Positions 1-64,000 of a stretch of DNA of 64,000 bases are shown one piece after another. The stretch is taken from contig NZ_CP073586.1 in NCBI RefSeq assembly GCF_022267555.1, forward strand, positions 3,452,501-3,516,500. Direction: 5' to 3'. This DNA is from Proteiniphilum propionicum (GTDB taxonomy: Bacteria > Bacteroidota > Bacteroidia > Bacteroidales > Dysgonomonadaceae). Every line of letters begins with the position of its first letter. Positions within the stretch are counted from its first letter, which is position 1. The notes under the pieces are model-generated. The model was not told where the DNA came from. It saw only the letters and a list, made by a program, of their open reading frames with translations, and made no database searches. Made by a program: the position numbers and the translations under genes.

Positions 1-208
1 CTGGTTGCATTACTATACATCCATCCTCAAGTTTATATTCATCGGTATTACTTGTCCAGCGTAACATATCTTTTCCATCGAAAAGTATTTCATATCCGGC
101 TTTCTTCTCTTCTGCAGACAAACTGAAACGATCTCTGTTTCCTCTCAAATTTATGGACGAACAGCCTGTAGTAATCACAAGCAAAGCTATCAATAAATAT
201 TGTTTCAT
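1..208 (-). CDS. DUF1080 (3-keto-disaccharide hydrolase-like) lipoprotein, N-terminal part only
   Basis: The gene starts at an ATG at 208 and runs off the left edge, so only the first 69 codons are visible. It begins with a lipoprotein signal peptide (MKQYLLIALLVITTGC, Cys at residue 16) and continues with GYEILFDGKDMLRW, followed by an EDGCIVM stretch, which is how DUF1080 domains typically begin (F-x-G-x-D-x-x-x-W). Members of this family hydrolyse 3-keto-glycosides and sit in the periplasm or outer membrane. It follows the oxidoreductase at 357-1706 on the same strand, which fits a pathway of C3 oxidation followed by keto-glycoside cleavage. The family call is good; the substrate is unknown. 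The remainder of the gene must be read in the neighbouring sequence. Confidence 0.8.
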   Translation of the reverse strand, partial: MKQYLLIALLVITTGCSSINLRGNRDRFSLSAEEKKAGYEILFDGKDMLRWTSNTDEYKLEDGCIVMQP

Positions 209-314
209 ACTATGATTTAGTTTTATTAAATTTTGTTCCTTTTATTATATTTAAGAATAAGTTCCCTTTAAAATTATCTGGAATCAGCGGTTTGTATACT
301 TAACAGGCTGATAT

Positions 315-347
315 ACAAAAAGCAGTTTCATAAACAACTGTTTTTGT
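315..347 (-). terminator. Terminator-like hairpin after the oxidoreductase gene
   Basis: ACAAAAA (315-321) pairs with TTTTTGT (341-347) and CAGTT (323-327) with AACTG (336-340), with one bulged base and an 8-base loop. Read on the minus strand the hairpin ends in a T-rich tract. It lies between the oxidoreductase and the DUF1080 gene, so it may reduce read-through rather than end the operon. Confidence 0.45.
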
Positions 348-356
348 CAGGTGGGT

Positions 357-1706
357 TCAAGATTGTTTTTTTAATGTTAGTTCCCCTGCATTCCAGTAAA
401 GGGCCTGATTGCGCTGACAACTCTCGTAACTTAACAGAGCTGGTGCGCTGGATCGTACACCGAAAAGTACATCAGCGGTCAGCTGTTGATTATTTTTTAT
501 CCCGTCAAAGAAGTTCAGGAAGTGGTGGTAATGTCCTCCTCTGTATTCCTCTTCTGCCTGATATAAGTACTCTCGCGACGATATTTTCTGAACTTTTTGG
601 AGATATCCTCCAACCTCTTCCCGAATGTCTGCTTTTTTTTCATCAATATCGTAGGTAGTTTTGAGTCTCACCTCATTCCAGCCTACCTCAAGTGAGCCAA
701 GTGAACCATTTATACGGAAGTTGGTACTCCCCCATTTATTGGAAATACCATCCACATAATTAGCTCCCAATGAAAGCGTGAATGCTCCCATGTTGTTCCT
801 GTCGGGATAATCGAAATAACCGAGCATTATATCCGGTGTATCACGTGATCCATCGGTATAGTGATGAATACCTCCGGTAGTATATATTTTTTCGGGCCCT
901 AACGCATCCATGATGTAATGAACACTTGAGATAACATGTACAAACAAATCTCCCGCAATTGTTGTACCATAGTCTTTCCAGTTGCGCCATGCAAAAAATC
1001 GCTGGGCATCGAAAGACCTTTTGGGTGCATTTCCAAGGAATCTTTCCCACCAAATTGTTTGTGGGTTGGCACTTTCTGGAGCATTAAATGAATTAAGTAC
1101 ACGGGGACCACCGGTAAACTGACCGTCGATAAGATTCACTTTACCAACAATGCCTTTCTTAATCAGAATTTTAGCTGTCTTATTGCCCACAGAAGCCATT
1201 CCCTGACTTCCTATCTGAAAATATGTTTTATTTTTCTGCTGAGCTGCTACCAGTTTTTTCCCCTCACCCAATTTATGGATGACCGGTTTTTCACAATACA
1301 CATGTTTACCGGCATTCATAGCCTCAATTGCAATCGGCTGGTGCCAGTGATCCGGTGTGGCAATGATCACTGCATCCAAATGTTTCAAAGCCAATATCTC
1401 ACGGTAATCCTTTGTAATAAACAGATCATTACCCCATTGTCTCTTAGCCTCTTCCAAACGTTGATCGTATAAATCACAAACAGCAACCAATTTCACGCCG
1501 CCGACAGATAAAGCAGTCCTCGTATCAGAGGTTCCCATACCACCCTTTCCTATCAGAGCAATATTGATAAAAGAGTTGGGTGATACCGACCTATTTATTG
1601 AACTGATAAAAGTATCAGGGGATGGAAATAGAGACGATGTGTAAAGAGCGGAGGTCCCCAATACTATATTTTTGATAAATTTCCTCCTTGTTGTGTTTTT
1701 GTTCAT
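357..1706 (-). CDS. Exported Gfo/Idh/MocA family oxidoreductase
   Basis: 449 residues. The N-terminus (TTRRKFIKN followed by a hydrophobic stretch) is a Tat-like export signal, as usual for the exported Bacteroidales members. A Rossmann NAD(P)-binding motif GKGGMG lies at about residues 53-58, and the family motif GKHVYCEKP at about 133-141, whose Lys contacts cofactor and substrate. The C-terminal half carries the substrate domain, with GDLFVHVISSVHYIMD near the expected catalytic region. The likely reaction is NAD(P)-linked oxidation or reduction of a sugar hydroxyl. Being located between SusD and a DUF1080 protein suggests it forms 3-keto-glycosides; that role is inferred from context. Full length for the family. 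Confidence 0.88.
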   Translation of the reverse strand: MNKNTTRRKFIKNIVLGTSALYTSSLFPSPDTFISSINRSVSPNSFINIALIGKGGMGTSDTRTALSVGGVKLVAVCDLYDQRLEEAKRQWGNDLFITKDYREILALKHLDAVIIATPDHWHQPIAIEAMNAGKHVYCEKPVIHKLGEGKKLVAAQQKNKTYFQIGSQGMASVGNKTAKILIKKGIVGKVNLIDGQFTGGPRVLNSFNAPESANPQTIWWERFLGNAPKRSFDAQRFFAWRNWKDYGTTIAGDLFVHVISSVHYIMDALGPEKIYTTGGIHHYTDGSRDTPDIMLGYFDYPDRNNMGAFTLSLGANYVDGISNKWGSTNFRINGSLGSLEVGWNEVRLKTTYDIDEKKADIREEVGGYLQKVQKISSREYLYQAEEEYRGGHYHHFLNFFDGIKNNQQLTADVLFGVRSSAPALLSYESCQRNQALYWNAGELTLKKQS

Positions 1707-1810
1707 AAGATTTTTGTTTATTTAGTGAATAAATGCAGATTCTTTATATAACTCATTTATAAAAAAAATTTATTCATCGAATTCTGAATAAACCCCAGAT
1801 ATTTATATGA

Positions 1811-1818
1811 CAAAAATA
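1811..1818 (-). promoter_or_regulatory. Possible -7 element for the oxidoreductase gene
   Basis: TATTTTTG on the minus strand matches the Bacteroidetes -7 consensus TAnnTTTG, about 105 bases upstream of the oxidoreductase start and downstream of the terminator palindrome at 1904-1947. No clear -33 TTTG is seen at the expected distance. It could let the oxidoreductase and DUF1080 genes be expressed independently of susCD. Confidence 0.35.
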
Positions 1819-1903
1819 GTTTATTATTCAATAGAAAAATTAATTTTATTATTTGATTTAACAGGATTTTTATTGAATAACTTTATTTCAATAATAAGCT
1901 ATT

Positions 1904-1947
1904 ATAAAAAAGAATAAGATGGGATATCCCATCTTATTCTTTTTTAT
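1904..1947. terminator. 44-bp perfect palindrome, bidirectional terminator between susD and oxidoreductase
   Basis: The 44 bases read identically on both strands, centred on GGGATATCCC at 1921-1930. Each arm is ATAAAAAAGAATAAGATGGG, so the hairpin is flanked by A tracts on one side and T tracts on the other and could end transcription in either direction. It begins 7 bases past the susD stop codon. Confidence 0.8.
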
Positions 1948-1954
1948 TCATATC

Positions 1955-3556
1955 TTAGTATCCGGGGTTTTGGACAAGTCCCGGTTCCACTTTCAGGCTG
2001 TTCTCATGGAACGGCCATAGGTAGTTGTGGGGTTTAAAGGACCGGTCCTCCACCTTTAATGTTTCCTTACGTCCCTCAACGATCTTCGTATGTCCTTCTG
2101 CCGGCTTGTTTAAAACATTCTCTGCAATCTTCCAACGGATAATATCATCATAACGTTGACCTTCTGCAGCAAGTTCCAACCTTCGTTCATTCCGGATCAA
2201 CTCAACCCACTGTTGTTGAGTATACGAAGCATACGCAGGAAGAGTAACATCGGCAAAATTCATATCCAGACCAGCTCTTCTTCTTACTTCATTGATACAT
2301 TTCTTTGCCAGATCATCGATCTGGTTCAGCATGATCTTTGCTTCGGCGTAGGTCAGTAATACCTCGGCATAACGCAGTAATGGGAAATCCATATTACCAC
2401 CGCTTTTGAAAGCATCCGTTTCATCCACAAACTTTTTGAACCAGAAACCCGTTCTGCTGGACCTCAATTTTTGATAGAACATTGGAGAGTTTTCATTGTA
2501 AATATCTATTTCCTCACCATAAAAATTATCTCCATGACCCATAATTGACGCACTGTAACGGGGATCTCTGTTTAGAGATGGGTTTAGTTCATACTCCTCT
2601 TTAGTATGCAACGGACATTCATCAATGGGCCTTCCCTGTGCGGTCCAGTAAGCATCGACCAATGCTTTCGTAGGCACACAGTATGATTGTCCGGGTCCTG
2701 TCCTATAATGAGGCCCTAAATGCTGGAACGACTGTGTGGCGCTGTTGCCGTGACTGGCCATATCAAACCATATGATAAATTCATTATTCGCTTTTGCAGC
2801 CTGGTAATTAAAAAGATCACCATATACCGGATGGAGGGAATATTTCTTACTGTCCATAATCTCTTTTGCCAGTTTTGCAGCCAACTCATACCTGCCGTTA
2901 TAGAGAGCATAACGCATAGTAAGCGCTTTAAATGAGTATCTGTTGAACATATATTTATCGGAAGTATATTCATCGGACGGCAATTTAGCTGCTATCTCGT
3001 CGGCCAAAGGGAACAAAGTTTTTAGAATCTCTTCTTTGGGTGTGGCCGGTTGACGTGCAGTCTCCAGATCAGCCGGTTCCAGGACAAAGGGAACATTCCC
3101 CCATCGCATGGTCAGCCTGAAATAGTGCCACACCCGCAACGCTTCGAGTATGCCTTGGTATTTATCACGCACACTCTCATCTTCCACATACGGCACATCT
3201 GTATTAGCAATAAACGTGTTCAATCGTCCCAGATGTTTCATATAAAGCTCATAATAATAGAGAAAATCATAAGTATTGCTGTTGAAATTTCCGTTGGCAA
3301 TATTCTGATGCCTGTCTCCTTCAAGCCTACTGTATGCATTATCCGACTTTGCTTCATCCATATAGAAAATAATTCCTCTTGAAGTTGGATGTGTAAAAAC
3401 ATCCAGATAACTGCTATACACAACCCTTCGTAAGTCTTCCTCGTCATTGAAGAACTCGACGAATGATGTGGCAGTAGGATCTTTTTTATCCAGAAAGTCA
3501 TTACAAGCACTTGCCGTGAACAATATTAATATTGAGTATAGAATTTTTTTCATCAT
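1955..3556 (-). CDS. RagB/SusD family nutrient-uptake outer membrane lipoprotein
   Basis: 533 residues, with signal peptide MMKKILYSILILFTASAC and lipobox Cys18, as in SusD proteins that sit on the cell surface as the lid of a SusC channel. The helical TPR-rich SusD fold is supported by conserved stretches such as LRYAEVLLTYAEAKI (about residue 390) and the C-terminal ELIRNERRLELAAEGQRYDDIIRWK, both hallmarks of the family. The C-terminus ends with the usual short motif after LWPFHENSL. It lies 15 bases downstream of susC and is surely co-transcribed with it. The glycan bound cannot be predicted from sequence, but the neighbouring oxidoreductase and DUF1080 genes point to a glycoside. Confidence 0.96.
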   Translation of the reverse strand: MMKKILYSILILFTASACNDFLDKKDPTATSFVEFFNDEEDLRRVVYSSYLDVFTHPTSRGIIFYMDEAKSDNAYSRLEGDRHQNIANGNFNSNTYDFLYYYELYMKHLGRLNTFIANTDVPYVEDESVRDKYQGILEALRVWHYFRLTMRWGNVPFVLEPADLETARQPATPKEEILKTLFPLADEIAAKLPSDEYTSDKYMFNRYSFKALTMRYALYNGRYELAAKLAKEIMDSKKYSLHPVYGDLFNYQAAKANNEFIIWFDMASHGNSATQSFQHLGPHYRTGPGQSYCVPTKALVDAYWTAQGRPIDECPLHTKEEYELNPSLNRDPRYSASIMGHGDNFYGEEIDIYNENSPMFYQKLRSSRTGFWFKKFVDETDAFKSGGNMDFPLLRYAEVLLTYAEAKIMLNQIDDLAKKCINEVRRRAGLDMNFADVTLPAYASYTQQQWVELIRNERRLELAAEGQRYDDIIRWKIAENVLNKPAEGHTKIVEGRKETLKVEDRSFKPHNYLWPFHENSLKVEPGLVQNPGY

Positions 3557-3571
3557 TGCATAGTTTTAATG

Positions 3572-6544
3572 TTAGAATAATGTCACCTGAAAACCAACGC
3601 TGTAAGTAGCCATCCTAGGGTATGCCCCATTACCACCGTCACGCTCCGGCTCAAGTCCCTCCCAATTGGTAAAGGTGAGAAAATCCTGAGCATTGAAATA
3701 TACACGAAGATTTCTTATATTGTTCCTCACCTTAGGTATAGTATAACCCAACTGAAGCGATTTAATGCGGAAGAAAGAAGCGTCGCTCAGCCACACATCA
3801 CTTAAATATGTATTCGTGCTTGAGCCTGTCCAGACACGGGGGAAACGGCTATTCGGCGTCTCTGGCGTCCAACGGTTATCGGCATAGTATTGACGGGGAG
3901 CACCTAGATTATTGCTCCCTCCATCCACAAACACCGGATAACCTTCCTGACCTCCCAGTCTGCCCACTCTCTTTCCTACACCTTGACCAAGCAAACTGAA
4001 ATCCCAATTTTTGTAACGCATATCTAACGTAACAGAATAGTTGTAGTGAGGTGCGGTATCACCTAAGTAGGCCCTATCTTCATCATTTAATATACCATCT
4101 CCGTTCTGGTCTACGTACTTAATATCTCCAGGGAGCGTATTGGGAAATTTTGCTGCTGTTGCGTCAACCTCTTCCTGATTTTGGAAATAACCGTCGGTTC
4201 GGTAACCGTAATAGTTATTAATGGGGATACCCCGATACCAAATCCGGTCGTTCGTTCCTTTGAATATCAATGTATCCGTGGTGTTATACCCGGCCTTAAG
4301 AACCTGATTCCTGTTGTCGAACAACATCCCGCCTATACTGTACGAGAACTCATCAAGCTGGTCTGTCCATTTTGCCGAGATCTCCCATCCCTTGTTTTCA
4401 ACCTCCCCAATATTTACTGAGGATGTCAGATAATACGATCCTGTTAACGGCGGAACCGGAAAGTCGGAGTATATCAGGTCAAATGAATGCTTTTTATAAA
4501 TATCGGCAGTGACTGTCAAGCGGTTATTCAACACCCCCAAATCCAACCCAAGGTTCCCTTGATTCTGCTTTTCCCAGGTAAAATCCAGATTCGGCACTCG
4601 CATAGTCCATCCCCAGGTATTCACTACTTCCTGCCACAAATAGGGATCTACATTCTCATTTCCGATTCTTCCCCAGGAAGCCCTTATTTTAAGATTAGAG
4701 ATAGCCCCCGATTCTTTCAATGGCCTCATAAAAGCTTCATTATGAGCATTCCACCCAAAAGAGGCTGAAGGGAAAAAACCCCACTGACGGCCGGGAGCGA
4801 ACTTGCTGCTTCCATCGGTTCTGACAGTTGCTTCCAGCAAATATCTGTCATCAAAAGAGTAGTTTAGCTTGGAGAAAAAGGATGCTTTAGTTATTTCCCG
4901 ATAATCTGTGAATATATAGGACATTACTTCTGTCCCCCCCACGGCATAAAGTTTATCCTTACCTCCCCTCAATTCTTTTTCGAAATTCAACAGGGCCCTT
5001 CCGGTCAACTGGCTCTGACTCACGTTCTGTTCAGCACCAATATCATTACCCCATGTTGTCACCGGCTTGCCGTCTCCATCGAAAAACTTATGTGTTAAAC
5101 GTCTCCATTTGCTTGCTGATTTATCAATCATATACGATACGTTTCCCTCAAAATTGAGATCATCCGTAATATAATAACGCGGGCGCAGATTGATCGTACT
5201 CTTATCATACATATAGTTCCAGGTTCCTCCCTTATCAATAAAGGCCACAGGGTTCATATCATTGTGAAGAATATAATGGTTAGGGATATCCGTGTCTTTA
5301 TAAAACACCCCCTGAGTAGGATTCATTCTCCAGGCAATCTGATACAATCCATGCCCGTCATTGTTCCTTCTAAGCCTGTCTACTTTCAATCGATGCGCAT
5401 AAAAGTCGGCCAAAAGAATAAACCGGTCCGCAATATTGATATTTGTATTAAAACGGGCACTAAACTTATCAGAACCTTCAATCTTATTCATCCCGTTCTC
5501 TTCAATATAACCAAGCATGAGGTTAAATGTTCCTACACCTCCCCCTCCGGAAATACTGGCCGTTGTATTGTAAGCCGTGGCTTGCCTTTCCATAATCTCT
5601 TTCACCCAATCGGTATTAGGGGTAACGCCCTCTTCTGCCTGACTGATATCCAAATCCGTATAAAGCAGAGGCTGACCTTGTAACGTATGTGCTTCATTTC
5701 TGAGTTTCATAAAATCGGCCGAGTTTACAAACTTCGGCAGATTGAGAGGGTTTTGAATAGCAAACCATGAATTCACATTCACCCTGAACTGCCCCGTCGT
5801 TCCTCTGTTAGTCTCAATGATAATAACTCCGTTTGCGCCTCTTGATCCATACATAGAGGCAGCAGCAGCATCCTTTAGAATATTAATACTCTTAATCTGA
5901 TTCGGATCCACGTCGGTAAGAGGCTGCTCCATACCATCTACAATCACTAAAGGAGCAGCATTTTGAAGAGTACTGACTCCTCGAATAGAGATACTTCCTG
6001 GAACAGATCCGGGGAGATTACTGCCCTGTAGCATAGTCACGCCGGGAATAGTTCCGGCAAAAGCTTCCTCCAGTTTAACTATAGGACGACTCACAACTCT
6101 TTCCATATTTACAGACTCAATAGAAGACGCTAAATGCCTTCTTTCCACCGTATTATATCCGGTTACAACAACCTCTTCCAGCCTTACAGTATTCTCTAAC
6201 AGGATGACATCGATCTTTGTCTTTCCAGCTGTTGTTACTTCATAATCTCTAAACCCCATGTAACTAAAAATCAGTGTTACATCTCCGTCTACATTAATTT
6301 CATAAATACCATTTTCATCAGTAGTCGTACCGATATTGGTTCCTTTAATAACTACAGTGACGTAAGGTAAAGTTTCACCTTTCTGGTCAGTTACTATTCC
6401 ATATACCCTCTTTTGTTGCTCCACATTTACTTCACTGGAATGTAGAGTGACCGCTTCTTTTCTTGCTCCTTTTGCGTTTTCGCACAACAACCATGAACAA
6501 AGAACGAAAAAGACAATAAAAACATTGAACTTACTCATATTCAT
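3572..6544 (-). CDS. SusC/RagA family TonB-dependent outer membrane transporter
   Basis: 990 residues. A signal peptide (about residues 1-27) is followed by a carboxypeptidase-regulatory-like domain (about 46-105, with YVTVVIKGTNIGTTTDENG), then the LEEVVVTGY segment typical of the SusC family near residue 125, a plug domain with GVSTLQNAAPLVIVDGMEQP and the DAAAASMYGSRGANGVIII motif, and a long beta-barrel ending in an aromatic C-terminal residue (QVTLF). It imports oligosaccharides or glycosides bound by the SusD partner encoded next, powered by TonB-ExbBD. Its start codon overlaps the stop codon of the 73-residue gene upstream as TAATG, so translation is probably coupled. No ECF sigma/anti-sigma or hybrid two-component regulator adjoins it, which is unusual. 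Confidence 0.97.
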   Translation of the reverse strand: MNMSKFNVFIVFFVLCSWLLCENAKGARKEAVTLHSSEVNVEQQKRVYGIVTDQKGETLPYVTVVIKGTNIGTTTDENGIYEINVDGDVTLIFSYMGFRDYEVTTAGKTKIDVILLENTVRLEEVVVTGYNTVERRHLASSIESVNMERVVSRPIVKLEEAFAGTIPGVTMLQGSNLPGSVPGSISIRGVSTLQNAAPLVIVDGMEQPLTDVDPNQIKSINILKDAAAASMYGSRGANGVIIIETNRGTTGQFRVNVNSWFAIQNPLNLPKFVNSADFMKLRNEAHTLQGQPLLYTDLDISQAEEGVTPNTDWVKEIMERQATAYNTTASISGGGGVGTFNLMLGYIEENGMNKIEGSDKFSARFNTNINIADRFILLADFYAHRLKVDRLRRNNDGHGLYQIAWRMNPTQGVFYKDTDIPNHYILHNDMNPVAFIDKGGTWNYMYDKSTINLRPRYYITDDLNFEGNVSYMIDKSASKWRRLTHKFFDGDGKPVTTWGNDIGAEQNVSQSQLTGRALLNFEKELRGGKDKLYAVGGTEVMSYIFTDYREITKASFFSKLNYSFDDRYLLEATVRTDGSSKFAPGRQWGFFPSASFGWNAHNEAFMRPLKESGAISNLKIRASWGRIGNENVDPYLWQEVVNTWGWTMRVPNLDFTWEKQNQGNLGLDLGVLNNRLTVTADIYKKHSFDLIYSDFPVPPLTGSYYLTSSVNIGEVENKGWEISAKWTDQLDEFSYSIGGMLFDNRNQVLKAGYNTTDTLIFKGTNDRIWYRGIPINNYYGYRTDGYFQNQEEVDATAAKFPNTLPGDIKYVDQNGDGILNDEDRAYLGDTAPHYNYSVTLDMRYKNWDFSLLGQGVGKRVGRLGGQEGYPVFVDGGSNNLGAPRQYYADNRWTPETPNSRFPRVWTGSSTNTYLSDVWLSDASFFRIKSLQLGYTIPKVRNNIRNLRVYFNAQDFLTFTNWEGLEPERDGGNGAYPRMATYSVGFQVTLF

Positions 6545-6765
6545 TATTTTAATCTGGTTACTTTAATTTCATTTATCAAACCTTGTTCGGTTACAATAAA
6601 CTGTGCTTTCTTTATTTTCTTTAAACGGGATGCGGCAGCCCTGACAGAACTGGAATTAATCGTTCTCGCAGATATCATCACAGTTTCACCTACCTTTAAA
6701 CTTAATAGTGTATCGGGTATCGATATTTTAGTAACCGGTTTTATGGTATTTGCCTGATTATTCAT
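6544..6765 (-). CDS. Small protein of unknown function coupled to susC
   Basis: 73 residues, no signal peptide or membrane segment, basic C-terminal half (SSVRAAASRLKKIKKAQF, then INEIKVTRLK). The pattern of a short IPDTLLSLKVGE beta-rich start, a basic helix with VRAAASRL and a C-terminal strand ending VTRLK resembles small proteins found beside XRE repressors in Bacteroidetes mobile elements; I cannot name the family. Its stop codon shares one base with the susC start (TAATG), and it is the first gene after the promoter at 6820-6850. A nucleic-acid-binding or regulatory role for the SusCD operon is plausible from the charge and location but is an inference. Confidence 0.75.
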   Translation of the reverse strand: MNNQANTIKPVTKISIPDTLLSLKVGETVMISARTINSSSVRAAASRLKKIKKAQFIVTEQGLINEIKVTRLK

Positions 6766-6819
6766 ATCTTTGTGAAATGTCTAATTTTGTTGCAACGCAT
6801 TAAACATTAATTAACAATG

Positions 6820-6850
6820 CAAATATACTGTATATATTCAGTGATGGCAA
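6820..6850 (-). promoter_or_regulatory. Promoter of the 73-residue gene-susC-susD operon
   Basis: On the minus strand TTG (6850-6848), a 20-base spacer and TATATTTG (6827-6820) match the Bacteroidetes promoter very well. The start of transcription would be near 6813, about 50 bases before the first codon. The spacer contains the operator-like palindrome at 6827-6842. Confidence 0.7.
6827..6842. promoter_or_regulatory. Operator-like palindrome within the SusCD promoter spacer
   Basis: ACTGTATATATTCAGT is a 16-bp dyad with ACTG/CAGT arms and a single mismatched pair. It sits exactly between the -33 and -7 elements of the minus-strand promoter, where a bound repressor would block RNA polymerase. 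An 8-base match to its left part (TATACTGT, 6824-6831) recurs at 6877-6884 closer to the divergent regulator gene. The obvious candidate ligand is the XRE protein encoded at 6932. Confidence 0.55.
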
Positions 6851-6931
6851 GTAAAAAGCGAATTTATGGTGTAATTTATACTGTTTCTAAATAACAAAAA
6901 ATCGATAATTACCTGAGGAACAATACAAAAT

Positions 6932-7282
6932 ATGGAATTCATAGACAGGTTAAAATTATTCATAAAATCAAAAGGACTGGGACAAACTAAATTTGAAGAG
7001 CGGGTTGGTTTTTCGCGGGGATATATCAGTAAGGTAAAAACTTCGATTGGTGCGGACAAACTGTCCAATATCGTGGAAGCTTTCCCCGACCTGAACCTTG
7101 ATTGGCTTATCACGGGAAAGGGGAAGATGACAAGCACTCCGGTTCAGCCAGCCGCTGTCGAACAAACAACCGACACCTTGGAAGAAAACTCCGTAAAATA
7201 TAAAAACAAATACCTGGAGATGCTGGAAGAAAACAGGAAACTCCGAATTGAGATAGAAAGACTTCGCAAGATAAAAAAGTAA
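6932..7282 (+). CDS. XRE-type (phage repressor-like) helix-turn-helix regulator
   Basis: 116 residues. The N-terminal 65 residues form a helix-turn-helix domain (QTKFEERVGFSRGYISKVK) followed by the sequence DLNLDWLITGKGKM, which is the usual end of the DNA-binding domain in Bacteroidetes phage and mobile-element repressors. There is no S24 peptidase domain; the C-terminal part (about 80-116, YLEMLEENRKLRIEIERLRK) is predicted by heptad pattern to be a short coiled coil, probably for dimerisation. The gene is divergent from the 73-residue gene and susCD and shares a 166-base control region with an operator-like palindrome. It probably represses that operon and perhaps itself. Confidence 0.88.
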   Translation: MEFIDRLKLFIKSKGLGQTKFEERVGFSRGYISKVKTSIGADKLSNIVEAFPDLNLDWLITGKGKMTSTPVQPAAVEQTTDTLEENSVKYKNKYLEMLEENRKLRIEIERLRKIKK

Positions 7283-7485
7283 CGGTCGAAAGAATCATGT
7301 GTACAGAAAACATGAAGGCAACAAAAAATACTCATTAGATCATGAAAAATATATTGCAGATAAGGTCTTGGCGGAAGTGTAAAGAGAATAACAAAACAAT
7401 GAAAAATTCAAAAGTAAGGTGAGAGAACTATTCCAAATGGTACGAAAAAAATATAAGAACAACATGTGACTGAGAATCAACAAAG

Positions 7486-7569
7486 TGCGCAGGATGAGAG
7501 TCGAACTCACACGCCGTAACCGGCACTACCCCCTCAAAGTAGCGTGTATACCAATTTCACCACCTGCGC
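7486..7569 (-). tRNA. tRNA-Leu (GAG)
   Basis: On the minus strand GCGCAGG pairs with CCTGCGC as acceptor stem, with A as discriminator. The anticodon stem CTACT/GGTAG closes a 7-base loop TTGAGGG, giving anticodon GAG. A long class II variable arm and the GTTCGAC T-loop are present. CCA is not encoded. It is the second gene of a tRNA-Leu pair. Confidence 0.96.
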
Positions 7570-7576
7570 ATTGCAG

Positions 7577-7660
7577 TGCCCGGAACAGGGGTCGAACCTG
7601 CACGTTGTTGCCAACACTAGTCCCTGAAACTAGCGCGTCTGCCAATTCCGCCATCCGGGC
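7577..7660 (-). tRNA. tRNA-Leu (CAG)
   Basis: On the minus strand GCCCGGA pairs with TCCGGGC and the discriminator is A. The anticodon stem CTAGT/ACTAG holds the loop TTCAGGG, giving anticodon CAG. A class II variable arm and GGTTCGACC T-arm are clear. CCA is not encoded. Seven bases separate it from the downstream tRNA-Leu(GAG), so both are probably cut from one transcript. Confidence 0.96.
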
Positions 7661-7708
7661 TCATAACTTACCAATATATTAAAAGGCCTCCGCCTGATAA
7701 CGCATCAG

Positions 7709-7803
7709 AAAAATAAAAACACCAATGTTTTTGTTTCCGTAGCTCAACGGCCATACTTCCCCTACTCAGGGAAAGGCTGGCCGTACAGCTTTTTCTGAAT
7801 TGC
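7709..7803 (-). ncRNA. Candidate small structured RNA or tRNA-operon leader
   Basis: Directly after a good promoter (7809-7840, minus strand) comes a hairpin in which ACGGCCA (7747-7753) pairs with TGGCCGT (7778-7784) and TTCCC (7757-7761) with GGGAA (7769-7773) around a 7-base loop. It is followed by AAAAACA/TGTTTTT (7715-7732) with a T-rich tail on the minus strand, which looks like an intrinsic terminator. The result would be an RNA of about 95 bases, or, with read-through, the 5' leader of the tRNA-Leu pair. No open reading frame explains the pattern. Not recognised as a known RNA family. Confidence 0.45.
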
Positions 7804-7808
7804 GGATG

Positions 7809-7840
7809 CAAAGATACAAGATTTTTTAAATTGAACCCAA
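7809..7840 (-). promoter_or_regulatory. Promoter of the structured leader and tRNA-Leu pair
   Basis: Minus-strand TTG (7840-7838), 21 bases, then TATCTTTG (7816-7809). It lies between the stop codon of the oxidoreductase at 7854 and the tRNA genes and faces the tRNAs. Confidence 0.65.
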
Positions 7841-7853
7841 TATTTTTTGAATT

Positions 7854-9125
7854 TTATTTTATGTCGAACTGTTTTAAATTCAATTTCGGGTCAATCCGAT
7901 GCGGTGTGTATATCAGTTCGTCCCATGTGACCTTCTCCTGCCTGGAAGCCGCCTCTCTTCCCAAGATAGCACTTAAGGTAGAATTACATCCAGATTCAAG
8001 CTGATTCATATATACTCCTCCTGTTATACTATCAATAAAAGCCTTGCCTTTATTGATATCAGCATCGTCTAATGACGACGAGCTGGCGCCTTTTGCAATA
8101 GATTCAGGCGTAAGCTCCGACGAAGAACGTACAACTCCAGAATCCCATTTATTCTCGCCCATAATAAACACTCCCCCGCTGTAATGTGCTTCAGCAATAC
8201 CTTTTGTCCCAATAAACCTGGCACAAACATCACCGAAAACTTTCCCGAATTTACTGGAATGTACCGAAACATTCACATCATTCGGATACTTATAAATTAC
8301 CTGATAGTTTGTCCATGCATTACCAAAGTCTGGACCTCCTTTCCTGCTTCCTTCACCTATGGCATATAAAGGATTGGCACCCAAAATCCAATTGCATGTA
8401 TCGATCATATGAATGGCCTGATCGAGATAACATCCGCCTGAAATTTCATGGAAATGGTAATGATTACGAATACGTGTTTCGTCGTACGACATTCCTTCGT
8501 GGGGAATAATTACAGCACCCGATGAAAAATAATAGAGCTGTACCGTGACAAGGTCACCAATATCACCTCTTTTAATTCTTTTTGCCATTTCTGCATAAGG
8601 AGTAGCATAACGAATCTGGAAACCGTCGAACGCCGATACTTTTCCATTAATGTTCTTCCCTGTTCTGAGTACCTGCCTGCATCCGTCGGCATCTACAGCC
8701 ATAGGTTTTTCACAATAAACATGCTTCCCCGCAGCAACCGTATCTTCCAGAATTTGAGGATGTGAATAGCCTGGAGATGCAATAATTACAGCATCAACAT
8801 CTTGGTTTTCCAATAATCTAAGATATGCTTCAGATCCTGTATAGGTTCTATTCTTCGGAACAGGAGCATAGCCTCTTTTTTTGTTAAGTACATTGGCAAA
8901 GTCGATCCCCTTTACGAGCTTATCTTCAAAAAGATCAGCCAATGCGGTAATCTGAATATTTGAGCTTTCAGACATACTATTAAGGATTCCCGTTGCACGT
9001 GAACCGCACCCCACAAGCCCTACCCTCACAGCAGAATTATTACCTGATGCAAAAACTATCTCCGGTTTTAATACGGTAAGTGTTGAAATGGCGGAAACAT
9101 TCCTAATGAAATTTCTTCTGTTCAT
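7854..9125 (-). CDS. Second exported Gfo/Idh/MocA family oxidoreductase
   Basis: 423 residues. Export signal with twin arginines (MNRRNFIRN then a hydrophobic stretch to about residue 27). The nucleotide-binding motif GLVGCGSRATG is at about 36-46 and GKHVYCEKP at about 133-141. The substrate half has SGGCYLDQAIHMIDTCNWILG near residue 230, the position of the catalytic His/Asp region in this superfamily. It belongs to the same broad family as the protein at 357-1706 but is not a close copy. It is probably an exported sugar dehydrogenase acting with the upstream carbohydrate locus. GH109-type glycosidases share this fold, so hydrolase activity through a redox mechanism is a possible alternative. 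Confidence 0.88.
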   Translation of the reverse strand: MNRRNFIRNVSAISTLTVLKPEIVFASGNNSAVRVGLVGCGSRATGILNSMSESSNIQITALADLFEDKLVKGIDFANVLNKKRGYAPVPKNRTYTGSEAYLRLLENQDVDAVIIASPGYSHPQILEDTVAAGKHVYCEKPMAVDADGCRQVLRTGKNINGKVSAFDGFQIRYATPYAEMAKRIKRGDIGDLVTVQLYYFSSGAVIIPHEGMSYDETRIRNHYHFHEISGGCYLDQAIHMIDTCNWILGANPLYAIGEGSRKGGPDFGNAWTNYQVIYKYPNDVNVSVHSSKFGKVFGDVCARFIGTKGIAEAHYSGGVFIMGENKWDSGVVRSSSELTPESIAKGASSSSLDDADINKGKAFIDSITGGVYMNQLESGCNSTLSAILGREAASRQEKVTWDELIYTPHRIDPKLNLKQFDIK

Positions 9126-9254
9126 AGTATATATTATTATATATTGTTCCTTTACGTTACCAGATTTATAGCATTTTAATTATTTTCTTACTGCGGATTG
9201 GTTCCGTGTAAGTTCAGCCTTAGCTAATATAACATATAGAAAATGTTTATTGTG

Positions 9255-9262
9255 CAAAAATA
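9255..9262 (-). promoter_or_regulatory. Possible -7 element for the second oxidoreductase
   Basis: TATTTTTG on the minus strand, about 130 bases upstream of the start at 9125 and just downstream of the terminator at 9288-9315. A matching -33 element is not obvious. Confidence 0.35.
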
Positions 9263-9287
9263 AACATTATTTTGATAATTACACACT

Positions 9288-9315
9288 AAAAAGGGCCGCC
9301 ATATGGGGCAGCCCT
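9288..9315 (-). terminator. Rho-independent terminator of the padR-pspC operon
   Basis: On the minus strand AGGGCTGCC and GGCGGCCCT form a 9-bp GC-rich stem (one G-T pair) with a 6-base loop, followed by TTTT. It lies about 40 bases past the stop codon of the PspC gene. Confidence 0.85.
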
Positions 9316-9356
9316 AAAGAACGACAATGAAAAGTTATGTAAAATAAAAATTACTA

Positions 9357-11330
9357 CTAAACCGTATCTCTTTTTTCTATGTTCTCAAATTCTTGTCCCG
9401 AGGTTTCGGCTTCAACGGGAAAATATGTACGGGAAAAGGTTCTGACTCTTTTCCTTACAACTGAGGGTGTTTGATTATTTTTGTACTCCCTCAGTGCATC
9501 GCTAACTTCAACTTTTTTTCCTGCCGGGACAAATATTTCAATGGTTATACTCTGATCCCTGAAGCCCTGATTTACCGGTACTGCCAGAAATTCAGGCAGG
9601 AACAGTACGGAGTCTTTCTGGACAATGTTATAGGTAAACTGCTCAATATCGGCTTTTGCACTGCGAAGATTTCTGCCTCTTGAAGCTGCAATCGTCCTTA
9701 TGTGAAATAGTGAATCTGAACTTTTCCCTATCTGCAGATTGATTTTTCTGAAAAGTAGTGAATCTTCGTTAACTGTGGTATATGGTAGCTCATCGATCTC
9801 TGAACCTAATCCAAAACCGTATCCTAATTTAAACTCGGAAAAATCCTCTCTGTAGGTCTCCATTTCAACATAGAGCTTACCTGAATTAACCGGCGATAGT
9901 GCTACTATCTCTTCGCGGGAACTTTCAACGTTGAATTTTTTTGCAACACTTGTAGCAAGTACGCCCATTATCGCAAGACCGGCAAACCACAGGACAGTTG
10001 CAACAACACCTATTATAGGCCGTGATTTTACTTTCATCACTCGACGAATAACCCAAATTATTACAGAAATGAGGGGCACAAGAGTTATCATAGCTATTGA
10101 TGTGAAAAGCAGATTAGTCTCGTACCCGGGATCAATAAAGAGTGATTTCAACGGCATAAATTGCGATCCGGCAAAAAGTAGTCCGAAAAATAGTACCACC
10201 AGCATGAGCGCGAAGATCCCCACGAAAGAGAAAAAGATGATTTTCAGAAATATAACCAAAACGTTCAGACATCCCGATCTATCCGGTTGTGGATATTGTG
10301 CGGTCCTTGAATTAGGACGGGGAGGTTCGGGTGGCATATTCTCCGAAGAGGGTTTTTGGTCATTATCTATTTTTAAACCCGAAGAAGCAAATCCAGTATT
10401 TGCATCATAGCGGCCCGTATCTGTACGGCTTTTTGCACTCGCCACATTATCAGTCACTTTATCTCTTATGGATTGGATATAGTCGTCCTCTCCCATCATC
10501 TCAAGTTTCTGCTTCACGGTCTTTGCTTCGGGAATAATTATCCACAACACCACGTACAAAAGTACAACTCCCAGATTAATATTCCAGTTGAAGCCTATAT
10601 TATGAAAAAAGGTGCTCAAAGGAAAAATTGATACCATTCCAACCACATTCAACATAATGGGCAGCAAGAAAAGAAGACGTGGTATCCATGACTCTATTTT
10701 GAAGTATGCACCTATACCTCCGCAAACACCACTTAAATATCGATCGTTGGGATTTCGATAAAGACGTTTGGTAACATTAGATTCGAGGGGTTTAGATTTT
10801 AGCACGATCCACAAAACGATATAAACCCAAAAAAGAACACCGAAAAACAATACGAAGAGAATTCGAATCCATGCAGGGTCAGTCTTGAAATAATGCGCCA
10901 GGCCACTGCAGACACCACCAATAATCTGATCATTAGCATTTCTGTTGAGTGAGCGGGATTCACCTGATGTTACCTGTTCGGATAAGTTTGCTCCGTTATC
11001 GGAACATACACCTGTTGTTGATGAAGATTCTCCGGCACCACGTTCTCTCTGAGAAGATTCATAATAATCTGAATCGAAATCCTTAGGTCTGCCGATACTG
11101 CTGATGATAACTTCCACATCTTCATCAGTGATGCAGTTGATACCGTGCTTTAAACGGTTACCGAAAAGTTCAGCGATACGGCATTCAATATCGTTAACAA
11201 TCTCATCACCACCCTCCTCTCGTGAAAAGTACTCTTTGAGACTGTCGATATACTGTTTCAATATTTCGTAAGCAGTCTCTTCAATGGCAATTACCTGTCC
11301 TTGAAAATTAATGTTGATTACCTTCTTCAT
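9357..11330 (-). CDS. PspC domain membrane protein (envelope stress type)
   Basis: 657 residues. The N-terminal 90 residues form a cytoplasmic domain of Bacteroidetes PspC proteins (ITDEDVEVIISSIGRPKDFD). Two PspC domains follow at about 125-180 (GGVCSGLAHYF) and 188-265 (SGVCGGIGAYF), each with hydrophobic segments. Further membrane segments lie at about 355-385, 400-425 and 438-460, and the C-terminal 190 residues are a beta-rich domain probably outside the membrane. The partner gene upstream is a PadR-type regulator 9 bases away, so the two form an operon. PspC proteins sense or buffer membrane stress; here the signal is unknown. Confidence 0.88.
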   Translation of the reverse strand: MKKVININFQGQVIAIEETAYEILKQYIDSLKEYFSREEGGDEIVNDIECRIAELFGNRLKHGINCITDEDVEVIISSIGRPKDFDSDYYESSQRERGAGESSSTTGVCSDNGANLSEQVTSGESRSLNRNANDQIIGGVCSGLAHYFKTDPAWIRILFVLFFGVLFWVYIVLWIVLKSKPLESNVTKRLYRNPNDRYLSGVCGGIGAYFKIESWIPRLLFLLPIMLNVVGMVSIFPLSTFFHNIGFNWNINLGVVLLYVVLWIIIPEAKTVKQKLEMMGEDDYIQSIRDKVTDNVASAKSRTDTGRYDANTGFASSGLKIDNDQKPSSENMPPEPPRPNSRTAQYPQPDRSGCLNVLVIFLKIIFFSFVGIFALMLVVLFFGLLFAGSQFMPLKSLFIDPGYETNLLFTSIAMITLVPLISVIIWVIRRVMKVKSRPIIGVVATVLWFAGLAIMGVLATSVAKKFNVESSREEIVALSPVNSGKLYVEMETYREDFSEFKLGYGFGLGSEIDELPYTTVNEDSLLFRKINLQIGKSSDSLFHIRTIAASRGRNLRSAKADIEQFTYNIVQKDSVLFLPEFLAVPVNQGFRDQSITIEIFVPAGKKVEVSDALREYKNNQTPSVVRKRVRTFSRTYFPVEAETSGQEFENIEKRDTV

Positions 11331-11339
11331 ATATTGATG

Positions 11340-11711
11340 TTATTCTGATGGATTTTGATCCGGTTGATTATTATACATTTCGTCAGTCTTTCGCGTTAAG
11401 CATTCTACCCCGCCGGCAAGTTCATTCCAGGTGGTTTGTAAAAGTGTATAGAATATTTCCCCTTTTCCGGTAAGCTGAAAGTATTTACGTGGCGGGCCCG
11501 AAGTGCTTTCAACCCATCTGTATGTAAGTATCTCAGCATTCTTCAGTCGATTAAGCAAAGGATAGAGTGTCCCCTCCAGAAGTTGCAACCCGGCACTTTT
11601 CATCTCATCAATGATATCACCCGGATAAGCCTCTCCTCTCTTTATAATGGAAAGAATACAGTATTCCAGTACCCCCTTTCGCATTTGACTCTGCGTATTT
11701 TCAATATTCAT
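11340..11711 (-). CDS. PadR family transcriptional regulator
   Basis: 123 residues. Winged helix domain with the PadR signature: KGVLEYCILSIIKRGEAYPGDI at about 12-33, ILTYRWVESTSGPPRKYFQLT near 75-95 (wing). PadR proteins are repressors controlling an adjacent membrane or efflux gene. It is the first gene of a two-gene operon with the PspC protein and presumably regulates that operon; a promoter with TTG-N19-TAATTTTG lies about 165 bases upstream. Confidence 0.93.
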   Translation of the reverse strand: MNIENTQSQMRKGVLEYCILSIIKRGEAYPGDIIDEMKSAGLQLLEGTLYPLLNRLKNAEILTYRWVESTSGPPRKYFQLTGKGEIFYTLLQTTWNELAGGVECLTRKTDEMYNNQPDQNPSE

Positions 11712-11873
11712 ATTCTTTTTATTTTCACTTTTACAATTTTCTTATACAATATTCTATTCAACTGTTTTTATATGGATACTGTTATTTTGCGCTTTATAAA
11801 CTCTGTATTAATTACCTAATGTGTAATTTACTCTATTGGAACTATTAAAAACCATAAACAATAGTCTTTCGAT

Positions 11874-11903
11874 ACAAAATTACTCAAAGCAAAGTATTAT
11901 GCA
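11874..11903 (-). promoter_or_regulatory. Promoter candidate of padR-pspC
   Basis: Minus-strand TTG (11903-11901), 19 bases, TAATTTTG (11881-11874). The 391 bases between padR and coaBC hold this element and the coaBC promoter on the other strand; nothing else is recognised there. Confidence 0.45.
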
Positions 11904-12050
11904 ATACAAAGTACCATATATATTTATATATTTAGCGTTATTTAACATTGCGGAAATATTGAGATCGTTGAATGAGTTAAACTGAATTTTCTAATTTAAC
12001 GATATTTTGTTGGCAGCAGCTGTGAAAGTTGAACAGTTTCTATCGTTTCA

Positions 12051-12082
12051 TTGGCGGGGTTCAGAAAATTCGGCTATATTTG
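12051..12082 (+). promoter_or_regulatory. Promoter of coaBC
   Basis: TTG (12051-12053), 21 bases, TATATTTG (12075-12082). Transcription would begin near 12089, which excludes the longer in-frame TTG start at 12007 and supports the ATG at 12103. Confidence 0.65.
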
Positions 12083-12102
12083 CAACGGTTAAATCAACAG
12101 TT

Positions 12103-13320
12103 ATGTCGCTGAGGGGAAAACATATTGTTTTGGGAATTACAGGCAGCATCGCGGCCTACAAATCGGCAATTATCACCCGGTTATTGATAAAAAAGGGCGC
12201 AGAAGTGCAGATCGTTATCACTCCTTCCGGAAAAGAATTCATTACACCGGTAACACTGTCTGCCCTGTCAGGCAAACCGGTAATAAGTGAGTTTTTTGCC
12301 ACGGGTGACGGCACCTGGCATAGCCATGTGGATCTGGGTTTGTGGGCCGATCTGATGGTCGTTGCTCCAGCCACGGCATCCACCATCGGCAAGATGGCAA
12401 ACGGCATTGCCGACAATATGCTTATCACCACCTACCTATCCATGAGAGCTCCTGTATTTGTTGCACCGGCTATGGATCTCGATATGTACAGGCACATAAC
12501 AACCCAGCGTAATCTGGAAATACTGAAGAGTGACGGGGTGCGGATTATTGAGCCTGCCGAGGGAGAGCTGGCCAGTCATCTCGAAGGCAAAGGGCGGATG
12601 GAAGAGCCTGAAAATATTGTAGCTATTCTGGAACAGTTTTTCGCATTACGGAACAATCTTCACAAAAAAAAGGTTCTGATTACTGCAGGCCCCACCTATG
12701 AGCGCATCGACCCGGTTCGTTTTATCGGTAATTTCTCATCAGGGAAGATGGGTTTTGCACTGGCTGAAGAGTGTGCTTTACGCGGTGCTGAGGTCTTGCT
12801 GATAACCGGTCCAACAGCACAATTAGTTTCTCATCATGGTATACGGAGAATAGACGTTGAATCGGCAAAAGATATGTATGATGCCACCATGAAGCATTTC
12901 CCTCAAATGGATGCTGCCATTCTCTCTGCTGCTGTGGCCGATTACCGTCCTGAACAGAAACAGGATGAAAAGATAAAACGGAATGAGCTGGAGAGTATTA
13001 CCCTCACCCTGACAGCCAATCCCGATATTGCCGCATCGTTGGGAGAAATGAAAAAGACACACCAGCTGATCATCGGTTTTGCATTGGAGACCAACGATGA
13101 GGAGGCTAATGCCATTAAAAAGCTAGAGAAGAAAAACCTTGATTTCATCGTGCTCAATTCACTGCAGGACAAAGGTGCCGGATTTGGGCATGACACAAAC
13201 AAGGTAACGATACTTTCCCGTGACGGAGGAAAAAGATCGTTCGATTTAAAATCAAAAAAAGAGGTTGCAAAAGATATTATTGATACGGTGTTCATCTCTT
13301 TTTCGAACAAAACAACGTAA
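12103..13320 (+). CDS. coaBC: Bifunctional phosphopantothenoylcysteine decarboxylase/phosphopantothenate-cysteine ligase
   Basis: 405 residues from the ATG at 12103. The N-terminal CoaC half (about 1-185) is an FMN-dependent decarboxylase: GITGSIAAYKS binds the phosphate, WHSHVDLG carries the catalytic His, and PAMDLDMY corresponds to the PXMNXXMW motif. The C-terminal CoaB half begins with ITAGPTYERIDPVRFIGNFSSGKMG, the ligase nucleotide-binding signature, and includes AAVADYRP. It makes 4'-phosphopantetheine in coenzyme A synthesis. The reading frame extends upstream to a TTG at 12007, but that extension overlaps the promoter. The M23 peptidase gene begins one base after its stop codon. Confidence 0.96.
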   Translation: MSLRGKHIVLGITGSIAAYKSAIITRLLIKKGAEVQIVITPSGKEFITPVTLSALSGKPVISEFFATGDGTWHSHVDLGLWADLMVVAPATASTIGKMANGIADNMLITTYLSMRAPVFVAPAMDLDMYRHITTQRNLEILKSDGVRIIEPAEGELASHLEGKGRMEEPENIVAILEQFFALRNNLHKKKVLITAGPTYERIDPVRFIGNFSSGKMGFALAEECALRGAEVLLITGPTAQLVSHHGIRRIDVESAKDMYDATMKHFPQMDAAILSAAVADYRPEQKQDEKIKRNELESITLTLTANPDIAASLGEMKKTHQLIIGFALETNDEEANAIKKLEKKNLDFIVLNSLQDKGAGFGHDTNKVTILSRDGGKRSFDLKSKKEVAKDIIDTVFISFSNKTT

Positions 13321-13321
13321 G

Positions 13322-15016
13322 ATGAAACAATTTTGCTTTTTATTATCATATCTCTTTTTTTTTGCTACTTCACTTCTATCCTTTTCACAGCAATACATAA
13401 ATCCATTAAATATACCCCCTGCGCTGAGTGGCAACTTCGGCGAACTAAGAGGCAATCATTTTCATTCCGGAGTGGATTTCAAAACACAAGGTGTGACGGG
13501 GAAACCAGTTTTAGCAGTCGAAGATGGATATATATCCCGCATAAGTGTTTCACCTGGAGGCTATGGATTGGCACTCTATGTTGATCATCCGGCAACAGGC
13601 CATACCAGCGTTTATGCCCATTTGAAAAGCTTTTCAAAAAAAATTGCCGACTGGGTTATTATTAAGCAATATGAACAGGAGAGCTTTCAAGTAAACCTTC
13701 ACCCTGAGAAGGGAATGATGCCTGTAAAGCGGGGTGAGCAGATCGCATTGAGCGGTAATACTGGGAGTTCGGGAGGGCCACATCTCCATCTCGAAATCCG
13801 GGATACCCACACACAGGAGCCGCTGGATGTACTGGAATACATAGGGCAGGTACCCGACACACAAAAGCCCGACCTGAGGGGAATTGCCATATATCCGGTT
13901 GCAGGCAAGGGAATTGTCAACGGAAGCGGTAATACTCTGAGAATGAATATTGGTAAGGACAAAGCTGGCAATCCGTCAAGTCCGGGAAAAACTGTGAATG
14001 CATGGGGACGTATAGGTACAGGTGTAAAGGCATATGACCGGATGAATGGCCAGTCAAATATATATGGCGTGAAATATATTCGTCTGTTCGTAGACGACAA
14101 ACAGATATTCAGCAGCACCATAGGACGTTATTCTTTTAATGACACACGCATGCTGAACTCCTTCATCGACTTTGAGGATTGGAAGAACCGTCGTTCATTT
14201 TTTATGAATTCATTTATTGAGCCCGGCAACAGGCTTCCGTTTTATGAATCAGCAAACAGAGGATATATAGATATTGACGAGGAGAGAGCCTATCGGTTCA
14301 GATACGAGCTGGAAGACCTTTATGGAAATATGCTTTCATACTCTTTCACTGTAAACGGTCAACGGCAGGAGATACCTGAAGAACCCGGCTGCTCAAAATG
14401 GATGGCATGGAACCTGCATAACTCGTTTTTAGATTTGGGATTTTCACTGTCAATACCTACAGGGAATTTATATGATAATTTCTGTTATTCCCACTTCATC
14501 ACAAAAAAACCTACCTACTATTCAGATGTGCACCATGTAAATAATAATCCCGTTCCACTACATAAAAGCGGAACAATCTGGATTAAACTGCATACAGATA
14601 CGCTGCAAAACCGCAACCAGTACGGTATAGTAAAAATAAGCGACAACGGTAACGAAAGCTGGATAGGAGGCAGTTACAAACGCGGTGGAGTGGAAGCTTC
14701 AATTAGGGAGCTGGGTGACAGGTATGCAGTAAGCTCTGACACGGTAGCTCCTGTTATCACACCACTGGAACCTGCCGGGTGGGTAAGCCAGAAAAAAATA
14801 CGCATAAGGCTCAGCGACGATAAAAGCGGGATAGCTTATTTCAGGGGAGAGATAAACGGGAAGTACGTACTTTTTACACACGATTCAAAATCACCGGTCT
14901 ATACCTACATTTTTGACGATTCACGGCTAATAAAAGGAGAGAAACAGATATTGGTATTCAGGGCAACGGATAGAGCAGGAAACAGCAGCGAATACAGTTA
15001 CTCATTCCACTATTAA
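13322..15016 (+). CDS. M23 family (LytM-type) peptidase, secreted
   Basis: 564 residues from the ATG at 13322, with a signal peptide ending near residue 23 (FATSLLSFSQQ). The LytM metallopeptidase domain is at about 35-185: NFGELRGNHFHSGVDF supplies the first zinc ligands (H-x(3)-D type) and GPHLHLEIRD the HxH ligand. The domain should cut peptide cross-links of peptidoglycan in the periplasm. A long C-terminal region of about 380 residues is beta-rich and of unknown role, as in other Bacteroidales members. It starts one base after coaBC and is co-transcribed with it. Confidence 0.92.
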   Translation: MKQFCFLLSYLFFFATSLLSFSQQYINPLNIPPALSGNFGELRGNHFHSGVDFKTQGVTGKPVLAVEDGYISRISVSPGGYGLALYVDHPATGHTSVYAHLKSFSKKIADWVIIKQYEQESFQVNLHPEKGMMPVKRGEQIALSGNTGSSGGPHLHLEIRDTHTQEPLDVLEYIGQVPDTQKPDLRGIAIYPVAGKGIVNGSGNTLRMNIGKDKAGNPSSPGKTVNAWGRIGTGVKAYDRMNGQSNIYGVKYIRLFVDDKQIFSSTIGRYSFNDTRMLNSFIDFEDWKNRRSFFMNSFIEPGNRLPFYESANRGYIDIDEERAYRFRYELEDLYGNMLSYSFTVNGQRQEIPEEPGCSKWMAWNLHNSFLDLGFSLSIPTGNLYDNFCYSHFITKKPTYYSDVHHVNNNPVPLHKSGTIWIKLHTDTLQNRNQYGIVKISDNGNESWIGGSYKRGGVEASIRELGDRYAVSSDTVAPVITPLEPAGWVSQKKIRIRLSDDKSGIAYFRGEINGKYVLFTHDSKSPVYTYIFDDSRLIKGEKQILVFRATDRAGNSSEYSYSFHY

Positions 15017-15109
15017 TAAATCATCTCCATGCCGGCAGGAATGAGGCATCATTTTCACACACTATATGGGCATTCACTTTACTTAATATGAATTACTAAT
15101 TGCATTTTC

Positions 15110-16282
15110 TTAAAGGCCCAGCGTCTCCTTCACCAGGGTTATCTCACGTTCACTTCCTGTATGCTTTCCTTCCACATCAGACAGCTTAACGCACTCCTGC
15201 CACTCCTCCCTGGCAATCATCTTGCATCTGAAAAGCTTCATTACAATATTCATCCCTTTTATATCATTTCCCACATCATTAGTCAGATTGGTACCAATGC
15301 CAAAAGTGGCACCAATGCGGTCGCCACAATAGTCCTTGATGCGGATAGCCTTCTCTACGTCAAGGCTATCTGAAAAGACCAGGTATTTCATTTTGGGATT
15401 TACACGAAGCTCTTCGTACCGTTTGATAACTTTATCGATAAAAATAAACGGATCGCCGCTATCATGCCTCAAGCTGGTAAAAAGTGCCGCATGCTTCTTG
15501 CTGAAATTACGCAAGAACACACCGGTAGTATAAGTATCGGTAAGTACGGTTCCCAGATCGCCATCAAACACGTTGATCCAATCCTCCATAGACATGTAAT
15601 TTGCCATCTTGTAACCGTAGATAGAACCGTGGAACTGCACCCACTCATGCGGGTGGGTGCCCGATACGTTCAGTTTGTGTTTGAACGCCATATAAACATT
15701 ACTAGTTCCATACAAGCTCTTTCCGGCATGAATCTTCAGAAGCTCCGTCACTCTGTCCTCTACATCAAAGCTAAATCTTCGCCTCATCCCGAAGAGAGAA
15801 AATGTGATACCGTGCTCTTTCATCTTCAAAGCTTTTTCTATTGCTGACGCCTCCATATATTCCAGATCGGGGTGCTGCCCTGTCTCCCGGAAAAAGAGTT
15901 CGGAGATTGTAGCCAAAACCGGCGTTTCCCACATAGTAACCCTATAAAGTAAACCGCTAGCTTTGACATGCAGCTTGTTGCCATCCATCCATATATCCAC
16001 TTCCGACGGATCAAAACGGAATCCTTTCAGGAAGTCAATATAAATTGGTGGCAGATATGGCATCTGCTTTCTAATAAAAACTTCTTCGTCATTTGTCAAC
16101 ACCAGAGCTGACATCTCCTCCAGCTCCTTTCGCAGTAGCTGATCAAATCCCTGTGGATAATCTCCGTTGCTTCTGTCCACAAATTCAAATTCACCATAAG
16201 CGCGTGGAAAGAGTTTTGAATATGCATAACTGGTAGTAAATTTATAAAGATCCGTATCGAGGATACTTCTGATGATTCCCAT
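15110..16282 (-). CDS. pncB: Nicotinate phosphoribosyltransferase
   Basis: 390 residues, usual length for the short bacterial form. It converts nicotinate and PRPP to nicotinate mononucleotide in NAD salvage. Recognised by the N-terminal SILDTDLYKFTTSYAY, the substrate-binding FFRETGQHPDLEY region, SLRHDSGDPFIFIDKVIKRYEEL (HDSGDP is the family signature) and KYLVFSDSLDVEKA. The residue expected to be phosphorylated in this family is His in GTHPHEWVQFHGSIYG. No promoter of the usual type is seen in the 280 bases upstream. Confidence 0.95.
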   Translation of the reverse strand: MGIIRSILDTDLYKFTTSYAYSKLFPRAYGEFEFVDRSNGDYPQGFDQLLRKELEEMSALVLTNDEEVFIRKQMPYLPPIYIDFLKGFRFDPSEVDIWMDGNKLHVKASGLLYRVTMWETPVLATISELFFRETGQHPDLEYMEASAIEKALKMKEHGITFSLFGMRRRFSFDVEDRVTELLKIHAGKSLYGTSNVYMAFKHKLNVSGTHPHEWVQFHGSIYGYKMANYMSMEDWINVFDGDLGTVLTDTYTTGVFLRNFSKKHAALFTSLRHDSGDPFIFIDKVIKRYEELRVNPKMKYLVFSDSLDVEKAIRIKDYCGDRIGATFGIGTNLTNDVGNDIKGMNIVMKLFRCKMIAREEWQECVKLSDVEGKHTGSEREITLVKETLGL

Positions 16283-16478
16283 TTCAATTATTGTTTAATT
16301 AGTTATATTAATGCTTCGTTAAAACTTCATTTATAATACTGACAGTCAATAATTTATTGGTCGACTTGCAGCTAAAAAAAACTCCACGGGGGGGGCTTAT
16401 ATATAAACTGTAAAACATTTATAAACCGATTCGGTTCACAGAAAATCAAACGGTTGATGATAGTCAGTTCTTATCAGG

Positions 16479-16512
16479 TTATTTGCTGCAATTAGTTATT
16501 TGCTACAATTAG
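16479..16512 (+). repeat. Two 17-bp tandem repeats upstream of pncB
   Basis: TTATTTGCTGCAATTAG at 16479-16495 is followed directly by TTATTTGCTACAATTAG at 16496-16512, differing at one position. The repeat lies in the 280-base gap between the efflux operon and pncB, which also has a run of eight G at 16387-16394 and a short AACCGATTCGGTT dyad near 16424. No function is evident. Confidence 0.75.
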
Positions 16513-16562
16513 TACTTTGCAGCCTCCGTGTTCCGCTGTGCCATATATTTTTAGGCTTATAA

Positions 16563-16856
16563 CTATATCATATCTTCCACGTTCCATACGAAGGCACGCA
16601 ACCCCAGGTTTGCGGACTCTTCATCCTGTTTTTTCAGATAATTCAACAACAGGTGAACTCTATCATCATCTACAATGGTAAGGATAGCATTATTCACCGA
16701 AGGCCAAGCATGTGATCCATAATGCGGGTATCCATCTTTACTTCCTTTTCCGTAAACCTCTTTCCATGAAGTAAACCCACGAATATTCAATGAGCTCAGG
16801 TCGTTCACAATCTTTTCATAGTGCGCCTGGTCTAAAATTATCATTACAGCTTTCAT
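16563..16856 (-). CDS. PG0541-type transporter-associated small protein
   Basis: 97 residues from the ATG at 16856 (an upstream in-frame start at 16883 is less likely because the family begins MKAVMII). The sequence has the alternating strand-helix pattern of a PII/GlnB-like ferredoxin fold (AVMIILDQAHYEKIVNDLSSLNIRGFT, then YGKGS, AILTIVDDDRVHLLLNYLKK). Members are encoded beside RND or other transporter genes in Bacteroidales and are thought to modulate them; the function is not proven. It follows the RND pump gene by 44 bases on the same strand. Confidence 0.75.
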   Translation of the reverse strand: MKAVMIILDQAHYEKIVNDLSSLNIRGFTSWKEVYGKGSKDGYPHYGSHAWPSVNNAILTIVDDDRVHLLLNYLKKQDEESANLGLRAFVWNVEDMI

Positions 16857-16900
16857 ACAATTAAAATTATTTATTCCTTTCAATTTGACACTACTTTCCC

Positions 16901-19900
16901 TTAAACATTATCAGTCAGAATATCGCGATGTTTCTTACGCTTTCTGCGCACGCCGTAACCGGCCATGATGGAATAGAGTGCCGGAATGAGAACAAGGGTA
17001 ATAATTGTAGAAAATGTCATACCCCCAATGATGGAGATACCCAATGATTTCCACATCTCTGACCCCTGTCCTGTCCCTACCGCTAACGGTATCATTCCCA
17101 GTATTGTTGTAAGGGTAGTCATCAATACGGGACGAAGCCTCGAACGTCCTCCGTGCACCACAGCAGTGATAATAGTCATACCTCTTTCGCGGTTCAGATT
17201 GATGTAATCAATAAGCACGATGGCATTCTTCACCACCATTCCCACAAGCATGATCAACCCCACGAATCCCATTATACCAAGCGGCTCGCGGGTAATAGAA
17301 AGCATCAGGATAGATCCGGTAAAGGCAAATGGGACTGTAAGAATAATCATAAAAGGATAAGTAAGCGATTCAAACTGTGATGCAAGCACGATATATACCA
17401 ACAGTGAAACTATCAACAGCAGCAAAGTCAATTCAGAAAATGCCTCCTGCTGGTCTTCTAACGAGCCGCCCATCTCCAGCTGCACACCTGTAGGCGGATC
17501 TACTTCTGCCAATATTTTATTTACATCTGCAACCACCTCACTCAAAGCACGCCCGTAGATTGTTCCGGTAACAGACACAATACGTTCCCTGTCCTGCCGG
17601 TCTATCTGAGGGAGTGTGGAAGTCTCCACAACCTTTCCCAGGTCACGTACACGAACACCTGCTCCCATAGGGTTGTAGATAAGAATATTTTCGATATCTT
17701 CAATCGACTGCCTGTATTGTTCTTCGAACCTGACACGAATATTATACTCCTCTCCCTCTTCGCGGTAGCGTGACATGGTGAGCCCGTTGATCCTGTTTCT
17801 TACCGCATTGGCTGCAGTGGTCATATTCAACCCGTTAAGAGCAAGCTTTTCACGATCGAACTGAATCTGGTACTCCATCCGGTAATCTTTCCTGGATACA
17901 ACGATATCTCTAAGCCCCTTCACTTTTTCCAATTCAGAACGCAAACCTGCCGCTATCTTATCGGTTGCAGCCAGGTCGTAGCCATAAACATTTACTGCTA
18001 TATTGCTTCCACCTGTCATGCCCATATCGCCACCTCCCGGCATTACCTGAAAACGATATAGTTCAGGCATGTCAGCAAGGTCTGCACGAATCTCATCAGA
18101 TATATCATAAATATTTTTCTTTCTGTTTTTTGCTTCTGTCAGCCTCATTCTATAAGTTATTATATTTGAAGCGTTGTCCTGCATCGCTGCCCATGCGTTA
18201 TCCTCATCAGCTGCACCCACACTGAAAGAGATGATCTCAATTTCAGGATATTTCTCCTTCATCACTTGTGCGATGCGGTGTCCAGTTTCTCGTGCGACTT
18301 CCATACGAGTCCCTGTAGGCATCTCCACGGTTATGGCAATGGAGTTATTGTCCGATGCCGGCATAAACTCTGTCTTCAGTGTAACAGCGCTAATTACCAC
18401 GCTCACAATAAAAATCATCAGCACGAAAAATAACGCAAGTCTTCTCTTTCTTGCTACCTTGTTTACCAAGCGTGAATAACCGTGATCGAGCTTGTTCAGA
18501 AGTGGAAGGATATTCTTATTGTACCACCTGTCGAATCGGTTGACTTTCATATCCTTTTCGCCTCTCATCATCTTTGCACTCATCATCGGCGTCAACGTAA
18601 GGGCTATGATCAATGATAGCGAGATGATAATAGTTACCATCCATCCCAGCTGTTTAAACATAACACCGGCAAAACCGCCAACCATGGTCATGGGAAGAAA
18701 CACCGCGATAATGGTCAGCGTGGATGCAATAACGGAAAGCGACACCTCTTCCGTACCGTAAACGGCAGCCTGTCTTGGACGACTTCCACGTTCAATATGT
18801 GTGGTGATATTCTCCAGCACCACAATAGCATCGTCAACCACCATTCCTATAGTGATGGAGAGTGCCGATAGCGATATAATATTTATTGTGTTTCCAGTAA
18901 GACGGAGGTAAATAAACGATCCTATGAGAGAGATAGGTATCGTTACCATGATAATTACGGTTGCACGCCATCTGCCAAGAAATAATAGCACAATGATCCC
19001 GACAATTATCAGTGCCAGAATAATTGTTTCTAACAAGCTTTCAATAGATACCTTTATATACTCCGATGTGTCCATTACCGTTTCTATCCTGATATCGGGA
19101 GGCAGGTTTTCTTGCAGTTCAGGCAGTCGCGTCCTTACGGCATCGGCAATGGCTACGGTGTTGGCACCAGACTGTTTCTGTACAACTATGCTGGCGCTTC
19201 GTTGACCGTTCGTGTAATTCTCCTGCACTCGTGTCTCAACAGTATCTTTCACGGTAGCCACATCACGCAGGTAGATGGAACGCCCCTGATTGTTACCCAC
19301 AACAATATTGTTCAGGTCGCGGCTTTCTTTGAACTCACCCTCAAGACGCAGCATATAAGTCTGCGAACCTATATCGAAATTGCCTGCCGGGACATTCACA
19401 TTCTCGGTAGCAATCACCTGGGCTATCTGCTCAAGCGAGATATTGTATGCCTCCAGTTTATCGGGTATCACATTCACCTGAATCTCTCTCTGTGGTGCTC
19501 CGGCCACAGATACCGTACCCACTCCGGTAATACGGTTGAGAGGATTTGCAACCTGCTCATCGAGTATTTTATACAATGCACCAGCACTCTCTTGCGCCGT
19601 TGCAGAGAGAATGACAACAGGTATCATATCGGAGCTGAACTTAAGGATCATCGGATCTTCCGTTCCATCAGGAAGAAATCCCGACACTATATCCACTTTA
19701 TCCCTGACATCATTCATCACGGCATCCATGTCGGTGCCAAAATCGAACTCAAGCATAATCATAGACATTCCGTCTCTCGATTGTGATGTGATCTCTTTCA
19801 ATTTTTCGGTTGTGTTAAGCACATCTTCAAGGGGACGGGTTACGTTAGCCTCAACATCCTCTGCTCCTGCACCCGCATAAGAGGTGATGACCGATACGAT

Positions 19901-20029
19901 ATTCAGGTCGATATTGGGATAAAGGTCGATGGGAAGCTGTCTGTAAAACAATATCCCGATCAAAACCACTCCGATAAATATTAATGATGTTCCCACGGGA
20001 TTTTTCACCGAGGTTTCATATATCTTCAT
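16901..20029 (-). CDS. RND efflux pump, inner-membrane permease (AcrB/HAE1 type)
   Basis: 1042 residues with the twofold repeated RND layout: one membrane segment at the N-terminus (LIFIGVVLIGILFYRQLPIDLYPNI), a large periplasmic loop, six membrane segments from about 335 to 530, and the same in the second half. The proton-relay acidic pair is in GMVVDDAIVVLENI (about residue 400). The pump expels hydrophobic compounds in a tripartite complex with the adaptor and TolC-like protein encoded upstream. Length is normal. The order TetR, TolC, adaptor, pump on one strand with short gaps is an operon. Confidence 0.97.
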   Translation of the reverse strand: MKIYETSVKNPVGTSLIFIGVVLIGILFYRQLPIDLYPNIDLNIVSVITSYAGAGAEDVEANVTRPLEDVLNTTEKLKEITSQSRDGMSMIMLEFDFGTDMDAVMNDVRDKVDIVSGFLPDGTEDPMILKFSSDMIPVVILSATAQESAGALYKILDEQVANPLNRITGVGTVSVAGAPQREIQVNVIPDKLEAYNISLEQIAQVIATENVNVPAGNFDIGSQTYMLRLEGEFKESRDLNNIVVGNNQGRSIYLRDVATVKDTVETRVQENYTNGQRSASIVVQKQSGANTVAIADAVRTRLPELQENLPPDIRIETVMDTSEYIKVSIESLLETIILALIIVGIIVLLFLGRWRATVIIMVTIPISLIGSFIYLRLTGNTINIISLSALSITIGMVVDDAIVVLENITTHIERGSRPRQAAVYGTEEVSLSVIASTLTIIAVFLPMTMVGGFAGVMFKQLGWMVTIIISLSLIIALTLTPMMSAKMMRGEKDMKVNRFDRWYNKNILPLLNKLDHGYSRLVNKVARKRRLALFFVLMIFIVSVVISAVTLKTEFMPASDNNSIAITVEMPTGTRMEVARETGHRIAQVMKEKYPEIEIISFSVGAADEDNAWAAMQDNASNIITYRMRLTEAKNRKKNIYDISDEIRADLADMPELYRFQVMPGGGDMGMTGGSNIAVNVYGYDLAATDKIAAGLRSELEKVKGLRDIVVSRKDYRMEYQIQFDREKLALNGLNMTTAANAVRNRINGLTMSRYREEGEEYNIRVRFEEQYRQSIEDIENILIYNPMGAGVRVRDLGKVVETSTLPQIDRQDRERIVSVTGTIYGRALSEVVADVNKILAEVDPPTGVQLEMGGSLEDQQEAFSELTLLLLIVSLLVYIVLASQFESLTYPFMIILTVPFAFTGSILMLSITREPLGIMGFVGLIMLVGMVVKNAIVLIDYINLNRERGMTIITAVVHGGRSRLRPVLMTTLTTILGMIPLAVGTGQGSEMWKSLGISIIGGMTFSTIITLVLIPALYSIMAGYGVRRKRKKHRDILTDNV

Positions 20030-20154
20030 ATAACAAATCTATTATATCATTTTTAAGTTTATAGGAACCCGGTCAACCTCACTTCTTAACTTCAGCATTA
20101 AAGGTACTACTTATACTCCGGGTTTGAAAAATTCTCCTTATTGTTTAATCTCTA

Positions 20155-21177
20155 TCACTGCACTACCTGCACATCCGTACCATCAATCAATCCGGTATTT
20201 CCATGTACAATTACCCTGTCACCTGCTTTTAGTCCCGACAAAATTTCATATTTCCCGCCAACACGCACACCCAGCTCAACCAGCGTATAAACGGCTTTAC
20301 CATCTCTCTCCACAAAAACATAACGATCGTTAGATCCAACCTGCTTCAATACTGCCATATCTGACAGAAGCGGGCTGTCATTAGTGCCAAAATTTATTTT
20401 CACGCGTGAAAACATACCAGGACGCAGGCGGTGGTCGCCGTTTGGGACGGAAATTTCTACCGCAAAGGTGTGTGAAACAGGATCGAGCGTAGGATGAATC
20501 AGAGATATAACCCCCTTGAATATTTCATTACCGAGTGCATCTGCCTGTACCTCAACCGGCATCCCCTTTAACACCTTGCTATAGTATGATTCTGATACAT
20601 TTACCTTTACTTTAACAGGATTTATATTTTCGATAGTTAGAATTGGTAGCTGCATCACCACATCACCCGGATCGTAATTACGGGCTGTTACCAAACCGCT
20701 TACAGGACTGATTAGTGTGGTATTCTCAGCCAGATTGCTCAGGGCATACTCAGCAACATCAAGCTGCGTTTTAGCCTGGTCAAGCTGCTGTTTGGAAATT
20801 CCGCCCACTTCATAGAGCTCTTTATAGCGTTCGTAGTCTCTTTTTAATGTTGCCACCTGTGTCTGCTGCTGTGATAAATTAGCTCCGTCCATGGCCACAA
20901 CTGCCTGTCCGCTGCGCACATTAGCCCCCACATCAACATAGATTCTTCGAATACGCCCACCCATAGCGGGTGCAATATTGTTTACCTGGTTAGCCTCAAC
21001 CGTAGCGGTAAAGGTGGACACCTGTTCTACCGGCACCAACACCACCTCCTCAACACGCACCTTTTCAACCTGCTGAGAATCGCTTTCAGCTGTGCCGGAC
21101 TTGTCTTTTACGCCGCACGAAGCAAGTAATGCTGCAGCCAGTAAAGGAGTAAACTGTAATAACTCTTTCAGTTTCAT
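20155..21177 (-). CDS. RND efflux periplasmic adaptor (membrane fusion protein)
   Basis: 340 residues, lipoprotein signal MKLKELLQFTPLLAAALLASC (Cys21). Order of parts is typical: lipoyl/barrel-sandwich half (VEANQVNNIAPAMGGRIRRIYVDVGANVRSG), alpha-hairpin (QQTQVATLKRDYERYKELYEVGGISKQQLDQAK), second lipoyl half (ISPVSGLVTARNYDPGDVV), beta-barrel and membrane-proximal domain. It connects the RND pump to the outer membrane channel. Gaps of 125 bases to the pump gene and 39 bases from the TolC gene fit an operon. Confidence 0.96.
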   Translation of the reverse strand: MKLKELLQFTPLLAAALLASCGVKDKSGTAESDSQQVEKVRVEEVVLVPVEQVSTFTATVEANQVNNIAPAMGGRIRRIYVDVGANVRSGQAVVAMDGANLSQQQTQVATLKRDYERYKELYEVGGISKQQLDQAKTQLDVAEYALSNLAENTTLISPVSGLVTARNYDPGDVVMQLPILTIENINPVKVKVNVSESYYSKVLKGMPVEVQADALGNEIFKGVISLIHPTLDPVSHTFAVEISVPNGDHRLRPGMFSRVKINFGTNDSPLLSDMAVLKQVGSNDRYVFVERDGKAVYTLVELGVRVGGKYEILSGLKAGDRVIVHGNTGLIDGTDVQVVQ

Positions 21178-21216
21178 AAGATTTATTTAATTTTTTTCTA
21201 TTTTTTTCTATCTGAT

Positions 21217-22668
21217 TCAATTTGCATCCACAGGGGTAATATCGTAGCCAAGCACTTTCTCTAGATCTGCTTTAGCTGCCAGATAATCATATATCGCGTT
21301 CCTGTATTGCAGTTCAGCATTAAGCACAGCAAGAGCAGCAGCATTTACATCCACTATTGTCCCCATCCCGGTTTCATACCGTTTCAGGGTTATCTCATGT
21401 CCCTTGCGTGCCTGGCCAACTGATGATTGTGTTGCCATTACCTGCTCAATATTCTTATTAATAAGGTCGTAGCTATTCTTTATGGAAAGCTTCAATCCTC
21501 TTTCAATATCTTTTCGTTGCTCACTCAATTGCCAAAGCTGGATTTTCGACTGTTTCACATTATGATAACGTTGCCCCCCGTTAAAGATAGGTATCTGCAA
21601 TGTAACACCCAGCATGGAATAGGGATCCCAGCGATATTCTCTAAACCTGAAGTCGTTGTTCTGGCTCATATAGGTCCAGTTAAACGAGGTAACAAGGGTA
21701 GGAGAAAACTGAAGCTTCTGCATCTCATAAGCGTTATGTGCCTGCTCAGCCTGCAGATCGAACTGCTTTATATCGCTGTTGTTGGTTAGTGAAGTATCAG
21801 CAGGTATAATTGCATTAAACATAGTCTGCTCATATTCATCAAGCGTGCCAATCACTTTAAGCGGCATTTCTCCATCAACACCCATCAGCATCTTTAACTG
21901 AAGCTCGGCTATCTTCATCATATTTTCCGACTGAAGGATACCGGGTATAAGACTCTTAAGCCTTACATCTGCCGTAATCACATCATATTCGGCCACAATC
22001 CCCTGGTTATATCTGTTACGGATATTTTCCAGATTAACGGAGTCTGTTTCATATGTTTTTTTGAACACGCTATAACTATCCTGTGCAAGCATCAGGCTAA
22101 AGAAGGCCTTCTTTACCTGATTCACCAGATCTATGCGGGAGGCACGCGCCTTTTCCATTGCCAGTCTAATATCCACTTCGCTCATCTGTATATTTTTCCA
22201 AAGTGAAGGTACCACAACTGGAAGGCTCACATTCAAACCTGCCGACCATACATTAAAACGCCCCATCTGAAATCCTTTTCCCGATGTTTCCGGATCGGGC
22301 ATCATCACCTTGCTCAGCACCTTCAGTATCTCCAGCTCCTCTGGTGTATACTGGGTTGGGTCGATACTACCGCCACCAAGGCCAAAACCTTCATCAAAAT
22401 AGACTGTCTGTCTTTTAATGGCACGCTGATACTGCCCGATAACATCAAGCTGAGGGAGAAGAGCCCCGTATGCCGATTTTTGGGCATACTGTTTCTTGGT
22501 AATCTCCATATCGGCAACCTTTACCGTAGGGTTCTCACTCAAAGCTATTTCCAGGGCTCTATTCAAGTCGATCAGCAAGCTGTCCGGCTCTTGAGCTGAT
22601 GCCGTTAATATGCCTGTAAGGCCTATTATCAGCACAGCGAAACGCGTTAATATTTGTGGTCTGTTCAT
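21217..22668 (-). CDS. TolC family outer membrane efflux protein
   Basis: 483 residues with a signal peptide (about 1-25, cut after TASAQ). Two repeats of the long helical TolC domain are visible, for instance LNRALEIALSENPTVKVADMEI at the start and GHEITLKRYETGMGTIVDVNAAALAVLNAELQYRNAIYDYL near the end, the latter being the most conserved part. It forms the trimeric exit duct of the tripartite pump. It lies 11 bases after the TetR gene stop codon. Confidence 0.95.
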   Translation of the reverse strand: MNRPQILTRFAVLIIGLTGILTASAQEPDSLLIDLNRALEIALSENPTVKVADMEITKKQYAQKSAYGALLPQLDVIGQYQRAIKRQTVYFDEGFGLGGGSIDPTQYTPEELEILKVLSKVMMPDPETSGKGFQMGRFNVWSAGLNVSLPVVVPSLWKNIQMSEVDIRLAMEKARASRIDLVNQVKKAFFSLMLAQDSYSVFKKTYETDSVNLENIRNRYNQGIVAEYDVITADVRLKSLIPGILQSENMMKIAELQLKMLMGVDGEMPLKVIGTLDEYEQTMFNAIIPADTSLTNNSDIKQFDLQAEQAHNAYEMQKLQFSPTLVTSFNWTYMSQNNDFRFREYRWDPYSMLGVTLQIPIFNGGQRYHNVKQSKIQLWQLSEQRKDIERGLKLSIKNSYDLINKNIEQVMATQSSVGQARKGHEITLKRYETGMGTIVDVNAAALAVLNAELQYRNAIYDYLAAKADLEKVLGYDITPVDAN

Positions 22669-22679
22669 ATCTTTCTTAA

Positions 22680-23300
22680 TTATAATATTCTATTTTTAGC
22701 TTTCTGCTGTTCTAAATACGCATCAATAATTTTTATTCCTTTTTCGGTAGAGATACCGCGTACAAAGTTTATCATCATTGTATAAAAAAGTTCTGAAAAA
22801 GTAAAGGGGGGTTTATCAAGCGAAGTAGCACGAATGTAAATATGTGTACTCTGTTCCACCAGAAAAGCTGCTGCATCAACGTTTAAATCTTCCCTTATAT
22901 ATCCCTGCTCAATACCTTTTTTGAGAAAATTACTCAAAAATGTCTTGTTTTTATTAACATCATCCTGAAGATAATTGTTAGCTTCAGGATAATACTTATA
23001 TATATCCTCGAAAAACTTCACATTGCAAATGGGTGTGGATTGCTGTATCTCAATAACTTTCACAAATATTTCCACAACATTGTTGTTATCTGATATAAGC
23101 GAGGTGAAAATTTTTTTTCGTTCATCCCTGAGCCTGACAAGCAGTGACAACAAAATTTCCTCTTTATCCTTAAAATTCTTGTAAATAGTTCTTTTTGAGA
23201 TACCCAATGAAGAGGCCAGCTCATCCATTGATACACTTTTTATACCATACTGGAAGAACAGATCTCCGGCTTTGACAATAATTCTTTCTTTAATTCCCAT
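22680..23300 (-). CDS. TetR/AcrR family regulator of the efflux operon
   Basis: 206 residues. The N-terminal HTH (FFQYGIKSVSMDELASSLGISKRTIYKNFKDKEEIL, about 17-52) is the canonical TetR DNA-binding domain; the C-terminal part (55-206) is the helical ligand-binding domain, here without a recognisable ligand signature. It is the first gene of the efflux operon. A near-perfect inverted repeat overlaps its -33 element (23337-23362), so autoregulation with release by a pump substrate is the likely mode. Confidence 0.94.
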   Translation of the reverse strand: MGIKERIIVKAGDLFFQYGIKSVSMDELASSLGISKRTIYKNFKDKEEILLSLLVRLRDERKKIFTSLISDNNNVVEIFVKVIEIQQSTPICNVKFFEDIYKYYPEANNYLQDDVNKNKTFLSNFLKKGIEQGYIREDLNVDAAAFLVEQSTHIYIRATSLDKPPFTFSELFYTMMINFVRGISTEKGIKIIDAYLEQQKAKNRIL

Positions 23301-23322
23301 TTAGTTGCAATTGAAAAACTCA

Positions 23323-23354
23323 CAAAGGTAAAACGTAAAACTAATAACATCAAA
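23323..23354 (-). promoter_or_regulatory. Promoter of the tetR-tolC-adaptor-pump operon
   Basis: Minus-strand TTTG (23354-23351), 20 bases, TACCTTTG (23330-23323). The start of transcription would be near 23316, about 16 bases before the tetR start codon. Confidence 0.72.
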
Positions 23355-23362
23355 TTAGTTTT
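23337..23362. promoter_or_regulatory. Probable TetR operator
   Basis: AAAACTAAT (23337-23345) and ATTAGTTTT (23354-23362) form a perfect 9-bp inverted repeat with 8 bases between. It covers the spacer and the -33 element of the efflux promoter. A further half-site-like CTTAGTTTT follows at 23364-23372. Confidence 0.6.
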
Positions 23363-23667
23363 CTTAGTTTTAACATACTTTAGATTAAGATTATGTTACA
23401 TATTTCAAAACTTCGGTAATTATTTTTTAAAACACCTGACAATCAGCAAAAAAGTACTACATGATTTTGGATAGATCTGTTTTGTTGTTAATTAATCGAT
23501 TACATTGCATTTCGATACTTTCTACCTGACTGTCGATATTTCAGAACAGAATGAAAATCATGGAACATAAAGTGTGTCGTTAATCATGAACAGTTATATT
23601 TTCCCTACAAATGAATCTATTTATCCTTTAAATGAACACCGTTTTTTCCTCATCCTGAAAAAATAGT

Positions 23668-23675
23668 TATCTTTG
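23668..23675 (+). promoter_or_regulatory. Possible -7 element upstream of the MITE copy and lipoprotein gene
   Basis: TATCTTTG matches the -7 consensus. If used, the MITE-like element at 23692-23803 would be part of the 5' leader of the lipoprotein gene at 23907. The -33 region is only T-rich. Confidence 0.4.
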
Positions 23676-23691
23676 AAATCGAATTCAAAAA

Positions 23692-23803
23692 TGAGTCTGC
23701 TCCTAAAACCCCAAAACCCGATTTCAGGAGGTCGCAACTCGCTGGAAATCAATGGCACTTTTTGTGGAATTTTCAGCAAAAAAGACTTATCGGAGGGGAC
23801 TCA
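23692..23803 (+). mobile_element. MITE-like element, copy A
   Basis: 112 bp with imperfect terminal inverted repeats: the left end begins TGAGTCTGCTCC and the right end finishes GGAGGGGACTCA. A direct AAAA flanks each side (23688-23691 and 23804-23807), compatible with a 4-bp target duplication although the site is A-rich. The element is homologous along its length to copy B at 45585-45695 in the opposite orientation; the last 26 bases differ at one position. It has no coding capacity. The rest of the 606-base gap between tetR and the lipoprotein gene holds the tetR promoter and nothing else recognised. Confidence 0.75.
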
Positions 23804-23906
23804 AAAATTAAACCAGCAACGGAAACAAAAATATCAATAATCATTTATTCCCGATCAGATATCGGAAACGTAAGATCACAATTCTTTAAAAAAAACAGGC
23901 AACAGT

Positions 23907-24461
23907 ATGAAACTAAACAAACATTTTAATCTCTTCATTGCACTGACAACTATTTTATTCCTGTATACAAACTGTACGGGCAACAGAGTAATGAACGTAG
24001 ACGATCTGCTGAAGAATGCAGAATCACTGGTAGGCCAAGACGTTGTTGTAGAAGGCCTTTGCACACACGTATGTGCCAAAAGCGGCATGAAGCTTTTTCT
24101 GCAGGGATCGGACAAGCAGCAGACACTACGTGCCGAATCGGGAAGTTCTCTGGGCAAATTCAATCCCGAAAGTATAGATAAACAAGTTATGGTGAGAGGG
24201 AAGCTGGTGGAAGAACGCATAGATGAAGCATATGTGAAGGAACTGGAAAAAGAGATCCTTGAAAAGACAAAGGTGAGTCACGGTGAGGGCGAGGCAGGAT
24301 GTGCTACCGAACAGGCTGCAGAGGGGGTTACCGCCGGCAGTTCCGAGATGGAGAGGATTGACAGTTTCCGTGCCCGCATAGCTGAGCGCAAAGCCAATGA
24401 AGGGAAAGAGTGGCTATCGCTCTATCATATAGTGGTGGAATCATACCAGATCATCGACTGA
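23907..24461 (+). CDS. Lipoprotein of unknown function with OB-fold-like region
   Basis: 184 residues. Lipoprotein-type signal (FIALTTILFLYTNC, Cys23). The middle (about 30-105) reads VDDLLKNAESLVGQDVVVEG, a pair CTHVC, LFLQG and QVMVRGKLVEER, an arrangement of strands reminiscent of small OB-fold domains that follow a lipobox in Bacteroidales. A charged, Cys-poor linker and a helix (RIDSFRARIAERKANEGK) follow. I do not recognise a named family. The closely spaced Cys pair could bind metal or form a disulphide. No operon partner on the same strand within 270 bases. Confidence 0.8.
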   Translation: MKLNKHFNLFIALTTILFLYTNCTGNRVMNVDDLLKNAESLVGQDVVVEGLCTHVCAKSGMKLFLQGSDKQQTLRAESGSSLGKFNPESIDKQVMVRGKLVEERIDEAYVKELEKEILEKTKVSHGEGEAGCATEQAAEGVTAGSSEMERIDSFRARIAERKANEGKEWLSLYHIVVESYQIID

Positions 24462-24694
24462 CAAAAAAGCAAACATAAGGGAAAAAACACACTCTTTTCT
24501 CCTGTTTTCTTAAAAGATTTTTCATTTAACGGACTTAAGGTAATAGTTAAGCCGGATTATAACTATTAACGCTCTCATGGATTTTACTATTGAGTGGCGG
24601 GTAATTGTATTGTTTACAGTATGATGTTCGAATCTGTTCGACGAAAATTGATAAGGTAGTTGAATATATATTATAATCTGTCACATTATTTTTA

Positions 24695-24702
24695 TAATTT
24701 TG
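24695..24702 (+). promoter_or_regulatory. Possible -7 element of the malic enzyme gene
   Basis: TAATTTTG, 38 bases upstream of the start codon at 24740, in otherwise AT-rich sequence; no convincing -33 element. Confidence 0.4.
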
Positions 24703-24739
24703 CATCTATTCTCATTTTTACCACACAATTATTATCAAA

Positions 24740-27043
24740 ATGGCAAATAATAAACTACGCGACGACGCACTTGCCTATCATTCGCAGGGGCGTCCCGGAA
24801 AAATTGAAGTCGTTCCTACAAAACCCCATAGCTCACAACGCGATCTCTCTCTAGCCTATTCCCCAGGTGTTGCAGAACCATGCCTTGAAATAGAGAAAAA
24901 CGAACAGAAGGTCTACGATTACACATCGAAAGGGAACCTGGTAGCAGTGATCTCTAACGGTACTGCTGTACTGGGATTGGGTAATATCGGGGCAATGGCA
25001 GGTAAACCGGTAATGGAGGGCAAAGGATTACTTTTTAAAATATTCGCGGGAATAGATGTATTCGATATAGAGGTGAATGAAAAAGATCCGGAAAAATTCA
25101 TACAGGTGGTGAAAGCCATCTCTCCCACATTCGGTGGTATCAACCTGGAGGATATTAAAGCACCGGAATGCTTCGAGATTGAAGAACGGCTGAAGAACGA
25201 ACTGGATATCCCTATAATGCACGACGACCAGCATGGGACAGCAATTATTTCAGCCTGTGGACTGCTTAACGCGCTGGAGTTGAATGGCAAGAAGATTGAA
25301 GATATAAATATTGTTGTAAATGGTGCCGGCGCTGCTGCAAACTCATGCACGAAGCTATACATGTCGTTGGGGGCCAAACCGGAAAATATTGTGATGCTTG
25401 ATTCAAAAGGGGTTATAAATACCTCAAGAACCGATTTGAACGACCGTAAAAAACCTTTTGCCACAACCAGAAACATCAATACACTGGAGGAAGCCGTAAA
25501 AGATGCAGATGTATTTTTGGGTCTCTCCGTGGCTGATGTACTTACACCGGAAATGTTGCAGTCCATGAATCACGATCCAATCGTTTTCGCACTGGCAAAC
25601 CCTAGCCCCGAGATTTCCTACGATCTGGCCATGTCATCGAGAAAAGATATCATCTTCGCTACGGGTCGTTCTGATTACCCCAATCAGATAAACAATGTAC
25701 TTGGTTTTCCATATATCTTCAGAGGAGCATTGGATGTGCAGGCTAAATGCATCAACGAGGAGATGAAGATAGCCACGGTATATGCATTGGCGGAACTAAC
25801 AAAAAAAGCGGTTCCAGACGTGGTAAATGCTGCTTACAGCACAAAACAGCTTCGCTTCGGAAGAGATTACATTATTCCAAAACCACTCGATCCGCGGTTA
25901 TTGACAACAGTGGCACCGGCAGTGGCAAAAGCTGCCATTGCATCGGGTGTTGCACGTAAGCCCATAACCGACTGGGAAGAATATGATCATAAGCTGCGTG
26001 AACTGATGGGGCTAGATAACAAAATGCTCCGTCGCCTCTATGATATGGCACGGCAGAATCCCAAGCGGGTGGTCTTCTCGGAGTCAAACCACCTGAATAT
26101 GCTCAGGGCGGCAGAAACAGCTTATGCCGAAGGTATCTGCAAACCCATACTGCTGGGTAACGAAGAAAAGATAGCGAGCGTAGCACGCGAAAATCTGATC
26201 AGCCTGGAGGGAATTGAGATAGTGAACCTGCGTCACGACAGGGAGGAAGAGCGCAGGTTACGCTATGCGGAAATCCTTACAGAGAAGAGAAGGCGTCAGG
26301 GGATGACTCTGGACGAGGCTACAGAGAAGATGTTCGAACGGAACTATTTCGGCATGATGATGGTGGAAACAGGCGATGCTGACGCCATGATTACAGGTGT
26401 ATTCAGCAAATACCTGAACACTACGGATATCGCAAAAGAGGTGATTGGAATTCGTGACGGACTGAAGCATATCGGCGCCATGCATATTGTAAACACCAAA
26501 AAGGGTGTATTTTTTCTTGCCGACACACTTTTCAACCGGCATCCCGATACAGAGGCCCTTATAGATATAACCAGGCTGGCAAATTCCACAGTTAAATTTT
26601 TCGCTCATAACCCGGTGATTGCTATGGTATCTTATTCAAATTTCGGGGCAGACACCATAGGGAGCCCCGCAAGTGTTCATAAGGTGGTTGAAACTCTGCA
26701 CGATAGGTACCCCGAAATGATTGTGGATGGAGAGATGCAGGTGAATTACGCGTTTAACAAGAAGCTGCGAGATAAAAAATATCCATTCACCAAGCTGAAA
26801 GACAAAGAGGTAAACACCCTGATATTTCCCAATTTAAGTTCTGCCAACTCAGCTTATAAACTTTTGAAAGAGATTGGTATGGATGATCTGATAGGCCCGA
26901 TACAGATGGGACTGAACAAACCTGTACATATACTGGACGTTGACACATCAGTGCGAGATATAGTGAACATGGTGGCGGTAGCAGTTATAGATGCAATAGT
27001 GGAAGAGAATATCCGTTTAAATAATCTAACAAGAATTGAATAA
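24740..27043 (+). CDS. maeB: NADP-dependent malic enzyme with phosphotransacetylase-like domain
   Basis: 767 residues, the usual length of the MaeB fusion. The N-terminal malic domain contains LAYSPGVAEPC, a metal-binding region DDQHGTA and the NAD(P)-binding VVNGAGAAANSC (about residues 35-410). The C-terminal part from about 430 is a phosphotransacetylase-like domain (VVFSESNHLNMLRAAETAYAEG, VSYSNFGADTIGSPASVHKVVE), generally regulatory rather than catalytic in MaeB. The enzyme oxidatively decarboxylates malate to pyruvate and supplies NADPH. Confidence 0.96.
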   Translation: MANNKLRDDALAYHSQGRPGKIEVVPTKPHSSQRDLSLAYSPGVAEPCLEIEKNEQKVYDYTSKGNLVAVISNGTAVLGLGNIGAMAGKPVMEGKGLLFKIFAGIDVFDIEVNEKDPEKFIQVVKAISPTFGGINLEDIKAPECFEIEERLKNELDIPIMHDDQHGTAIISACGLLNALELNGKKIEDINIVVNGAGAAANSCTKLYMSLGAKPENIVMLDSKGVINTSRTDLNDRKKPFATTRNINTLEEAVKDADVFLGLSVADVLTPEMLQSMNHDPIVFALANPSPEISYDLAMSSRKDIIFATGRSDYPNQINNVLGFPYIFRGALDVQAKCINEEMKIATVYALAELTKKAVPDVVNAAYSTKQLRFGRDYIIPKPLDPRLLTTVAPAVAKAAIASGVARKPITDWEEYDHKLRELMGLDNKMLRRLYDMARQNPKRVVFSESNHLNMLRAAETAYAEGICKPILLGNEEKIASVARENLISLEGIEIVNLRHDREEERRLRYAEILTEKRRRQGMTLDEATEKMFERNYFGMMMVETGDADAMITGVFSKYLNTTDIAKEVIGIRDGLKHIGAMHIVNTKKGVFFLADTLFNRHPDTEALIDITRLANSTVKFFAHNPVIAMVSYSNFGADTIGSPASVHKVVETLHDRYPEMIVDGEMQVNYAFNKKLRDKKYPFTKLKDKEVNTLIFPNLSSANSAYKLLKEIGMDDLIGPIQMGLNKPVHILDVDTSVRDIVNMVAVAVIDAIVEENIRLNNLTRIE

Positions 27044-27124
27044 ATCGAGGTTATTCGCCTCCTCACTTTTGACATAAGTAAAACTGTTTTAAAACAACAA
27101 TATCAAACTAAACAAAATATAACG

Positions 27125-28477
27125 ATGGAAAAGAGAAAAAAATTCATGCTCCCGGAGGCAGATATTCCCACACAGTGGTACAACATAACTGCCGAAATGA
27201 AAAACAAACCTAAGCCAATGATCAATCCACAGACAAAAGCGCCTTTAAAAGCAGAGGACCTTTATCCTCTCTTCTCCGAGGAGCTGTCACGTCAGGAGAT
27301 GAACCAGACAGATGCCTGGATAGATATTCCTGAAGAGGTGAGGGATAAATACAAGATCTACCGCCCTACTCCGCTGGTAAGGGCTACCGAACTGGAAAAA
27401 GCATTAGACACACCGGCGCATATCTACTTCAAAAACGAAAGCGTGAGCCCTGTCGGTTCACACAAACTCAACTCGGCGTTGCCGCAGGCATACTATAATA
27501 AGATTGAAGGAATAACAAACATTACCACCGAAACAGGTGCAGGGCAATGGGGTACAGCGCTGGCATTCGCCGCCAGGACGTTCGGGTTGGAGCTGGCTGT
27601 ATATATGGTAAAGATAAGCTATGAACAAAAGCCTTACCGGCGTTCACTGATGCAGACCTGGGGGGCACAGGTAATCGCTTCGCCCAGCATGTCAACCAAA
27701 GCAGGGCGGAAGATCATAACCGAAAATCCCAACTACCAGGGTAGCTTGGGTACAGCCATATCAGAAGCAATAGAGCTGGCTATGCAGACACAGAAGTGCA
27801 AATACACGCTAGGGAGTGTACTGAATCATGTAGCTCTTCATCAGACTATTATTGGTCTGGAAGCCGAAAAACAGATGGCCATGGCTGAAGAGTATCCCGA
27901 TGTGGTTATCGGTTGTTTCGGTGGCGGCTCAAACTTCTCTGGAATATCCTTTCCCTTTTTGCGTCACAACATGGCAGGAAAAGCAAATACCCGCTTCGTT
28001 GCTGCCGAACCTGCATCATGCCCAAAGCTTACAAGGGGGCAGTTTCAGTACGACTTCGGCGATGAAACCGGTTACACTCCACTTATCCCTATGTATACAC
28101 TGGGACATAAGTTTGCCCCGGCAAATATTCACGCCGGCGGCCTGCGCTATCATGGCGCCGGCAGCATCGTAAGCCAGCTGCTGAAAGACGGAATGGTGGA
28201 AGCAGTGGATATCAAACAGCTTGATACATTTGAAGCAGGAGTGCTTTTTGCCCGTACCGAAGGTATTATTCCGGCTCCGGAATCTACCCACGCCATTGCC
28301 GCAGCCATAAGGGAAGCGCAGCAGGCAAAAGAGGAGGGCAAAAAAAGAGTGATTCTGTTCAATTTATCCGGACACGGCCTGATAGATATGAGCGCCTACG
28401 ATCAATTTCTTGCCGGAGATCTGGCAAATCACGAAGTAACTGATGAAGATATTAACAGGTTTTTAGCAAAAAATTAG
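27125..28477 (+). CDS. trpB: TrpB-like pyridoxal phosphate enzyme (TrpB2 type)
   Basis: 450 residues, longer than housekeeping TrpB (about 400) because of N-terminal and internal insertions, as in the TrpB2 group. The PLP lysine is in SPVGSHKLNSALP (about residue 113), the phosphate-binding loop in GCFGGGSNFSG, and ESTHAIA with LSGHG occur near the end. No trpA or other tryptophan gene adjoins, so it probably works alone, making tryptophan from indole and serine or acting as an indole-salvage or serine-deaminating enzyme. It follows maeB by 81 bases; functional linkage is not clear. Confidence 0.92.
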   Translation: MEKRKKFMLPEADIPTQWYNITAEMKNKPKPMINPQTKAPLKAEDLYPLFSEELSRQEMNQTDAWIDIPEEVRDKYKIYRPTPLVRATELEKALDTPAHIYFKNESVSPVGSHKLNSALPQAYYNKIEGITNITTETGAGQWGTALAFAARTFGLELAVYMVKISYEQKPYRRSLMQTWGAQVIASPSMSTKAGRKIITENPNYQGSLGTAISEAIELAMQTQKCKYTLGSVLNHVALHQTIIGLEAEKQMAMAEEYPDVVIGCFGGGSNFSGISFPFLRHNMAGKANTRFVAAEPASCPKLTRGQFQYDFGDETGYTPLIPMYTLGHKFAPANIHAGGLRYHGAGSIVSQLLKDGMVEAVDIKQLDTFEAGVLFARTEGIIPAPESTHAIAAAIREAQQAKEEGKKRVILFNLSGHGLIDMSAYDQFLAGDLANHEVTDEDINRFLAKN

Positions 28478-28542
28478 TTTTACTGGTTAATAACTATTTA
28501 GCATGAAAAGGTGGTTAAAGGGGAAAAAAATGTCACAAAATA

Positions 28543-28574
28543 TTTGGATATTAAGTTTAGACAATCTATCTTTG
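28543..28574 (+). promoter_or_regulatory. Promoter of the structured RNA before the chromate transporter genes
   Basis: TTTG (28543-28546), 20 bases, TATCTTTG (28567-28574), one of the best promoter matches in the window. Transcription would start near 28581. Confidence 0.72.
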
Positions 28575-28579
28575 GGTAT

Positions 28580-28783
28580 ATAAAATGAATGAGTTATTGC
28601 CGCATTGGTCGATTGGGAAACTCATCAATTACATTTTATAAACCGAGACTCGTTTTTGGTATCGATGGCGGGCCGCAGCCTTCGGGATTCGTCTTCGGGC
28701 GGACAGCGGATTACAAAGATACCGGGACACTCAAATCCTGTCATAAGGAGTTTCGTCTTATTCCACCGGTGCGGCTTCTTATA
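28580..28783 (+). ncRNA. Structured RNA: 6S-like RNA or cis-acting leader of the chromate transporter genes
   Basis: Hand-paired stems enclose the region: 28599-28608 with 28766-28775 (10 bp), 28617-28623 with 28748-28754 (7 bp), then a large open bubble (34 and 24 bases) whose 3' side has a small hairpin (GACA 28726-28729 / TGTC 28739-28742), then 28658-28663 with 28718-28723 (6 bp) and two C(TTCG)G tetraloop hairpins at 28679-28686 and 28688-28703. A closing stem, a central bubble with a 3'-side hairpin and an apical stem is the architecture of 6S RNA. A terminator follows and lies only about 12 bases before the chromate transporter start, so a riboswitch-like role is an alternative. No coding frame explains the sequence. 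Confidence 0.6.
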
Positions 28784-28836
28784 AAAAGCAGATTAGCAAC
28801 AGATTACATCTTATTGCAGTCTGCTTTTGCTTTATA
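28784..28836 (+). terminator. Rho-independent terminator directly before the chromate transporter start codon
   Basis: AAAAGCAGA (28784-28792) pairs with TCTGCTTTT (28820-28828), with an inner GCAA/TTGC pairing (28796-28799 and 28814-28817), and a T-rich tail follows. The next gene begins at 28849, and no promoter is visible between the hairpin and the gene. Confidence 0.75.
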
Positions 28837-28848
28837 TATAGTCTTCAA

Positions 28849-29406
28849 ATGAGAGTATTAAAACAGTATTGGGAACTTTTTCTGGTTTTTTTTAAGATCG
28901 GAGCTTTTACGTTTGGGGGCGGATATGCAATGATACCACTTATAAGAAACGAGGTGGTAAATAAAAAACTGTGGCTTGATGACAGCGAATTTATGGATAT
29001 GCTTGCCATTGCCCAGTCCATGCCTGGCCCCATTGCATTGAACACGGCGCTTTTTGTAGGTAATAAACGGTCTGGATTCAAAGGAAGCATCTTTTCCGGA
29101 GCTGGGGTTATCTTACCCTCGTTTATAGTAATCCTGCTTATCGCAATGGTATTTACCCGGTTCAGGGAAAACCACGTGGTTGAACGTATTTTTAGAGGTA
29201 TACGACCCGCTGTGGTGGCACTTATCGTGTCACCGCTACTTGGACTGGGCAAGTCGGCCGGAGTGAATTTTAAAAACATCTGGATCCCTTTGGTTGTAGC
29301 ACTATCGGTTTGGCTACTAAAAATCTCCCCTGTCTATATCATTCTTACAGCTATCATACTGGGGATTTTCCATTTTATTCATGTGAAACAGATAATGAAA
29401 AAATAA
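28849..29406 (+). CDS. Chromate transporter family protein, first half
   Basis: 185 residues, one CHR domain. It starts LFLVFFKIGAFTFGGGYAMIPLIRNEVV, the family signature (FKxGxxxFGGGYAxxPxxxxEVV), followed by AIAQSMPGPIALNTALFVG and several membrane segments. Short CHR proteins work as pairs in which the two halves correspond to the N- and C-terminal domains of long ChrA. The second half follows one base after the stop codon. The true substrate in anaerobes is unknown; chromate or sulphate-like oxyanions are the family assumption. Confidence 0.93.
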   Translation: MRVLKQYWELFLVFFKIGAFTFGGGYAMIPLIRNEVVNKKLWLDDSEFMDMLAIAQSMPGPIALNTALFVGNKRSGFKGSIFSGAGVILPSFIVILLIAMVFTRFRENHVVERIFRGIRPAVVALIVSPLLGLGKSAGVNFKNIWIPLVVALSVWLLKISPVYIILTAIILGIFHFIHVKQIMKK

Positions 29407-29407
29407 G

Positions 29408-29977
29408 ATGGAACTCCTTGATCTCTATTTGGCTCTATTTGCATCGTTTTTCAAAATCGGACTTTTCGGTTTCGGTGGTGGATATGCCATGCTACCGCTC
29501 ATACAGCGTGAAGTTGTGGATGTGCATCAGTGGATATCGGTAAATGACTTCACCGATATTGTGGCTATCTCGCAGACCACTCCCGGACCCATCGCGTTCA
29601 ACTCAGCCACTTACATCGGATACACTACGGTCACGGATATGGGATTTGCAGCCGGTTACGGTGTTTTAGGCTCCGCCATTTGCACTCTTGCCGTAAGCAT
29701 ACCCTCTCTGGTAATCATGACCGTTGTTTGCGCATTCTTCTCACGTCTCAAGGAGAACCCCTGGATGAGGGCCGCTCTTTCAGTACTGAAGCCGGCTATC
29801 ATAGGACTTATTGCTTCTGCTGCCCTGATGTTGATGAACGGCAATAATTTTATTGATTATAAAAGCTGGATAATCTTTAGTGTGGTTCTTGTGGCTTCCA
29901 TAAAAAAAGTAGATCCCATATTGCTGATAGTGCTATCAGGTGTTGCCGGACTATTGCTCTACCCTATGCAGGTATAA
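29408..29977 (+). CDS. Chromate transporter family protein, second half
   Basis: 189 residues, second CHR domain: FASFFKIGLFGFGGGYAMLPLIQREVV near the start, then AISQTTPGPIAFNSATYIGY. Six or so membrane segments. It is paired with the gene at 28849 (1-base gap) and ends with LLLYPMQV. A second, near-identical copy of the last nine codons including the stop lies 38 bases downstream at 30016-30042, suggesting a past local duplication or deletion. Confidence 0.93.
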   Translation: MELLDLYLALFASFFKIGLFGFGGGYAMLPLIQREVVDVHQWISVNDFTDIVAISQTTPGPIAFNSATYIGYTTVTDMGFAAGYGVLGSAICTLAVSIPSLVIMTVVCAFFSRLKENPWMRAALSVLKPAIIGLIASAALMLMNGNNFIDYKSWIIFSVVLVASIKKVDPILLIVLSGVAGLLLYPMQV

Positions 29978-30042
29978 ACACTGAAGGGCTTTAGCATAAA
30001 TAATATTGTAACCAGCTATTGCTCTACCCTTTGCTGGTTTAA
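29951..30042 (+). repeat. Duplicated 3' end of the chromate transporter gene
   Basis: 29951-29977 (codons for LLLYPMQV and stop) recurs at 30016-30042 as codons for LLLYPLLV and stop; the first 15 bases, CTATTGCTCTACCCT, are identical. The second copy overlaps the last bases of the convergent GNAT gene. It looks like the tail of a lost paralogous gene. Confidence 0.7.
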
Positions 30043-30536
30043 GATTCAGTTTTCTGATAAGCCAGCCGTTCTGTCCCATCTAAAACATATATGATGCCGC
30101 AAAAAGTGAAATCCAGCTTCGAAAGTATATGCTGCATAACACGGTTGTCGCGGTGTGTATCCACCCTGATATTGCGGCATTGTTTAAAGCACCATCGAAA
30201 ACAGGCTTCTGCTACCCCTTTTTCCTTCCCGGCCGATGCTATTCTGTGTACCGTCCCGTAACGATCGTTATTGAGCCACTTCCCCTCGTAAATATTTGCG
30301 TAAGTGGAATCGTCCCCTATGATAAAGCAAAAGGTGCCGACAAGCCCACCCGTTTCGTTTTCACACACAAAACTGTGGCCCGCATCAATCTCTTCACGAA
30401 TATACAGCTCTGAGGGGTATCCCGAATCCCATTGTGAAGCATTACCACTGCTACGCATAAATTCACGGGCAACAGCATACATCTCCATCACTATCGGAAG
30501 GTCTGCATGGGTCGAAGGACTGATGCGTGTGATCAT
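30039..30536 (-). CDS. GNAT family N-acetyltransferase
   Basis: 165 residues. Fold pattern of GNAT enzymes: an N-terminal ISPSTHADLPIVMEMYAVAREFM segment, a beta-strand GTFCFIIGDD, the acetyl-CoA loop region HRIASAGKEKGVAEACFRWCFKQC, and NIRVDTHRDNRVMQHILSKLDFTFCGII. The acceptor is unknown. It begins one base after the topA stop codon and is co-transcribed with topA. Confidence 0.9.
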   Translation of the reverse strand: MITRISPSTHADLPIVMEMYAVAREFMRSSGNASQWDSGYPSELYIREEIDAGHSFVCENETGGLVGTFCFIIGDDSTYANIYEGKWLNNDRYGTVHRIASAGKEKGVAEACFRWCFKQCRNIRVDTHRDNRVMQHILSKLDFTFCGIIYVLDGTERLAYQKTES

Positions 30537-30537
30537 G

Positions 30538-32994
30538 TCACTGTTTTTTCACCGTAGTTTTTCCGGAAGACGCTTTTCCGGAAGACCCCCGGGTTGTTGT
30601 CTTTTTTCCCTCATCTGTTTTAGCAGTTCTCTTTCCAGACGTTTTTGATGCTGCTTTCCCAGCTGTCTTTCCACCTGTTTTTCCCGTTTTTGCCTCTTTA
30701 CCCTTATCGGTATCGGCAATTATCTGTCTGCAATCCTCCAGTGTCAACTCTTCCGGTTTAAGTTTTTTCGGTATCTTGTAGTTCTTCTTTTTATAGGCTA
30801 TATAGGGCCCGTAACGTCCGTTCAACACCTGCAGTTCGGGTTCTTCCTCAAAAGTACTGATAATCTTTTCCAGATCTTTTTTCTCCTTCTCCTCAATCAG
30901 TTCAATTGCCTCGTCAAGTTGGATCTCCAAAGGATCAGCTCCTTTAGGCAATGAAACGAACTTGTTGTTGTGGCGGATATAGGGACCGAATCGTCCTACA
31001 CCCACAATCACCTCTTTGTTCCTGAATTCACCGAGTTTCCTGGGCAGTTCAAAAAGCTTTAGCGTTTCTTCAAGAGTGATAGTCTCAATAGATTGTGACT
31101 TCTGCAAAGAGGCAAAGAGCGGTTTTTCCTCTTCGTCGGGCGTACCAATCTGCGCCATGGCACCGTAACGCCCTATCTTCACCGAAACTTGGCGTCCCGT
31201 CTTGGGATCCGTACCCAGTACCCGTTCACCTGCCTTGTGCTCGGTACGCATCTTGGATGTTTCCTCCACTATCGGGTGAAACACTTTATAAAAATCGGCT
31301 ATCGATTTGTTCCATTGTTCCTTCCCCTCCGCAATCTGGTCGAAATTTTTCTCTACCTTAGCAGTAAAGTTATAATCGATAATTGAAGGAAAATACTCCA
31401 CAAGGAAATCATTTACAACCATACCTATGTCAGTAGGCACCAGTTTGTTCTTATCGGCACCGGCAATCTCCTTTTTGTCGGTATCTTTAATAGTCCCTTT
31501 TTTGAGAGTAAGAATATTATAGATCCTCTCCTCTCCATCCACGTTTCTTTTTTCAACATACTCGCGGTTGATAATAGTAGAGATTGTGGGTGCATAGGTA
31601 GAGGGACGGCCGATACCCAGCTCTTCCATCTTTCTTACAAGCGCCGCCTCGGTATAGCGTGGGGGGCGCTGTGTAAAACGCTCCGTTGCAATGGTCTCCT
31701 GCATGGCAAGCAGCTCGCCCTTTTTCATTGGAGGCAGTATAGCCTCATCGTTTTCTCCATTTTCCTCATCGGTACCCTCAAGATAAACGTGCAGAAAACC
31801 ATCAAATCTGATCACCTCGCCGCTTGCAACAAATTTGCCTTCGGTATTTGATATGATAATATTGGCAGTAGTACGTTCCAGTTGAGCGTCAGCCATCTGC
31901 GAAGCTATTGTACGCTTCCAGATCAGTTCATAGAGCCTTTTCTCCTGAGCGGTACCATCTATCTCGTGCTGGCTGATATAGGTAGGTCTAATGGCTTCGT
32001 GAGCCTCCTGTGCTCCTTTCGACTGAGTTGCATACTGACGGCTCTTCAGATATTCTTCACCATACTGAGTGGAGATCTCCGTTTTTGCAGTACCGATGGC
32101 CAGTCCCGATAAATGTACCGAGTCGGTACGCATATAGGTAATTTTACCCGACTCATAGAGCCGCTGCGCCACCATCATGGTCTGTCCCACCGAGAACCCC
32201 AGCTTTCGGGATGCCTCCTGTTGCAGAGTAGAGGTGGTAAACGGGGGTGCGGGCGATTTCTTTACAGGCCGGGTGGTAACATCTTCAACAGTGAAATGTG
32301 AAGATTTGAGTTTCTCCAGCAGAGCCAAAGCCTCTTCCTTGGTTTTAAGCCTTCTGTTGTATTCAGCTTTTATTTCATACTGATGACCATTCTCTTCTTT
32401 TGTAAAATGTGCAATTATACGATAAGCTGCTTCAGACTGGAAATTTTGTATCTCCCGCTCCCTTTCAACGATCAGGCGCACGGCGACCGACTGAACTCGC
32501 CCGGCCGACAGAGCAGGTTTTATCTTCCTCCAAAGCACCGGCGACAGCTCAAAGCCAACAATACGGTCGAGCACCCTGCGTGCTTGCTGCGCATCTACGA
32601 GATTCTGATCTATAGCACGGGGATTTTTAATTGCTTCCTGAATAGCATCTTTGGTTATTTCGTGAAAGACTATGCGCCTAGTGTTCTCCTCTTTGAGCTC
32701 CAGGGCATCGAACAGGTGCCACGAGATTGCCTCTCCCTCACGGTCTTCATCGGATGCGAGCCACACAGTATCGACTTTTTTTGCTGCCGCTTTAAGTTCG
32801 TTAACAACCTTTTTCTTATCTGAGGGGATCTCATATATAGGTTTGAAACCATTCTCTATATCTATGCTGAAATCTTTTTTCTTCAAATCACGGATATGTC
32901 CGTAGCTCGACATAACGTGAAAATCCTTTCCTAGAAATTTCTCAATTGTCTTTGCTTTTGCAGGCGACTCAACGATAACCAGGTTTTTTTCCAT
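30538..32994 (-). CDS. topA: DNA topoisomerase I
   Basis: 818 residues. N-terminal TOPRIM domain (VIVESPAKAKTIEKFLG, later SDEDREGEAISWHL with the acidic DxD-type motif), then the cleavage/strand-passage core with the catalytic Tyr in ITYMRTDSVHLS. The C-terminus has no zinc-finger cysteines but three repeats of the type GRYGAMAQIG, GRFGPYIRHN and GRYGPYIAYK, followed by a lysine-, threonine- and glycine-rich tail of about 50 residues. It relaxes negative supercoils. The promoter lies at 33072-33100. Confidence 0.97.
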   Translation of the reverse strand: MEKNLVIVESPAKAKTIEKFLGKDFHVMSSYGHIRDLKKKDFSIDIENGFKPIYEIPSDKKKVVNELKAAAKKVDTVWLASDEDREGEAISWHLFDALELKEENTRRIVFHEITKDAIQEAIKNPRAIDQNLVDAQQARRVLDRIVGFELSPVLWRKIKPALSAGRVQSVAVRLIVEREREIQNFQSEAAYRIIAHFTKEENGHQYEIKAEYNRRLKTKEEALALLEKLKSSHFTVEDVTTRPVKKSPAPPFTTSTLQQEASRKLGFSVGQTMMVAQRLYESGKITYMRTDSVHLSGLAIGTAKTEISTQYGEEYLKSRQYATQSKGAQEAHEAIRPTYISQHEIDGTAQEKRLYELIWKRTIASQMADAQLERTTANIIISNTEGKFVASGEVIRFDGFLHVYLEGTDEENGENDEAILPPMKKGELLAMQETIATERFTQRPPRYTEAALVRKMEELGIGRPSTYAPTISTIINREYVEKRNVDGEERIYNILTLKKGTIKDTDKKEIAGADKNKLVPTDIGMVVNDFLVEYFPSIIDYNFTAKVEKNFDQIAEGKEQWNKSIADFYKVFHPIVEETSKMRTEHKAGERVLGTDPKTGRQVSVKIGRYGAMAQIGTPDEEEKPLFASLQKSQSIETITLEETLKLFELPRKLGEFRNKEVIVGVGRFGPYIRHNNKFVSLPKGADPLEIQLDEAIELIEEKEKKDLEKIISTFEEEPELQVLNGRYGPYIAYKKKNYKIPKKLKPEELTLEDCRQIIADTDKGKEAKTGKTGGKTAGKAASKTSGKRTAKTDEGKKTTTRGSSGKASSGKTTVKKQ

Positions 32995-33071
32995 TCAAAA
33001 TTGTCTTTCTTCTTTAATTTATTGAAAATATTCTACTTCCAATCAAGTGGAATACTACTCCTTTTAGGGTG

Positions 33072-33100
33072 CAAAAGTAGTAATTTTGTGTAAGGAACAA
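33072..33100 (-). promoter_or_regulatory. Promoter of topA-GNAT
   Basis: Minus-strand TTG (33100-33098), 18 bases, TACTTTTG (33079-33072), between the IMPACT-family gene and topA. Confidence 0.5.
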
Positions 33101-33107
33101 CACATTT

Positions 33108-33737
33108 TTAAGAAATTCCTTCTTTATTAAGATTTTTTTGTGGATTGTCAAAGGATACACCGTGGATTGATTCCAGCATCCCGGTAAGTTGCGAAGCAAG
33201 CGAACGGCGTATCTGTAGTCGCATACGGCAACTTTCTCTGAAATCATGCGTCCATTGAAGCGAGTCAAATTGTTTTAACACACGCATAACCTCGTTCATC
33301 AGCGGATAATCAAACACTATATCAATAATGTCATCCACCGTCTTCTCTGTGATCCCGGCATTGGCGATGGCATCGGCTGCCGCCTCTTTATATGCCTTTA
33401 TCAGTCCACCAGTTCCTAGTAAAGTACCCCCGAAATAACGAACAACTACAACCAACACATCGGTGAGTCCAGCAGAGTTGATCTGACCCAGAATAGGCTT
33501 ACCTGCTGTACCCGATGGCTCTCCGTCGTCGTTTGCACGAAACTCTTCCCGTTGCCATCCCAGCATATATGCCCAACAAATGTGGCGGGCATCATAGTAT
33601 TTCTTGCGCTGTTCTTCCAGGATCTCTTTCACTTCTTCAGCACTCTTTACCGGAAAAATATAAGAGATAAACTTGCTCTTCTTCTCGGTAACATACCCTT
33701 CTGCAGGCCGGTCAACAGTTTTATACGTATCATTCAT
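33108..33737 (-). CDS. YigZ/IMPACT family protein
   Basis: 209 residues from the ATG at 33737; an in-frame start at 33779 would add 14 residues not seen in the family. The N-terminal half contains the IMPACT signature: KKSKFISYIFPVKSAEE, ARHICWAYML, ANDDGEPSGTAGKPIL and VVVVRYFGGTLLGTGGLIKAYKEAA. The C-terminal DUF1949-type domain follows (about 140-205). Members bind nucleic acids or ribosomes and are linked to translational control in eukaryotes; the bacterial role is unclear. A TATTTTTG motif sits 5 bases before the start, which could mean a nearly leaderless message. Confidence 0.94.
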   Translation of the reverse strand: MNDTYKTVDRPAEGYVTEKKSKFISYIFPVKSAEEVKEILEEQRKKYYDARHICWAYMLGWQREEFRANDDGEPSGTAGKPILGQINSAGLTDVLVVVVRYFGGTLLGTGGLIKAYKEAAADAIANAGITEKTVDDIIDIVFDYPLMNEVMRVLKQFDSLQWTHDFRESCRMRLQIRRSLASQLTGMLESIHGVSFDNPQKNLNKEGIS

Positions 33738-33894
33738 ACTGCAAAAATAGTAAAAGTGCTTGAATATACCCATCAGCATACCAGTTAACTGAAAACAGAC
33801 AGCGATACTTTTCAGGCATCGCTGTTCTATTATTACTGATAAGTGTGCTTCCTATGTGACTGTTCAGGTGTAAATCAGTCACTGGTACCATCTA

Positions 33895-36450
33895 TTACCC
33901 GCATTTGGATGCGCCGCAGTTCCTGCATTTCAGACACCCCTCTTCATAAACCAGCGTTTCCTGTCCACAAACGGGGCATTTTTGCCCTTTAACTTCGGTT
34001 TCGTTGGGGAGATATCTCTTCAACGCCCGCTCCACACCATTCTTCCAAGTGTTGATGGTTTCGCTGTCAAGCTCGAGTCCCGACACCAGTTTTATCACCT
34101 GGTCGATGGGCATCCCGTATCGTAGCACACCCGAGATCAACTTCGCATAGTTCCAGTATTCAGGATTAAACTTTCCGTCCAGCCCTTCAATAGTTACCTT
34201 ATAACCTCGACGGTTTTGGAACTGAAAATCATAATGTTTACGACCATCATTATCGTATGCTTTAATGATCTTCCCGGACGTGACGTTCTTGGGCACCATG
34301 ATACCGTCGTCTTCATCGTTGATACCAGTAAAGATCTCGTAAGGCCTTCCATTTAACAACCCGATAAAGGCGATCCATTTCTCCTTGTTGTTCTGAAACT
34401 TTATCACATCGGCTTCAAGCTCTATGGGTCGTGAAGTAACAATCTGCGGCAGTTCGTAGCAACCATCCTCTTTTTCTTCTTTTTCCTCTTTACTTTCGTC
34501 ATCACCGTTAGAGATAAGCACGCCCGCCCGCGACCCTTCACGATAAACCGTACATCCTTTACATCCGCTCTTCCAAGCCTCCATATAAAGCTCTCCAACA
34601 AGCTCTTCCGATACATCATTCGGCAGGTTGATAGTTACGCTGATGGAGTGGTCTACCCACTTTTGCACGCGTCCCTGCATCCTCACCTTCTGCAGCCAAT
34701 CCACATCGTTTGATGTTGCTTTGTAATAGGGTGATTTGGCTACCAGCTCATCAATCTCCTCTTTTCTGTAGCGCTTGGTAGTGGGATAACCATTGGCCTC
34801 CATCCAGGCAACGAATTTGTGGTGAAAGACCGTATATTCTTCCCAAGAGTCACCATTTTCGTCCACGAAATCGATTTTTACATCCTTATCGTTAGGGTTT
34901 ACTTTGCGGCGGCGCGTGTATACAGGCAGGAAGACCGGCTCAATGCCCGATGTAGTCTGCGACATAAGGCTTGTGGTTCCGGTAGGGGCAATGGTTAGAA
35001 GTGCAATATTGCGCCTGCCATATTTCACCATATCTTCATAAAGATCAGGATCGGCCTCTTTCAGACGATTGATAAAAGGGTTGTTTTTTTCTCTTTCGGC
35101 ATCGTAAATTTCAAAAGCGCCACGCTCTTTTGCCATCTCTACAGACGAGGCATAAGCATTGAGAGCCACAACGCGGTGAACTTTTTCCGAGAAGTCGTTC
35201 CCTTCATCCGTTCCATAGCGAATACCTAATGCTGCCAGCATATCACCCTCGGCAGTAATACCCACGCCGGTACGGCGCCCCTGCATTGTTTTGCGCTGAA
35301 TCTTTTTCCACAGGTTGCGCTCCGAATATTTTACCTCTTCCGACTCGGGGTCAGCATCTATTTTCTCCAGTATCAGGTCGATCTTCTCAGACTCCAGGTC
35401 CACAATATCGTCCATAATACGTTGTGCCAACCGCACATGTTTTTCGAAGAGGCCAAAATCGAAATAGGCATCTTTTTTAAACGGATTTACAACATAGGAG
35501 TATAGGTTGATAGCCAATAGCCGGCAGCTGTCGTATGGACACAACGGGATCTCACCGCATGGATTGGTAGAGACAGTTCTGAAGCCAAGATCGGCATAAC
35601 AGTCGGCCACCGACTCACGGATAATGGTATCCCAGAAGAGAACACCCGGTTCGGCCGACCGCCATGCGTTGTGCACGATCTTTTTCCACAGCTCTTGCGG
35701 ATCAATAGTTTTTTTATATTTTGGCTCTTGTGAGTCGATTGGGAACTGCTGCACATAGGGTTTCCCTTCTGAGGCAGCTTTCATAAACTCATCATCTATC
35801 TTCACCGAGATATTGGCTCCGGTAACTTTTCCCTGCTCCAGCTTAGCATCAATAAAATCCTCGGAGTCGGGATGCTTGATAGATACGCTGAGCATAAGGG
35901 CGCCGCGCCTACCATCCTGTGCCACCTCTCGTGTTGAGTTGGAGTAACGCTCCATGAAAGGCACCAGTCCTGTGGATGTGAGTGCAGAATTCTTCACAGG
36001 CGAACCTTTTGGCCTAATATGTGACAAATCATGCCCAACACCGCCACGGCGCTTCATTAGCTGAACCTGCTCTTCATCGATACGAATTATTGCCCCGTAA
36101 GAGTCGGCACATCCTTCCATACCAATTACAAAACAGTTCGATAGCGAGGCCACCTGGTAATCGTTTCCAATTCCCGTCATGGGGCTCCCCTGGGGAATAA
36201 TATATCTGAAGCGATCGAAAAGGGCGAACAGTTCATTCTCACTCAATGGATTGGCATATTTTTTTTCTATGCGGCTAATTTCTTTTACCATCCGCCAGTG
36301 CATATCCTCAGGTGTTTTTTCGTATATTTTCCCCTGGCTGTCCTTGAGGGCGTACTTGCTAACCCACACCTTGGCAGCAAGTTCGTCGCCTCTGAAATAG
36401 TCCATCGAAGCTTTAAATGCTTCGTTGAAAGTGTATGTCTCCTTTTTCAT
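33895..36450 (-). CDS. nrdJ: Adenosylcobalamin-dependent (class II) ribonucleoside-diphosphate reductase
   Basis: 851 residues. Signatures of the NrdJ family: SPMTGIGNDYQVASLSNCFVIG, MKRRGGVGHDLSHIRPKGS, VSTNPCGEIPLCPY (catalytic Cys-containing NPCGEIPL) and ALLTIAPTGTTSLMSQTTSGIEP. The C-terminus carries a zinc-ribbon of four Cys pairs (CPVCGQ, CLKCRNCG, then CG), plausibly the redox-active tail. It makes deoxyribonucleotides without oxygen, depending on vitamin B12. No activase or small subunit is needed or seen. The long AT-rich 330-base region upstream has a promoter candidate about 300 bases from the start. Confidence 0.96.
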   Translation of the reverse strand: MKKETYTFNEAFKASMDYFRGDELAAKVWVSKYALKDSQGKIYEKTPEDMHWRMVKEISRIEKKYANPLSENELFALFDRFRYIIPQGSPMTGIGNDYQVASLSNCFVIGMEGCADSYGAIIRIDEEQVQLMKRRGGVGHDLSHIRPKGSPVKNSALTSTGLVPFMERYSNSTREVAQDGRRGALMLSVSIKHPDSEDFIDAKLEQGKVTGANISVKIDDEFMKAASEGKPYVQQFPIDSQEPKYKKTIDPQELWKKIVHNAWRSAEPGVLFWDTIIRESVADCYADLGFRTVSTNPCGEIPLCPYDSCRLLAINLYSYVVNPFKKDAYFDFGLFEKHVRLAQRIMDDIVDLESEKIDLILEKIDADPESEEVKYSERNLWKKIQRKTMQGRRTGVGITAEGDMLAALGIRYGTDEGNDFSEKVHRVVALNAYASSVEMAKERGAFEIYDAEREKNNPFINRLKEADPDLYEDMVKYGRRNIALLTIAPTGTTSLMSQTTSGIEPVFLPVYTRRRKVNPNDKDVKIDFVDENGDSWEEYTVFHHKFVAWMEANGYPTTKRYRKEEIDELVAKSPYYKATSNDVDWLQKVRMQGRVQKWVDHSISVTINLPNDVSEELVGELYMEAWKSGCKGCTVYREGSRAGVLISNGDDESKEEKEEKEDGCYELPQIVTSRPIELEADVIKFQNNKEKWIAFIGLLNGRPYEIFTGINDEDDGIMVPKNVTSGKIIKAYDNDGRKHYDFQFQNRRGYKVTIEGLDGKFNPEYWNYAKLISGVLRYGMPIDQVIKLVSGLELDSETINTWKNGVERALKRYLPNETEVKGQKCPVCGQETLVYEEGCLKCRNCGASKCG

Positions 36451-36747
36451 CTTTATTAATTAAATAACTGAAACGATTTTTAAAATATCAATAACTTTCC
36501 TGTTCCGAAAAGATAATTTTCTAAACATTATTCCGTTTGGCAATACAAGTTTATGGAAAGTTTCCAAGAATGCAAAATATTTCCTTATTATTTTATCATA
36601 AAAATATAAAGTTTCCCTATTTTTTCCGTAAATATTTGTCTATGTGCGCGTTAACATTTTAATAAGTGTAGAATGTTTCCCTTTTGGTACAACTTCATTG
36701 AAATTCAAATAGATATAATTCACTATATATAATTTCCAGGAAAGGGA
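36451..36747. other. AT-rich gap between nrdJ and the serpin gene
   Basis: About 300 bases, very AT-rich, without an open reading frame or clear hairpin. It would be the 5' leader of nrdJ if the promoter at 36748-36780 is used. It does not contain recognisable cobalamin riboswitch elements. Confidence 0.6.
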
Positions 36748-36780
36748 CAAATTTAAAAAGATATTTAAAGCGCCGAACAA
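36748..36780 (-). promoter_or_regulatory. Promoter candidate of nrdJ
   Basis: Minus-strand TTG (36780-36778), 22 bases, TAAATTTG (36755-36748), just after the serpin stop codon. Spacing is slightly long. Confidence 0.4.
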
Positions 36781-36782
36781 TC

Positions 36783-38057
36783 CTATTCATTAAAACCCTT
36801 TACTGCTCCCATGAAAAGAATTGAACCGGTTGAATTTTCCTGTATTATATAGATAAATGGCCTGTTGGCGTTAAATGTAACCGTTTTGGGCGGTTGATAC
36901 GAAGTTAATTCAACCCCGACCACTGTAACAGCGGCAGCCTCTGTCCCCACCTCATCTGTATTGATATATGTAAACTGATCTACAAAAGAGATAAAGGCAC
37001 TTATATCAGACATACGGGAGAAATTTGCCTGGCCGGGCTTGAAAGCTATCTCCATACCCATATTTTTAAGTACATCATTTAAACGTTTACTGTATTCCGT
37101 TTTGAACCTGGGCATAAAAATATCGACTTGCGTATTGCTCAATCCAGATTTCAGGCTGCTCAACGCATCATTATTTTGTAGAATGGCAGTGATATCGGTG
37201 ATCTTTTTCCCCTCATTGGGCAACAATAACAACATGCTGAATGCCTGATTTCCGTACGGAAGCTGTACCATTTGAAATGTTTGATTGCCGGTATAGTTGA
37301 AATCCGACTTCTGATGCATCATTTCCACACTCTTCACAGTGCCGTTTTCGCAGGTAAACGGTTTTTTAGATGTATTCTTGGGATCGAATTTCGAAGTCCA
37401 AATTCCTTTAAAATATATGGCATTCAATAAATACATCAGATCCATCGGGTTGGTCTTATCCAACACATGATCAATAAGGTTATTTGTATTGTCTGCAGCC
37501 CACCGGTTGATTCGATTAACAGTATTGACATCGGTAAAGTCGGCAGACTCAACTGTTGAGCTGAAATAATCTTTATTAGCACTGATAAATTCAGGCTTTA
37601 TGGGCACGTTCCGGTTAGTCCAGATAGAGTTAGCGATAGCCAGTTTTGTAGAGGGATCGGTCTTAAGCAAAGCGTCCCTCAGCTTCTTGTAATATTGGTT
37701 TATTTCTTCATCGTTTTTAAATTGCGATAACTTCAATGTTTTCTGAATGGCATCTTTGGTTTCACCATCAGCTCCGTTCCATGTCATAGCCAGCGCCATG
37801 CTAAGGCTCAGTGGAGACACCATGAAGTTTTTATCTTTATCAGCAGACTCTTCAACAAACACTTTTTCAAAAAACTCAAATGCGAATGAGTGATCTGACT
37901 TTAACATTTCCTGTTCAGTCAAGCGCAGATTAATTTTAATGGGCTTGGGCAAATTATCACCATCTAAAACAGTACTGTTTTTATCGCATGATGTGCAGGC
38001 AAGCAAACTTACAGCAGTCACAAACGCAAGTTGGAGGGGGTAGGTTTTAAATCGCAT
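36783..38057 (-). CDS. Serpin family serine/cysteine protease inhibitor, lipoprotein
   Basis: 424 residues, with a lipoprotein-like signal (TAVSLLAC then TSC). Serpin core signatures are present: DKNFMVSPLSLSMALAMTWNGADGET, LAIANSIWTNRNVPIK, DLMYLLNAIYFKGIW, and the C-terminal NRPFIYIIQENSTGSILFMGAV. The reactive-centre hinge DEVGTEAAAVTVVG has the small-residue pattern of inhibitory serpins; by counting from the hinge, the scissile P1 site falls near ELTSY. It should trap a target protease at the cell surface or in the periplasm, perhaps a host or competitor enzyme. Confidence 0.93.
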   Translation of the reverse strand: MRFKTYPLQLAFVTAVSLLACTSCDKNSTVLDGDNLPKPIKINLRLTEQEMLKSDHSFAFEFFEKVFVEESADKDKNFMVSPLSLSMALAMTWNGADGETKDAIQKTLKLSQFKNDEEINQYYKKLRDALLKTDPSTKLAIANSIWTNRNVPIKPEFISANKDYFSSTVESADFTDVNTVNRINRWAADNTNNLIDHVLDKTNPMDLMYLLNAIYFKGIWTSKFDPKNTSKKPFTCENGTVKSVEMMHQKSDFNYTGNQTFQMVQLPYGNQAFSMLLLLPNEGKKITDITAILQNNDALSSLKSGLSNTQVDIFMPRFKTEYSKRLNDVLKNMGMEIAFKPGQANFSRMSDISAFISFVDQFTYINTDEVGTEAAAVTVVGVELTSYQPPKTVTFNANRPFIYIIQENSTGSILFMGAVKGFNE

Positions 38058-38245
38058 AGAATTATAATTTTTTAAAGTAACTGTTCTTTTACATATATAT
38101 ATATATGATGCTTTTAAGCAGTAAAAGTTGCATGTTTATCATTAAAAAAAGTTATAATATACTTTACTTCCTGATATATCTGCATAAACAATTTGTTTTC
38201 CATATCATTTTAACCATTGCAACATTAAATGACAAAATTAATCAC

Positions 38246-38253
38246 TATTTTTG
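38246..38253 (+). promoter_or_regulatory. Possible -7 element of speA
   Basis: TATTTTTG about 50 bases upstream of the start at 38305. A TTG at 38217 is somewhat too far for a standard -33. Confidence 0.4.
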
Positions 38254-38304
38254 TGTGCTGATTTGTCAGTTTTAATGTATCACCTTTAATTAGTGTTTGT
38301 TGGA

Positions 38305-40203
38305 ATGAGAAAATGGCGAATTGAAGATTCGGAAGAGTTGTATAATATCAACGGATGGGGAAATGGTTATTTCTCCATAAACGAAAAGGGGCATGTTCAG
38401 GTTACACCACGTAAAAAAGAGGGCAGTAGCGTTGATCTGAGCGATCTGATGCGTGAACTTTATCTTCGAGATGTTTCCTCTCCTGTACTGATACGTTTTC
38501 CCGAGATACTTGATAACAGAATCGAAAAAATATCCAACAGTTTCGCCATTGCCTCAAAAGAGTATGAATACGAAGCCCAGCACTATATTATCTACCCCAT
38601 CAAGGTAAACCAGATGCGCCAGGTAGTTGAAGAGATCGTATCAAGCGGAAAGCGATTCCACATAGGACTGGAAGCAGGCTCAAAACCGGAACTCCATGCA
38701 GTGCTTGCCATCAACACGGAAAGCAACTCCTTTATTATCTGTAACGGCTATAAAGATGAAAGTTATATAGAACTGGCTCTACTTGCACAAAAGATGGGTA
38801 AAAAAGTGTTTATAGTGGTGGAAAAGCTGAATGAGCTGGGCCTGACCATCAAGATAGCTAAGCGGCTGAAAGTAAAGCCAAACATAGGCATACGTGTGAA
38901 GCTGGCCAGTTCCGGAAGCGGCAAGTGGGAGGAGTCGGGCGGTGACGGCAGCAAGTTCGGGCTCAATTCCAGTGAACTGCTGGAAGCTTTGGAAGTACTC
39001 AGAGATAATAACCTGAGCGAATGTTTCAGGCTGATTCACTTTCATATCGGTAGTCAGATCACAAAGATACGCCGCATCAAGACAGCCCTTCGCGAAGCAG
39101 CCCAGTTCTACGTGCAACTGCATTCTATGGGTTTTAAAATTGAGTTCGTAGATATCGGCGGTGGCCTGGGGGTTGATTATGACGGAACCCGCTCCTCTTT
39201 TACCGAAAACAGCATCAACTATTCAATACAGGAGTATGTAAACGACTCAATCTTCACTTTCGTGGATGCTGCCAACAAGAATGGAATACCCCACCCAAAT
39301 ATTATTACCGAATCGGGGCGAGCGCTCACGGCACACCATTCGGTGCTGATTTTTGAAGTACTGGAAACCGCTACACTTCCCGAATGGTCGGAGGAGATGG
39401 ATATTGAGGATAACGATCACGAGCTGGTAAAAGAGCTCTATAACATATGGGATTCACTTACACAGGCACGCATGCTGGAAGCCTGGCATGATGCTCAGCA
39501 AATACGTGAAGAATCCCTCGACCTTTTCAGCCTGGGTATGCTCGATTTGAAGACCAGGGCACAAGTTGAACAGCTATACTTTTCAATTGCTCGAGAGATC
39601 AACATTACCAGCAATCGTTCTAAACATGCACCCGAAGAATTGCGCCAGTTATCGAGTCTGCTACCAGACAAATATTTCTGCAACTTCTCTCTGTTTCAGT
39701 CGCTTCCCGACTCATGGGCTATTGACCAGGTATTTCCCATAATTCCTATTCATCGATTAGACGAAAGACCCGACAAAACAGCCACTCTACAGGATATCAC
39801 ATGTGATTCGGATGGAAAAATTGCCAATTTTGCCTCTCAGGATGGCTTCCGTTCATCATATCTCCCCGTTCACTCTCTAAAAAAGAACGAATCTTATTAT
39901 ATTGGCGTATTTCTAGTAGGAGCTTATCAGGAGATATTGGGCGATCTGCACAACCTGTTCGGCGACACCAATGTAGTGCACGTATCCACCAGTGAAACAG
40001 GCTACAAAATAGACCAGGTGATTGATGGTGAGTCGGTAGCCGAAGTGCTGGAGTATGCTCAATACAACCCGAAAAAACTTGTGCGGACTGTAGAAACATG
40101 GGTGATGAGTTCTGTGAAACAGGGAAAAATCTCAGTGGAGGAAGGGAAGGAGTTCCTCTCAAACTACCGCTCAGGATTGTACGGGTATACTTATTTGGAA
40201 TAA
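38305..40203 (+). CDS. speA: Biosynthetic arginine decarboxylase
   Basis: 632 residues from the ATG at 38305; a GTG at 38293 is possible but family members start MRKWRIEDS. A PLP-dependent fold III decarboxylase: PLP-lysine region HYIIYPIKVNQMRQVVEE, LIHFHIGSQI, DIGGGLGVDYDG, and the C-terminal SLFQSLPDSWAIDQVFPIIPIHRLDE. It converts arginine to agmatine, first step of polyamine synthesis in bacteria lacking ornithine decarboxylase. Confidence 0.97.
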   Translation: MRKWRIEDSEELYNINGWGNGYFSINEKGHVQVTPRKKEGSSVDLSDLMRELYLRDVSSPVLIRFPEILDNRIEKISNSFAIASKEYEYEAQHYIIYPIKVNQMRQVVEEIVSSGKRFHIGLEAGSKPELHAVLAINTESNSFIICNGYKDESYIELALLAQKMGKKVFIVVEKLNELGLTIKIAKRLKVKPNIGIRVKLASSGSGKWEESGGDGSKFGLNSSELLEALEVLRDNNLSECFRLIHFHIGSQITKIRRIKTALREAAQFYVQLHSMGFKIEFVDIGGGLGVDYDGTRSSFTENSINYSIQEYVNDSIFTFVDAANKNGIPHPNIITESGRALTAHHSVLIFEVLETATLPEWSEEMDIEDNDHELVKELYNIWDSLTQARMLEAWHDAQQIREESLDLFSLGMLDLKTRAQVEQLYFSIAREINITSNRSKHAPEELRQLSSLLPDKYFCNFSLFQSLPDSWAIDQVFPIIPIHRLDERPDKTATLQDITCDSDGKIANFASQDGFRSSYLPVHSLKKNESYYIGVFLVGAYQEILGDLHNLFGDTNVVHVSTSETGYKIDQVIDGESVAEVLEYAQYNPKKLVRTVETWVMSSVKQGKISVEEGKEFLSNYRSGLYGYTYLE

Positions 40204-40213
40204 TCTGTTCAAG

Positions 40214-40235
40214 GTAAGCAGATATGTCTGTTTAC
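40214..40235. terminator. Hairpin between convergent speA and CDF genes
   Basis: GTAAGCAGA (40214-40222) pairs with TCTGTTTAC (40227-40235) around TATG. There is no T tract, so terminator function is uncertain. Confidence 0.35.
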
Positions 40236-40254
40236 GAAACAGGTGTAATATTTA

Positions 40255-41154
40255 TCAGCAATCTTCCAAAGCACAATCCTCGTCATACGATTCAAGTTCT
40301 ATTGTAGAATGCTGTATTCCCATAGACATTAATCTTTTACGGATAAGTAGTTTCAGACGTTGGTGCTCTTCCATAGTTAGGGCATCTTTAAGTACAACAT
40401 GGATAGTCATGACGTTGTATTCACCATCTACCGACCAGGCATGTATATCATGCACGCTCTGAACCTCATTGATATCCATGATCGACTGCTTCACCTCTTC
40501 CATATCCAATTCAAGGGGACTTCCCTGCAGAATGATATGCAGACTCCGACGAATATTACTGTACACATTATAAAGGATGAAAAGAGATATGGCAACGGAA
40601 AGCAGAGGATCGATAAAGGGAGCATCGATGAAATACATTATACCCGCTCCTATAAGTACAGCCATCCATCCCAGCACATCTTCAAGCATATGCAGAGATA
40701 CTACCCGTTCATTAATAGAACTTCCCTTTCTCAGGCGAATGACCGCCAGTCCGTTGATAATCACGCCCAACACTGCGAGCAGCAACATACCCTTCACATC
40801 GGGTTGCTGAGGGTTGAACAGACGGGGAATGGCGTGAGCAAGGATTACCACGCTTCCCACTATCAGTACTAACGAATTTATTACTGCACCCAACAACGAA
40901 AATCGTTTGAAGCCATATGTATACTCCTTTGTACGCGGTTTTTTCGCAACTTTCTGAAAATACCATGATAAGCCGAGCGAAAAGCTGTCGCCCAGGTCGT
41001 GAACGGCATCCGAAAGTATCGCTACGCTGTTGGTCAGCAGCCCTCCGGCAAGCTCGATAAACGTAAAAGTTAGATTCAGGAAAAATGCCGCTTTGATGTT
41101 CTTCACATCTTCGTGCCGAGGTTTTTGTTCGTGTGAATGCATTTCAATCATCAA
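40255..41154 (-). CDS. Cation diffusion facilitator family transporter
   Basis: 299 residues. Six membrane segments (about 25-215) with the metal-site motif SDAVHDLGDS (HxxxD) in the second segment and a second site region FIDPLLSVAISLF. A cytoplasmic C-terminal domain with VHDIHAWSVDGEYNVMTIHVVL ends at DCALEDC. It exports Zn2+ or related divalent metals in exchange for protons. No neighbouring regulator gene indicates the specific metal. Confidence 0.95.
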   Translation of the reverse strand: MMIEMHSHEQKPRHEDVKNIKAAFFLNLTFTFIELAGGLLTNSVAILSDAVHDLGDSFSLGLSWYFQKVAKKPRTKEYTYGFKRFSLLGAVINSLVLIVGSVVILAHAIPRLFNPQQPDVKGMLLLAVLGVIINGLAVIRLRKGSSINERVVSLHMLEDVLGWMAVLIGAGIMYFIDAPFIDPLLSVAISLFILYNVYSNIRRSLHIILQGSPLELDMEEVKQSIMDINEVQSVHDIHAWSVDGEYNVMTIHVVLKDALTMEEHQRLKLLIRKRLMSMGIQHSTIELESYDEDCALEDC

Positions 41155-41214
41155 GTTCAGATTATAACGTTATGAGAAAAAGATTGTTCATATAGTTTTC
41201 TCAAAAGAAATGTG

Positions 41215-41222
41215 TACTTTTG
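41215..41222 (+). promoter_or_regulatory. Possible -7 element of the DUF4349 gene
   Basis: TACTTTTG, 25 bases upstream of the start at 41247; no standard -33 element found. Confidence 0.4.
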
Positions 41223-41246
41223 CTCTTTATTATATGAAAAATTGTT

Positions 41247-42074
41247 ATGAGACGATCAATCAGGTCTTTTATATTTATATTACTGCTTCTTTCTCTGACT
41301 TTTTGTGATAGGGGTTCAAAAAACAATGTTTATAAAGAGATCGAAACAGATAAAGAGGCTATAATGCCAGCCGCCACGCTTCCGGTAACTTCAGAAGCAG
41401 GAGATAGGGATACTCAAATTCAGGAGCGAAAACTTACCAAAACGGGTACAATTCGTTTTCGCACTTCGGACATGAACAAAACAGAAAATGATATAAACAG
41501 AACTGTTACTGATTTAAAAGGTTATATATCAAATGAAACCACGTCAGGATATGAAAATAGGACAGAGAATACACTCACGATTCGCGTTCCATCAGAAAAT
41601 TTTGATAATCTGTTGCAAAAAATCGAATCCTTCTCATTAAAAATTGACTATAAAAGTTTTGATGTACATGACGTTACCCAGGAATATTATGACCTGGTCA
41701 CACGTATTAATACAAAAAAAGAGATTGAAGCACGTTATCAGGAACTGTTGAAACGCGCCAATACAGTGGAAGATATCCTGAAGATTGAAGAGCAAATAGG
41801 AAAAATTCAAACTGAGATTGAATCTGCAGAAGGCAGTATGCGTTATCTTTCCAAACAGGTTGATTACAGCACACTAACGGTTACTTATTACGTCATAAAC
41901 AGACAATTCAGTTTTTTTGATAAAATAAGCAACGCATTCAAAAACGGATGGAGCAACCTGCTCTGGGTGCTGATAGGCATCACTAATCTATGGGCTATTA
42001 TCTTATTATCTTTTATTCTTTGGTTATCAGCCGTTTATATAAAAAAAGAGAAGAGGAAGAAGAAAAAGGAATAA
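41247..42074 (+). CDS. DUF4349 domain lipoprotein with C-terminal membrane segment
   Basis: 275 residues. Lipoprotein signal ending FC (MRRSIRSFIFILLLLSLTFC), the DUF4349 region from about 65 (KTGTIRFRTSDMNKTENDINRTVTDLKGYISNETTSG, then LTIRVPSENFDNLL and YKSFDVHDVTQEYYDL), a coiled-coil stretch (about 155-200, EIEARYQELLKRANTVEDIL) and one C-terminal membrane segment followed by a basic tail. The function of this family is not known. It precedes the S9 peptidase by 26 bases and both probably share a transcript. Confidence 0.9.
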   Translation: MRRSIRSFIFILLLLSLTFCDRGSKNNVYKEIETDKEAIMPAATLPVTSEAGDRDTQIQERKLTKTGTIRFRTSDMNKTENDINRTVTDLKGYISNETTSGYENRTENTLTIRVPSENFDNLLQKIESFSLKIDYKSFDVHDVTQEYYDLVTRINTKKEIEARYQELLKRANTVEDILKIEEQIGKIQTEIESAEGSMRYLSKQVDYSTLTVTYYVINRQFSFFDKISNAFKNGWSNLLWVLIGITNLWAIILLSFILWLSAVYIKKEKRKKKKE

Positions 42075-42100
42075 TATATAAAATCTTAATTGAACTTATC

Positions 42101-44248
42101 ATGAAATCAAAAAATTTAATTGCAGTCTACGCAATGGCATTATTATCTCTATCGTGCAATCCTAAAAAAGAAGAAGTGAAGATTTTAAAGCAATCCGATT
42201 TTCCTGCCCCCCCGGTGGCAGAAATAAATTCCGTTACGTTTACAAATTTCGGAAAACAACGCATCGACAACTACTATTGGCTGAAGGACAAAAAAAATCC
42301 TAAGGTGATAGATTATCTGAAAGCCGAGAATGCATATACAGATAGCTTAATGGCTTCTACGGAAACTCTCAGGCAAACCATCTACAATGAAATTGTAGGG
42401 CGCATAAAAGAGGACGATGAAACATATCCCTCTTTTAGCGATGGCTATTACTACTACAGCCGTACGGAAAAAGGGAAACAGTACCGTACCTATTGTCGCC
42501 GCAAAGGTACAATGGAGGCACCGGAAGAGATTATCTTTGATGTGAACAGGATGGCTGAAGGTAAACCGGCATTTATTTTTGCAGGGTATTCCATCAGCCC
42601 CGACAACAGCAAAGCAGCCTATTTTTTCAATGAAACAGGTTCGTATGCCGAGTTCATGATGAAAGTGAAAGATCTCGCCTCTGGCGAAGAGGTGGGTTTC
42701 AGTGTCAGTGGAGCTACCTCTGCAGCATGGGCAAACGACAACGAAACGCTATTTTACAGCACTATAGACAACACATTACGTTCCTGTTATATATATCGGC
42801 GTATGCTCGACTCTCCCGAAGGTACGCTTGTCTATGAAGAGACGGACAACAAATTCAGTACATACGTTTCAGGCAGTAAAACCAAAGAGTATATTTTTAT
42901 AGGCTGTACCAGCTCAACTACATCTGAAGAACGATACATTAGGGCCGATCGTCCGATGGATGAATTCAAAATTTTCTTTCCCCGTGTAAAAGATGTAGAA
43001 TACAGCATTTATCCTCATAAAGAGAAATTTTTTATGCGCTATAAGGATAAAGAAAACCTGAACGGGATGATTTTTGAACTTCCGCTCAATGGATACGAGG
43101 AGCGGTCGGCCTGGAAAGTTTTTGTGCCACATAACAAAAATGTTCGCATAGAAGGGATTGATATCCTGAAAGACTATGTGTCGATGGAATTGCGCAAAAA
43201 CGGACTTACTGAGATACAGGTCAAACCTGTTTCGGGCAATAATGTAAAGACCATTGCTTTTCCTGAGCCAGTCTATTCTGCATGGCTAAGTGGAAATCCG
43301 GAGTATGATGCCATTACCTTCCGCTATTCCTACACATCTCTCAACCGGCCCACCACGCTTTATGAGTACAATATTGAAACGGGAAAAACAGAGAAACTGA
43401 AGGAACAGGAGATACCGTCAGGGTTCAATCCAGATGATTATTCAGTAGAACGCCTCTGGGCGACCGCTCCGGATGGAGTAAAGGTCCCGATGGCAGTTGT
43501 TTATAAAAAGGGATTGAAGAAAGATGGTAGCAGCCCTGCACTTATCTACTCATACGGAAGTTACGGCAGCAGCTCTGATGTTTATTTCAGTGCAAGCATG
43601 TATAGCCTGATAGATAGAGGATTCGTGTACGCTATCGCCCAGATCCGGGGTGGCAGTGATCTTGGAGAACAGTGGTACGAGGATGGGAAGTTGCTCAGGA
43701 AAAAGAACACTTTCAACGATTTCATTGCCTGCAGTGAGAAACTGGTGCAAGAGGGTTATACCTCCCCCTGCAAGCTGGCTGCCATGGGAGGAAGTGCGGG
43801 CGGACTGCTGATGGGTGCAGTTGCGAATATGCGCCCGGACCTATATAATACCATCGTAGCACAGGTACCCTTTGTGGATGTTATAAACACAATGCTCGAC
43901 GACACACTGCCGCTAACGACCGGCGAATACGAGGAGTGGGGTAACCCCAACGAGGAGGAGTATTATAACTATATCCTCTCCTACTCGCCATATGACAATA
44001 TAAAGGCTCAAGATTATCCAAACATTCTAGTGACAGGTGGAATAAACGACTCACAGGTGTTATTCCACGAACCCGCCAAGTACGTGGCAAAACTCCGGTC
44101 GCTAAAAACCGACAATAATATCCTGCTGCTTCGTATTAATATGGACTCGGGACACGGAGGGGCCACCGGACGTTACGAAGGAATAAAAGACACCGCTTTC
44201 GAGTTCGCCTTCATCCTGAACCGCGCAGGAATAGCGAAGCAGATCTGA
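42101..44248 (+). CDS. S9 family oligopeptidase (oligopeptidase B-like), lipoprotein
   Basis: 715 residues from the ATG at 42101, which gives a lipoprotein signal (MKSKNLIAVYAMALLSLSC); a longer frame to 41990 overlaps DUF4349 and lacks a sensible N-terminus. Beta-propeller domain (about 70-420) followed by the alpha/beta-hydrolase domain with nucleophile GGSAGGLL (Ser near 560), an Asp in GGINDSQV and the catalytic His in MDSGHGG. It cleaves short peptides, typically after basic residues if oligopeptidase B-like. Confidence 0.94.
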   Translation: MKSKNLIAVYAMALLSLSCNPKKEEVKILKQSDFPAPPVAEINSVTFTNFGKQRIDNYYWLKDKKNPKVIDYLKAENAYTDSLMASTETLRQTIYNEIVGRIKEDDETYPSFSDGYYYYSRTEKGKQYRTYCRRKGTMEAPEEIIFDVNRMAEGKPAFIFAGYSISPDNSKAAYFFNETGSYAEFMMKVKDLASGEEVGFSVSGATSAAWANDNETLFYSTIDNTLRSCYIYRRMLDSPEGTLVYEETDNKFSTYVSGSKTKEYIFIGCTSSTTSEERYIRADRPMDEFKIFFPRVKDVEYSIYPHKEKFFMRYKDKENLNGMIFELPLNGYEERSAWKVFVPHNKNVRIEGIDILKDYVSMELRKNGLTEIQVKPVSGNNVKTIAFPEPVYSAWLSGNPEYDAITFRYSYTSLNRPTTLYEYNIETGKTEKLKEQEIPSGFNPDDYSVERLWATAPDGVKVPMAVVYKKGLKKDGSSPALIYSYGSYGSSSDVYFSASMYSLIDRGFVYAIAQIRGGSDLGEQWYEDGKLLRKKNTFNDFIACSEKLVQEGYTSPCKLAAMGGSAGGLLMGAVANMRPDLYNTIVAQVPFVDVINTMLDDTLPLTTGEYEEWGNPNEEEYYNYILSYSPYDNIKAQDYPNILVTGGINDSQVLFHEPAKYVAKLRSLKTDNNILLLRINMDSGHGGATGRYEGIKDTAFEFAFILNRAGIAKQI

Positions 44249-44358
44249 ACTTACAGGACAACTTATTCGTTATAACCTGGGAACCGGTTAGTTTCCGGAA
44301 ACGAATAATGACTTACCCTTCAACCATAGAAGGAGGGAAGAATAATCCTGAATAAACA

Positions 44359-44718
44359 ATGATCGGAATTAAGCGTATATATGAACAATTGGGCGACGAC
44401 GGCTACCGTATATTGATAGACAGACTCTGGCCACGCGGTTTATCGAAAGAAAAAGTACATGTAGATCTCTGGATGAAAGAGATAGCTCCGTCAACAGAGT
44501 TACGGAAATGGTTTCATCACGATCCCGCCAAATGGAACGAGTTTGACAGGTTATACAGGAAAGAGCTGACCGAAAAGGGAGAGCTTCTGCAACAGATAAA
44601 AGATCTGGAAAAGGAGCATGGAAAAGTCACATTGCTCTATGCTGCAAAGGACGGGGATCATTCTCAGGCAGCGGTTCTGATTGAGGTATTATCCGGCAGA
44701 GAGGTTTTATCATCCTGA
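44359..44718 (+). CDS. DUF488 family protein
   Basis: 119 residues, the usual size. Signature [43 protein letters not shown] followed by [15 protein letters not shown]. These are cytoplasmic proteins of unknown function. It ends 40 bases before the convergent mntP gene. Confidence 0.93.
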
Positions 44719-44757
44719 AAAGAGACTCGATGTCAAGCGAAGAAAAGAAATAGAAAA

Positions 44758-45345
44758 TCAACCACCATTAAAAAGATGTTCCAGCAATATTTTCAATCCT
44801 ATTACTGTAAGGATAACTCCACCTAAAATCTCGAAATTGAATCTGAATTTATTTCCAAGACGAACACCAAGAAAGATACCTGTGAAGGAAAAAAGAATTG
44901 TTACCAATGCAATAGCAACTACTGCTGAGAGTATTGTTCCGGGATAAGTGGCAAAGATTAACCCTGTTGCCATGGCATCAATACTTGTAGCAACAGCCAG
45001 TATACATACTCTCTTCCAATCGATGGACAGATTTGCTCTGCAATCACAGCCTATACAGTCTGGTTCACCTTCAGGCAATAAACCTTCGTATATCATTTTA
45101 AATCCCAAAAGAACTAAAATACCGAATGCGACCCAATGATCAAGCTGCTTTATCCAGGCCGACAGCCCAATACCCAGCAGATATCCCGCCAGAGGCATCA
45201 AACCCTGGAACAGACCAAATACGATGGCAATCTTGAGTGATCTCCAGACGTAAAAACGTTTACGACACATGCCCTTGCCAATGCAGACAGCAAAAGAGTC
45301 CATCGCCAGTCCTACGGCAATAATGATTATTGAAAGTAAATCCAC
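44758..45345 (-). CDS. mntP: Putative manganese efflux pump
   Basis: 195 residues, six membrane segments. MntP motifs: AVGLAMDSFAVCIGKGM near the start with the conserved Asp, and ATSIDAMATGLIFATYPG in the second repeat. It exports Mn2+. A TAACTTTG motif (45365-45372, minus strand) lies only about 20 bases from the start codon, so the leader is too short to hold the yybP-ykoY manganese riboswitch often found with this gene. Confidence 0.94.
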   Translation of the reverse strand: MDLLSIIIIAVGLAMDSFAVCIGKGMCRKRFYVWRSLKIAIVFGLFQGLMPLAGYLLGIGLSAWIKQLDHWVAFGILVLLGFKMIYEGLLPEGEPDCIGCDCRANLSIDWKRVCILAVATSIDAMATGLIFATYPGTILSAVVAIALVTILFSFTGIFLGVRLGNKFRFNFEILGGVILTVIGLKILLEHLFNGG

Positions 45346-45364
45346 TTATATCTTAAAAGAGGTG

Positions 45365-45372
45365 CAAAGTTA
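45365..45372 (-). promoter_or_regulatory. Possible -7 element of mntP
   Basis: TAACTTTG on the minus strand just upstream of mntP; no clear -33 match. The rest of the gap to copy B of the MITE-like element (45373-45584) has no recognised feature. Confidence 0.4.
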
Positions 45373-45584
45373 CCATTTTAGCCGGAATTATTCGCGATAT
45401 TTTCTGAAAACCACGCCTGAGCGTTGAACTTCTGAGTAGATCTTAACCGGAAATGGTGTTCTTATGAACCGAATTTAATCGAAAAAATTGGACTTATAAG
45501 TTGAACTTAACCTCTGGTTATTGCATCTCTTTATCTAACCTATCCGTAAACTAACATTGCTGTTACGGTTTAAGATTCTACACG

Positions 45585-45695
45585 TGAGTCTCCTCCGATA
45601 AGTCTTTTTTCTTGAAAATTTCAAAAGATGATCATTGATTTTCAACTTATTGAAAATCAATAAAATTGGGTTTCGAGGTTTTCGGAGAGGACTCA
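45585..45695 (-). mobile_element. MITE-like element, copy B
   Basis: 111 bp, homologous to copy A at 23692-23803 in reverse orientation. On the minus strand it begins TGAGTCCTCTCCGA and ends TCGGAGGAGACTCA, giving terminal inverted repeats of about 14 bases. It is flanked by direct CACG on both sides (45581-45584 and 45696-45699), a clean 4-bp target-site duplication. It has no coding capacity. The interior contains the pairing GATTTTCAA/TTGAAAATC, so a transcript could fold. Confidence 0.82.
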
Positions 45696-45747
45696 CACGT
45701 TAAAATAATAAATAGATGTACAAACATGTTGTTTAAGAATAAATTGC

Positions 45748-45755
45748 TACCTTTG
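45748..45755 (+). promoter_or_regulatory. Possible -7 element of the proABC genes
   Basis: TACCTTTG, 32 bases upstream of the proA start and 53 bases after the MITE copy B. Confidence 0.45.
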
Positions 45756-45786
45756 GGGCCGAAATAATTTCTTTTTTTATAGCAAT

Positions 45787-46974
45787 ATGGATATAACACA
45801 AAAAAATAGCGTGTTATCATCCCTTGCCTTTCTGTTACAACAAAACAGGAAGGAGATCATGGATGCCAATAACACCGATATGCTGGCTTTTCCCGATATG
45901 GACGATTCAATGAAAGATCGCCTGAAGGTAGATGAGAAAAAAATTGAAGGGATGATACGCTCACTCGAGGAGGTGGCTTTACAACCCGACCCCGAAGGAA
46001 AAATATTGTATGAGATTGCACGTGAAGACGGGTTAAGGATTGTAAACAGAACAGTCCCGTTTGGGACAATTCTTATTATTTACGAGTCGCGTCCCGATGT
46101 TACCATTGAAGCGGCGGCTACCGCTTTCAAAGCTGGTAACCGCATTCTGCTTAAAGGAGGCAAAGAGGCTTCTAATACTAACATTTTGCTTACAGAGCTT
46201 TGGCAACGGGCGCTGTCGGAAAATGGAGCCGACAAAAGTTATGTGAAATACCTGAGCCTGTCCCGCGAAGAGACCCAGATGCTTATCAAGGAAAACAGTC
46301 ATAAGGCGGATCTGATAATTCCGCGTGGTGGAGAAGGGCTAATCAGGTTTGTGCAGGAGAACTCTTCCGTTCCGGTGATTGTAAGCGGCAGGGGGAACAA
46401 TTTTCTGTATGTGGATGATGATTCAGATTTCAAAATGGCCATTCAGCTGATATTGAATGGTAAAAAGCGTATAAGCGTATGCAACGCTATCGATAAGGTG
46501 CTCATAAACAAAAGACTGCATCAGCTGGAGAAAAAGCTTAATGACCTTGTAACGCAACTATTGGAGAATAGTATCGAGGTATGGGGAAACAGGGAGATAG
46601 CATCCCTTTGCCATTTCATCAAGGAGGAGAACGATGCACATACACTTTGTGAGGAGTACCTGGCTCCGAAACTCTACCTTTCTCTCGTAGATACTGAATC
46701 TGAAGCCATTGAAATGATCAACCGCTACTCCGGAGGGCATACTGCGGTAATCGTCACCAATAATTCAGGGAAAGCAGGAGATTTCATGCAAAAGGTGGAC
46801 TGTGCAGCAGTGTATCATAACGCCTCTTCACGTTTTACCGACGGTGGACAGTTTGGCGTAGGTGCTGAAATAGCTATCAGCACGCAAAAACTTCACTTCC
46901 GCGGTCCCCTGGGGACACAGGAGCTTGTGACAAACAAATGGTTCGTCTTTGGAAACGGACATATCAGGGAATAA
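45787..46974 (+). CDS. proA: Glutamate-5-semialdehyde dehydrogenase (gamma-glutamyl phosphate reductase)
   Basis: 395 residues, a little shorter than the usual 410-420. Aldehyde dehydrogenase fold with the ProA landmarks: VPFGTILIIYESRPDVTIEAAATAFKAGNRILLKGGKEA, IPRGGEGLIRFVQ, the catalytic Cys in RISVCNAIDKVLI, and the C-terminal ASSRFTDGGQFGVGAEIAISTQK. It reduces glutamyl-5-phosphate with NADPH in proline synthesis. proB starts one base after its stop codon. Confidence 0.96.
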   Translation: MDITQKNSVLSSLAFLLQQNRKEIMDANNTDMLAFPDMDDSMKDRLKVDEKKIEGMIRSLEEVALQPDPEGKILYEIAREDGLRIVNRTVPFGTILIIYESRPDVTIEAAATAFKAGNRILLKGGKEASNTNILLTELWQRALSENGADKSYVKYLSLSREETQMLIKENSHKADLIIPRGGEGLIRFVQENSSVPVIVSGRGNNFLYVDDDSDFKMAIQLILNGKKRISVCNAIDKVLINKRLHQLEKKLNDLVTQLLENSIEVWGNREIASLCHFIKEENDAHTLCEEYLAPKLYLSLVDTESEAIEMINRYSGGHTAVIVTNNSGKAGDFMQKVDCAAVYHNASSRFTDGGQFGVGAEIAISTQKLHFRGPLGTQELVTNKWFVFGNGHIRE

Positions 46975-46975
46975 T

Positions 46976-47734
46976 ATGAAAAAGAAACTGATCATAAAAA
47001 TTGGCACTTCCACGCTGACGGCAGGAACAAACAGAATATCATTTGCCGTAATCGAGAGTCTGGCACGTCAGATCGTGGAGTTGAAGAACGAATATGATGT
47101 GGTAATCGTATCATCAGGAGCTATAGCTACCGCTAGGCAATTTGTTGAGATCAACGGATTTAACAAACGGGTAGATTCAAAACAGGCTATGGCTGCTATC
47201 GGTCAGACCAAGTTGATTGAGCTTTACGACACTATCTTCCGTACTTTTGGATTGAATATCGCTCAGATACTTCTTACCTACCGCGACTTTGAGAACCCGG
47301 TTGCTAACGAAAATACCCGGAACACCATCAAAAGGCTGTGGCATGCCGATTATATACCGATAGTGAATGAGAACGACACTGTTTCCATCGAGGAGATCGT
47401 ACTGGGAGATAACGATAAGCTGTCGGCACTTGTTGCTGTGATTACGGAAGCGGATCTGCTGATCATTGTATCGGATATTGATGGAATATTCAACAAAAAC
47501 CCTCACCTTCACCCTGATGCACAGCTTATTACAGATGTGGCTGATTTAAACTCTATCGAAGGATGCATAGAAGAAAAGGAATCTACTCTGGGCACAGGAG
47601 GTATGTCATCTAAAGTGCATGCTGCTGAAATATGTATGAAGAGCGGAGTAGAGATGTGGATAGTTAACGGACAGCGTGCTAATTATATAATTAAGGCTCT
47701 GAAAAAACAGATTCCTTTCACAAAATTTAAGTAA
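46976..47734 (+). CDS. proB: Glutamate 5-kinase, short form without PUA domain
   Basis: 252 residues from the ATG at 46976. It begins KKLIIKIGTSTLTAG, has VVIVSSGAIATAR, the substrate loop VNENDTVSIEEIVLGDNDKLSALVA and GTGGMSSKVHAAEI near the end. Compared with E. coli ProB (367 residues) the C-terminal PUA domain is missing, common in Bacteroidota. It phosphorylates glutamate as first step to proline. Only one base separates it from proA; proC follows after 86 bases. Confidence 0.96.
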   Translation: MKKKLIIKIGTSTLTAGTNRISFAVIESLARQIVELKNEYDVVIVSSGAIATARQFVEINGFNKRVDSKQAMAAIGQTKLIELYDTIFRTFGLNIAQILLTYRDFENPVANENTRNTIKRLWHADYIPIVNENDTVSIEEIVLGDNDKLSALVAVITEADLLIIVSDIDGIFNKNPHLHPDAQLITDVADLNSIEGCIEEKESTLGTGGMSSKVHAAEICMKSGVEMWIVNGQRANYIIKALKKQIPFTKFK

Positions 47735-47820
47735 AGTAAATACTCACAGAGTTACATAGAAGATCTAAAAATAGAAATATTCACGTAGTATTAAAGATTA
47801 AGAGTCAAAAACAGAAGGCA

Positions 47821-48603
47821 ATGAAACATGGATTTATAGGATTCGGCAATCTGGCAAGAGCGGTTTATCATGGATTGAAAGATGAGAAAGAGATGGAGTT
47901 CGCCTATTTTAACAGAAACCGAAAAGAGGTTGATATATTATTTTGTGATAAAATGGAAGACCTGGTCACCTTTTCCGATGTCATATGGCTGGCGGTAAAG
48001 CCACAGGACCTTGCCGGTATATTAGATCAGTTGAAGAAGTTCGATATAAAAGGGAAGGCTATCGTTTCACCTGTAGCAGGAAAGAGTATTTCATATATTG
48101 AAAAGTATTTGGGAAAGGAGCATCTTATAGTGCGTATTATGCCCAATCTGGCTATGGCTTATCGCAAATCGGTGACAGCTTTTGCCACCAACCGTCCGGG
48201 CAACAAAAAGGCTATGTATGTTTGCCGTATTATGGGTAAGCTGGGAAAAGTAGTACAGCTTGAGGAGAGCGGGTTCGACCTTTTTACCTCTGTGTTCGGA
48301 AGTGGCCCGGCATTTATACTGGCGTTTATTCAGATCTTCAAGAATAAGATGCAGGAATTTAATCTGCCCGGGCCTCTCCTTGACGAACTTTTGCTTGAAC
48401 TTACACAGGGGACCACAATATATTTTGCCCAAAACCAGAAGCAATACAGCATTGAAGAGCTGATAAGAAATATTACAAGCAAGGGAGGCACCACGCAGGC
48501 AGGATTGGATTATTTCCGCTTACACGAGTTGGGAAAGCATTTCGAGGGTGTACTCGATGCCGCCAGAAACAGGTCGGCTGAAATGAGCAGTAACGGGAAT
48601 TAG
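47821..48603 (+). CDS. proC: Pyrroline-5-carboxylate reductase
   Basis: 260 residues. Rossmann start HGFIGFGNLARAVYHGL, IVRIMPNLAMAYRKSVTAFA, and the C-terminal dimerisation region with SKGGTTQAGLDYF, the family signature (GGTT). It completes proline synthesis from P5C. The last 4 bases overlap the end of the convergent sufE gene. Confidence 0.95.
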   Translation: MKHGFIGFGNLARAVYHGLKDEKEMEFAYFNRNRKEVDILFCDKMEDLVTFSDVIWLAVKPQDLAGILDQLKKFDIKGKAIVSPVAGKSISYIEKYLGKEHLIVRIMPNLAMAYRKSVTAFATNRPGNKKAMYVCRIMGKLGKVVQLEESGFDLFTSVFGSGPAFILAFIQIFKNKMQEFNLPGPLLDELLLELTQGTTIYFAQNQKQYSIEELIRNITSKGGTTQAGLDYFRLHELGKHFEGVLDAARNRSAEMSSNGN

Positions 48604-49037
48604 TTTTTTTCTGCTTTGGCTTTATATGCAATAGCATAATAACGGATCTGTTTAATTACTGAGAGCAGCCCGTTGGAGCGTGTTGGTGAAAGATGTTCGG
48701 TAAGTCCTATCTCTTTCATAAAACGCAAATCCACACTGATAATCTCATCCGGAGTGCGCCCATTAAACACACGCAGTACAAGCGCCAGAAGGCCTTTAAC
48801 AATAATAGCATCGCTCTCGGCCTGAAAATAGAGCTTGCCGTCACAATAATCTGTCTGCAACCAGACCCTGCTCTGACATCCCTGGATGATATTCTCGGGA
48901 ATCTTGTATTTCTCATCTAGAGGCTGCAGGGCATTACCCTGTTCTATGATGATCGCGTATTTATCCATCCAGTCATCGTAAATGCTGAATTCTTCAATAA
49001 TCTCTTGTTGTACTTCGTTTATCGTCTGCATTTTCAC
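48600..49037 (-). CDS. sufE: SufE family cysteine desulfurase sulfur-acceptor protein
   Basis: 145 residues. The active Cys is in IIQGCQSRVWL (about residue 54); the C-terminal region LTEHLSPTRSNGLLSVIKQIRYYA is typical of SufE. It takes sulfane sulfur from SufS for iron-sulfur cluster assembly. An alternative start at codon 3 (Met3) is possible. No suf genes adjoin. Confidence 0.95.
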   Translation of the reverse strand: MKMQTINEVQQEIIEEFSIYDDWMDKYAIIIEQGNALQPLDEKYKIPENIIQGCQSRVWLQTDYCDGKLYFQAESDAIIVKGLLALVLRVFNGRTPDEIISVDLRFMKEIGLTEHLSPTRSNGLLSVIKQIRYYAIAYKAKAEKN

Positions 49038-49077
49038 TATTTTGTCTTATCATTACCTACTTTTTCCGGTAGCTGAA

Positions 49078-50082
49078 TCAACGGATTTTTTCCGAGTAGA
49101 CTACCTCCATTACTGTAATACCTACTACTTCCAACGTATTCCGGTCGATATTTCGCATATCATCGCTGAGTGTATGCCAATAAGGAACAAATCCGGTAGG
49201 GGAATCCTTTTTCAGATTTATGATGTTTATGCTTGGAGCAAGTTTCATTTGGTTCACCATCAGATGATCATCGGTAATATATCCTCCACTGCCGGAAGAG
49301 AAATAACTACCAAAGCCCATTTTGGAAGCTATGCCCCACACTTTTTCCACAACATACGGAGCATATTTCATTGAATACCCCTCTTTCAAAAATGTAGCAT
49401 TTGCACCACCCACCATATCCAGCAGAATTCCGAAAGAAGCTTTATAACCTTCAACATGCGGCTGTTCAGACCAATATTGGGAACCAAGACACCACCAGTC
49501 ACCCTCTACCCATTCGCTTTCGAAAGAGGGTTGCCCCCAATCTTCCAGATCGAAGAATATAATATCAATACCCACTTCAGGCGGTTGTTGATGCAGCTGG
49601 CGGGCAATCTCAAGCAGTACACCTACACCGCTTGCGCCATCGTCGGCACCCTGAACAGGCTGACGTTGCCTGCCGACATCTGTCTCCTCATCGGCAAAGG
49701 GGCGCGAGTCCCAATGGGCAAAAAGCAATACTCTCTTCTCTTTTTCTGGTTGATAGCTCCCAATGATATTGCGTACGGTCAAATTTTTGCCATCGTAGTG
49801 AGTAATATTGGCGCGCTGTTCTACTACCCGGGCACCAAATTCAGTCAGTTTTGCAACGAGATAATCGCCACAGGCATTGTGAGCTTCCGTACCGGGAACC
49901 CTGGGACCAAAACGCACCTGCTTCTCCACAAACAGATAGGCACTGTCGGCGTTAAATCCAGGTGATAGCCGCCGGTATGGCTCCATAACAACAGTATTCT
50001 TGCTTGACTGGCATGAGTTACACGAAATGGTAAACAGCAACCCGGTTATCAATAAAACCGGTATATATATTTTAGTTTTCAC
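49078..50082 (-). CDS. M28 family lipoprotein, glutaminyl-peptide cyclotransferase-like
   Basis: 334 residues. Lipoprotein signal LLITGLLFTISC (Cys21). Zinc-site motifs of M28: FAHWDSRPFADEE, GADDGASGVGVLLEIARQL, FFDLEDWGQPSFESEWVEGDWWCLGSQYW and HLMVNQM. The EDWG segment and aromatic residues are as in bacterial glutaminyl cyclases of Porphyromonas-like bacteria, which convert N-terminal Gln exposed after signal peptidase cleavage to pyroglutamate. Aminopeptidase activity is the alternative. Confidence 0.9.
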   Translation of the reverse strand: MKTKIYIPVLLITGLLFTISCNSCQSSKNTVVMEPYRRLSPGFNADSAYLFVEKQVRFGPRVPGTEAHNACGDYLVAKLTEFGARVVEQRANITHYDGKNLTVRNIIGSYQPEKEKRVLLFAHWDSRPFADEETDVGRQRQPVQGADDGASGVGVLLEIARQLHQQPPEVGIDIIFFDLEDWGQPSFESEWVEGDWWCLGSQYWSEQPHVEGYKASFGILLDMVGGANATFLKEGYSMKYAPYVVEKVWGIASKMGFGSYFSSGSGGYITDDHLMVNQMKLAPSINIINLKKDSPTGFVPYWHTLSDDMRNIDRNTLEVVGITVMEVVYSEKIR

Positions 50083-50104
50083 TTTCCTCTATTTTTTATT
50101 TCTG

Positions 50105-50112
50105 CAAAGTTA
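50105..50112 (-). promoter_or_regulatory. Possible -7 element of the M28 gene
   Basis: TAACTTTG on the minus strand, about 25 bases upstream of the start at 50082. The rest of the 270-base gap to 50354 has no recognised feature. Confidence 0.35.
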
Positions 50113-50353
50113 TGACTTTCTAATCCGAAAATCTTTATAAATCAAACTTTATTATTACTAGTCTCCAATCAGCTGGCTCTGTTTCGTTCTTTTTCCTCCG
50201 GATTTTTTTCAGCCAATATTTTCTCTACTGATTCAATTACTTTCCCGTCAGTAAATCTTTAATTTGTAACGCTTCAACCTGTTCTGGCTACTCTTATTCT
50301 CACAATAAATGTCACTTGCATACAGCAAGAAGGTGAAAAATCAAAGGTATACC

Positions 50354-51868
50354 CTACTTATTCTTCTGATATGAGAAATCTGAAATTCCTATGTTGGAAT
50401 ATGTTTCTTTTAGTGCATCTTCGTCATCAGAAATAACCAATAGTTTATCTCCTGCATGCAGTTCGGTTTGACCGGTCGGCACAAAATACTGCTCTTCTCG
50501 TTTAATCATAACCACCAGAGTTTTGTCGGGCAGCGGCATCTCTATCAGATTTTTACCATATGTCAATGTCTCTTCGGTAATTAAAATCTCTGTCATAGCA
50601 GATTTTATCTCTTCTGCAAACTCCACATCGAAATCTTCGAAAGCTTTATATTTTGGAGGATTTTCAGCCAGCCCCAGACACCTTGCAACAATAGGCAGGG
50701 AAGTCCCCTGTACAAGCAGGGAGACAATAGTTATTACGAATACAATATTGAAAATCCATCTTGCATCCTGCACTCCGGCTGCAAGAGGCAGAATAGCAAA
50801 AATAATTGGTACGGCACCTCTCAACCCGACCCAGGATACGTATAGTTTATCTTTGAGGCCTATCTCGCGGAAAGGAGTCAGCGAAAGAAAGACGGCTACC
50901 GGACGGCCGATAAATAACAAAAAAAATGATATAATCAATGCCGGTACCAGAACTTGCACCAGCTCGCCCGGGTTAACAAGCAATCCCAGTGTTAGAAAGA
51001 GCAGTATCTGGCTCATCCAGGCGAAACCATCCATAAACTTCATAGAAGTACGCTTATGAGAGAATTTTGAGTTCCCGATCACCAATCCGGCAATATATAC
51101 AGCAAGATATCCGTTACCTTTCAGATAGTAGGTTAACGCAAAGATAAACACACCGAAAGTTAACAGTAAAATTGGATAAAGTGAGGCGTTATCCATTCTG
51201 ATGCGGTTGATAATGATTACCGCAGCTCTTCCAAGAAGATAACCCATTGCCGTACCTACCACCAGCTGAACAAGTATGTTAAAGGCTACCATTCCGATAT
51301 TGGGATCACCTCCCGACTGAATGATGCTCATAAACATAAGGGTAAGCATATACGCCATGGGGTCGTTACTACCACTCTCAAGCTCAAGCAAAGGCCTCAG
51401 ATTATTCTTTAGTACCAATCCTTTGGAGCGAAGTATCCCGAAAACAGAAGCTGAATCGGTAGAAGAGAAGGTAGAGGCTAGCAGCATAGCTGTCAGCAGG
51501 CTTATTCCCAAAGAAGGAAACATAAGTCCCGACAACCAGTAGGTGAAAAATCCTGTAAGTATAGCTGTAATTAGTACGCCTAACGTGGCAAGAACTGCAC
51601 CCGGCCATATTACCGGCCTTATCTCAGTAAACCTGGTATCTAACCCTCCGGAAAAAAGGATGATAGTCAAACAGATTGTTCCTATAGTCTGTGCGGTTTG
51701 AACATTGTCGAAAATCAAACCGAACCCATCGGATCCGAAAACCATTCCCACAACTAGAAAAAGCAACAATACAGGAACACCAAAACGATGTCCGGCCTTT
51801 CCGACCAGCATGCTTATAAAAAACAAGACAGATCCTACAAGTAACATCAACTCTGTACTGATCGTCAT
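50354..51868 (-). CDS. Potassium/proton antiporter with C-terminal TrkA-C domain (CvrA/NhaP2-like)
   Basis: 504 residues. About 12 membrane segments of the Na+/H+ exchanger fold (1-390), including FSSTDSASVFGILRSKG and LESGSNDPMAYMLT, which correspond to the ion-binding unwound helices. The C-terminal 110 residues form a TrkA-C-like regulatory domain (MPLPDKTLVVMIKREEQYFVPTGQTELHAGDKLLVIS). It extrudes K+ in exchange for protons. It is the third gene of the gyrB operon. Confidence 0.94.
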   Translation of the reverse strand: MTISTELMLLVGSVLFFISMLVGKAGHRFGVPVLLLFLVVGMVFGSDGFGLIFDNVQTAQTIGTICLTIILFSGGLDTRFTEIRPVIWPGAVLATLGVLITAILTGFFTYWLSGLMFPSLGISLLTAMLLASTFSSTDSASVFGILRSKGLVLKNNLRPLLELESGSNDPMAYMLTLMFMSIIQSGGDPNIGMVAFNILVQLVVGTAMGYLLGRAAVIIINRIRMDNASLYPILLLTFGVFIFALTYYLKGNGYLAVYIAGLVIGNSKFSHKRTSMKFMDGFAWMSQILLFLTLGLLVNPGELVQVLVPALIISFFLLFIGRPVAVFLSLTPFREIGLKDKLYVSWVGLRGAVPIIFAILPLAAGVQDARWIFNIVFVITIVSLLVQGTSLPIVARCLGLAENPPKYKAFEDFDVEFAEEIKSAMTEILITEETLTYGKNLIEMPLPDKTLVVMIKREEQYFVPTGQTELHAGDKLLVISDDEDALKETYSNIGISDFSYQKNK

Positions 51869-51883
51869 TATGAATAATTTTGT

Positions 51884-52789
51884 TTATTGAATGAATGTGA
51901 TATAATCACCACCTATGTTCAACGAGGCATGTTCACCCATGATAAGAGGGTAGTTCTGTTTCACATGCCCCACCGGAAAATCAAAACATACCGGAAAATC
52001 GTATTCTCTCACTGCATTGAATATCGATTCTTGTAATGATGAGTACATCCGGGCATCCTCTTCGTAGCCAGTGAACTGTCCAACGATCAACCCTCCGGTT
52101 TTCTCAAAGACACCTGAAAGCTTTAACTGATATATCATCCTGTCAACCCGGTATGGAGCTTCACCGATATCCTCTATAAACAAGATGCCTTTGTTGGGGA
52201 TTTTTACAAACTTAGTACCCATAAGAGCACAAAAGACTGACAGGTTGCCTCCGAAGAGCCTGCCTTCAGCAGTTCCCCTGCGATTCAGAATATCATACTG
52301 CCTCACAGGCATCCGATACTCAACAGATTCACCAAACAGGAGACTTCGCATATATCTGACAGCTTCATCTTCTGCTCCTTCGTCAGACAAATGCTTAGCC
52401 ATAGGCCCATGTACTGACGCAATGCCATTCACCTGCAAAGCGGCGTGAAGAGCAGTGATATCACTAAAACCCACCACCCACTTCGGAAATCTCTTTATAC
52501 CGGAATAATTAAGCTTATTGAGCATATGAACAACGCCATAACCTCCTCTTGAGCAAAAAACAAGCCTTACTGACGGATCGTCGAATGCTCTTTGCAAATC
52601 AGACATCCTTTCCTCTACAGAGCCGCTGAAACGCCCGTTTTCGCAAAGAGCGTTTTCACCTGTCTCAGGCACCAGCCCCCAGGATTCCAATATGGCAACT
52701 GCATCCCGTACAACATTTTCGTCAATGTTTCCCGCGGGAGACAAAATGATGGCTCTATCGCCGGATTGCAGTGATGGAGGACGTTTCAT
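51884..52789 (-). CDS. LD-carboxypeptidase (S66 family)
   Basis: 301 residues. S66 motifs: RAIILSPAGNI start, CSRGGYGVVHMLNKL with the nucleophile Ser, FIEDIGEAPYRVDRMIYQL containing the catalytic Glu, and FDFPVGHVKQNYPL with the catalytic His. It removes the terminal D-Ala from tetrapeptide stems during cytoplasmic murein recycling. It starts 18 bases after gyrB ends. Confidence 0.94.
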   Translation of the reverse strand: MKRPPSLQSGDRAIILSPAGNIDENVVRDAVAILESWGLVPETGENALCENGRFSGSVEERMSDLQRAFDDPSVRLVFCSRGGYGVVHMLNKLNYSGIKRFPKWVVGFSDITALHAALQVNGIASVHGPMAKHLSDEGAEDEAVRYMRSLLFGESVEYRMPVRQYDILNRRGTAEGRLFGGNLSVFCALMGTKFVKIPNKGILFIEDIGEAPYRVDRMIYQLKLSGVFEKTGGLIVGQFTGYEEDARMYSSLQESIFNAVREYDFPVCFDFPVGHVKQNYPLIMGEHASLNIGGDYITFIQ

Positions 52790-52807
52790 CCGTAAAAATC
52801 AGATCAT

Positions 52808-54793
<1,986 letters not shown>

Positions 54794-54838
54794 CTATTCG
54801 TCAATTATGATGAGTTATACGGATATTTTTAATGAGAA

Positions 54839-54869
54839 CAAAAGTACGAAAAATTTGTCTCTTCACCAA
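54839..54869 (-). promoter_or_regulatory. Promoter of gyrB
   Basis: Minus-strand TTG (54869-54867), 20 bases, TACTTTTG (54846-54839), about 70 bases before the start codon. Upstream, 54870-55074 holds no recognised feature apart from a small ATCACC/GGTGAT hairpin near 54899-54920. Confidence 0.65.
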
Positions 54870-55074
54870 CCATTTTTGGCTTTTTTTGAACTGGATTATA
54901 TCACCGATAAAAGGTGATTAACTTAACTGAAAGCCTCATCGTTATTGGGTACGATGGTTGCTCTATTTCAATTACAACATGCAATGAAACACCCTTGCCC
55001 GTAGCTAATGGCTGGTGCCCATACCCCCCAAGCATGCTTTAACAACGGATGTTATCCATTCAATGCATACAACC

Positions 55075-55105
55075 AAAAAAAGCGGACTTTTTGTCCGCTT
55101 TTTTT
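55075..55105. terminator. Bidirectional terminator after the rpsT-Dabb genes
   Basis: AAAAAAAGCGGAC (55075-55087) and GTCCGCTTTTTTT (55093-55105) form a 13-bp stem with a 5-base loop. It lies about 30 bases past the Dabb stop codon. Confidence 0.9.
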
Positions 55106-55133
55106 GATAATCGTATTATGTAGATAACGATTT

Positions 55134-55439
55134 TTAAAATTCGTAATCAATTGCCGCCCTTTCGGTTCTTACTTTTACTATAAACTCCCCAACTGCGATA
55201 TGTTCAGGGTGGCGGGCATAAATTTTCAGATCGTCCAGTGTTTCAAATTCGCTGTCGAGTAAAATATCATAATTGACGCACGAAGCTTCAACATGATTTA
55301 TAAACACTTCCATCTTTCGGATTACCGGAATAACATTTTTCAGGGCCTCCAGCTTCTCCTTAATAATGATAGCATTGGCTTCTTTCGAGTTCCCTTCAGC
55401 CTCATCCGCCAGCTTGAACAACACCAAGTGTTTTATCAT
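55134..55439 (-). CDS. Dabb (stress-responsive alpha/beta barrel) domain protein
   Basis: 101 residues. Small single-domain protein with the Dabb pattern: MIKHLVLFKLADEA, KLEALKNVIPVIRKMEVFIN, DILLDSEFETLDDLKIYARHPEHIAVGEFIVKV. Domain dimerises; members include oxygenases and stress proteins but function is unknown. It starts one base after rpsT ends and is co-transcribed with it. Confidence 0.94.
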   Translation of the reverse strand: MIKHLVLFKLADEAEGNSKEANAIIIKEKLEALKNVIPVIRKMEVFINHVEASCVNYDILLDSEFETLDDLKIYARHPEHIAVGEFIVKVRTERAAIDYEF

Positions 55440-55440
55440 A

Positions 55441-55695
55441 TCAACTCAGGCTATTCACATGAGCAGCTAATTTTGATTTCAGATTGCCAGCTTTATTTTT
55501 GTGAATAACACTGTTTTTTGCCAATTTATCCAACATAGAGCAAACTTCGGGGTACATCTTAATCGCCTCCTCTTTGGAGGTTACTGCACGTAATTTACGA
55601 ACCTTGTTCCTAGTCGTACGAGATGCATACCTGTTGGTCAACCGGCGCAATTTAGTCTGTCTGATCCTTTTTTCTGATGATTTGTGATTTGCCAT
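55441..55695 (-). CDS. rpsT: 30S ribosomal protein S20
   Basis: 84 residues, basic, starting [19 protein letters not shown], which is the classical S20 N-terminus binding 16S rRNA. Typical length. It follows the tRNA-Glu gene by 35 bases, and both probably come from the promoter at 55856-55886. Confidence 0.97.
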
Positions 55696-55730
55696 TCTCT
55701 TGATGCGTATGTTTAAATCTTTTTTATTAG

Positions 55731-55802
55731 TAGCCCATAGGGGAATCGAACCCCTCTTTCAAGAATGAAAATCTTGCGTCCTAGCCGATAGACGAATGGG
55801 CC
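55731..55802 (-). tRNA. tRNA-Glu (TTC)
   Basis: On the minus strand GGCCCAT pairs with ATGGGCT (one G-T pair) and the discriminator is A. Anticodon stem CAAGA/TCTTG holds the loop TTTTCAT, giving anticodon TTC. D- and T-arms (GGGGTTCGATTCCCC) are canonical. CCA is not encoded. Confidence 0.97.
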
Positions 55803-55855
55803 ATTACCGGGCGTTAACCCTATTGTTAAAATTATTACTACCCAAATTGCGGGTG

Positions 55856-55886
55856 CAAATATAGAACGATTTTCCCAAAACACAAA
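55856..55886 (-). promoter_or_regulatory. Promoter of tRNA-Glu-rpsT-Dabb
   Basis: Minus-strand TTTG (55886-55883), 19 bases, TATATTTG (55863-55856). Transcription would start near 55849, about 47 bases before the tRNA. Confidence 0.7.
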
Positions 55887-55928
55887 ACTTTTCTCTTAAT
55901 TTTCCAGCGATTATTCTGTTTTTTCTTT

Positions 55929-55961
55929 ATGTCATGTGGTACTTACAGATAATCATGACAT
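55929..55961. repeat. Short inverted repeat in the rpsT-rpmH gap
   Basis: ATGTCATG (55929-55936) and CATGACAT (55954-55961) form a perfect 8-bp inverted repeat with 17 bases between. The remainder of 55887-56154 has no convincing gene; one small open frame in it is not supported. Confidence 0.5.
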
Positions 55962-56154
55962 TTAACAAGGCTTATTTTATTACGGTATCGATCCTGGCGC
56001 CTGGCCTGTTCCGTGATGATAGCGTACTATGCCACTTTGGGCATTATCAAGACAGAGCTCAAAAAAAAAAGAACAAAAATCATATATCTAACGCCAGTGA
56101 AATACTTAGCTGTAATCTCAAAACAGCCGAAAGTTGAATTTATTATTTATAAAA

Positions 56155-56185
56155 TTGGTTCATTCAAATATTTTATCTAATTTTG
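56155..56185 (+). promoter_or_regulatory. Promoter of rpmH
   Basis: TTG (56155-56157), 20 bases, TAATTTTG (56178-56185). It gives a leader of about 120 bases before the rpmH start. Confidence 0.65.
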
Positions 56186-56314
56186 CAGCCCGGTATAAAG
56201 AATAAACAAAAATATAACATATACACAGGTGGAGTAACATGCACCGGGTTATTTTTACAATAACAAGTAATGGTAGCAAGTTTCATGCACCTTAAGAAAA
56301 AGTAGGACAATCGT

Positions 56315-56461
56315 ATGAAAAGAACATTCCAACCCTCTAACAGAAAGAGAAAAAACAAACATGGATTCCGTTCCAGAATGGCTACGAAAAACGGAAGGAA
56401 AGTACTTGCCTCACGTAGAGCAAAAGGCAGAGCAAGATTAACCATTTCCGACGAATATTAA
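56315..56461 (+). CDS. rpmH: 50S ribosomal protein L34
   Basis: 48 residues, [19 protein letters not shown] at the N-terminus and [17 protein letters not shown] at the end, the invariant pattern of L34. The gene is in its own transcription unit here rather than beside rnpA and dnaA. A terminator follows at 56481. Confidence 0.97.
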
Positions 56462-56480
56462 GAAATAACTCCATTGGTAA

Positions 56481-56515
56481 AACAGGAATGCGATCATCGT
56501 ATTCCTGTTTTTTAT
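56481..56515 (+). terminator. Terminator of rpmH
   Basis: AACAGGAATGCG and CGTATTCCTGTT form a 12-bp stem (one G-T pair) with a 5-base loop, followed by a run of T. Confidence 0.9.
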
Positions 56516-56593
56516 TTATCCAGATCAGGAACTGTTTAATTCAAATTAATAACTCTTTTTGGTTTCTCTTCCCTCCTGCTCTCATTTTTTTTG

Positions 56594-56601
56594 TACATTT
56601 G
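56594..56601 (+). promoter_or_regulatory. Possible -7 element of the PASTA gene
   Basis: TACATTTG, 38 bases upstream of the start at 56639; the upstream TTTGG at 56558 is too distant for a normal -33. Confidence 0.4.
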
Positions 56602-56638
56602 TATCCATAAAAGCTTACGTACATTATTGTCAATTGTC

Positions 56639-57301
56639 ATGGGCAAAAAACGAACTGAAAAAACTCTTTTTGACAACAGCATACTTAAAAATCTGCTGAT
56701 AATCATTGCTTGCGGTGCACTGCTTGTTGTATTTGCGTTGCTATTCCTGAATATTTACACAAGACACGGACAGAATGTAGTGGTCCCCCCGCTTGAAGGG
56801 CTTCAGGCAGATGAGGCTAATGCCATCCTCAGGTCGAGGGGATTACATGCCGAAATAGTAGATTCCGTTTATGAACGCGATGCCGTTCCAGGAGCAATCA
56901 TTGACCAGACACCAAAAGTAAACAATAAAGTAAAAGAAGGGCGCGCAATATATATTACAATATATTCAAAAACCCCACAAGAGGTTGCCGTGCCTGGATT
57001 GACAGACTACTCCAGCCGCCAGGCTGCGGCACTACTGAACTCTCTGGGCTTCACTCAGCTGTCAATTGTCGAGGTGCCTGCTGAATACTCGGGCCTGGTA
57101 AGGGCCGTTGAGTTCAGGGGAAAGACACTAGCCCCGGATGAGAAGGTACCCGCCGGATCACCGTTAACTCTGATTGTCACCAGTGGTGCACTCGCTGATT
57201 CACTGAAAGTGGATAATGAATATATTGTTCCTCCCGGGCATACAAACAATAATAACATGGTGCCGCCAGAAGGCGCTAAAATTGACGATTCATTTTTCTA
57301 A
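56639..57301 (+). CDS. PASTA domain membrane protein
   Basis: 220 residues from the ATG at 56639 (the frame extends upstream past the probable promoter). Short cytoplasmic N-terminus, one membrane segment (about 17-40, LLIIIACGALLVVFALLFL), then two PASTA domains (about 45-110 and 112-180; VVPPLEGLQADEANAILRSRG and EVAVPGLTDYSSRQAAALLNSLG). There is no kinase domain. PASTA domains bind peptidoglycan fragments, so a role at the cell wall is likely. It precedes rluD, ddl and an acyltransferase on the same strand. Confidence 0.92.
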   Translation: MGKKRTEKTLFDNSILKNLLIIIACGALLVVFALLFLNIYTRHGQNVVVPPLEGLQADEANAILRSRGLHAEIVDSVYERDAVPGAIIDQTPKVNNKVKEGRAIYITIYSKTPQEVAVPGLTDYSSRQAAALLNSLGFTQLSIVEVPAEYSGLVRAVEFRGKTLAPDEKVPAGSPLTLIVTSGALADSLKVDNEYIVPPGHTNNNNMVPPEGAKIDDSFF

Positions 57302-57313
57302 AAAAATTGTCTT

Positions 57314-58390
57314 GTGGCCGAAAACAATTTTGATGATCTCGATTTCCTGACAGAGGATGATGATAATATAACGGAAGACTCACGGAATGATGATCAAATG
57401 TATGAACACTATCGGTTTGTAGCAGATAAAGGACAAAATTTGCTGCGAATCGATAAGTTTTTGTCGGTACGCATTGAGGGTATTTCAAGGAACCGGATTC
57501 AGAAGGCTGCCGATGCAGACTCTATTCTGGTGAACGGAACAGCTGTAAAATCGAGCTATAAAGTTAAGCCGTTAGATGTAATCTCCATTGTGATGGACAG
57601 GCCAAGGCGTGAACTGGAGATCATCCCTGAGAATATCCCTTTGGACATTGTTTTTGAAGATGATGCGCTCATGGTCATCAACAAACCGGCAGGAATGGTG
57701 GTACACCCCGGACACGGCAACTACACAGGAACGCTAGTAAACGCAGTTGCATTTCATCTAAAACAGAAAGGAATTAAAGATGTAAATGACCCAAGACTTG
57801 GGCTGGTTCACAGAATAGACAAGGATACCTCGGGACTGCTTCTCGTAGCTAAAACACAGACGGCCAAAGCACATCTCTCTGCGCAATTTTTCAACAAAGA
57901 GACAAAACGGATATATGTTGCGCTTGTTTGGGGGAATATTGAAAAAGACAACGGCACCGTTGAAGGAAATATAGGACGCGATCCTAAAGACCGTATGCTT
58001 ATGCGGGTTTTCCCTGATGGAGATCAGGGAAAGACAGCAGTCACCCATTACAGTGTTCTGGAACGATTCGGTTACGTAACACTGGTTCAGTGCCGTCTCG
58101 AAACAGGCCGCACACATCAAATACGTGTGCATATGAAACATATAGGGCATACTCTGTTTAACGATGAACGCTATGGTGGCAACGAAGTACTTCGCGGTAC
58201 ACGTTTTGCAAAATACAAACAATTTGTCTATAATTGTTTCGCAATTTGCCCGCGTCAGTGCCTTCATGCTGCCACTCTGGGGTTCAGACATCCGGTAACC
58301 AATGAGGAGCTATATTTTGAAAGTAAGATTCCGGAAGACATACAGGGAGTTATAGAGAAATGGCGTACATATACATTAATAAACACCTGA
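57314..58390 (+). CDS. rluD: 23S rRNA pseudouridine synthase (RluD-like)
   Basis: 358 residues starting with GTG at 57314; an ATG occurs 28 codons later, but an acidic N-terminal extension before YEHYRF is normal for Bacteroidales members. S4-like RNA-binding domain (LRIDKFLSVRIEGISRNRIQKAA), then the synthase core with catalytic Asp in LGLVHRIDKDTSGLLLVAKT and GRTHQIRVHMKHIGH. It modifies uridines in helix 69 of 23S rRNA if a true RluD; RluA-family assignment is certain, RluD inferred from the S4 domain. Confidence 0.92.
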   Translation: MAENNFDDLDFLTEDDDNITEDSRNDDQMYEHYRFVADKGQNLLRIDKFLSVRIEGISRNRIQKAADADSILVNGTAVKSSYKVKPLDVISIVMDRPRRELEIIPENIPLDIVFEDDALMVINKPAGMVVHPGHGNYTGTLVNAVAFHLKQKGIKDVNDPRLGLVHRIDKDTSGLLLVAKTQTAKAHLSAQFFNKETKRIYVALVWGNIEKDNGTVEGNIGRDPKDRMLMRVFPDGDQGKTAVTHYSVLERFGYVTLVQCRLETGRTHQIRVHMKHIGHTLFNDERYGGNEVLRGTRFAKYKQFVYNCFAICPRQCLHAATLGFRHPVTNEELYFESKIPEDIQGVIEKWRTYTLINT

Positions 58391-58411
58391 ATAAAAAGAT
58401 CAATTAATCAT

Positions 58412-59395
58412 ATGAAAAATGTTGCTATTGTTTGGGGAGGATACTCTTCTGAATTTATTATATCCGAAAAAAGTGCCGCAGGTATCAGCTCCTTCATCGA
58501 TAAAGAAAAATACAATGTATATAATGTAAGGATCGACATGACATCGTGGAATGTTGAATTTAACGACAAAATGATCCCGATTGATAAAAACAGTTTCAGT
58601 TTTACCACAGAAGGAGATGTAGTTGCATTCGATTTTGCATACATTACCATTCACGGAGCCCCTGGGGAAGATGGGAAACTGCAAGGTTACTTCGATATGC
58701 TTGGCATCCCCTACTCCAATTGTGGCGTGCTTGCATCAGCGCTGACCTTCAATAAATTTGCATGCAACAATTTTTTGAAGAGTTTCGGAATTGAGGTGCC
58801 ACCATCGGTAGTCATCAGAAAAAGAGACACTTCATGTGCAAACGAAATAATCAATGAATTGGGACTGCCTCTTTTTGTGAAGCCCAACATGGGAGGCTCC
58901 AGCTTTGCAACCACTAAAGTTAAAGAAGCATCTCAGCTGGAAAGCGCTATATATGAAGCCTTTTCGGAGGCGCCCGAGGTGATTGCCGAGCGCTTTATTA
59001 AAGGCTGTGAGGTAACCTGCGGCTGCTTTGAGACAGAAGATGGTATCACTGTGTTGCCATTGACCGAAGTGGTTACCACTAATGAATTTTTCGATTACAA
59101 CGCAAAATATAAAGGCCAGGTTGAAGAGATCACTCCAGCAAGAATTCCAGATAATATTGCAAAAACTATCCGCGAGGAGACTAAAAAGATCTATCGGCTC
59201 ATCGGCGCAAAGGGAATCATAAGGGCCGATTACATCATTTCGGGTGACAAGCCGGTTCTTCTTGAAGTTAACACTACTCCCGGGATGACCGAAACCAGCT
59301 TTATTCCTCAACAGGTTGCTGCAGCCGGACTCTCAATGAAAGAGGTATTGACGAATATTATTGAAACAGAACTTAATAAGGCAACAAAAAAATAA
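58412..59395 (+). CDS. ddl: D-alanine-D-alanine ligase
   Basis: 327 residues. ATP-grasp enzyme: NVAIVWGGYSSEFIISEKSA at the start (substrate loop), GLPLFVKPNMGGSSF, AERFIKGCEVTCGCF, ARADYI-type site IRADYIISGDKPVLLEVNTTPGMTETSF at the C-terminus. It makes the D-Ala-D-Ala end of the peptidoglycan stem. It follows rluD by 21 bases. Confidence 0.97.
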   Translation: MKNVAIVWGGYSSEFIISEKSAAGISSFIDKEKYNVYNVRIDMTSWNVEFNDKMIPIDKNSFSFTTEGDVVAFDFAYITIHGAPGEDGKLQGYFDMLGIPYSNCGVLASALTFNKFACNNFLKSFGIEVPPSVVIRKRDTSCANEIINELGLPLFVKPNMGGSSFATTKVKEASQLESAIYEAFSEAPEVIAERFIKGCEVTCGCFETEDGITVLPLTEVVTTNEFFDYNAKYKGQVEEITPARIPDNIAKTIREETKKIYRLIGAKGIIRADYIISGDKPVLLEVNTTPGMTETSFIPQQVAAAGLSMKEVLTNIIETELNKATKK

Positions 59396-59418
59396 AGCTT
59401 CAAAACAAACGTTAGACA

Positions 59419-60582
59419 ATGGAAATAACAACCAACCGTTTTGACGACATACGTCCGTTACTTGACAGTGAAGTACCTGAAACAATCTCTCATCTTATCT
59501 CCAACGATTATTTCAGGCGGACTGCAGAACCTTTTGTAAAACCTTATACATGGGAAGAGTTTTCTGTACTTATGGGAGGTTGTAAATCGAAAGACGACTT
59601 TCAACACTACATTATATATCCGGTAATGAAGCGGCTAATTGAAAAAACGACGAAAGAGATGTGCGGATTCGGCTGGGAAAAGATTAGTACTGACAGAAGC
59701 TGCATGTTTATCTCCAATCACCGGGATATTGTACTGGATGCTGCTTTCCTAAATATATTGTTTTTTGACAAGAGCATACCCACCACCGAAATAGCTATTG
59801 GAGACAACCTGCTAATCTATCCCTGGATAGAAGAGTTGGTACGGCTCAATAAAAGTTTTATCGTGAAGCGGGGGGTAAACGTTAGACAGATGCTGGAAGT
59901 ATCAAAACATCTTTCAGACTATATCCACTATACCATAAGAGAACGGAATCAATCTGTCTGGATAGCACAGCGAGAAGGGCGTGCGAAAGACTCAAATGAC
60001 AAAACCCAGACAAGCCTTCTCAAGATGCTCACACTTCATGACAGCGCCAATCCTTCCGATGCATTGAAGAAACTCAATATTGTGCCGTTGTCCATCACAT
60101 ACGAATTTGATCCATGTGATTATCTGAAGGCCAAAGAATATCAGCTTAAGCGTGATAATCCGGGACACAGGAAGTCCAAAGCCGATGATATAGAGAACAT
60201 GATCGCGGGAATTATGGGTTACAAGGGTCGCGTGCATTTTCGTTTCGGAAATAATATCAATCGGTTCATCAGTAATTTATCCAGAGGTACCGGAAGAAAC
60301 GAACTGCTCAATATTGCGGCTTCAGCAATTGATGATGAGATTTACAGAAACTACTCCTTTTTCCCTTTTAATTATGTTGCGTATGACCTCATGACGGATA
60401 CCGGCACATTTGCCACGGAATACTCCGACGAAGATCGCTCGCGGTTTGAATCATACCTGCAGGGACAAATCAATAAAATAGATATCCCGGGCAAAGACGA
60501 ATATTACCTGCGCGAAAAAATGATAGAGATGTATGGAAACACGGTTAAAAACAATCTGGAGACCCGTCATATTGAACCATAA
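59419..60582 (+). CDS. 1-acyl-glycerol-3-phosphate acyltransferase-like protein
   Basis: 387 residues, longer than PlsC (about 240). The acyltransferase motif I is NHRDIVLDAAF, block II has IVKRGV, and block III WIAQREGRAKDSNDKTQ. The His-Asp spacing in motif I is one residue longer than the textbook HX4D, as usual for this Bacteroidales group, which is annotated as glycerol acyltransferase. No membrane segment is obvious. The acceptor lipid is inferred from family, not demonstrated. It is the fourth gene of the PASTA-rluD-ddl run. Confidence 0.88.
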   Translation: MEITTNRFDDIRPLLDSEVPETISHLISNDYFRRTAEPFVKPYTWEEFSVLMGGCKSKDDFQHYIIYPVMKRLIEKTTKEMCGFGWEKISTDRSCMFISNHRDIVLDAAFLNILFFDKSIPTTEIAIGDNLLIYPWIEELVRLNKSFIVKRGVNVRQMLEVSKHLSDYIHYTIRERNQSVWIAQREGRAKDSNDKTQTSLLKMLTLHDSANPSDALKKLNIVPLSITYEFDPCDYLKAKEYQLKRDNPGHRKSKADDIENMIAGIMGYKGRVHFRFGNNINRFISNLSRGTGRNELLNIAASAIDDEIYRNYSFFPFNYVAYDLMTDTGTFATEYSDEDRSRFESYLQGQINKIDIPGKDEYYLREKMIEMYGNTVKNNLETRHIEP

Positions 60583-61183
60583 ACAGCTCTTTCTGGTTTC
60601 ACTCCTTTTTTTCATCTTATCTGGATGCGACAAGGAGGTGGAACGTCTTGACGATTATCTGGTGGAGATTGCCACCGTACAGAAAGAAAACGCAACCTAT
60701 CGTTTTAAACTCGATAACAATAGGATACTCATACCCGAAGAGATAAAAAACTACAGCGGCAATGATGGGCAGCGTGTGATTCTGAGATACGTTCCGCTAA
60801 AAGACAACAATATTAGGATTATCAACATCTCCAACATTTTTACAGCCGGAATTCAACATGAAGGATATCCGGAAAAGTATTCGGATGATCCTGTAAAAAT
60901 ACAAAGTGTGTGGGTAGGCAGTGATTATCTGAATCTTATACTTGAGATAGAATACCACAGCGTGCCACATGGAGTGGCACTGCTTCGAAATAACTCATCC
61001 ACCTCGGTTGACCTCTATTTCAGTCATTCCAGGAACAACGATCCCAGGGGATACCCTCAAACTATGCATGCTTCTTTTTCGCTGAAGGACCTCCACTCCT
61101 TATCAAACACTTTTCCCGTTCCATTCCGCCTGTTTATCAACACCCACTCAGGAATGCGCGAGTTTTGGTTTGAATTGAAATAA
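60533..61183 (+). CDS. NigD-like lipoprotein
   Basis: 216 residues from the ATG at 60533, overlapping the acyltransferase end by 50 bases. A TTG at 60572 would give MNHKQLFLVSLLFFILSGC, a neat lipoprotein signal peptide, and avoids most of the overlap, so that start is equally likely. The lipobox Cys is at residue 32 in the longer version. The rest shows the NigD-like pattern: KENATYRFKLDNNRILIPEEIKNYSGNDGQRVILRYVP and an immunoglobulin-like C-terminal domain (VWVGSDYLNLILEIEY, INTHSGMREFWFELK). Function unknown; in some Bacteroidales the family is linked to bacteriocin loci. Confidence 0.85.
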   Translation: METRLKTIWRPVILNHKQLFLVSLLFFILSGCDKEVERLDDYLVEIATVQKENATYRFKLDNNRILIPEEIKNYSGNDGQRVILRYVPLKDNNIRIINISNIFTAGIQHEGYPEKYSDDPVKIQSVWVGSDYLNLILEIEYHSVPHGVALLRNNSSTSVDLYFSHSRNNDPRGYPQTMHASFSLKDLHSLSNTFPVPFRLFINTHSGMREFWFELK

Positions 61184-61191
61184 CTGTTTTC

Positions 61192-62049
61192 TCACTCAGA
61201 TTTTGTAAAGGGCGGTATAGGATCCTCATCAATGGTAAAATCTATCGGCAGAAGGCATTTTACATTTACCTTCTCACCCCCATTCTCGCCTGGAATCCAT
61301 TTTGGCATCAACCCCAGCACACGCACAGCTTCACTATCGAGTGAAGGATCAAGTCCTTCCACCACCTCAATATTGGAAATTGAGCCATCTGCGCCGACTA
61401 TGAATGAGCAGAGAATTCTACCTTCAATCCCTTCTTGCCTTGCTTCACGGGGATAACGTATATTGTGTGAAATAAATGCACCAAGACCACTCTCACCGTA
61501 AGAATACTGAGGCATCTTATCCACAATTGTATAGATGTCGTTGTTTTCCATAATTGAGCGATCGGTTTTGGCGTAGTTGCGCGTTACCGTTGTCTTGGAA
61601 GCTTTGCTGGCTGCAATAGCATTTTTGTTCAACCTGAAATACATGGGAACATATGTTTCAGCCCGCACAATCTCCCCCCTGTGCCTTGCAGGACGCCATG
61701 GAGGCATTGCCTCAAGAATACGCAATGCTTCTTTATTCAACAACGAATCGGCACGATGAATTATGTTAAAATTTGAAAGGGTCCCATCTTTTTCCACAAC
61801 AAAGGTGTAAACCACTAATCCCTGAGCATTACGTTCAACAGCTTCGGGCGGATACTTCAAGGTATTGAAAATAAAACGGTTCATCTCCCCCGATCCACCG
61901 GTAAACATTGGTATAATATCAGGATCCTCAAAAATTCTGTCGCTTTTTGAAATGGGCGGTTCCTGCGCCATCAGGCACGTGTGTGCAACAGTAGCACTGC
62001 CGGCTAAAATAAACAGCGCCGCCAGAAGAAGAATTTTACGTAAATTCAT
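61192..62049 (-). CDS. Exported protein with two TonB C-terminal domains
   Basis: 285 residues from the ATG at 62049, which gives a clean signal peptide (MNLRKILLLAALFILAGSATVA); the frame extends upstream into the promoter. Two TonB-C-like domains follow, at about 55-145 (IFNTLKYPPEAVERNAQGLVVYTFVVEKDG) and 185-280 (ISHNIRYPREARQEGIEGRILCSFIVGADG). There is no N-terminal membrane anchor retained after cleavage and no proline-rich linker, so it is unlikely to be a classical energy transducer. A periplasmic or extracellular structural role is more likely. Confidence 0.9.
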   Translation of the reverse strand: MNLRKILLLAALFILAGSATVAHTCLMAQEPPISKSDRIFEDPDIIPMFTGGSGEMNRFIFNTLKYPPEAVERNAQGLVVYTFVVEKDGTLSNFNIIHRADSLLNKEALRILEAMPPWRPARHRGEIVRAETYVPMYFRLNKNAIAASKASKTTVTRNYAKTDRSIMENNDIYTIVDKMPQYSYGESGLGAFISHNIRYPREARQEGIEGRILCSFIVGADGSISNIEVVEGLDPSLDSEAVRVLGLMPKWIPGENGGEKVNVKCLLPIDFTIDEDPIPPFTKSE

Positions 62050-62089
62050 GAAACAATTTTGAACTGAATGATTAAATTTTTTTGAAAGG

Positions 62090-62097
62090 CAAAGATA
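62090..62097 (-). promoter_or_regulatory. -7 element for the TonB-C duplication protein
   Basis: TATCTTTG on the minus strand, about 40 bases upstream of the start at 62049. A TTTC at 62121-62118 is at the right distance for a weak -33. Confidence 0.5.
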
Positions 62098-62444
62098 CAA
62101 AAAACAAACAAATCATTGAAATAGAAATGTTAATTTCCGAAATTTCCAATCATTCCCATCATCAGTCCGTAAAAAAATTTCGATAAACCACTTAATTTAC
62201 CAATTATCCGCAAAACAAACATAAACCGTTTTCCTTTCGTGACTTTACGCAGGCTCGCTTAATCTACTAATAATCCTCAAAATAAACCCGATCAAGGGAA
62301 ATAAGCTTTTTTTTGCTGATTGAATAATGAAAAAGGTCTCTGGGCTTCAATCTCACAGCTTTCTTTTGTTACGTAATACAAACAATAAAATCATATATTT
62401 TAATAAACAGGCAGACATATATGAATAAATAGCCTAAAAAAACG
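62098..62444. other. AT-rich divergent gap before typA
   Basis: About 350 bases with no open reading frame, hairpin or repeat that I can support, apart from promoter elements on both sides. Confidence 0.6.
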
Positions 62445-62452
62445 TATCTTTG
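62445..62452 (+). promoter_or_regulatory. -7 element of typA
   Basis: TATCTTTG, 22 bases upstream of the typA start at 62475; no clear -33 match. Confidence 0.5.
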
Positions 62453-62474
62453 CGGAACAAAAAGATTGTTTTAA

Positions 62475-64000
62475 ATGCAGAATATCCGAAATATTGCTAT
62501 TATAGCCCACGTAGATCACGGCAAAACCACCTTGGTTGACAAAATGCTTATGGCCGGGAATCTCTTCAGGGATAACCAACAGACCAATGCCCTTATACTC
62601 GACAACAACGACCTGGAGCGTGAGCGGGGTATCACTATTTTATCAAAAAATGTATCCATCAGATATAACAACACAAAGATAAATATTATTGATACGCCGG
62701 GACATGCCGACTTTGGCGGGGAGGTAGAGCGGGTGCTCAATATGGCTGACGGATGCCTCCTTGTTGTGGATGCTTTTGAAGGGCCCATGCCGCAGACGCG
62801 CTTTGTATTGCAGAAAGCACTTGAGATAGGATTAAAACCGATTCTGGTGATAAACAAAGTGGATAAACCTAACTGTCGTCCAGAAGAGGTTCAGGAGAAG
62901 GTGTTCGACCTGATGTTCAGTCTCGATGGTACCGAGGAACAGCTCGATTTCCCCACTCTTTACGGATCGGCAAAGCATGGATGGATGTCGAACGACTGGA
63001 AAAAGCCATCAGACAGTATCACTCCACTTCTTGATGCGATCATAAAGCATATCCCTGCCCCGAAAGTGCTGGAGGGGACGCCTCAGATGCTTATCACCTC
63101 TCTCGATTACTCAAACTACCTGGGACGTATTGCCGTGGGGCGTGTGCACCGCGGATCCATAAGCTTTAATAAAGATTATGCGCTTTGTAAACGTGACGGA
63201 ACTGTAAAAAAGATCCGAATAAAAGAGGTGGACCTTTTTGAGGGATTGGAACGTATTAAGGTTGAAGAAGCTACCTCAGGCGATATTTGCGCGCTTGTAG
63301 GTATTGAAGGGTTCGATATTGGCGACAGTATAACCGACCTGGAAAAACCCGACCCGCTTGATCCTATAGCTATCGATGAGCCTACAATGTCGATGTTATT
63401 CACTATAAACAATTCTCCCTTCTTCGGACAGGATGGAAAGTATGTAACTTCGCGCCATATATACGACCGGCTGATGCGCGAGCTCGACAAAAATCTGGCT
63501 CTTCGTGTTGAGGAGACCGAAAACTCTGATTCATGGATTGTTTACGGACGCGGTGTACTCCATCTCTCTGTCCTTATAGAGACCATGCGCCGCGAAGGTT
63601 ATGAACTGCAGGTAGGGCAGCCACAGGTGATAATCAAGGAGATAGGAGCCGAGAAACATGAGCCTGTTGAACAACTGACAGTTAACCTCCCTGAGGAGTC
63701 GGCCAGCAAGGTCATAGACGTAATTACCCGCCGCAAGGGCGAACTACTTACCATGGAAAATAAAGGAAATCGCATGCACATGGAGTTCATTATTCCGTCG
63801 CGAGGCATTATAGGCCTGAATAATATTGTTCTCACACTCTCTTCTGGTGAAGCTATCATGGCGCACCGCTTTCTGGAATTTCAGCCCTGGAAGGGAAATA
63901 TCGAGAAGAGACAAAACGGCTCCATCATTGCCGGGGAATCGGGAAATGCGTATGCTTACGCTTTGGACAAGTTGCAGGACAGAGGAAGATTCTTTATTGA
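62475..64000 (+). CDS. typA: GTP-binding protein TypA/BipA, 5' part
   Basis: The gene begins at 62475 and runs off the right edge, so about 508 of roughly 600 codons are visible. GTPase motifs: AHVDHGKTTLVD (P-loop, about 10-21), DTPGHADFGGEVERV (switch II), NKVDKP. EF-G-like domains follow, with the conserved RGIIGLNNIVL and AYALDKLQDRGRFFI region at the end of the window. It is a ribosome-associated translational GTPase involved in ribosome assembly and stress response. Confidence 0.97.
   Translation, partial: MQNIRNIAIIAHVDHGKTTLVDKMLMAGNLFRDNQQTNALILDNNDLERERGITILSKNVSIRYNNTKINIIDTPGHADFGGEVERVLNMADGCLLVVDAFEGPMPQTRFVLQKALEIGLKPILVINKVDKPNCRPEEVQEKVFDLMFSLDGTEEQLDFPTLYGSAKHGWMSNDWKKPSDSITPLLDAIIKHIPAPKVLEGTPQMLITSLDYSNYLGRIAVGRVHRGSISFNKDYALCKRDGTVKKIRIKEVDLFEGLERIKVEEATSGDICALVGIEGFDIGDSITDLEKPDPLDPIAIDEPTMSMLFTINNSPFFGQDGKYVTSRHIYDRLMRELDKNLALRVEETENSDSWIVYGRGVLHLSVLIETMRREGYELQVGQPQVIIKEIGAEKHEPVEQLTVNLPEESASKVIDVITRRKGELLTMENKGNRMHMEFIIPSRGIIGLNNIVLTLSSGEAIMAHRFLEFQPWKGNIEKRQNGSIIAGESGNAYAYALDKLQDRGRFFI

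Follow-up and report, generated by a model that had tools for sequence, protein, structure and literature searches.

A probable 6S RNA gene with its own promoter precedes a chromate transporter pair in Proteiniphilum propionicum

Which kind of RNA is encoded directly in front of a chromate transporter (CHR) gene pair of Proteiniphilum propionicum? We analysed a stretch of 64,000 nucleotides of its chromosome (contig NZ_CP073586.1, positions 3,452,501 to 3,516,500), here called the window. A first-pass annotation had described its positions 28543-28848 as either the 6S RNA of this organism or a new attenuator acting on an oxyanion transporter. The 6S half of this alternative is right, whereas the riboswitch half fails. 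Judged by homology, it is nearly certain that the stretch encodes the 6S RNA (gene ssrS) of a Bacteroidales bacterium, equipped with its own promoter and presumably sharing the polymerase binding and pRNA release of its family. The identification is supported by the match to Rfam family RF01693, the single copy, the covarying closing and apical stems, the conserved promoter, the changing neighbours, and the overlap with 6S-Flavo and with zapA-linked copies. The annotation is thereby settled for the window as 6S RNA and no new riboswitch. The RNA is ordinary in kind, an added member of a known family. The locus consists of the following features, all on the forward strand.

28543..28574, +, Bacteroidota sigma-A type promoter, with -33 element TTTG at 28543-28546 and -7 element TAnnTTTG at 28567-28574 (sequence, motif conservation, sigma-A consensus)
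28598..28782, +, 6S RNA (Rfam RF01693, Bacteroidales-1), 138.3 bits against a gathering score of 60, E 4.6e-23 (cmscan)
28599..28608, +, 5' strand of the closing stem, 10 bp with 28766-28775 (covariation over 65 sequences)
28618..28623, +, likely 5' strand of the inner helix, AAACUC, pairing with 28748-28753 (conservation)
28652..28728, +, apical arm with two C(UUCG)G loops at 28680-28685 and 28693-28698 (Rfam structure, covariation)
28748..28753, +, likely 3' strand of the inner helix, GAGUUU, also the end of a weak 6S-Flavo match (conservation)
28766..28775, +, 3' strand of the closing stem (covariation)
28784..28828, +, terminator hairpin AAAGCAGA...TCTGCTTTT (fold; near-identical stem in L037, L045 and the CHR-linked loci)
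28849..29977, +, chromate transporter pair (28849-29406 and 29408-29977), a neighbour outside the RNA (PF02417, 187.1 and 173.7 bits)

Compared with all 4227 Rfam families, as the first-pass annotation had proposed for the RNA, the 64-kb window gave four matches over the cut-off, namely three tRNAs and RF01693, which Rfam itself describes as a suggested 6S-Bacteroidales RNA. The RF01693 match is full-length (model positions 1-179), and its score is more than twice the gathering score. The genome contains one copy, in keeping with 6S RNA, which normally has one or few per genome. A search of 28480-28900 at E up to 10 returned seven matches, among which the classical 6S/SsrS model, presumably RF00013, is absent. 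A match to the classical model is not treated as defining, the phylum having lineage-specific models. The only 6S-type families in this search were RF01693 and 6S-Flavo (RF01685), the latter with 23.4 bits against a cut-off of 85. Low as this score is, the 6S-Flavo alignment starts with an ACUCA block and ends with a GGAGUUU block, both of which are conserved, and the arm layout aligns as well, so that ends and layout are common to the two RNAs. We also built a covariance model, R1, that includes the closing stem and the inner helix, from 65 training sequences. It scored 173.8 bits over 28596-28784 and, at E up to 10, matched nowhere else in the window, the window locus itself being part of the training set. 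Across 295 genomes of the order, none reached the 6S-Flavo cut-off; there were 27 matches to this family, and at least 14 of them coincide with R1 matches. An 87-aa frame across the RNA (28589-28852) is a mechanical ORF. The Rfam scan further placed two 84-nt tRNA genes side by side at window positions 7486-7660 on the minus strand.

The stretch 28580-28840 folds at -78.7 kcal/mol (z = -3.59), and none of 200 shuffles was as good. The covariation analysis that the first-pass annotation had recommended was carried out on an alignment of 65 of 96 fetched loci (the window's own included), all mutually less than 90% identical. Left out were three loci identical in the RNA stretch, 23 with at least 90% identity to a kept locus, and five removed outright, L077 for truncation at a contig end and L083-L086 for scores below the cut-off. 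The tested structure, composed of closing stem, inner helix and apical arm, is paired in 94.0% of 1863 cells, and changes on both sides are seen in 23 of 29 tested pairs. When one strand was shifted by 1-3 columns, pairing fell to 37-46%; this control is biased in favour of the structure, which was partly drawn from the same 65 sequences. The 10-bp closing stem, one of the long-range stems claimed earlier, is paired in 96.9% of cells over the six of its ten pairs that were counted, with changes on both sides in all six. The apical arm, which carries both of the predicted tetraloops, has such changes in 15 of 17 tested pairs. Closing and apical stems thus covary among relatives. In the RF01693 consensus the closing stem is unpaired; its covarying pairs are an addition to the Rfam model, from which nothing essential is otherwise different. 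6S RNA is laid out as closing stem, middle and apical arm, and the window RNA accordingly presents a closing stem, an internal bubble and an apical arm with covariation. The hairpin GACA...UGUC that had been placed on the 3' side of the bubble is present in the minimum-energy fold but unsupported across the alignment: it is pairable in 83.1% of cells compared to 84.2% with shuffled letters, shows no covariation in the 65 sequences, and is incompatible with outer apical pairs, which covary.

The inner helix AAACUC:GAGUUU makes it uncertain how far the open bubble extends. All six of its pairs are kept in 65 of 65 sequences, and double changes occur in two pairs only, in one sequence each. Its probability in the energy fold is 0.05-0.07 in the window and 0.38 on average over 86 loci, exceeding 0.5 in 32 of them. 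Given this low fold probability, it is conservation and not energy that makes the helix likely to be real. In L071, a double change in the inner helix breaks one pair of a rival 3' hairpin, GAGU:ACUC, which argues weakly for the inner helix. The rival hairpin has a probability of 0.00 in the window, and its 86-locus mean is 0.02 with the RNA free and 0.03 when the template strand is blocked. We therefore rejected a switch driven by pRNA synthesis, which would have GAGU leave AAACUC and form this 3' hairpin with ACUC: blocking the template strand did not bring the hairpin about. Furthermore, the leader AUGAGUU (28589-28595) is complementary to AACUCAU (28619-28625) within the RNA and could compete with the inner helix for pairing. 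TGAGTT-like leaders recur in close relatives.

The promoter claimed at 28543-28574 is present, with its TTTG and TAnnTTTG elements 20 nt apart and a -7 element that reads TATCTTTG. TAnnTTTG stands at -12 to -5 in the sigma-A consensus given for Flavobacterium psychrophilum (PMC9723704), which places the predicted transcription start near 28579. Within 80 nt upstream of the RNA, the motif occurs in 89 of the 96 loci (own included), whereas dinucleotide shuffles averaged 7.9 and never exceeded 14. A sigma-70 consensus scan misses the promoter at 28543-28574, as expected for a Bacteroidota promoter type.

At the other end of the RNA, the terminator hairpin that had been claimed is present, although a simple terminator scan reports none at 28784-28828. 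Nearly the same stem sequence was found in the 20 CHR-linked loci that were folded, and the hairpin is kept in L037 and L045, which have TrpB upstream and no CHR downstream. The terminator therefore belongs to the RNA and not to CHR. Across relatives, a hairpin follows the RNA in most loci listed, some having no convincing one, in a survey that left out L048 and parts of L047 and L049.

The hairpin ends 20 nt before the CHR start codon at 28849, and the gap between RNA and CHR contains no exact TAnnTTTG, in agreement with the earlier statement that no other promoter is seen there. The exact motif is likewise absent from this gap in 19 of 20 CHR-linked loci (21 loci less L054, which has the same sequence as L053); in L032, the one exception, it lies within the terminator stretch. 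By comparison, 14 of the 27 window genes with a gap of at least 60 nt have an exact TAnnTTTG, the ORFs being called naively. These counts bear on a possible secondary cis effect of the 6S RNA, in which leakage through its terminator would be the main supply of CHR mRNA and the transporter would follow 6S output, much as in the ssrS-ygfA arrangement of Escherichia coli, where 6S RNA is reported to be co-transcribed with ygfA (PMC2848244). The CHR-linked loci are related, however, and represent far fewer independent cases than 19 of 20 would imply; the exact motif is also missing before 13 of the 27 window genes, including the CHR gene; the scan addresses the exact TAnnTTTG class only; and the terminator looks strong. 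We therefore regard leakage as the main supply as somewhat doubtful. The common absence of the motif, read with the relatedness of the loci and the ygfA precedent, makes it possible that CHR expression is fed by some leak through the 6S terminator.

At E 0.001, RF01693 was found in 79 of 295 genomes of the order, in 56 of them over its cut-off. Within the family it was found in 38 of 41 genomes, including all 29 of good quality (completeness of 90% or more, contamination of 5% or less). Two of the 38 (G310 and G317) have two copies and the other 36 have one each. The paired copies lie about 0.4-0.5 kb apart on one strand (G310:C7:140971-141846 and G317:C2:306125-306893; loci L092, L036, L089 and L042). 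The neighbourhoods, studied with the 19 weakest of the 79 matches omitted, are diverse: IF-3/L20 genes, FeoB, GNAT, phosphoribosyltransferase and CHR genes all occur beside the RNA (one representative of each cluster tested). Upstream, 20 loci have an L20 gene, 16 of them together with IF-3, and 12 loci of the window organism's family have a FeoB-type gene, each assignment resting on one representative named by Pfam. Among 75 non-CHR loci, the first downstream gene of at least 100 aa (naive ORFs) is co-directional with the RNA in 48, runs the opposite way in 25 and is absent in two; the downstream genes form 54 distinct clusters overall. Such variable neighbours and strands are the behaviour of a free-standing RNA gene and not of a riboswitch. 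Together with its own promoter and terminator sequences, they point to a free-standing transcript of about 180-200 nt that is untied to any one gene, as 6S RNA is.

We postulate that a sigma-A type promoter of its own drives the 6S RNA, whose transcript would begin near 28579 and end at the hairpin 28784-28828. Its closing stem, partly unpaired middle and apical arm would imitate an open promoter. Most likely, the RNA associates with RNA polymerase holoenzyme and thereby reduces transcription of housekeeping genes as growth slows, until synthesis of a short pRNA on the 5' strand of the middle sets it free. The window itself provides the homology in sequence and structure, the promoter and terminator sequences, the copy number and the changing neighbours; for transcription, polymerase binding, pRNA synthesis and release, relatives and 6S RNA in general serve as the models. 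Bacteroides thetaiotaomicron belongs to the same order as the window organism. Its 6S RNA has been detected by dRNA-seq, and two classes of pRNA were reported (Ryan et al. 2020, PMC7366714), so that expression and pRNAs were seen there, whereas the window RNA is known from its sequence. We infer that the B. thetaiotaomicron RNA is an RF01693 RNA; the family also matches the control genome of Bacteroides ihuae. Compared to E. coli ssrS, the window RNA has the same closing stem, middle and apical arm and is likewise followed by a co-directional protein gene. The two differ in their flanks, as E. coli ssrS has zapA upstream and ygfA downstream, whereas the window RNA has CHR downstream and zapA elsewhere.

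A small RNA of Bacteroidales that has a 6S-like shape and a different job is very improbable. In its original listing, the family that became RF01693 figured as a structured RNA whose entries for cis-regulation and for switch function were marked "?" (PMC2864571), and the 6S role is ascribed to the window organism by homology. Against a different job stand the B. thetaiotaomicron 6S data and the overlap with both 6S-Flavo and the zapA-linked copies described below.

Least probable of all is a cis-acting riboswitch or attenuator that would control the chromate (oxyanion) transporter pair by ligand-dependent termination, and we reject it on the linkage evidence. The position of the hairpin shortly before the start codon and the scarcity of exact -7 motifs in the gap would suit it, and CHR directly follows the RNA in 21 of 22 CHR-bearing family genomes, the exception being G322. 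CHR is also next in 38 of 42 named loci that share 30 bases with the window, a set biased towards one clade by this choice; the downstream sequence of the other four exceeds 3.9 kb in L114 and L125 and measures 441 nt in L099 and 98 nt in L128. The names among these relatives are Proteiniphilum, Petrimonas, Fermentimonas, Seramator, Dysgonamonadaceae and Porphyromonadaceae, or a wider group such as Bacteroidales. A second CHR pair occurs elsewhere in G314 and G321. The linkage is not fixed, however, as a fixed same-strand position upstream of transporter genes would demand. Of the 41 family genomes, 38 have the RNA and 22 have CHR genes, and 16 of the 38 RNA-bearing genomes have no CHR gene at all (G307 is 82% complete, the other 15 at least 98%). 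Both RNA and hairpin persist without CHR in L037 and L045, loci with and without CHR share the same conserved core, and a third of the non-CHR loci (25 of 75) have their downstream gene on the opposite strand. The RNA only happens to stand in front of the transporter, and does so in part of the family. In L037 (1919-2779), a PDDEXK_2 transposase-type gene occupies the place that CHR has in relatives.

Of greater interest than the window RNA itself is the existence of two genomic forms of 6S RNA in one order. R1 matched in 153 of the 295 order genomes, compared to 79 with RF01693, a count obtained with training loci from many of the 79 genomes, with rough E-values and in a search without control genomes; it suggests that 6S RNA is far commoner in the order than RF01693 shows. 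We sampled 40 loci matched by R1 only (L139-L178), the 20 best and the 20 weakest among the matches listed. Both strands of the inner helix are present in 37 of the 40, by a loose pattern that R1 itself favours. TAnnTTTG was found in the 82 nt upstream of none of them. GTTCTTT, which we take to resemble rRNA boxA, occurs within 70 nt in 29 of the 40, for the most part 14-33 nt ahead of the RNA; mononucleotide shuffles predict 0.09, and three of the 96 RF01693 loci have the heptamer. All 20 R1-only loci with longer flanks (L179-L198) have an ORF of 95-125 aa whose end lies from 51 nt upstream of the RNA start to 1 nt past it. Its product is ZapA by Pfam in 10 of 10 tested, and the other ten match a profile of those. 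A ZapA profile made from all twenty sequences recovered 20 of 20 control loci and, in flanks reaching up to 1.5 kb, matched none of the 96 RF01693 loci.

The distance to zapA was compared in 71 genomes among the matches listed for both zapA and the RNA. Among these listed matches, 45 of 46 R1-only genomes and 11 of 11 genomes with a below-cut-off RF01693 match have zapA on the strand of the RNA, 36-134 nt upstream of it, and zapA is adjacent in none of the 14 genomes over the RF01693 cut-off, the window's included. In the exception, G210, zapA and the RNA each lie near a contig end. The below-cut-off group is mixed, as G277, G072, G245 and G211 (L083-L086) have no ZapA in their flanks and eight more genomes fall outside the comparison. 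A search behind zapA covered 20 genomes that had no listed R1 match, of which G169 and G234 are weak R1 positives and 18 are R1-negative. It found a full-length R1 match after zapA on the same strand in 15 of the 18 (E at most 0.0022) and one more at E 0.032; two had no match, one of these being contig-limited, and all other matches of this search scored below 9 bits.

The order ZapA then 6S RNA (ssrS) is known from beta- and gamma-proteobacteria (PMC7641849), and its recurrence here supports the 6S identity of the whole group. No title naming a zapA-6S linkage in Bacteroidota was found among the matches listed in a limited literature search. In the window genome, zapA (G000, 2166912) lies 1.3 Mb from the 6S RNA gene, which thus does not follow zapA as in many proteobacteria; such an order is not a requirement for 6S RNA. 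The window RNA belongs to the own-promoter form. For the order Bacteroidales we tentatively propose two states, a scheme that, taken whole, we consider unlikely. In the first, probably ancestral state, 6S RNA would form the promoterless end of a zapA-boxA-ssrS unit, subject to antitermination of the rRNA type and cut from the zapA transcript. In the second, the gene would have moved and acquired its own sigma-A promoter and, in part of the window organism's family, CHR as a leak-fed passenger. The two forms raise the question of how 6S RNA is made from genes that lie behind zapA and a boxA-like element and show no -7 motif.

Of 15 near-complete 16S loci, 9 (raw count) carry GTTCTTT 95-120 nt ahead of the rRNA, corresponding to 4 of 7 16S-bearing genomes out of 15 genomes searched; the heptamer is absent before the two 16S loci of the window genome. 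The agreement between 16S and 6S within single genomes is loose: G247 and G094 have the element before both, G015 before 6S only, and G224 before one of its three 16S copies and not before 6S.
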